Assembly: GCA_008017315.1 (NCBI GenBank)
Contig: SSHE01000115.1
Coordinates: 1 to 32,719, forward strand
Length of the DNA stretch: 32,719 nucleotides
Source: Acinetobacter sp.
Lineage (GTDB): Bacteria > Pseudomonadota > Gammaproteobacteria > Pseudomonadales > Moraxellaceae
Direction of reading: 5' to 3'
Part shown: piece by piece, positions 1 to 32,719 of the stretch
Numbering within the stretch: position 1 is the stretch's first letter
Layout: every line of letters begins with the position of its first letter
Notes under the pieces: model-generated
The model's input: the letters and a program-made list of their open reading frames with translations, nothing else
What the model was told of the DNA's origin: nothing
Database searches by the model: none
Translations under genes and position numbers: made by a program

Positions 1-147
1 CAAGCATTGGGTGTGGTATCAATAACAGGTGGTGATCGGTGTAGTTTTGCCGAAGCAGAGCAGTTTTATTCTTATCGCCGTCAGGCAAAAACTGGACGTA
101 TGGCAACTTTTGTTTTTATTGCGGAAAAAGATGATAGGCAGGTCTAA
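1..147 (+). CDS. pgeF: 3' end of a PgeF/YfiH (laccase-domain, DUF152) family protein
   Basis: Frame 1 reads ...ITGGDRCSFAEAEQFYSYRRQAKTGRMATFVFIAEKDDRQV* ; the C(S/T)F..ae.FYSYRR...TGR.A motif is typical of the YfiH C-terminus. 5' end is outside the window. Confidence 0.8.
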   Translation, partial: QALGVVSITGGDRCSFAEAEQFYSYRRQAKTGRMATFVFIAEKDDRQV

Positions 148-195
148 ATCAAAGCGTCACACTTTCCAAAATGGAAAGCGTTTAAAATCATCCAA

Positions 196-672
196 TTACT
201 TATGAAATAACCGTGCTTTATCTCGTTGCCAGTCACGGTCTTTTTCGGTTTGGCGTTTATCGTGTAATTGCTTCCCTTTAACTAAAGCAATTTCCAGCTT
301 GACTAAATGACCTTTCCAGTAGCAGGCAAGCGGCACACAGGTATAACCTTTTTGATGTACTGCACCGAGTAACTTTTCCAGCTCACGACGATTCAGTAAT
401 AACTTACGAGTACGGGTCGCTTCTGCAACGACATGCGTTGATGCAGAAAGTAGCGGCTGGATTTGTGCACCAAACAAAAAGGCTTCGTTATTTTTAAAAA
501 TAATATAGCTCTCGACCAGACTCATACGTCCAGCACGCAGCGATTTGACTTCCCAGCCTTGCAGCGAAAGTCCTGCTTCAAATTTTTCTTCGATAAAATA
601 GTCATGTCTGGCACGTTTGTTTTGAGCAATCGTACCCCCTGTATTTTTTTTCACGACTTTGACATTTGCCAT
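196..672 (-). CDS. smpB: SsrA-binding protein SmpB
   Basis: [49 protein letters not shown]... canonical SmpB; internal Met preferred over the longer ORF start at 690. Confidence 0.97.
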
Positions 673-774
673 AAAAACAGAATCTTCCAAATAAAACTTT
701 AATTAAATATAGTGATTATCATAGCTTATTTTTATCAGGATTTTGGCGAAAAATTCAAGTTTTTGTTAGAATAG

Positions 775-1578
<804 letters not shown>

Positions 1579-1596
1579 AAAAATTTGCTAAGATGT

Positions 1597-1972
<376 letters not shown>

Positions 1973-2028
1973 TTTAGGTTTTACTTGACGACATCCTGTG
2001 AAATCAACATAATACGCCCACAGTTTTT

Positions 2029-2105
2029 GGCTATGTAGCTCAGTTGGTTAGAGCACCGCACTCATAATGCGGGGGTCACAGGTTCAAGTCCCGTCATAGC
2101 CACCA
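2029..2105 (+). tRNA. tRNA-Met (CAT), elongator type
   Basis: Cloverleaf GGCTATG...CATAGCC-A-CCA, anticodon loop CTCATAA, T loop GGTTCAAGTCC, encoded CCA; close match to the E. coli elongator tRNA-Met pattern. Confidence 0.95.
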
Positions 2106-2113
2106 TTTTATAG

Positions 2114-2144
2114 GCTCATACAACCCATGTATGAGCTTTTTTTT
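2114..2144 (+). terminator. Rho-independent terminator downstream of tRNA-Met
   Basis: GCTCATACA-ACCCA-TGTATGAGC followed by T8. Confidence 0.9.
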
Positions 2145-2226
2145 ATGCAAAATAGTGCTTTTGTAATCGCTGTAAATTATGTTTAAATAATGATTTTTTA
2201 AAATCCACTTCATTTAAGGAATTCCC

Positions 2227-3312
2227 ATGCGTGCCTATAATTTCTGTGCTGGCCCTGCTGCATTGCCAACTGCTGTACTGGAAAGAGCTCAACAAGAGTT
2301 ATTAGATTGGCATGGTAAGGGCTTGTCCATTATGGAGATGAGTCATCGTGGTGCAGACTTTGTGGCGGTAGCGGAAAAGGCGGAAGCGGATTTACGCACC
2401 TTATTAAATATTCCAAACAATTATAAAGTGTTGTTTTTACAAGGTGGGGCATCGCTACAATTTTCGGCTATTCCATTGAATTTATTTGGTAAAAATCCAA
2501 AAGCCGATTATATCAACACTGGGATTTGGTCAGAAAAGGGCAGCAAAGAAGCTCAGCGTTATGGTGAGATTAACGTGATCAATGCCTTGACTAAAATTGA
2601 GGGTAAACAAGCGATTACGGCTGTGAGTGAGTGGAATTTGTCCGATGATGCGGCTTATGTACATTATGCCGATAATGAAACCATTGGTGGTATTCAGTTC
2701 CCATTTATTCCTGCAATTGATACTGCTGCACCCTTGGTGTGTGACTTTTCATCGAGTATTTTATCGACACCATTGGATGTATCGAAATTTGGTTTAATTT
2801 ATGCAGGTGCACAGAAAAACATTGGCCCCGCAGGTTTGACCTTGGTGATTGTACGTGATGATTTGCTCGAGCAAGCCAAGCCAGAAATTCCAAGTATTTT
2901 AAAATATAGCGACCAAGCCAAGAATGATTCGATGGTGAATACACCTGCAACCTATTCATGGTATTTATCAGGTTTGGTTTTTGAATGGTTGCTGGAGCAG
3001 GGCGGTTTAACGGCAATGCAGGCGGTGAATCAGCAAAAAGCCGATTTACTGTATGGTTATATTGATGGCAGTGGTTTTTATCAAAACCCGATTGCCAAAG
3101 CATACCGTTCTATCATGAATGTTCCATTTACCCTTGCAGATGAACGTCTGGAAAAAACCTTCCTAGCCGAAGCGGAACAACGCCATTTGCTGAATCTAGC
3201 AGGGCATCGTTCAGTGGGTGGCATGCGTGCGAGTATTTATAATGCTGTGCCTTTAGCTGGCGTACAGGCATTGGTCGATTTTATGCAGGATTTTGCACGC
3301 CGTCACGGTTAA
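2227..3312 (+). CDS. serC: Phosphoserine aminotransferase
   Basis: MRAYNFCAGPAALPTAVLERAQQELLDWHGKGLSIMEMSHRG; YAGAQKNIGPAGLTLVIVR PLP-lysine motif. Confidence 0.97.
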   Translation: MRAYNFCAGPAALPTAVLERAQQELLDWHGKGLSIMEMSHRGADFVAVAEKAEADLRTLLNIPNNYKVLFLQGGASLQFSAIPLNLFGKNPKADYINTGIWSEKGSKEAQRYGEINVINALTKIEGKQAITAVSEWNLSDDAAYVHYADNETIGGIQFPFIPAIDTAAPLVCDFSSSILSTPLDVSKFGLIYAGAQKNIGPAGLTLVIVRDDLLEQAKPEIPSILKYSDQAKNDSMVNTPATYSWYLSGLVFEWLLEQGGLTAMQAVNQQKADLLYGYIDGSGFYQNPIAKAYRSIMNVPFTLADERLEKTFLAEAEQRHLLNLAGHRSVGGMRASIYNAVPLAGVQALVDFMQDFARRHG

Positions 3313-3329
3313 GCCTCGTTCTGGACAAT

Positions 3330-3358
3330 AAAAAAATCGGCATATTGCCGATTTTTTT
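3330..3358. terminator. Bidirectional terminator between serC and the minus-strand small ORF
   Basis: Perfect 13-bp arms AAAAAAATCGGCA-TAT-TGCCGATTTTTTT. Confidence 0.9.
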
Positions 3359-3362
3359 ATGC

Positions 3363-3500
3363 TTAAAAGATAAAACGATGTAAAAACCATGCACTGATCA
3401 TGATACCCATGATAAAAAATAGACAAGAAAATTTATCCATTTTCAAATGAGAGAAATGGATGTGATTGACTCGTTCAGACTGTTGGACATTACTTTTCAT
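3363..3500 (-). CDS. Small predicted single-pass membrane protein (45 aa)
   Basis: Translation MKSNVQQSERVNHIHFSHLKMDKFSCLFFIMGIMISAWFLHRFIF*; hydrophobic segment FSCLFFIMGIMISAWFL; 36 nt downstream of the 3537-4463 CDS and bounded by the terminator. Below the length cut-off of the ORF track. Confidence 0.5.
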   Translation of the reverse strand: MKSNVQQSERVNHIHFSHLKMDKFSCLFFIMGIMISAWFLHRFIF

Positions 3501-3536
3501 GGTTATGCCTGATGTCGAATTGCATAAAAATTAGAC

Positions 3537-4463
3537 TTAAGGCGTATTTGTAACATAAATTTTAAATTGAATCCAGAGATTACCACGAATATAGTCACCA
3601 ATTTCAAATGCTTTGGTCTGTTCTGGGGCGATGAGCCGCAAAATAATCGGGGTAATTTTGTCTTCACGCATGATTGCAACGTCATAAAAGGTCAATATTT
3701 TGTCCATAAACTGGATGTTACCTTTGCCGACAATATCACCCTGAAACCATGCTTCATCTTCCTGACCCAAGGTATCGCCATATAGATATGCGACCATTTT
3801 GGAAATATCCAATGTAACGGGCATTTCATCTTCTGGACTTTGTGGCTGCCATGCTGCAAGGCATTCTTGTAGATTATCGGGTGTTTCACCATGATGCTGT
3901 GCCAAAATGTCATTTAAGGCACGATGATGACGAATCGCTGCGGCATCTTCAATCAGCATGGTTTCTTTGTTCGGTACAGCTTCCAGCTCATACGCCCATG
4001 CAGCAATTTCAATGGTATAGCATGTATCCGCACGATATTGTTGCTGATTGACTGCATATAAAGTGTCATAGCCATAAATGACACTGCCATTTTCGAGTTC
4101 GACTTGGAGCACGGCTTCATGGCTGGTTGGACATGCCAGAATACGAGCAATTTTGGCGTTAAATTGATAAGGACTTTGGAAAATTGGGAATGCAGTTTTT
4201 AAACATTGTGGGCGATTATTTTCGACCGTTACAATTTGTGCAATTTGAATGGTTGAATGCAGCCCATTGAGCAGCCAAACATCGGTAGGTAAATCGGCTT
4301 CGGTTTGGCATAGTCCCATGGGGGAGCTGGCGGTATCGAGTGCTTGATGTAGCCACAGACTCACTTCTTGTTCTGGCGTTTGGGTGAGAATTTTCCAGTG
4401 TGCAGCATGTCCACCAAAAGTATCGCAATTTAATTGTAGAGTTTCAGGTTGTGGCTTGTTCAT
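3537..4463 (-). CDS. Uncharacterised protein (308 aa)
   Basis: Long ORF without competing sense ORF; no recognised family (MNKPQPETLQLNCDTFGGHAAHWKILTQTPEQEVSLWL...). Confidence 0.85.
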   Translation of the reverse strand: MNKPQPETLQLNCDTFGGHAAHWKILTQTPEQEVSLWLHQALDTASSPMGLCQTEADLPTDVWLLNGLHSTIQIAQIVTVENNRPQCLKTAFPIFQSPYQFNAKIARILACPTSHEAVLQVELENGSVIYGYDTLYAVNQQQYRADTCYTIEIAAWAYELEAVPNKETMLIEDAAAIRHHRALNDILAQHHGETPDNLQECLAAWQPQSPEDEMPVTLDISKMVAYLYGDTLGQEDEAWFQGDIVGKGNIQFMDKILTFYDVAIMREDKITPIILRLIAPEQTKAFEIGDYIRGNLWIQFKIYVTNTP

Positions 4464-4603
4464 TGCTATTCATCAGTGGCTTAAACAAAATTATCTGTTA
4501 TTAATGGGGGGATTGAACAATTTTGCAAGCACTAAAGCGTAATTTTCATGATATAAACAGCAGGTTTGATTTTTATCGTAAAAAGATATAGGTAGGAAGA
4601 GTT

Positions 4604-5368
4604 ATGAATTTACATCATAAAGTCGCTGTGATTACAGGTGGTGCTTCGGGTTTGGGTTTGGCAACTGTGAAACGCTTTATTCAAGCAGGGGCAAAAGTCG
4701 CTGTGCTGGATTTTAATGAACAGGCTGGGGTGGCACTGGTTGCAGAATATGGCGAACAGGTTTTATTTGTAAAAACCAATGTTGCTGATGAAGCATCGGT
4801 ACAGCACGCCATTGCACAAACCATGACGACTTTTGGGGCAATTCATATTTGCATTAATTATGCTGGGGTTGGCGGTGCAGCCAAAACTTTGGGTAAAAAT
4901 GGCGTATTTCCATTGGATGAGTTTAATCGGGTGATTCAGATTAATTTAGTCGGTACATTTAATGTCTTGCGTTTAGCCGCAGAGCAAATGGCGAAGAATG
5001 AACTGGTGGATGGTGAGCGTGGGGTAATTATCAATACTGCATCGGTAGCGGCATTTGATGGACAAATCGGGCAAGCTGCATACAGTGCCTCAAAAGGTGG
5101 AATTGTGGGTATGACCTTGCCGATTGCTCGTGATCTTGCACAGTATGGGATTCGGGTCAATACTATTGCACCAGGGCTGATTCATACCCCATTGTTTGAT
5201 AGTTTGGGCGAAAAAGTGATTGAATCGCTATCGGCTACGGTGCTTAATCCACAGCGTTTGGGTCATCCTGATGAAATTGCTCAAACGGCTCAATTTATTG
5301 TGGAAAATGCCTATATGAATGGTGAAACTATCCGTGTCGATGGTGGCATTCGGATGCAGCCACGTTAA
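4604..5368 (+). CDS. SDR-family dehydrogenase, 3-hydroxyacyl-CoA dehydrogenase type II-like
   Basis: VITGGASGLGLATVKRF Rossmann motif, QAAYSASKGGIVGMTLPIARDLAQYGIRVNTIAPG (YxxxK). Confidence 0.92.
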   Translation: MNLHHKVAVITGGASGLGLATVKRFIQAGAKVAVLDFNEQAGVALVAEYGEQVLFVKTNVADEASVQHAIAQTMTTFGAIHICINYAGVGGAAKTLGKNGVFPLDEFNRVIQINLVGTFNVLRLAAEQMAKNELVDGERGVIINTASVAAFDGQIGQAAYSASKGGIVGMTLPIARDLAQYGIRVNTIAPGLIHTPLFDSLGEKVIESLSATVLNPQRLGHPDEIAQTAQFIVENAYMNGETIRVDGGIRMQPR

Positions 5369-5398
5369 ATGATTGCTGATTAAATCTGTCCTCGTTAC

Positions 5399-5430
5399 AA
5401 TGCAGACTCTCTCGAAGGTCTGCATTTTTT
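5399..5430 (+). terminator. Terminator-like hairpin after the SDR gene
   Basis: AATGCAGAC-N10-GTCTGCATT followed by TTTT; T-run directly abuts the next ATG (5431). Confidence 0.65.
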
Positions 5431-5910
5431 ATGTCTAATGAATTAAAGTTCCAACTTTGGGTCGATGCTGATGCACTGCCGAATGTGTTAAGAGAAATTA
5501 TTTTGCGTGCGTCTGACCGTTTTCTGTTGTCGGTGACGTTTGTTGCCAATCAGCATTTGAATATTCCTCGTTCGACACGTATTTCGACTTTACAAGTCGC
5601 ACAAGGTGCGGATGTGGCGGATCAAATGATTGTCGATAAAATGTCGGCACAGGATATTGTAGTGACGCAGGATATTCCACTTGCGGCACAAGTGATTGCC
5701 AAAGGAGGGATTGCGATTCATCCACGAGGGGAAATTTTTACCGAAAGTAATGTCAAGGCACGTTTACACTTGCGTGATTTTATGGATACTTTGCGTGGTG
5801 CTGGTGTGCAGACAGGTGGCCCCGCTCCGATGAATGAGCGAGATAAACGAGAGTTTGCCAATGCCTTAGAGCAAACCATTCGTCAGCAGTTAAGAAAAAC
5901 CCAACATTAA
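5431..5910 (+). CDS. YaiI/YqxD family protein (DUF188)
   Basis: [20 protein letters not shown]...[25 protein letters not shown] typical of the family. Confidence 0.93.
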
Positions 5911-5917
5911 AAAATCT

Positions 5918-6793
5918 ATGGAAATAGCGTATATGCAACGATGGGTAGCAATATATCAGATGCCATTACGTGGAATTGGGCAAGTGATGTTTCAGGGTAA
6001 TGCCTTGACGGGGATGATATTTGTAATGGGTATCGCTTTACAGTCTTGGCAATTGGCACTTGCGGCATATCTGGGCAGTTGCATCGGTACGCTTTGGGCA
6101 ATGCTGTGTCGTTATCCGATAGCGGATATCAGACAAGGATTGTATGGGTTTAATGCGTGCTTGGTGGCGATTGCCGCAGTTTATTTTTATGGGATTTCCG
6201 AGCAATCATTATTATTACTCGTATTGGGTTCAGTTGTTGCCACTGTATTGATGCGTTGGCTACAAATACGCCAATTGCCTGCTTATACGTTTCCCTTTGT
6301 ATTGACGACATGGATATTTTTTTATCTATGCTCACAGCAGAATGTACTGCCACTTGAACAAACCACATGGGGGAACGATGTTGGACTTGATGGGGTTTTG
6401 CAAGGTTTTGGGCAAGTGATGTTTCAGGCAAATAGTTGGACTGGGCTATGTTTTTTGGTGGGAATTGCCATAAGTAGCTTTCGTCATGCGTGGTGGGCAG
6501 TGGTGGCAGCAGGAGCTGGATTGTGGTTGGCAAGGTTATTGGGCATTGCAGATACTGTCTTAAGTGATGGCATTTATAGTTATAATGCGGTATTGGTTGC
6601 GATTGCGATGGCATTGTTACGGCAGCATATCGGGGTGATGTTGTTGGTTGTCGCATTATCAGTATTGATTTTATTTTTGATGCAAATGTGGCAGATGCCT
6701 GCCTTGACCTTTCCTTTTATTTTGGCGGTATGGCTGTTTAGCATCGTATTGCATTGGCAAAAAATCACCCAAAAATCGAATGAAATGGTTTGA
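5918..6793 (+). CDS. Urea transporter
   Basis: Duplicated motif GIGQVMFQGNALTGMIFVMGIAL / GFGQVMFQANSWTGLCFLVGIAI and GLYGFNACLVAIA / GIYSYNAVLVAIA, the internal two-fold repeat of UT proteins. Confidence 0.92.
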   Translation: MEIAYMQRWVAIYQMPLRGIGQVMFQGNALTGMIFVMGIALQSWQLALAAYLGSCIGTLWAMLCRYPIADIRQGLYGFNACLVAIAAVYFYGISEQSLLLLVLGSVVATVLMRWLQIRQLPAYTFPFVLTTWIFFYLCSQQNVLPLEQTTWGNDVGLDGVLQGFGQVMFQANSWTGLCFLVGIAISSFRHAWWAVVAAGAGLWLARLLGIADTVLSDGIYSYNAVLVAIAMALLRQHIGVMLLVVALSVLILFLMQMWQMPALTFPFILAVWLFSIVLHWQKITQKSNEMV

Positions 6794-6891
6794 AAACGGT
6801 CATCTAGGTTGCGAATGCTCACAGAAAACCCATCATGCTGCTGCTGAGAACATGCTAAGATTTGGGTTTTATTTTGCATGATGTCGTCAAT
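6769..6891. repeat. 123-bp direct repeat, copy 1 (upstream of brnT)
   Basis: CCAAAAATCGAATGAAATGGTTTGAAAACGGTCATCTAGG...GATGTCGTCAAT; 120/123 identical to 7582-7704 by direct alignment; mismatches at 6838, 6841, 6844. Confidence 0.97.
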
Positions 6892-6919
6892 ATTTTTGAC
6901 TGAAATTGACGTTTTTTGC

Positions 6920-6958
6920 TTGAACGATACCAATATATGGATACACTATTGTATATAC
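6920..6958 (+). promoter_or_regulatory. Predicted brnTA promoter with palindromic operator-like site
   Basis: TTGAAC (6920-6925), 16-nt spacer, TACACT (6942-6947); palindrome GTATATAC (6951-6958) at the expected start site. Confidence 0.5.
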
Positions 6959-6966
6959 ATATTTGA

Positions 6967-7263
6967 ATGTTTTTTATGGAACTGTATTTCGAATGGGATG
7001 AGGCGAAGAATCAAAAGAATCAGAACAAACATGATGTATCTTTTGAAACGGCAAGCCTTGTTTTTGATGATCCTTTAAGGATTTCAATTCAAGATCGACA
7101 TACCAATGGTGAGGAACGTTGGCAAACGATTGGAATGGTCAAAGGTGTATTGATGCTATTAGTTGCTCACAGCATCTTTGAAGAAGATGACAGTGAAATC
7201 ATACGAATTATTAGTGCAAGGGAAGTCACTAGAGCGGAGCGTAATCAATATGAGCATGGTTAG
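6967..7263 (+). CDS. brnT: BrnT family ribonuclease toxin
   Basis: YFEWDEAKNQKNQNKHDVSFETASLVFDDPLRISIQDRH...GEERWQTIGMVKGVLMLLVAHS...EIIRIISAREVTRAERNQYE, classic BrnT. Start could be 6976. Confidence 0.95.
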   Translation: MFFMELYFEWDEAKNQKNQNKHDVSFETASLVFDDPLRISIQDRHTNGEERWQTIGMVKGVLMLLVAHSIFEEDDSEIIRIISAREVTRAERNQYEHG

Positions 7264-7561
7264 ATATACACGCAAAGAACTGCATGAAAATTTCAGTGAT
7301 CAGCAAGATGCTGAAATTAAACGCTTGCTTGCGAAAGGAACTGTTTCAGATGAGCAATTAGACTTGTCGGATATTCCTGAAATTACAGATTGGCGTCACG
7401 CTGTTCGTCATGGTCAATTTTATCGCCCAGTGAAAGAGCAGACCTCCATTCGTTTAGATGCTGATGTACTTGCATGGTTTAAGGCACAGGGCAAAGGCTA
7501 TCAAACACGTATGAACAAAATTCTACGTGATGCGATGCTTCAAGATCTTAAAAAACCATAA
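7250..7561 (+). CDS. brnA: BrnA family antitoxin
   Basis: MSMVRYTRKELHENFSDQQDAEIKRLLAKG...TDWRHAVRHGQFYRPVKEQTSIRLDADVLAWFKAQGKGYQTRMNKILRDAM; overlaps the brnT stop by 14 nt (translational coupling). Confidence 0.93.
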   Translation: MSMVRYTRKELHENFSDQQDAEIKRLLAKGTVSDEQLDLSDIPEITDWRHAVRHGQFYRPVKEQTSIRLDADVLAWFKAQGKGYQTRMNKILRDAMLQDLKKP

Positions 7562-7581
7562 TCAAAAAAGCCACAAGATGA

Positions 7582-7704
7582 CCAAAAATCGAATGAAATG
7601 GTTTGAAAACGGTCATCTAGGTTGCGAATGCTCACAGAAAACCCATCATGATGATGTTGAGAACATGCTAAGATTTGGGTTTTATTTTGCATGATGTCGT
7701 CAAT
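7582..7704. repeat. 123-bp direct repeat, copy 2 (downstream of brnA, running into lolC)
   Basis: 120/123 identical to 6769-6891; the last bases cover the possible lolC start codons. Confidence 0.97.
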
Positions 7705-8938
7705 GTTTAAACCCATTTCATTATTCATCGGATTACGCTATACCAAAGCTAGACGCAGTAATCATTTTATTTCCTTTATTGCTTTGGTGTCGATGATTGG
7801 TTTGATGCTAGGTGTTGCGGTACTGATAACTGTGCTTTCGGTGATGAATGGTTTTGACCGTGAATTAAAAAATCGGGTGCTGGGTATGGTGCCACAGGCC
7901 ACGATTTCTTCGGATTATATGCTGACGGATTGGCAGCGTATGATTCCCAAAATTGAGCAACGTCCACATGTACAGGGGGCTGCACCGTTTACCCAGTTGC
8001 AAGGTATGCTGACCGCACAGGGGCGCGTATCGGGTATTTTGGTGAATGGAATTGATCCAAAATATGAGAAAAAAGTATCTATTATTCAAAATCATATGGT
8101 GGCAGGTTCGCTGGATCATTTAAAATCTGGTGAATACGGCATTATTCTGGGCAAGTCGATGACCGATGGGCTAGGCTTGCAACTGGGGGATAAAATTACC
8201 TTGGTTCTACCAGAAGCAACGCCCTCGCCAGCAGGTATTGTCCCTCGCTTTAAACGTTTTACCATTGTGGGAATTTTTAGTATTGGTGCAGAAGTGGATG
8301 GTCTAATGGGTTATGTTAGCCTGAAAGATGCTGCGACCTTATTACGTTTGCCTGATGGAGCACAAAGTATTCGCTTAAAATTGGATAATATTTTTCTAGC
8401 ACCAGAAGTGGTACAAGATGTACTGACAGGGATGCCACCCTATTTCTACGGTTCGGACTGGACGTTTACCCATGGTAATTTGTTTAATGCGATTCAGATG
8501 GAAAAAGCCATGGTGAGTTTATTATTATTTCTGATTGTGTTGGTTGCGGCATTTAATATTGTATCTTCACTGGTGATGGTGGTCACGGATAAGAAAGCTG
8601 ACATTGCAATTTTGCGGACATTGGGTGCATCACCTGCCACCATCACCCGTATTTTTATGGTGCAGGGTACGGTGATTGGTGTGATTGGGACGATTTCGGG
8701 TGCTGTACTTGGGGTGGTTTTGGCAACCTCGATTAGTAGTATTTTGGGCTGGGTGAACAATACCTTAGGTTTAAATTTATTCGCTGCTTACTTTATTAAT
8801 TATTTACCATCGGAATTAATCTGGCGAGATGTCTTTGTGATTGTGGGTTTATCTTTATTATTAAGTTTTTTGGCGACGATTTACCCTGCCAGACGTGCAG
8901 CCAAAATTCAGCCTGCGGAGGCATTACGCTATGAATAA
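7691..8938 (+). CDS. lolC: Lipoprotein-releasing ABC transporter permease, LolC/E family (LolF-like single permease)
   Basis: FIGLRYTKARRSNHFISFIALVSMIGLMLGVAVLITVLSVMNGFDRELKNRVLGMVPQA; MacB-type periplasmic domain and C-terminal FtsX fold. Alternative start 7703. Confidence 0.95.
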   Translation: MMSSMFKPISLFIGLRYTKARRSNHFISFIALVSMIGLMLGVAVLITVLSVMNGFDRELKNRVLGMVPQATISSDYMLTDWQRMIPKIEQRPHVQGAAPFTQLQGMLTAQGRVSGILVNGIDPKYEKKVSIIQNHMVAGSLDHLKSGEYGIILGKSMTDGLGLQLGDKITLVLPEATPSPAGIVPRFKRFTIVGIFSIGAEVDGLMGYVSLKDAATLLRLPDGAQSIRLKLDNIFLAPEVVQDVLTGMPPYFYGSDWTFTHGNLFNAIQMEKAMVSLLLFLIVLVAAFNIVSSLVMVVTDKKADIAILRTLGASPATITRIFMVQGTVIGVIGTISGAVLGVVLATSISSILGWVNNTLGLNLFAAYFINYLPSELIWRDVFVIVGLSLLLSFLATIYPARRAAKIQPAEALRYE

Positions 8939-9614
8939 GCTGATTTTACAGGCAAAGAATATCCAGCGTAGTTTTTATGATGGGCGTAATACCGTTGAGG
9001 TGTTAAGAGGCATTGATATTGAGGTGCAGCAAGGTGAGTTTGTTGCGGTCATTGGTGCAAGTGGTTCAGGTAAAAGTACCTTATTGCATGTGTTGGGTGG
9101 TTTGGATCGACCGACGCAAGGTGAGATTTATCTTAAAGGTCAGCGTTTTGATAGCTTAGATGAAACTACACGTGGTCATTTGCGTAATCAGCATTTGGGT
9201 TTTGTATATCAATTTCATCATTTATTACCAGAATTTTCGGCACTAGAAAATGTTTGTATGCCATTGATGTTACGTCAGGGAACGCAGTTTAAACAGGTCA
9301 AAGCCAAAGCGGAACAGCTATTAGAGCGTGTAGGGTTATCTCATCGTTTAACCCACAAACCTGGGGAATTATCTGGCGGTGAGCGGCAGCGTGTCGCCTT
9401 GGCACGGGCACTGGTGACAGACCCCGATTTAATTTTGGCGGATGAACCGACAGGTAATTTGGATCGTCATACGGCACAAGGCATTTTTGAATTATTAACC
9501 GAACTGCGTCAGGAGCGAAATATGGCAATGCTGATTGTGACGCATGATGAATCGCTGGCACAATCTGCCGATAGAATGTTGCAGATGCGTGATGGGCGTT
9601 GGTTGGACAGTTAA
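8931..9614 (+). CDS. lolD: Lipoprotein-releasing system ATP-binding protein
   Basis: [21 protein letters not shown] Walker [26 protein letters not shown]; overlaps the lolC stop by 8 nt. Confidence 0.96.
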
Positions 9615-9669
9615 AATTGGGAAAGAAATAGTATTTTAATAGGAATACCACGGATAGAGTATCAATACC

Positions 9670-12183
9670 ATGTTGCGATGGTTAGGACTGGCATGGATTG
9701 CCGCCATAAGTTGTATCGGATTACCACAAGCATTTTGGCAATATTGCCATTCACCGTACTGGTGGGTGTTGTTTGTTGGTTCGGTGTTGGTGTACTTTGG
9801 GCTATGGTATCATAATAAAATCCAACGACATGGTGTGTGGGTGTTCGCTCTCAATGTGGTGGCGGCTGCATCCGTGTTTGCCTTGGGCTGGTCGTATGCC
9901 GATCATCAACTCAAAGCACAATTGGCACAGGAGGTGACGCAGCGTCAGAAGGTTGAGGGTATCGTTTATATTTCAAGTATCAGTGAGGGTAAGCTGGACA
10001 ACTGGCGACAAGGTGCAGAACTGTTGTTGCCGAATGAAAATCGTAGTCTAAACATTTTATTATATCCGAAAAAATTGTATAACCCTGAGGGTGAAGTACT
10101 GGGATTAAGTACAGAAAAATTACAGTTAGGGCGATTTTATCAAGTGACATTGGACATCAAACCACCGCATGGTAATGTCAATGCTGGGGTATTTGATACC
10201 GAAAAATGGTTGCTGCAACAAGGGATACAAGGTACAGCAACGGTATTGTATAGTCAGGAATTGAGTGCACAGCAGGTGCAAAGTCGGGGTTGGTATTCGT
10301 TTGTACTGCAACAACAAAAGCCGTTGGCAAAGTGGCGTTTGTGGGTGGAAACCTTACGACAGGATTATCGGCAACACTTGGTTGGAGAACAGACTGTAAG
10401 TCAGAATAGAGCATTATTACTTGGGTTGCTCACGGGTGATAGGAGTGCTCTGAATAAGGACACGATAGAACTGTATCAAATGATGGGCATTAGCCATTTA
10501 TTGGCGATATCAGGCCCACATGTATTGATTCTTGCCATGATGCTCACTTGGATATCTATGCAGTTATTACACGTGTTGATGTTACGAGGTGTAATGTCGC
10601 AGTTGTATCAATATGTACCGAAACAATATGTCTATTTACCGATATTCTTGGGATGTGTCAGCTTCTATGTTGCATTTACAGGATTTGAAGTGCCAGCACT
10701 CAGAACATGGTTGATTGCCTTGATCTGTAGTGCCACTTTGTTATTTCGCATACGTCTATCTACGCTCAATACGTTGATATTGGCGGCCAGTATCGTACTG
10801 TGGTGGGATTGTTTTGCGATTTTATCGGCAGCATTTTGGTTATCTTTTGCTGCGGCAGCGATTTTATTGTTGATTTATCAACAATTGCAGCAACAGGATA
10901 CGGAGGGTGATATATCTTGGGGCGAACGTATTCAGATGTGGTGGCGATTATTATGGCAATCGCAATGGCGGATTTTTATTGCACTTTTGCCTATCGTGTT
11001 GTGGCAATTTCAGGCAGTATCGTTGATTTCACCATTGATTAATTTGGTTGCGATTCCATTTTTAAGCCTATTGATTGTCCCTATGGATATTGTAGCGGCG
11101 GTACTTTGGCAAATCGTTCCTGTACTTGGAGATTTAATTTGGTCATTGGCAGCCGCATGTTTATGGGGCTTTAATACGTTATTATTCATGCTTCAACCTG
11201 TGGCAGCCTATTTGTATTTGCCGAGTTATTTAAATGATTTAGCACTGCTAAGCCTAAGTATTGCAATTGCTATTTTGGCATTACCACAGGGGTTGATTGC
11301 ACGGTTTTGGGCGGCATTTTTTGTGGTATTGGCATGTGTGCCACAAAAACGTCCTATTTTACAACTTGATGTATTGGATGTTGGACAAGGGCAGGCGATT
11401 GTACTGCGTACCCAGCAGCATCAAATGTTGATTGATACAGGGATGGGGAGTGTACAAGATGGTTTTTTATCCATGGGGCATCGGGTGGTTGTGCCATTTT
11501 TGCGTCGTCAAGGTGTGCAGCAATTGGATGAAATTTTATTATCACATCTTGATCTCGACCATAGCGGTGGCACACAAGCGGTGATTGAGCAACTCAAAGT
11601 CAAACAACTTCGCAGTAATGTGTATGATGCCACACGTACTCATTACCCCAATGTGCCGTTTATCCAGTGTAATCAAGGGCAAGGCTGGCAATGGGATGGC
11701 GTGCAAATTGAGATTCTGTACCCTAGAGTGCAGCAATCCAGAAAAAATCAGAATGAATCATCCTGTGTCTTGCTGCTTACGACAAAAATGTTTAGCCAAG
11801 AGTTTAAAATTTTAATCATGGGCGATGTGGGTTGGGAGGGGGAATATGCTCTGCTACAGGATTATCCCGATTTAAGTGCAGATATTTTGGTGCTGGGACA
11901 TCATGGCAGTCGGCACAGTTCGGCGTATGATTTTTTGGCACAGATTGATCCAAAATTAGCGCTGATTTCAGCAGGTTTTGATAATCGTTATGGTCATCCC
12001 ACACCTGAAACCATTGCTCGCTTAGATGCGTTAAATATTCCCTATGCCAATACCGCAGATTTAGGGGCGATTCATATTCAGCTGAATCATGCACAAGCGA
12101 TTTGGTCATGGCACAGTGCACGAGAACAACGCCAATGGCTGTTACCACAGCGTACACGGTTAAGCCTGAATGCGACGAATTAA
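9670..12183 (+). CDS. comEC: DNA internalization-related competence protein ComEC/Rec2
   Basis: LLGLLTGDRSALNKDTIELYQMMGISHLLAISGPHVLILAMM competence domain and C-terminal metallo-beta-lactamase domain LDVLDVGQGQAIVLRTQQHQMLIDTG...LSHLDLDHSGG...LGHHGSRHSS. Confidence 0.96.
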   Translation: MLRWLGLAWIAAISCIGLPQAFWQYCHSPYWWVLFVGSVLVYFGLWYHNKIQRHGVWVFALNVVAAASVFALGWSYADHQLKAQLAQEVTQRQKVEGIVYISSISEGKLDNWRQGAELLLPNENRSLNILLYPKKLYNPEGEVLGLSTEKLQLGRFYQVTLDIKPPHGNVNAGVFDTEKWLLQQGIQGTATVLYSQELSAQQVQSRGWYSFVLQQQKPLAKWRLWVETLRQDYRQHLVGEQTVSQNRALLLGLLTGDRSALNKDTIELYQMMGISHLLAISGPHVLILAMMLTWISMQLLHVLMLRGVMSQLYQYVPKQYVYLPIFLGCVSFYVAFTGFEVPALRTWLIALICSATLLFRIRLSTLNTLILAASIVLWWDCFAILSAAFWLSFAAAAILLLIYQQLQQQDTEGDISWGERIQMWWRLLWQSQWRIFIALLPIVLWQFQAVSLISPLINLVAIPFLSLLIVPMDIVAAVLWQIVPVLGDLIWSLAAACLWGFNTLLFMLQPVAAYLYLPSYLNDLALLSLSIAIAILALPQGLIARFWAAFFVVLACVPQKRPILQLDVLDVGQGQAIVLRTQQHQMLIDTGMGSVQDGFLSMGHRVVVPFLRRQGVQQLDEILLSHLDLDHSGGTQAVIEQLKVKQLRSNVYDATRTHYPNVPFIQCNQGQGWQWDGVQIEILYPRVQQSRKNQNESSCVLLLTTKMFSQEFKILIMGDVGWEGEYALLQDYPDLSADILVLGHHGSRHSSAYDFLAQIDPKLALISAGFDNRYGHPTPETIARLDALNIPYANTADLGAIHIQLNHAQAIWSWHSAREQRQWLLPQRTRLSLNATN

Positions 12184-13083
12184 CGCCAAAGCGTCATCAT
12201 GGGGAAGGGTGTAGAGTTTTGACGTGGCTGGACTAGCCTTAAAGCGTTTGTAAGACCAGTGATAATGGGTGGGATAACGCTGGATAAGTTGCTCAATGGC
12301 TTGATGAATCAATAGCGTACCATTTTGCGTCGTATCATAGATATCATCTGTCATGGGTTCAATGAAAATATCAAAACCACGCTGGGCATTACGCATGGCA
12401 TACATCAGCAAGGTTTTGGCTTTGGTTTTTTGAATCATTTTGGCACTAAGCTGACTAGAAGAAAGTGGAACGCCAAACCATTCTATCAACTCGCTCGCAG
12501 CATCTGGACTATGGTCGGGTAAAATAGCAGTCACGCCGCCTTGCTTTAACGCACGAAAAATCTGTTTCACCCCACGCTCATCTGTGGGTACAAGTTCGGC
12601 ACGTTCTCGACTACGTGCTTGTAACACAAAGTTGTTTGCGGCGGCATTTTTGGCAGGTTTATACATCACGGTCAAGGCGGTAAATTGGCTTAGCCACGCA
12701 TTCATAATTTCCCATGTGCCAAAATGTGGCACAAGACAGACCACGCCTTGCTGGGTAGCAAGGGCATTTTTGAGATATTGTTCACCTGTTACCGAGTGTA
12801 CCAAAGCAATATTATGCTGGGTGGAATGTCCCCAAATATGTAGAAATTCAAAGTACGCTTGGATTTCATGACGAGCTGCACAGCGTTCAATACGTTGACG
12901 TTCATGTTCATCGAGATGTGGAAAAGCAATGTCGATGTTTAATCTTGCATATTTTGCGGTACGGGTTGGAATGATTTGGCATAGTACAATCGCCAACATA
13001 ATGGCGAGACGCTGCAATATTGCCAAAGGTAACTTGCTCATCATCCTGATACAAGTCGTTAATATATCCGTTTGTTTTTGCAT
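12160..13083 (-). CDS. Lysophospholipid/lipid A acyltransferase (LpxL/HtrB-type)
   Basis: VVCLVPHFGTWEIMNAWLSQ...ALKQGGVTAILPDHSPD; LPLAT motif. Convergent, overlapping the comEC 3' end by 24 nt. Confidence 0.9.
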   Translation of the reverse strand: MQKQTDILTTCIRMMSKLPLAILQRLAIMLAIVLCQIIPTRTAKYARLNIDIAFPHLDEHERQRIERCAARHEIQAYFEFLHIWGHSTQHNIALVHSVTGEQYLKNALATQQGVVCLVPHFGTWEIMNAWLSQFTALTVMYKPAKNAAANNFVLQARSRERAELVPTDERGVKQIFRALKQGGVTAILPDHSPDAASELIEWFGVPLSSSQLSAKMIQKTKAKTLLMYAMRNAQRGFDIFIEPMTDDIYDTTQNGTLLIHQAIEQLIQRYPTHYHWSYKRFKASPATSKLYTLPHDDALALIRRIQA

Positions 13084-13215
13084 ATTAAATACTAAAATTT
13101 ATTTTCGTCATTCATTATAATCAGAAATAACCATGAGGTTAAGCTGAATCTTTGTGCAAGAAAACGCATAACCTGATAAAGTAAGTGTTTTTCATCATGT
13201 GCTGGAATAGATTTT

Positions 13216-14244
13216 ATGTCGGAATGGCCGCCAAAACCACCCATCGAGCAACAAGCGACAACACAACCAAAAACAGTCACAGGACAGGAATGGCAGCTTT
13301 TGGAAAAAGCGGTTCTCGCTTCGGTTGAAGAGCAGCGTCGTGCACGTCGTTGGGGGATATTTTTCAAATTATTGTCTTTTGCATATTTATTATTTGTCAT
13401 TGTATTAATGGGGAAGAGTTGTAGTACTGGCCAGAAGGCAGATGGTGCACCTGTTGTATCCGATGTGCATCTTGCTGTGGTGGATATCGAAGGGACGATT
13501 GCCAATGCAAAAAATGGGGTCAATAGCGAAGACACCAACAAAGCCATTAAACGTGCGTTTGAAGCCAGTAATAGTAAAGCTGTGGTTTTAAATATCAACT
13601 CACCAGGTGGCTCACCTGTACAATCGGATGAAATTTGGCAGGAAATTCGCTACCAAAAAAGCCAACATCCAGATAAAAAAATCTATGCTGTGATTGGTGA
13701 TATGGGAGCATCGGGAGCATATTATATTGCATCGGCAGCGGATGAAATCTATGTCAATCCATCGAGTATTGTGGGTTCAATTGGCGTGATTATGCCGAAT
13801 TATGGCTTCTCTGAACTGGCGAAAAAGTTGGGTGTAGAAGACCGCACCATGACTTCAGGTGAACATAAAGCCTTGTTAAGCATGACCAAACCAATTGATC
13901 CAACTGAAAAAACCCATGTGCAAGCATTGCTCAATAATGTCCATCAGCATTTTATTGATGCGGTCAAGGCTGGACGTGGCAAACGCTTAAAAGCAGATAC
14001 TCCTGATATTTTTTCAGGTTTATTCTGGACAGGCGACCAAGCCATTACACTCGGATTGGCGGATAAAGCAGGCAGCATCACGACTTTGGCGAGAACCCTC
14101 AAAATTGATAAAAAAGTCAATTACACGGTGCAGCACAGCCCTTTGGAATCCTTGCTAGGTAAAATGGGAACATCTATTGGTCAAGGGATTGGTCAGTCGA
14201 TTTCGCAGCAAGTCGAAACACAATCTCAGGCAAAATTGCAATAG
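13216..14244 (+). CDS. sppA: Signal peptide peptidase SppA-like, S49 family
   Basis: VVDIEGTIA...AVVLNINSPGGSPVQSDEIW...YAVIGDMGASGAYYIASAADEIYVNPSSIVGSIGVI. Confidence 0.94.
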   Translation: MSEWPPKPPIEQQATTQPKTVTGQEWQLLEKAVLASVEEQRRARRWGIFFKLLSFAYLLFVIVLMGKSCSTGQKADGAPVVSDVHLAVVDIEGTIANAKNGVNSEDTNKAIKRAFEASNSKAVVLNINSPGGSPVQSDEIWQEIRYQKSQHPDKKIYAVIGDMGASGAYYIASAADEIYVNPSSIVGSIGVIMPNYGFSELAKKLGVEDRTMTSGEHKALLSMTKPIDPTEKTHVQALLNNVHQHFIDAVKAGRGKRLKADTPDIFSGLFWTGDQAITLGLADKAGSITTLARTLKIDKKVNYTVQHSPLESLLGKMGTSIGQGIGQSISQQVETQSQAKLQ

Positions 14245-14331
14245 CATAACTATCCAGTTTTCCTCCTTGAATCCTTGCTGATTCAGGGAGAAGATAAAAC
14301 TGATTTTACTATCAGGAGGCTAGGGCTTGCC

Positions 14332-15129
14332 ATGAAACCCTTGATTCACTTTGCTCATGCCAATGGCATACCATCACCAACCTATCAAAAGCTCTTTGAT
14401 GCACTGTCTGATGAGTATGATGTTGTTTATGTTCCACTTATTGGGGTAGATATACGTTATCCGATTAGCAATCAATGGCATCATCTGATTGAGCAGATGG
14501 TGCAAAGTATTGTATCGCAAGCAAAGGGGCGTAAAGTCATTGCTGTAGGACATTCTCTTGGGGCATTGTTAAGCTTTATGGTATCGAATAGAAATCCAGA
14601 GCTTGTCCAACAGGTGATTATGCTTGATCCGCCCTTGATTATTGGTAAAGCCTCTTTAGGTCTGCATTTGGCCAAAATATTCAGCCCTAAAACCGTCGAT
14701 AAAACCACACCAGCAGGATTATCTGCCAAACGCCGTGATCATTGGGAAAGTCGGGAACAGGCTGCCAGTCTATTGCGTAGTAGAGGACTGTTTAAAGCAT
14801 TTGATCAGGATTGTTTTGATGCTTATATTCAATATGGTTTAAAGGATGATACTTCAAAGGGTGGCGTGACATTAAGTATTCCCAAGCAAGTAGAAGTAGA
14901 TATTTTTAGAACCACACCATCCTTATGGTGGTTGCCACAGCCCAAACCCAAAATGCCAGTCGATATGGTGGTGGGGCAGCAGAGTGAATTTTTAAAGCAT
15001 AAATTTCCACAAATTGCTCAACAAAAATTGGGTATTCCTTATCATATCGTTGCAGGTGGACACATGTTCCCATTGGAGCATCCGCTTGAGACCGTGGCAA
15101 TGATCAAAAGTTTGATTCAAGTTCGCTGA
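14332..15129 (+). CDS. Alpha/beta hydrolase
   Basis: MKPLIHFAHANGIPSPTYQKLFDALSDEYDVVYVPLIG...VIAVGHSLGALLSFM nucleophile elbow GHSLG; AGGAGG upstream of this internal start. Confidence 0.88.
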   Translation: MKPLIHFAHANGIPSPTYQKLFDALSDEYDVVYVPLIGVDIRYPISNQWHHLIEQMVQSIVSQAKGRKVIAVGHSLGALLSFMVSNRNPELVQQVIMLDPPLIIGKASLGLHLAKIFSPKTVDKTTPAGLSAKRRDHWESREQAASLLRSRGLFKAFDQDCFDAYIQYGLKDDTSKGGVTLSIPKQVEVDIFRTTPSLWWLPQPKPKMPVDMVVGQQSEFLKHKFPQIAQQKLGIPYHIVAGGHMFPLEHPLETVAMIKSLIQVR

Positions 15130-15149
15130 TGGGTATTGGTAGCGTAAAA

Positions 15150-16520
15150 TCACATTTCATCCAAAGACGTAACATCTTTGGGATTGAGATAATCATAGAG
15201 TAACAACATCAGGGTAATCCAGACTGGAATCATCAATACCGACTCTTGAAAACCCTGTGTCCACATAATGTACAGCACTAATCCAATGAAAATCAGTACA
15301 ATATAGTTGCCCCATGGTGACCATAATGCAGGATAGGCGATTTTCATTTGATTGGCTTTAAGGTAGCGGCGGAATTTCAAATGGGTGAGGCTAATCATTG
15401 CCCAGTTGAGTACCAATGCACCAACCACTACATACATCAGATGTCCAAGCACTTTTTCGGGGACAAAATAATTCAAGAGCACACAGCCAAAAATAAGGAC
15501 TGCAGAAAATACGACTGCTGGAATCGGTACACCATGTGGATTGGTTTTGCCGAAAATTTTAGGTGCATTGCCTTGTTGTGCCAAACTATACAGCATTCGG
15601 CTATTGGCATACATCCCACTGTTATAGACGGATAGGGCAGCCGTAAGAATAATAAAATTGAGCAAATGAGCCGCCCAAGCAATCCCCAACTGGCTAAAAA
15701 TCATCACAAAAGGGCTATTATCCAAACCACCTAACTGTAATTGATTCCACGGTACGAGAGATAATAGAATCGCAAGTGAAAGCACATAGAAAATCAAGAT
15801 GCGAAACACCACCTGATTGATGGCTTGAGGAATGGTTTTTTGTGGATTTTCTGCTTCGGCGGCTGCCATTCCAATCAATTCGATACCCCCAAATGCAAAC
15901 ATCAAAAATGCCAGCATAAAGAATAAGCCATCAAAACCATTGGGGAAAAATCCACCATGTGCCCATAGATTGCTAAAACTTACACTGCTTGTGCCATCTG
16001 CAGTGATGAGTAAATACAACCCAAAAATAATCATCGACACAATTGCAGTCACTTTGATAATGGCCAACCAGAATTCAGATTCGCCATAAAATTTGACATT
16101 GAAGAGATTGATACTGGTAATCACCACAAAAAAGAAAAACACCGATAGCCACGCAGGAATATCCCACCAATAGTTGATATATTTGGCGACGGCGGTGAGT
16201 TCGGTCATGGCAACCAGAATATAGAGTATCCAATAATTCCAGCCCGTGAGAAAACCTGCAAATTTGCCCCAATATTTATAGGCAAAATGACTAAAAGACC
16301 CTGCAACAGGCTCTTCCACAATCATTTCACCCAACTGCCGCATAATCAAAAAAACAATCAAGCCACCAATCGCATAACCCAAAATAATAGATGGCCCAGC
16401 CGACTGGATGATTTGAGCAGAACCCAAAAATAACCCTGTCCCGATTGCACCGCCCATAGCAATCAGTTGGATATGACGATTCTTTAAACCACGTTGTAGA
16501 GGGGCAGATGGTTGGCTCAA
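15150..16520 (-). CDS. Amino acid permease (APC superfamily, AAT family)
   Basis: LQRGLKNRHIQLIAMGGAIGTGLFLGSAQIIQSAGPSIILGYAIGG; 12-TM type. Start codon is TTG (CAA at 16518-16520 on +). Confidence 0.92.
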   Translation of the reverse strand: MSQPSAPLQRGLKNRHIQLIAMGGAIGTGLFLGSAQIIQSAGPSIILGYAIGGLIVFLIMRQLGEMIVEEPVAGSFSHFAYKYWGKFAGFLTGWNYWILYILVAMTELTAVAKYINYWWDIPAWLSVFFFFVVITSINLFNVKFYGESEFWLAIIKVTAIVSMIIFGLYLLITADGTSSVSFSNLWAHGGFFPNGFDGLFFMLAFLMFAFGGIELIGMAAAEAENPQKTIPQAINQVVFRILIFYVLSLAILLSLVPWNQLQLGGLDNSPFVMIFSQLGIAWAAHLLNFIILTAALSVYNSGMYANSRMLYSLAQQGNAPKIFGKTNPHGVPIPAVVFSAVLIFGCVLLNYFVPEKVLGHLMYVVVGALVLNWAMISLTHLKFRRYLKANQMKIAYPALWSPWGNYIVLIFIGLVLYIMWTQGFQESVLMIPVWITLMLLLYDYLNPKDVTSLDEM

Positions 16521-16541
16521 AGTAATATCCGATATATGGGG

Positions 16542-16964
16542 TTAGTATTGTGCATCGGCTCGTACAATGGCTTCCGATGCTTTTTTAACAGCATGTAAAA
16601 GTTGTCCCAATAGCACGTCTTTGGCACTGATAGTCACGATCACCATCGGATAATTTTTCGATGGGACAGCGGTCAGGATCGCTTTGCCATTTTCGGCATC
16701 TAGGGTAATAGTCTGACAACCAATCAACTGAATTTCACTAATGAACGCAGTGACCATTGCCAAAATTGAGCTACTGACGGCGGCTATTTTACCACTATTT
16801 GGGATATCTTTCTTGTGAACATTGACCAATTCAAAACCATCTGTCGAACATAGCATGACAAAACTGACCCCATCAACACTCATTAAAATATTTTGGATTT
16901 CATTTTTGGCAACCATGATGAGTGGCCCTGGTGCTTTACGCTGGTTATTGGCATGATTGAACAT
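16542..16964 (-). CDS. Roadblock/LC7 domain protein (second copy in operon)
   Basis: IQNILMSVDGVSFVMLCSTDGFELVNVHKKD...SGKIAAVSSSILAMVTAFISEIQLIGCQTITLDAENGKAILTAVPS; MglB-like roadblock pattern. Confidence 0.82.
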   Translation of the reverse strand: MFNHANNQRKAPGPLIMVAKNEIQNILMSVDGVSFVMLCSTDGFELVNVHKKDIPNSGKIAAVSSSILAMVTAFISEIQLIGCQTITLDAENGKAILTAVPSKNYPMVIVTISAKDVLLGQLLHAVKKASEAIVRADAQY

Positions 16965-16968
16965 TTTA

Positions 16969-17520
16969 TTATTCCTCTTGATTTAATTTTTCTAAATTGA
17001 CTTCAACCGAGGCAATCAGTGCATCTATTAACAGTAGTACATCTTTTTTGTTGCGAGCATCGATATGAAATAGGGGATAAGATTTCTGATATTTTGCCAG
17101 CCATTCATGATAAATAGTGGTGATTTTTTCAGGCTTTTCATCAATATGGGTGATGCCAATGACCATATTGTCGGTAAAATCAGCAAAAGCAGACACATAA
17201 AACTCTAAGTCTTGTAAAGAATTCATACTGCTATGATCAATCAAAATGACTGTACCGATTGCACCTTTACAAATCACCGACCACATAAAGTCAAAACGAT
17301 TTTGCCCTGGTGTGCCGTATAGACCAATTTTTAAATCATTGTCTAAAGTCACCTCGCCGTAATCAATACCCACGGTTGTGAGTTGTTTTTGATGTGCATT
17401 CACATCGGTATTCATGGTTTCGGTGGTCAATACGGGAATATCAGACAAAGACTGGATGGCTGCGGACTTTCCTGCACCCATTGAGCCACCAAAAACAATT
17501 TTATACTGCTGTAAAATCAT
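16969..17520 (-). CDS. MglA-like small GTPase
   Basis: P-loop GGSMGAGKSAAIQSLS, G3-like LYGTPGQNRFDFMW, G4-like ITHIDE. Confidence 0.87.
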   Translation of the reverse strand: MILQQYKIVFGGSMGAGKSAAIQSLSDIPVLTTETMNTDVNAHQKQLTTVGIDYGEVTLDNDLKIGLYGTPGQNRFDFMWSVICKGAIGTVILIDHSSMNSLQDLEFYVSAFADFTDNMVIGITHIDEKPEKITTIYHEWLAKYQKSYPLFHIDARNKKDVLLLIDALIASVEVNLEKLNQEE

Positions 17521-17536
17521 GGCGTAAGTATTCCTT

Positions 17537-18502
17537 TTATAGACCTAAACGGCGACGTAAGCTACCGAAAAATTTGCGTACAGCACTGGTTTCTTCGCTA
17601 GGTTTCTGTTGATTTTTGGATAAATATTTTGCTTTACCAGCATAGATAGGATAGGCAAAATCTATACCAAGACTTGCGGCAATAAACTGCTGTACCCGTT
17701 GTATGGGCAAGTTAAGTTGCTCTGAAACGGTTGAAATTTGTGCACCTTGAATAAAACAGGCAGACATACGTAAAATATCACGTCGGTCGGCATTGTCTTC
17801 GGGTTGTGGCCAATATTTGAGCTGAAAATATCCATTTTCGGGTGCTAATGCAATAAAATCAGGTGATTGCCACAAGAGATTCCATAACCAAAATTTTAAA
17901 TCCTGCCGTGTACTTTTGGCGAACTGTAAACTCTGGCTCATGGTGGCATAGGTATAATTCAGGGTGTAATCAGTCGATTTGAGGCGACGCTGAGGCTCAC
18001 GAAAAAACCATTGCCCACGGACATCCGCCAGTCCGAGTTGCCCATGACCATCAAAAATAAGGATTTTTCCATTCATAGGGTCGAGCAATTCGGTGAGGAA
18101 TTTTTGCTTATCGGACGTATCGTGTTCTACCTGTAAAACAGATGAGCTAAGTTCAGGCGATTGATGGATCTGCTGCGTACTGTGTTCGGTGAGCCAATGC
18201 AAAATCGGTGTCGTATCGACGATGGGAAGATACAGGACATTGTCTTCAATTATACTATTTTTATCGGTATTGCTGATCAGGCGTAAAACAGAAAAATGAT
18301 GGGTTTTCATCAGATTTTGAATACTAGGTGTTTCAAAAAATATGTCATTAATGAGGAGAATGTCTAAATTTGGCTCAGAAACAGAACACCAGTGTATTTG
18401 GATATCTTGAGCAAGAATGTCCTGTATTTGTGCTTTTAGAGCATTCAGAGTACGCAAATTTAGACCAAAAATGGCAATATGCAGCTGTTTTTGAGCATTC
18501 AT
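17537..18502 (-). CDS. Uncharacterised protein: N-terminal receiver-like fold and C-terminal helix-turn-helix-like region
   Basis: N-term LHIAIFGLNLRTLNALKAQIQDIL...PNLDILLINDIFF resembles a degenerate receiver; C-term DILRMSACFIQGAQISTVSEQLNLPIQRVQQFIAASLGI resembles a wHTH. Domain calls are by eye. Confidence 0.6.
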   Translation of the reverse strand: MNAQKQLHIAIFGLNLRTLNALKAQIQDILAQDIQIHWCSVSEPNLDILLINDIFFETPSIQNLMKTHHFSVLRLISNTDKNSIIEDNVLYLPIVDTTPILHWLTEHSTQQIHQSPELSSSVLQVEHDTSDKQKFLTELLDPMNGKILIFDGHGQLGLADVRGQWFFREPQRRLKSTDYTLNYTYATMSQSLQFAKSTRQDLKFWLWNLLWQSPDFIALAPENGYFQLKYWPQPEDNADRRDILRMSACFIQGAQISTVSEQLNLPIQRVQQFIAASLGIDFAYPIYAGKAKYLSKNQQKPSEETSAVRKFFGSLRRRLGL

Positions 18503-18548
18503 GAAAAATGATAACCAGAAGTAGGTAGAAGGATAATCTGGAATACAT

Positions 18549-18579
18549 AAACTTACAGCCTATGAGAGGCTGTAAGTTT
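18549..18579 (-). promoter_or_regulatory. Intercistronic hairpin in the Roadblock/GTPase operon
   Basis: Perfect 12-bp arms AAACTTACAGCC / GGCTGTAAGTTT, 7-nt loop, with no strong T-run. Confidence 0.7.
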
Positions 18580-18589
18580 GGGTAGCACA

Positions 18590-18949
18590 TTAAAAAAAAT
18601 CTAAACCTTTCTCAAAACTCTTCAATTCGTGACGTGCCATTGCAAGATTGGATTTTGAACGATCCAAAACGATATATAGGAATAAAGTATTATTACGATC
18701 AAGCGGGCGAATAATATGATATTGCTTACCCAGTGTAATCAGAATATCTTCAATTTCATCACCAAGATTCAACGCTGCAGCGACTTTACGTTTTGCACGT
18801 ACAACTTCGGTATTTCCAGCAGCTGCAAGTTCAAGGTCGATACCACCACCACCTTGAGTTGCCAATGCTAGACCACTATCACCATCGACCAATGCACCTG
18901 CGATAAAACCATCAATATCTGCTAATGCTGCTAGTGAAATTTTTGCCAT
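18590..18949 (-). CDS. Roadblock/LC7-like protein, first gene of operon
   Basis: [89 protein letters not shown]. Confidence 0.78.
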
Positions 18950-18997
18950 GAGAGGACTTCCTTTTTAAAATGATATATTTAAGTCACTACATAAAGA

Positions 18998-19067
18998 GTA
19001 AGCAAAATAATAAACTTGAATTATTTGGCTTACGTGCCTAATATATACCTAAAAACAGAGTTGGCAA
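18998..19067 (-). promoter_or_regulatory. Predicted promoter and 5'-leader hairpin for the Roadblock/GTPase operon
   Basis: Minus strand TTGCCA (19067-19062), 16-nt spacer, TATATT (19045-19040); then hairpin GTAAGCCAAATAAT-TCAAGTTT-ATTATTTTGCTTAC (19033-18998, 13/14 arm match). Confidence 0.5.
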
Positions 19068-19127
19068 GACCTTTGTGATAAGAAAATTCTGTAAAAAAAT
19101 TTTAAACATTCTATATTTAGTGCCGCC

Positions 19128-19151
19128 TAGTGTCACAATATTGTGACACTA
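19128..19151. repeat. 24-bp perfect palindrome TAGTGTCACAATATTGTGACACTA
   Basis: Read directly; overlaps the stop codon of the minus-strand CDS ending at 19149. Confidence 0.95.
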
Positions 19152-19820
19152 TATGATGCTTTTAAACAGGAAAAGGATAATGCTGATTGCAATCACAGGA
19201 TTGATGATACGATAAAAACAGCTTGCCTGTTGAGGTGTTGTGTTTGAGTCATCTATAAGCAAATGTGTATCATGTTCAGGCGGTTGTTGGGCTTGTTTTT
19301 GAATCATTTGGCTAAACTCTTTCATCACTTGATTAAAATCGGCATCTGGTTGTTGTGCCTCTCTCGTGATTTTGAACTCGGGATGCCCAATACTGTCCCA
19401 AAACCATGGCTCAACCTCTTGCTGTAACCAAGGATATTGCCCGTCTAGCAATTCATTGATGCCTAAAGCTCCCAATTGTGCAGTCTGATCGAGTTGAGAG
19501 AGTTCATTTAAGATGAGAGCAGCGATTTTTTGATGACTTTCAGCGATTTTACTTTGAATGTGCTGAAAGAAAGTTGCTGCAACCGTATCCTGCTCAATCT
19601 GCCGTGTACTCAGTTGCACTAACCAATCTGCATCGAGTTGCTGGATTTTTTGATAAGCAAGGGTACTGTCTTTTTTTGAACATTGCATCAATTGGTTGAG
19701 TTGAAAGGCAACCAAATGAATGATATAGCGATGTTTGAATGACTTTTCTTCGCCAGCTAAAAGCGTAGGCTGCTGCTGTCCGACTTGTTGCGAAATATAG
19801 TTTAAAAAATCAAAAGCCAT
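19149..19820 (-). CDS. Uncharacterised protein with C-terminal hydrophobic (tail-anchor-like) segment
   Basis: MAFDFLNYISQQVGQQQPTLLAGEEKSFKHRYIIHLVAFQLNQLM...ending CFYRIINPVIAISIILFLFKSII*; internal Met chosen over the longer ORF start, which overlaps sspB. Confidence 0.7.
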   Translation of the reverse strand: MAFDFLNYISQQVGQQQPTLLAGEEKSFKHRYIIHLVAFQLNQLMQCSKKDSTLAYQKIQQLDADWLVQLSTRQIEQDTVAATFFQHIQSKIAESHQKIAALILNELSQLDQTAQLGALGINELLDGQYPWLQQEVEPWFWDSIGHPEFKITREAQQPDADFNQVMKEFSQMIQKQAQQPPEHDTHLLIDDSNTTPQQASCFYRIINPVIAISIILFLFKSII

Positions 19821-19848
19821 CGTCTGTTCCTTGTGGTCTAGGGTTGCA

Positions 19849-20271
19849 TCAATCCAAGATGCGTAAAGTTGGTTTTTTCTTTGTATCTGTCTGTGCAGCT
19901 TGGGTTTCTGCAAGAGCATCTTCACTTGGCATAGTGTAATGCTCATATTCTTGTGGGTCAAAGAATAAACCTTGTCCATTTTCACGACTATAAATACCCA
20001 TGACCGCAGACATCGGAACGTAAATATCCTGAGCTACGCCCCCAAAACGAGCATTAAAATGAATGGCTGTATGTTCTATTTGAAACTTATGCACTGCATG
20101 AGGCGTGATGTTGAGTACAATTTGCCCATCTTTAATATGCTGGGGTGGCACGTGTACGTTGGCTTGTGTCGCATCCACCAATAAATAGGGCGTAAGCTGA
20201 TTGTCACAAATCCATTCATAGATGGCACGAGCAAGATAGGGACGAGTTGGGCTGAGGTCTGTCTGTGTCAT
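19849..20271 (-). CDS. sspB: ClpXP protease specificity-enhancing factor / stringent starvation protein B
   Basis: RPYLARAIYEWICDNQLTPYLLVDATQANVHVPPQHIKDGQIVLNITPHAVHKFQI...ARFGGVAQDIYVPMSAVMGIYSRENGQG. Confidence 0.96.
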   Translation of the reverse strand: MTQTDLSPTRPYLARAIYEWICDNQLTPYLLVDATQANVHVPPQHIKDGQIVLNITPHAVHKFQIEHTAIHFNARFGGVAQDIYVPMSAVMGIYSRENGQGLFFDPQEYEHYTMPSEDALAETQAAQTDTKKKPTLRILD

Positions 20272-20274
20272 GTT

Positions 20275-20940
20275 CTATCCTTGGTATTGCTTGAGTACTT
20301 TGGCAAAATATCTTTGCTCTACCTGTGTGAGTGAGCGTTTAAAGCTATCACGATTAAACAGGCGTTTGCAGTACAATAATAACCCTTTACTGTGTTTTGG
20401 GGAAATATCTATTTGCATCTGTTGTAGGCGTAACAGCATTGGGGCAAGTGTACAGTCCAAAATAGAAAATTGTTCGGACATAAAATAATGATAATGCTGA
20501 AATAATGGGCTTAAACTGGTTAGGGTGTCGGTGAGTTCGGTATGGGCTTCTTTGTGTTGTTGCTCATCTAGGCTATCGGGGTGGCGTAATAAAATATCGG
20601 CTAATTTGAACCAATCTTGTTCGATACGCCATAAGAATTGACGTTGTTCCGCACGTTCTGCAGGTGCATCGGCATATAGGCGTTGTTGGCGATAGCGTTC
20701 GTCCAGATATTCATTGATAATGTTGGTGTTAAATAATTTCACCTGTGGGTCAATCAATGTAGGCAATGTGGCATAGGGATTGAGTTGGGTTAAATCTTCG
20801 TGCTCATCTTCATCAATAAGAATTAAGCGATAAGTGATATTTTTCTCTGCCAATACGAGACGCACGCTATGACTATGATAGTCATTGTGGTGACTATATA
20901 AGGTAATACCATGATAGGGCGTAGTGTCAAGAATGGACAT
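20275..20940 (-). CDS. sspA: Stringent starvation protein A (GST-fold)
   Basis: ITLYSHHNDYHSHSVRLVLAEKNITYRLILIDEDEHEDLTQLNPYATLPTLIDPQVKLFNTNIINEYLDERY; directly upstream of sspB. Confidence 0.92.
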   Translation of the reverse strand: MSILDTTPYHGITLYSHHNDYHSHSVRLVLAEKNITYRLILIDEDEHEDLTQLNPYATLPTLIDPQVKLFNTNIINEYLDERYRQQRLYADAPAERAEQRQFLWRIEQDWFKLADILLRHPDSLDEQQHKEAHTELTDTLTSLSPLFQHYHYFMSEQFSILDCTLAPMLLRLQQMQIDISPKHSKGLLLYCKRLFNRDSFKRSLTQVEQRYFAKVLKQYQG

Positions 20941-21041
20941 ATTGCATAAAAATATTGATCAATCGTACATCTTAACTGTTTATCATGAAAATTGCATTGT
21001 ACATAGGCAATTTTCTGCACTATGTACGGTATGCTGTGAGC

Positions 21042-21419
21042 TTAAGACTTGTTTTTATCGTCACGCGTTGGGCGGAAATGCACTTCACATTGACCTTCAA
21101 CGGTCTTGTCATTCAGTTTGACGTTAATGGTTTGCCCAGCTTTACCTTCACAGGCTTTTTGCAGCATTTCAAAACGTGCCTGACGTTCGGTGCGGCGTTG
21201 TTCTGCCTTTTTCTGAAATTCTGCACGTTGTTCGGGGGTTAGTTTTTTCCAGCCACGCTGTTCTTTACGCATGTGTTCCGCCATTTTTTCGGGCATGTTT
21301 GCATGTGTAGTTGTAGTGCGATGTGTGTGTGCTTTGGTAGATGATGGACTTTGACAGGCTGCAAGCCCAAGTGTTGCAAGTAATGCGAATGTTAAAGATG
21401 TGGTGTTGAATAAGGACAT
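21042..21419 (-). CDS. Small predicted lipoprotein with charged helical region (Spy/CpxP-like?)
   Basis: MSLFNTTSLTFALLATLGLAACQ lipobox LAAC; KKLTPEQRAEFQKKAEQRRTERQARFEMLQKACEGKAGQ; divergent from the two-component system. Confidence 0.75.
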   Translation of the reverse strand: MSLFNTTSLTFALLATLGLAACQSPSSTKAHTHRTTTTHANMPEKMAEHMRKEQRGWKKLTPEQRAEFQKKAEQRRTERQARFEMLQKACEGKAGQTINVKLNDKTVEGQCEVHFRPTRDDKNKS

Positions 21420-21512
21420 GTGGATACTCCGTAGTGTATTTCGCTTTCGGATAAGATTAAACAATAAACATGGAGGAACAATGGAGAGCCTTTTGTCTGG
21501 TTGTTGGTTACA

Positions 21513-23153
21513 ATGCAGAATCATGCAGAATTTTGGGCAGCAGATTTGAAACATTGGCGTATTCCGATTGCATTACGGCTATTTTTGACCGTGCTATTGA
21601 CCACATTGTTGATTAGTACCATCAGTTTGGGGGTGTTGCATTGGGCGATGCAAAAGAATTTTTCTCGCTATGTCACGCAAGTCGAGATGCGTAAATTGGG
21701 GCATTTGAATAATAATCTGGCGGAAATTTATCAGGTGTATGGCAATTGGCAGGTTGCGATAGACAAAAGTGTGCGTGATGACACTGGGCAAAATTATACA
21801 GAACAAAATCATCCAGAACGAAAACAGCGTTTGATGCAACGTTGGTTGCTACGCCAATTTGAAATTGCCCAGCAGCAAAATGATATGATTCAAAATCCTG
21901 CTTTATTTCAGGCACGGATGCTGCATGAGCATGAACCGCCAGAACATGTTATTCCCTCACATTTTGAGCCATTTAAAATTCCAGCACACTTACGTGATGA
22001 AAAAAAAATACGTGAACGAGTATCTCCGCAGTTGGATGAACGGCGACGTTGGTTTGGGTTAGTACCCGATCAATTGGGATTTGGTCAGCGTTTGGCGTTA
22101 TATGATGCCGATAAACATTTTATCGTTGGTGATAATAACCAAGAAATGCCTTTGCAAGAAATTCGTGTTGAAGATCACGTGGTGGGTTATCTGGGTTTAC
22201 GTCCTGCACTGGATGCAGACGATGCACTAAGTATCAATTTTTTTAGCCATCAACAACGTTATTTACTGTTGATTTTTGTGGTGTCGATTATGATCAGTGC
22301 GATTGTAGCATTGATTCAGGCAGCATCATTTAGGCAACCGATTCATCGTTTGCTGAATGCAGCAGTGGAACTCAGCAAGGGTAATTATCGCCATCATGTT
22401 GAAGTGAAGAGTAATGATGAATTGGGTGATTTATCACAGGTGATCAATCAACTGGCAGTGATTTTAGAACAACATGAGCAGTCCCGTCGGCAATGGGTGG
22501 CAGATACCTCACATGAATTGAAAACGCCGTTAGCTGTTTTGCAGGCACAAATTGAAGCCATGCAAGATGGCGTACGCAAGGCGACACCTGAACATTTGGC
22601 ACGGATGATGAGTCAGGTGGTCAGCCTCAAAAAACTCACACAGGATTTGGCGGATTTGGCGCAAGCAGATGCACAGCAATTCACCTGTTATTTGAGCTGT
22701 ATGCAACCGTGGAACATTGTGCGACATGAAGTCGAAAATTTCAAATCACAGTTTGAGCAGAAACAATTACAGGTGAGTGTAACGGGGCAGGGTGTAGAAT
22801 TGTTATCCGACCCTGATCGCTTTAGACAGATTATAGTGAATTTGCTGAGTAATAGCGTGCGTTATACCGAAGTTGGTGGACACATTCAAATTCATACCGA
22901 CGTTACAGCAGACGAGTGGCAATTACACATTGATGATAGTCCGCTCGGTGTGACCGATGAGCAATTACAACAGTTGGGGCAGCGTTTTTACCGTGTCGAT
23001 GATTCCCGTACACGCAGTACAGGAGGGACAGGCTTGGGCTTGGCATTGTCCAAAAAAATTGCACAGGCATTGGGTGGTGATTTGCAGTTTAGTCATTCTC
23101 CGTTGGGTGGGTTACGCTGTACAGTGCGTTTAAAGTTAAATTGGCAAAAATAG
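21513..23153 (+). CDS. baeS: Sensor histidine kinase (BaeS-like)
   Basis: Two TM segments, HAMP, WVADTSHELKTPLAVLQAQIEAMQDG H-box, N-box IIVNLLSNSVRYTEVGG, G-box GGTGLGLALSKKIAQALGG. Confidence 0.88.
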   Translation: MQNHAEFWAADLKHWRIPIALRLFLTVLLTTLLISTISLGVLHWAMQKNFSRYVTQVEMRKLGHLNNNLAEIYQVYGNWQVAIDKSVRDDTGQNYTEQNHPERKQRLMQRWLLRQFEIAQQQNDMIQNPALFQARMLHEHEPPEHVIPSHFEPFKIPAHLRDEKKIRERVSPQLDERRRWFGLVPDQLGFGQRLALYDADKHFIVGDNNQEMPLQEIRVEDHVVGYLGLRPALDADDALSINFFSHQQRYLLLIFVVSIMISAIVALIQAASFRQPIHRLLNAAVELSKGNYRHHVEVKSNDELGDLSQVINQLAVILEQHEQSRRQWVADTSHELKTPLAVLQAQIEAMQDGVRKATPEHLARMMSQVVSLKKLTQDLADLAQADAQQFTCYLSCMQPWNIVRHEVENFKSQFEQKQLQVSVTGQGVELLSDPDRFRQIIVNLLSNSVRYTEVGGHIQIHTDVTADEWQLHIDDSPLGVTDEQLQQLGQRFYRVDDSRTRSTGGTGLGLALSKKIAQALGGDLQFSHSPLGGLRCTVRLKLNWQK

Positions 23154-23168
23154 AGGCTGGAGCAAGAG

Positions 23169-23849
23169 ATGAAGCACATTATGTTGGTGGAAGATGAAAT
23201 CGAACTGGCGGAGCTGGTGAAAGATTATCTGGAGGCAGCAGGTTATGAAGTGAGTATGTTTCATGATGGGCAGACAGCCTATGAAGCATTTTTACGGCGT
23301 AAACCGAATTTGATGTTATTAGATTTGATGATTCCTCGCATGGATGGGCTGACCATTTGCCGCAAAGTACGGGAACAGTCGGATCTTCCGATGATCATGA
23401 TGACCGCACGTACCGAGGAAATTGATCGTGTACTGGGATTGAATATGGGAGCGGATGATTATATTTGCAAACCATTTAGCCCTAAGGAGCTGGTGGCACG
23501 CGTGCAGGCTGTGCTACGTCGTCTGGAACGTAAAGCTGAACCAGAACAAAATGATTTGTTTCGTATAGATAAAGCCCAGCAACGGATTTGGTATCAACAA
23601 CATGCTTTAAACCTGACACCAACCGAATTTCGTTTGTTGGAGTTGTTTTTAGAGCATGTTGGGCATGTTTATTCCAGAGCACAATTACTCGATCATATTA
23701 ATCCTGAAAGTTATGATGTAGCAGATAGAGTCATTGATAGTCATATCAAAAATTTACGCCGAAAAATCACCGAGGTGGCCAAAACAGGTCATCAACATGA
23801 ATGGATTCAGGCGGTGTATGGCGTGGGGTATCGCTTTGAATATCCGTAG
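23169..23849 (+). CDS. baeR: OmpR-family response regulator (BaeR-like)
   Basis: IMLVEDEIELAELVKDYLEAAGYEV...LMLLDLMIPRMDGLTICRKVR...YICKPFSPKELVARVQAVLRR; C-terminal wHTH VIDSHIKNLRRKI...WIQAVYGVGYRFEYP. Confidence 0.9.
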   Translation: MKHIMLVEDEIELAELVKDYLEAAGYEVSMFHDGQTAYEAFLRRKPNLMLLDLMIPRMDGLTICRKVREQSDLPMIMMTARTEEIDRVLGLNMGADDYICKPFSPKELVARVQAVLRRLERKAEPEQNDLFRIDKAQQRIWYQQHALNLTPTEFRLLELFLEHVGHVYSRAQLLDHINPESYDVADRVIDSHIKNLRRKITEVAKTGHQHEWIQAVYGVGYRFEYP

Positions 23850-23911
23850 CTAAAAAGTCATCCAAAAGAGGGTGTAAGAGACGATAACAAATACGTGATT
23901 ATACCCTCAGA

Positions 23912-25108
23912 CTACACGACTTCTCCTGCTGCAAAGCCAGATGACCATGCCCATTGAAAATTATAACCCCCTAACCAACCCGTTACGTCCAACACTTCAC
24001 CAATAAAATATAAACCTTGCTGTTTTTTACTTTGCATAGTTTTGGATGAAATTTCATCAGTATTGACACCGCCTAACGTGACTTCGGCAGTACGATAACC
24101 CTCTGTCCCTGAAGGTTTAACGGTAAATTGGCTTAATCCCTTAGCAATCTCCTGTAAAATTGCATCGCTAAGTTGTCCAATTTGAATTTCAGCATATTTT
24201 GCCCAAATCCAGTGCTGTAATTCCAACACCACACTTTTGGGGAAATATTCATTGAATAATGTGCGTAATAAAATTTTGGGTTGTTGCTGTTTTTTGGTGA
24301 TTAAAACATCTGCAATATTGATTTTCGGTAAAAAATTAATTTCAAATGACTGACCAATCTCCCAATAATTGGATAATTGCAAACTCGCAGGGCCACTTAA
24401 GCCACGATGGGTAAATAACATTGCTTCATTAAAACTGGCTAAATCATGGTTTAATATCACATCAATCGCATTACCACTTAATTTTGCGGTGGTATCTTTA
24501 AAACCATCACTAAAGGTAAATGGTACTAGACCTGCACGAGTGGGATAAACCTCATGCCCAAACTGTTTGGCAATTTGATAGCCAATCCCAGAACCCCCCA
24601 AAGTTGGAATAGATAAACCACCACTGGCCATCACCAAAGATTCGCATTGAAATTGCCCAATATGAGTCTGAATCTGAAAATAATCTGCTGATTTTTCAAC
24701 GCTAATTAATTCTGCATTGCAACGAATATCAACTCGATTGGTTTTTGCACATTGGTCAAGTAGCATATCTAAAATATATTTTGCCCCATCAAGGCTAAAC
24801 AATTTGCCCAAATCTCGTTCTTCATAGCGAATATGATAATCACCGACCATACCGATAAAATCCCAGTTGGTATAACGTGATAATGCAGAAATCACAAAAT
24901 GCGGATTGTGACAGATAAAATTTTCAGGCTCGACCGATAGATTGGTAAAATTGCATTTGCCACCACCTGACATGAGGATTTTTTTACCCACTTTATTGGC
25001 TTTTTCCAAGAGCAAAACCTTGCGACCACGTTTGCCTGCTTGGGCTGCACACATCAAACCTGCTGCACCTGCACCAATCACGATTACATCAAAAAAATTT
25101 GCAGACAT
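23912..25108 (-). CDS. HI0933/YhiN family flavoprotein (NAD(P)/FAD-dependent oxidoreductase)
   Basis: FDVIVIGAGAAGLMCAAQAGKRGRKVLLLEKANKVGKKILMSGGGKCNFTN...LGGVNTDEISSKTMQSKKQQGLYFIGEVLDVTGWLGGYNFQWAWSSG. Confidence 0.95.
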   Translation of the reverse strand: MSANFFDVIVIGAGAAGLMCAAQAGKRGRKVLLLEKANKVGKKILMSGGGKCNFTNLSVEPENFICHNPHFVISALSRYTNWDFIGMVGDYHIRYEERDLGKLFSLDGAKYILDMLLDQCAKTNRVDIRCNAELISVEKSADYFQIQTHIGQFQCESLVMASGGLSIPTLGGSGIGYQIAKQFGHEVYPTRAGLVPFTFSDGFKDTTAKLSGNAIDVILNHDLASFNEAMLFTHRGLSGPASLQLSNYWEIGQSFEINFLPKINIADVLITKKQQQPKILLRTLFNEYFPKSVVLELQHWIWAKYAEIQIGQLSDAILQEIAKGLSQFTVKPSGTEGYRTAEVTLGGVNTDEISSKTMQSKKQQGLYFIGEVLDVTGWLGGYNFQWAWSSGFAAGEVV

Positions 25109-25212
25109 CACACGGCTCAAAGTCAAAAAACAGCATTATACAGCAAGACTTATCGGGTATAATACTTGGCGATTTGACATTAGATACGTTTGGAAAAAAT
25201 TAAGGCGATTTC

Positions 25213-26172
25213 ATGCAGCAACTTCGGTTTATGGATTTTTGTGCGGGCATTGGTGGCGGCAGAATCGGACTAAATAACAATGGCTTAATCTGTGTTGCTC
25301 ATAGCGAAATAGATGACATTCCCAATCAAACCTATAGACTGTTTTTTGGTGATGATGAAGTGAATTATGGTGATTTAATGCAGATTCATCCACATTATTT
25401 ACCTGATTTTGAGGTATTAATTGGTGGATTTCCATGCCAAACGTTCTCGATTGTCGGCAAACGTCAGGGCTTTAATGACCATCGAGGACAGGTCATTTAT
25501 GGGATTCTCAATATTCTAAAAGAAAAAAAGATTCCTTATTTTATCTTGGAAAATGTCAAAGGTTTGGTTAATCATGATAAAGGTCAAACTCTAAAAAATA
25601 TTTTACAGGCATTTGATGAACTTGGTTATATTGTTGATTTTAAAGTTTTGGATAGTATCCATTATGGTGTGCCACAAATGCGAGAACGGATTTATTTTAT
25701 CGGCATACATCGAGATTATTATAAAAAGCCGTTTGTTTGGGCTGAAACTCAACCGATTCCAGAATTAAAAAATTATTTGATTGATACTGATAATGTAATT
25801 TTAGACGTACAAGATGCAACTTTTCAAAAATATTTGCATAATAAATACAATCAAGGTCAATATGATATAGATGAGATTTTACAGAAGAATGATTTAATTT
25901 TAGATTGGCGGCAAAGTGATTTACGGTTATATTCGGATAGATGTCCAACATTAAGAACAGGGCGGCATGGTATTTTATATATTAAAGATGGACAACTGCG
26001 TAAACTTACAGGATTTGAAGCATTGTTATTACAGGGTTTTCCTTTAGAATTGGCTGAAAAAGCTAAACGGTATAACATCACCAATACCCGATTGTTAAGT
26101 CAGGCAGGAAATGCCATGACAGTAAATGTGATTGAATCTATTGGAAAATCATTATTGCAATGTATCGTATAA
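25213..26172 (+). CDS. Type II DNA (cytosine-5) methyltransferase
   Basis: FMDFCAGIGGGRIGL (motif I), GGFPCQTFSIVGKRQGF (motif IV PCQ), ENVKGL (ENV), MRERIYFIG (QxRxR-like), GNAMTVNVIESIG (motif X). Confidence 0.96.
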   Translation: MQQLRFMDFCAGIGGGRIGLNNNGLICVAHSEIDDIPNQTYRLFFGDDEVNYGDLMQIHPHYLPDFEVLIGGFPCQTFSIVGKRQGFNDHRGQVIYGILNILKEKKIPYFILENVKGLVNHDKGQTLKNILQAFDELGYIVDFKVLDSIHYGVPQMRERIYFIGIHRDYYKKPFVWAETQPIPELKNYLIDTDNVILDVQDATFQKYLHNKYNQGQYDIDEILQKNDLILDWRQSDLRLYSDRCPTLRTGRHGILYIKDGQLRKLTGFEALLLQGFPLELAEKAKRYNITNTRLLSQAGNAMTVNVIESIGKSLLQCIV

Positions 26173-26183
26173 AGGTTAGAACT

Positions 26184-26930
26184 ATGAAAGGTTTAGTATT
26201 AAAAGGTTCGCAAACTGCAAAAAATGGCTTTAAGAATGAGCAAGATATTGTAGATAAATTTAACACATGGCAGACAGATGCAGAAGCTAAAAAATGGCTA
26301 ATGATAATGAAATACGATATTGATAATATTGAGTATGTTAGAGCTGTGGTATTGCATGGTTATAAAGCTGATATTAATGTTCAAGTACAAATTAAACTGA
26401 AAACAGCTTTAGATATTGAGAATATTCAAGTCAAATTGGTCAGTAATAAAAAAGGTTTCAATCAGATAGATAAAAGATGGTTAAGAACTTACCATGAAAT
26501 GTGGAATATTCCGACCAATGTTTATCAGTTATTACAGTATTTTACAGGTGAACTCGCACCCTATAAAACAGGCACAAAAGATGCTCGTAGAATGTTTCTG
26601 CATGAAATGACTGAACAAGAACAGCAATTTGTTTTACAATGGTTTAGTCAGAATAAAATGTTAATTTTAACGGATATATTAAGAGGGCGTGGCGAGTTCT
26701 CGGCGGAATGGGTTTTGGTTGCACAAAAAATCAGTAATAATGCAAGATGGACGCTTAAAAATATCAATGAGGTTTTACAACATTATTCGCAAGGTGATGT
26801 GTGCATGAGTCCAAGAGGGTCAATCAATATTGGGCGTGTGGGTTTGCAACGTAAGGGCGGTGACGGTGGTCGTGATACTGCAAAAATGCTACAATTTAAA
26901 ATCGACCCAACCGAATTATTTGATATCTAA
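26184..26930 (+). CDS. Type II restriction endonuclease, HinP1I-like
   Basis: LKGSQTAKNGFKNEQDIVDKFNTW...GYKADINVQVQIKLKTALDIENIQVKLVSNKKGFNQIDKRWLRTYHEMW...TDILRGRGEFSAEWVLVAQKISNNARW...GSINIGRVGLQRKGGDGGRDTAKMLQFKIDPTELFDI closely resembles R.HinP1I as remembered; adjacent to the C5-MTase. Confidence 0.85.
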   Translation: MKGLVLKGSQTAKNGFKNEQDIVDKFNTWQTDAEAKKWLMIMKYDIDNIEYVRAVVLHGYKADINVQVQIKLKTALDIENIQVKLVSNKKGFNQIDKRWLRTYHEMWNIPTNVYQLLQYFTGELAPYKTGTKDARRMFLHEMTEQEQQFVLQWFSQNKMLILTDILRGRGEFSAEWVLVAQKISNNARWTLKNINEVLQHYSQGDVCMSPRGSINIGRVGLQRKGGDGGRDTAKMLQFKIDPTELFDI

Positions 26931-27806
26931 AATAAATGAGCTATTTTGTTGAAAAGTCTGCAATCCTCCAGTATGAATAAATAAAATCCGAGTGGGTTGA
27001 GGGAAATAATCAGTCTGTATCCATTGCAAAAGTTGATAAAAGGCTTTACCTGTATAAATGGGCTCTAAGGGTAAATCATATTCTTTTTTAATCTTCTCAA
27101 TAAAATCTAACAGTTGTGGATTAAACTTGCCATAACCACCAAAGGTATCATCAGAAAAAATGGACCAGTTATTTTTATTGACCCATTGCTTGACATCATT
27201 GGTTAAAAAATCGGCTTTTAATGCGGCAAAACCGATAATCTGTTGCTGTTCTAAACTGGCATTAATGATGCCTGCAATCGTACCACCTGTGCCCACAGCA
27301 CAGCAAATCACATCAAAATTTTGCGTATCATACGCACTTAATATTTGCTCACAGCCTTTGATTGCGAACGCATTTGTACCACCTTCTGGAATGATATAAG
27401 CATGTGGATAGCATTGCTTGAATTGAGCCAAAAATTCAGAAGTATGTTTAAGCCGATAATCTGCTCTGGAAATAAATTTAAATTGCATCCCTAAATCTTG
27501 TGCAGTTTGCAAAGTTGGATTTAATGGCAAATCTGCCAATTCTTCACCACGAATTATAGCAATACTTTGAAAACTGTATTCATGTGCTGCATAAGCCAAA
27601 GCCAGAATATGATTGGAATATGCACCACCAAAACTCAAAACTTGGGTATAGCCTAAGCGTTTTGCCTCCAAAAAATTATATTTGAGTTTAAAAAACTTAT
27701 TGCCTGAAATGGTTGGATGCACTAGGTCAAGGCGTTTAACCATTAATTGCACATCATGCGGTAATGCAATGTATTGATAAGGAATCGCTGATATGTGTGC
27801 AAACAT
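26916..27806 (-). CDS. PLP-dependent 1-aminocyclopropane-1-carboxylate deaminase / D-cysteine desulfhydrase family
   Basis: VKRLDLVHPTISGNKFFKLKYNFLEAKRLGYTQVLSFGGAYSNHILALAYAAHEY...CCAVGTGGTIAGIINAS. Confidence 0.9.
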   Translation of the reverse strand: MFAHISAIPYQYIALPHDVQLMVKRLDLVHPTISGNKFFKLKYNFLEAKRLGYTQVLSFGGAYSNHILALAYAAHEYSFQSIAIIRGEELADLPLNPTLQTAQDLGMQFKFISRADYRLKHTSEFLAQFKQCYPHAYIIPEGGTNAFAIKGCEQILSAYDTQNFDVICCAVGTGGTIAGIINASLEQQQIIGFAALKADFLTNDVKQWVNKNNWSIFSDDTFGGYGKFNPQLLDFIEKIKKEYDLPLEPIYTGKAFYQLLQWIQTDYFPQPTRILFIHTGGLQTFQQNSSFILDIK

Positions 27807-28107
27807 AGTGCTAAAAAATTTCGCTTGACTGAAAATCTTGTCACAATACTACAATATCAACCAAAAAACGAAAGCGAAGAACATCAAGGCTGGTCGTATT
27901 TAAAAATGATGGTGAATCTGTGAGCATGGGTATTGATTTTTATACAAAAGCATTTAGATACATACGTCCTTGTTATTTTTTACACGTCATTGCATGATTG
28001 TTTGACTTTATAGTCACAAGGAAATCCTGCAAAATGCTTGTACATATTGTCCAGATATAGCAGCATTTACCTGTTGCATTCTGCAAAACTTATTTTAATT
28101 TTATATT

Positions 28108-28120
28108 CTGGTTAAACCAG
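28108..28120. promoter_or_regulatory. Candidate operator palindrome upstream of the acyl-CoA dehydrogenase gene
   Basis: CTGGTT-A-AACCAG, 17 nt before the ATG, next to an AT-rich TTATATT. Confidence 0.4.
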
Positions 28121-28137
28121 TATTGAGGAACACACAC

Positions 28138-29940
28138 ATGCCACAATACAAAGCGCCCTTACGTGATATGCAATTTGTTTTGCATGAATTATTAAACGCT
28201 AGTGATCACTACGCAAAACTTCCTGCATACGCAGAAACAGTAAGCCGTGAATTGGTTGATCAATATTTAGAAACTGCTGCTGATTTCTGTGAAAACGAAC
28301 TTGCACCATTGAATCAAGTTGGCGACCGTGAAGGTTGTACTTGGAATGATGGCGTTGTAACGACTCCAACTGGCTTTAAAGAAGCGTATCAAAAATATAT
28401 CGAGCTTGGCTTCCCATCTCTTGCAGCTGAAGAGCAATACGGCGGTCAAGGCTTGCCTGTTTCTCTTGGTAACGTGATCTCTGAAATGGTGGGTACGTCG
28501 AACTGGGCTTGGGGTATGTACCCTGGTCTATCGCACGGTGCGGTACGTACTTTAGAACATCACGGTTCTGATGAGCAAAAGAACACTTATCTTCCTAAGC
28601 TTGTTTCAGGTGAATGGACTGGTACGATGTGTTTGACAGAATCTCATGCAGGTTCTGACTTGGGTATTATCCGTACTAAAGCTGAACCTCAAGCTGACGG
28701 TAGCTATGCGATCTCTGGTGAGAAAATCTTTATCTCAGCGGGTGAGCACGACATGGCTGAGAACATTATCCATATCGTTCTTGCACGCCTTCCAGGTGCG
28801 CCAAAAGGCACCAAAGGCATTTCACTGTTCATCGTTCCAAAATTCAATGTTAATGCTGATGGTTCTGTTGGCGATCGTAATGGCGTGCGTTGTGCTTCGA
28901 TCGAACACAAAATGGGTATCCACGGTAACGCAACCTGCGTGCTCAACTTTGATCAAGCAAAAGGTTATTTGATTGGACCTGAGAACCGTGGTCTAAACTG
29001 CATGTTCATGTTCATGAACACTGCACGTATCGGTACTGCTGTACAAGGTCTTTCTGCTTCTGAAGGTTCATTCCAAGGTTCTGTGACTTATGCACGTGAC
29101 CGTTTGGCAATGCGTTCACTTTCTGGTCCTAAAGCACCTGAGAAAGAAGCTGATCCAATCATCGTTCACCCTGCTGTACGTAACATGCTATTGACGCAAA
29201 AATCATTTGCTGAAGCGGGTCGTGCACTTGTTTACTTCTTGTCTTTGCATGCGGATATCGTTGAGCAAGGCGCAACTGAAGAAGAGCGTAAATACTCTGA
29301 CAATATCTTGTCATTCTTGACACCAATTGCAAAAGCATTCTTGACTGAAACTGGTTCAGAATCTGCGAAGCACGGCGTACAAGTATTCGGTGGTCACGGC
29401 TTCATCGCTGAACACGGTATGGAACAGATCGTTCGTGATACACGTATTGCGTGTCTCTACGAAGGTACAACTGAGATCCAAGCACTTGACTTGTTAGGTC
29501 GTAAAGTATTGCAAACTCAAGGTGCAATGCTGAAAGATTTCACTAAGATCATTCACAAGTTCTGTGAAGCCAACAAAGACAATGCAGATCTCAAAGAACA
29601 GCTTGAAACGCTTGCTGCCCTAAACAAAGAATGGGGCGACATCACCATGCAAATCGGTATGAAAGCCATGCAGAACCCTGATGAAGTGGGTGCTGCTGCG
29701 GTAGATTATCTATATTTCTCTGGTTATGTCACGCTGGCATATTTCTGGGCAAGAATGGCAATTTTAGCTCAAGAAAAATTAGCAGAGGGTTCGACTGAAA
29801 CTGCATTCTATAATGCAAAAATTACCACTGCACGTTTCTACTTTAGCAAGATTTTACCTCGTGTAAAATCACATGTTGCTGTGATTGCTTCTGGTGTTGC
29901 ACCATTAATGACTTTGGCTGCGGATGATTTTATTATCTAA
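28138..29940 (+). CDS. Acyl-CoA dehydrogenase (long, ~600 aa class)
   Basis: GTMCLTESHAGSDLGIIRTKAEP...GSYAISGEKIFISAGEHD...GTKGISLFIVPKF...GGHGFIAEHGMEQIVRDTRIACLYEGTTEIQALDLLGRKVL. Confidence 0.94.
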   Translation: MPQYKAPLRDMQFVLHELLNASDHYAKLPAYAETVSRELVDQYLETAADFCENELAPLNQVGDREGCTWNDGVVTTPTGFKEAYQKYIELGFPSLAAEEQYGGQGLPVSLGNVISEMVGTSNWAWGMYPGLSHGAVRTLEHHGSDEQKNTYLPKLVSGEWTGTMCLTESHAGSDLGIIRTKAEPQADGSYAISGEKIFISAGEHDMAENIIHIVLARLPGAPKGTKGISLFIVPKFNVNADGSVGDRNGVRCASIEHKMGIHGNATCVLNFDQAKGYLIGPENRGLNCMFMFMNTARIGTAVQGLSASEGSFQGSVTYARDRLAMRSLSGPKAPEKEADPIIVHPAVRNMLLTQKSFAEAGRALVYFLSLHADIVEQGATEEERKYSDNILSFLTPIAKAFLTETGSESAKHGVQVFGGHGFIAEHGMEQIVRDTRIACLYEGTTEIQALDLLGRKVLQTQGAMLKDFTKIIHKFCEANKDNADLKEQLETLAALNKEWGDITMQIGMKAMQNPDEVGAAAVDYLYFSGYVTLAYFWARMAILAQEKLAEGSTETAFYNAKITTARFYFSKILPRVKSHVAVIASGVAPLMTLAADDFII

Positions 29941-29965
29941 TCACATCGGCTAAATTATTGTTTTA

Positions 29966-29999
29966 AATAGTGGCATATATCGAGATATATGCCACTATT
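29966..29999 (+). terminator. Hairpin downstream of acyl-CoA dehydrogenase
   Basis: AATAGTGGCATATATC-GA-GATATATGCCACTATT, perfect 16-bp arms, followed by CGTTTTG. Confidence 0.7.
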
Positions 30000-30234
30000 C
30001 GTTTTGCAATGGATCTCTTGCAAAAATAAAAACAACCCCTCTTGCGAGGCAATGCCTTTCTTTATTCATGATGACCAATGCAACTATAAAGATAATGGTA
30101 AAATTATAATAAAATTAAAAACTTATGATTATGATTAAATTTTAATCAAAGTATAGCGTTACTTTGCATACTGTTTGAATTTTTTGCTATTGACAAGTAA
30201 GATGACAGCTATTTTTTACACTAGAGAATGCACT

Positions 30235-32286
30235 GTGCGTCAAATTCTTGTTACCAACGCTCTACCGTATGCCAATGGCTCAATTCACATGGGACATTTG
30301 CTTGGTTATATTCAGGCAGATATCTGGGTAAGAGCGATGAGGGCAATGGGGCATGATGTGATTTATGTCTGTGCCGATGATGCACATGGTACAGCCATCA
30401 TGTTGCGTGCCGAAGCCAATGGTATTACCCCAGAACAACAGATTGCCAACGTGCAAAAAGAACATGAGCGGGACTTTGCAGGTTTTGGTATTAGCTTTGA
30501 CCATTATGATTCAACGCATAGCGATACCAACAAAATGCGTTCACAATCCATTTATCTACAAAACCGTGCAGCTGGCAATATCGCTGTGCGTCCTGTAACA
30601 CAACTATATGATCCAGAAAAACAAATGTTTTTGTCGGATCGTTTTATCAAAGGTACATGCCCTAAATGTAAAACTGATGACCAATATGGTGATGCTTGTG
30701 AGGTTTGCGGTACAACCTACAATGCAACCGAATTGCTGAACCCACACTCGACATTGAGCGGTGCAACACCTGTTGAAAAATCCTCAGACCATTATTTTTT
30801 TAAATTACCTAATTTTTCCGAATATTTGCAAAAATGGACACGTGATACGGGGCGTTTGCCTGTATCTATTGCCAATAAACTGGATGAATGGTTTGAAGCT
30901 GGGCTGGCAGATTGGGACATCTCTCGAGATGCACCTTATTTTGGCTTTGAAATTCCAGATGCACCGAATAAATATTTTTATGTCTGGGTGGATGCACCCA
31001 TTGGTTATATGTCGAGCTTTGAAAACTATATTCAAACCAAACGCCCAGAACTTAACTTTGATGATTATTGGAAAAAAGACAGCCAACACGAAGTTTATCA
31101 TTTCATTGGTAAAGACATTGTCTATTTCCATGCTTTGTTTTGGCCTGCCATGTTGGAGGGGGCGGGTTATCGTACGCCAACAGGTTTATTTGTTAATGGC
31201 TTTTTGACAGTCAATGGTCAAAAAATGTCAAAATCTCGTGGTACATTTATTAAAGCTGAAACCTACTTGCAACATCTAAATCCTGAATATTTACGTTATT
31301 ACTTTGCTTCAAAATTATCAGATAAAGTTGAAGATTCTGACTTGAATCTAGATGATTTTATTCAAAAGGTGAATTCAGATTTGGTTGGTAAAGTGGTCAA
31401 TATCGCCAGTCGCTGTGCAAAATTTATCAATACCAGCTTTAATAATACCTTATCGAAAGAATGTGCAGAACCTGAATTGCTACAAAACTTTATTGACGCT
31501 GGAGAGTCTATTGCCCAAGCCTATGAGGCACGTGAATTTTCGAGTGCAGTTCGTGACATCATGGCACTTGCGGATAAAGCCAATCAATATATTGATGAGA
31601 AAAAACCGTGGGCATTAGCCAAAACTAACCCAAATGACCCTGCAATTCAGGATATTTGTAGTGTTGGCTTAAATTTATTTCATAAATTAATGGTCTATCT
31701 TGCCCCAATATTGCCGACATTGGCGGAGCATACGCAGACTTTCTTAAAGTTAGAACATATGAATTTTTCTTCTGCACAAATACGATTGCTCAATCATGAA
31801 ATTGCTCAATTTCAACCTATGATGCAACGTGTAGATCAAAAAGCTGTGGATGCAATGGTCGAAGATTCTAAGGATTCGTTAGCTGTTGAAACAGTCAAAA
31901 TTGAAAAGAAAGTGGATAAAAAATCCGAGAAAAAGTCAGAAGTTGCGGTGAATGATACATCAGTCATTACAATTGATGATTTCTTGAAGGTTGATTTACG
32001 AGTTGCACACGTATTGGATGCCAAGCTTGTGGAGGGTTCGGATAAACTCTTACAACTTACGTTAGATATTGGTGAAACTGAACCTCGCAATGTGTTTAGT
32101 GGTATTCGTGAACAATACCAACCTGAAGATTTAAAAGGTAAATTGGTGGTGATGGTTGCAAACCTTGCACCACGAAAAATGCGTTTTGGTATCTCAAATG
32201 GTATGGTTTTGGCAGCTGGAAATGGTGAAGGTGTATTTATTCTCTCGCCTGATAGTGGAGCAAAAGCTGGCGACAAAGTGTCATAA
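30235..32286 (+). CDS. metG: Methionyl-tRNA synthetase (with C-terminal tRNA-binding domain)
   Basis: [60 protein letters not shown] zinc knuckle, KMSKSRG, C-terminal EMAP/Trbp111-like domain. GTG start at 30235 inferred. Confidence 0.95.
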
Positions 32287-32312
32287 GGTATTTAATTTAA
32301 AGAAAAACAACG

Positions 32313-32350
32313 AATAAAAGCCTGAATTAATTTGGGCTTTTATTGTTTTT
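32313..32350 (+). terminator. metG terminator
   Basis: AATAAAAGCC-N12-GGCTTTTATT then GTTTTT. Confidence 0.8.
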
Positions 32351-32436
32351 GAAATTAATAATGATTGTAAAACAATAAGTTGCAAGACTTTAAGTTTAAA
32401 AATAAAACAACCGATTGATTAATTTTTTAAAAACGC

Positions 32437-32604
32437 TTGCAACCCATCTAAAATGCTGTAGAATGCACATCCATCGGCGGTGATGCAGATAAAAACTTGT
32501 TGATAAACAAAGGTTTGACTAAAGTGGTTAGATTCTTGGGTTGGTTGATAAGTTTTAAAAATATCGAAATTGCCTGTTGACTTTAAAGAGATTTAGAGTA
32601 ACAT
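32437..32604 (+). promoter_or_regulatory. Tandem strong promoters, probable rRNA operon leader
   Basis: P1: TTGCAA-16-TAGAAT (32437-32464) preceded by AT-rich UP-like tract; P2: TTGACT-16-TAACAT (32577-32604); non-coding to the window end. No 16S sequence is present. Confidence 0.5.
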
Positions 32605-32719
32605 AGCCGACCTAGCTTGATGATGACGAATCATCGAGAAGATCATTAAGAGAATAGAAGAACAACTTGTGTGGATTTTTACTGATTGATCGATCGAATA
32701 TATTTTCATTGATTGAATG

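Follow-up and report, generated by a model that had tools for sequence, protein, structure and literature searches.

What kind of switch is encoded by four neighboring minus-strand genes of an Acinetobacter contig, and what might it control? Eukaryotic polarity control by Ras/Rab proteins has its best bacterial counterpart in MglA-type switches, and we know of almost nothing about their roles outside Myxococcus, Thermus, Bdellovibrio and the actinobacteria. Within the stretch analyzed (32,719 nucleotides, referred to hereafter as the window), the four open reading frames were found exactly where a preliminary description of this DNA had placed them, and the spacings that it gave across the last three genes (16 and 4 nt) are correct; a gap of 87 nt separates the RblA and P321 genes. 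The locus comprises:

18590..18949, minus strand: RblA, a divergent Roadblock/LC7 protein of 119 aa (Robl_LC7, E 0.008)
18549..18579, minus strand: hairpin of 13 bp without a T-tract, between the RblA and P321 genes
17537..18502, minus strand: P321, the Group 3 partner protein, 321 aa, with no Pfam match
16969..17520, minus strand: MglA-type small GTPase of 183 aa, with Group 3 motifs
16542..16964, minus strand: RblB, an MglB-type Roadblock protein of 140 aa and presumed GAP (Robl_LC7, E 1.9e-4)

MglA GTPases have been divided into five groups, of which Group 3 is nearly confined to beta- and gamma-proteobacteria and combines a GTPase bearing GTPGQ, a G4 motif often without Lys and DAR in G5 with one or two MglB proteins (conserved Asp-Gly) and a partner of unknown function, receiver-like at its N-terminus and winged-helix-like at its C-terminus (Wuichet & Søgaard-Andersen, 2014, PMC4316618). 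The window GTPase (Pfam ATP_bind_1, E 8e-10; Ras, E 3.8e-6) carries GxxxxGKS, GTPGQ at G3, THID at G4 (a THxD motif with no Lys) and DAR at G5, and GTPGQ, THxD and DAR are also conserved in the GTPases of its relatives. RblB has the Asp-Gly pair (D42-G43, invariant in n = 13 sequences), RblA is a second Roadblock with Ser-Gly where Group 2–5 MglB proteins have Asp-Gly, and P321 joins a receiver-like to a winged-helix-like region and is homologous to the partner in the Snodgrassella and Methylococcaceae loci. The taxonomic range also agrees, with matches in Halothiobacillus, Methylococcaceae, Snodgrassella and Burkholderiales in addition to Acinetobacter. Judged by motifs and gene content, the window module is a Group 3 MglA system; the preliminary description had regarded the arrangement as undescribed, which is wrong for the kind since the operon matches this published account. 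Its picture of a GTP switch that has two Roadblock proteins and a pseudo-receiver/helix-turn-helix protein as partners is supported, and its statement that no function had been assigned in this lineage holds in that we found no mention of the module, and no functional paper on Roadblock, MglA/MglB or Ras-like GTPase proteins, in the Acinetobacter literature.

The module is thus real, conserved and ordinary in kind, yet a distinct variant. It shares with published Group 3 systems the GTPGQ/Lys-less G4/DAR GTPase, the Asp-Gly MglB, the receiver plus winged-helix partner and the complement of one or two Roadblocks, but differs in that neither the phospho-accepting Asp nor the Lys is kept in its receiver, in that RblA belongs to a separate, divergent family falling below the Pfam cut-off, and in that many genomes carry two to four copies; the TPR protein, PAS protein and phosphonate-binding-like neighbors of canonical Group 3 loci are absent from the window. 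The mgl operon of Snodgrassella (Group 3, PMC11112851) encodes a GTPase and a P321-like protein homologous to those of the window (locus L102), but its receiver is canonical, its Roadblocks comprise a 219-aa protein with an N-terminal extension and one of 121 aa, it has a TPR neighbor, and an orphan mglB lies elsewhere.

Two better-known MglA architectures were compared with the window. The Group 1 system of Myxococcus xanthus (MglA/MglB/MglC/RomR) has an equal parts list, namely a GTPase, a GAP-type Roadblock, a non-GAP Roadblock and a receiver hub; its MglC bridges RomR and MglB and is devoid of GAP activity (PMC10329633, PMC7949163). A Group 1 module is nevertheless ruled out by the GTPase, which has GTPGQ in place of TVPGQ and Thr in place of the intrinsic Arg finger. 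RomR also differs from P321 in pairing a real receiver with a disordered linker and acidic tail, with no winged helix, and the charges are reversed: acidic RomR tail and basic MglC in Myxococcus, basic P321 tail and mostly acidic RblA here. A Group 2 relay of a sensor kinase, as in the Streptomyces conservons (cvn), would likewise account for the pairing of Roadblock and MglA-type GTPase genes, which cvn operons share with the window; a Pfam scan of the neighboring genes, however, found no CvnA kinase and no DUF742/CvnC gene, in agreement with the earlier remark that no histidine kinase adjoins the four genes, and the G4 motif is THxD rather than NxFD. On these three grounds we reject the conservon explanation, which we regard as barely credible.

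In Pfam both Roadblock proteins score below the curated cut-off. A profile built from RblB relatives matches the Asgard Roadblock 9jue (E 1.6e-4) and one from RblA relatives the Asgard Roadblock 7yh1 (E 0.002), and the original Roadblock calls stand. The AlphaFold2 model of RblA (pLDDT 85.5) has Roadblock topology, and Foldseek places it with Ragulator subunits, an Asgard Roadblock and Myxococcus/Thermus MglB (E about 1e-5, probability 1.00). RblA is 74–81% identical within Acinetobacter, and its relatives outside the genus often adjoin P321, GTPase and RblB genes. RblB is presumed to be the GAP of the GTPase, whereas RblA, with its Ser-Gly, may be MglC-like. The genome of the window (G000) also holds an orphan RblA paralogue between unrelated genes (C80:7334-7681; L159:1489-1896), recalling the orphan mglB of Snodgrassella.

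P321 has no match in either family library searched (Pfam, NCBIfam). Its AlphaFold2 model (pLDDT 89.7) comprises a pseudo-receiver (residues 1–108), an alpha/beta middle domain (129–219), a winged-helix-like region (225–285, where the predicted helix–strand layout fits a winged helix) and a C-terminal helix (305–318). Foldseek with the whole model gave nothing below E 0.001, and only the receiver-domain matches were used: the CheY-like 3snk and the REC domain 6swl (probability 1.00, E about 0.01). A receiver-like N-terminus, as first proposed for the 321-aa protein, is hence agreed upon by model and structural search. Of the residues expected of a canonical response regulator, the phospho-accepting Asp is replaced by Asn and the conserved Lys by Leu in the window P321, with the Pro kept, and nearly all Acinetobacter copies have Asn/His for Asp and Leu/Tyr for Lys. 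In nearly all members the last helix combines positive charge with amphipathicity, and in the window P321, as in most others, no 14-residue stretch of the protein is more amphipathic; its charge lies between +4 and +6 in most copies from Acinetobacter, with a conserved F/L face. These properties suggest a membrane- or partner-docking tail.

The architecture of P321 invites an explanation in terms of transcription, in which the GTPase and Roadblocks would gate a P321 bound at promoters by its winged helix; such a role was suggested for Group 3 by Wuichet & Søgaard-Andersen (PMC4316618), the pairing of receiver-like and winged-helix-like regions is what it would call for, and the basic tail could also touch DNA. 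The winged-helix region, however, has a net charge of –1 in the window (family median +2) and no strongly basic recognition helix, the receiver is degenerate, and the tail, through its conserved amphipathic F/L face, is better suited to contact with a membrane or a protein than with DNA. We consider transcription control rather unlikely on this balance. The DNA- or protein-binding output envisaged in the preliminary description is retained in part: DNA binding is one option, but the tail would suit a scaffold bound to a membrane or partner no less well.

We next consider whether the four genes form one unit. We scored 176 Acinetobacter species genomes for P321 (found in 109), RblA (112) and RblB (107). 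P321 and RblA occur together in 106 of the 176 (exceptions 3 and 6), as do P321 and RblB (exceptions 3 and 1), with Fisher values of 1e-36 to 1e-43 that ignore shared ancestry and are not phylogeny-corrected. One of the exceptions, G451, is P321-positive and has neither Roadblock in a genome that is 64% complete; in another, G022, both Roadblocks are absent and the GTPase (L038:10081-10608) lacks GTPGQ, a loss expected of a module that is apparently decaying. Loss is also seen unit-wise: at one locus (L136, genome G014) the amino-acid permease of the window (84% identical) comes immediately after sspA-sspB-orf, precisely the four genes being gone, and a comparison of L138 with L039 reveals the same four-gene absence around another neighbor. 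The four genes belong together, and their conservation in more than 100 Acinetobacter species is well beyond chance. The module is present in about 60% of species, A. pittii and A. nosocomialis among them, and frequently as several copies; a contig scan matched a strain labeled A. baumannii (ACIN00150) among the relatives.

The description as one four-gene operon calls for a qualification. The hairpin between RblA and P321 folds with z –5.8/–4.6 in the window, and in eight relatives z ranges from –2.8 to –7.0; its position is conserved and its sequence is not, and it is present in all listed Acinetobacter relatives with a gap of at least 38 nt. A terminator scan of the window found no T-tract terminator between the two genes. 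The hairpin may set RblA expression apart from that of the other three genes, and a structure of this strength after RblA makes a single transcript uncertain; the tight unit is the last three genes (P321, GTPase and RblB). Further upstream, a perfect palindrome (19128-19151, TAGTGTCACAATATTGTGACACTA) overlaps the stop codon of the ORF preceding RblA and is possibly a terminator or operator.

A Pfam scan placed sspA, sspB and an ORF without known family on one side of the locus and the amino-acid permease on the other. The usual order in module-bearing species is rplM-rpsI-sspA-sspB-orf(~220 aa)-RblA-P321-GTPase-RblB; sspA and sspB are Pfam names, while rplM and rpsI, and smc and glnA below, are what we take the genes to be from their translations. 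This conserved position in most module-bearing species could be read as making the four genes part of the sspA-sspB (ClpXP adaptor) cluster, with a role in proteolysis or starvation, but the module also occurs at other loci, and we reject the link because sspAB-orf is retained at a locus that has lost the four genes, leaving it highly improbable. The ORF after sspB (19149-19985), conserved and with a hydrophobic stretch at its C-terminus, is likewise kept where the four genes are missing, and is hence not part of the module. Other copies are laid out as a P321-GTPase pair beside smc, a P321-GTPase pair beside glnA, or GTPase-RblB-P321-RblA elsewhere; where the pair stands alone, RblA is usually at another place in the genome. 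The window P321 sits at the sspB locus but branches with smc-locus paralogues (support 0.72), which may point to replacement by a paralogue.

Comparison of P321 homologues indicates that Group 3 splits into a canonical-receiver type and a pseudo-receiver type, with Acinetobacter in the latter; this division, drawn from sequence comparison, is new here. In the canonical set all 17 beta/gamma-proteobacterial P321 homologues keep the Asp, Lys and Pro of the receiver, whereas in Acinetobacter and its relatives the Asp is mostly Asn/His and the Lys mostly Leu/Tyr, and the Pro stays. The two sets fall on different branches of a P321 FastTree. RblA is found in the locus of 0/22 D/K-containing versus 10/15 D/K-lacking non-Acinetobacter loci (Fisher 9e-6; some loci are short, such that the counts of absence are lower bounds), and of 321 sampled genomes of the class, 60 are matched by the canonical-type profile and 13 by that of RblA. 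The second Roadblock-like protein of the canonical type is another one (about 213 aa), and its loci often have TPR, PAS and phosphonate-binding-like neighbors; a sequence search for FimV-type TPR proteins among the neighbors of distant relatives returned only weak, generic TPR matches. The confinement of RblA to the pseudo-receiver type, the cationic amphipathic end of P321 and the hairpin isolating RblA are also new. We tentatively propose, while thinking it doubtful as a whole, that these represent two designs, one driven by receiver phosphorylation and the other with a dead receiver controlled by the extra RblA, and that Acinetobacter uses the second to steer membrane-anchored surface machinery.

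Our best reading, held with moderate confidence, is that of a Group 3 pseudo-receiver GTPase module acting as a polarity or pilus-control switch in the manner of Myxococcus MglA/MglB/MglC/RomR. From the MglC/RomR parallel, and from the presence of Asp-Gly in RblB but not in RblA, we infer that the GTPase is the switch, RblB the GAP, RblA the bridge and P321 the hub. The GTPase would cycle between GTP and GDP forms, with RblB as its activating partner and RblA as a non-activating Roadblock linking RblB to P321; P321 would bring the components together at the membrane or a pole via its cationic C-terminal helix. In relatives that retain the receiver Asp and Lys, phosphorylation could set the hub, whereas in Acinetobacter this input would have been lost and RblA binding presumably takes over control. 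The most likely output would be control over the place or time of surface-machinery (type IV pilus) activity, as in Myxococcus. Against this scheme, the winged-helix region could bind DNA, RblA bridging is proposed by analogy only, and the charges are the reverse of those in Myxococcus. The comparison of the two receiver types makes a testable prediction, that of a receiver without phosphorylation paired with a new Roadblock partner, and Acinetobacter is a convenient genus for tests of polarity and pilus control.

The evidence on a pilus output points in both directions. With CheW standing in for the pilus chemosensory system (Pil-Chp), 9/9 near-complete CheW-less Acinetobacter genomes are without P321 (p 1e-4, uncorrected), which is consistent with, though not strong evidence for, dependence on that system; 58 P321-negative genomes keep CheW, and the module is therefore not required for it. 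The one functional lead for the Group 3 kind is indirect: passaged Snodgrassella with a mutated orphan mglB formed motile flares, with altered colony edges, on soft agar, which the authors credit to type IV pili (PMC11112851). The 20 aggregation/twitching mutants listed for a complete N. meningitidis library include no GTPase or Roadblock gene, in a strain that may lack the locus (PMC7606547).

A GTPase switch of like build could serve a non-pilus output (envelope, division or metabolic control), possibly specific to each paralogue. The meningococcal result, the dispensability of the module where Pil-Chp is kept, the extra P321-GTPase copies beside unrelated genes (smc, glnA) and the two to four copies in many genomes all speak for it, but most known MglA-type phenotypes in Gram-negatives concern pili, gliding or polarity, and we treat this alternative as possible while leaning against it.

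The genome of the window also contains a second, distant MglA-type locus (G000:C82; L021:8427-15029). Its two P321-like proteins have canonical-looking receivers (IIDLDD, with TKP in one of them), and they are accompanied by a 134-aa protein without assigned family, a GTPase and the products of two Roadblock genes, together with two fusion proteins, one joining an ABC ATPase to a dual-specificity phosphatase and the other a ferredoxin to a globin.
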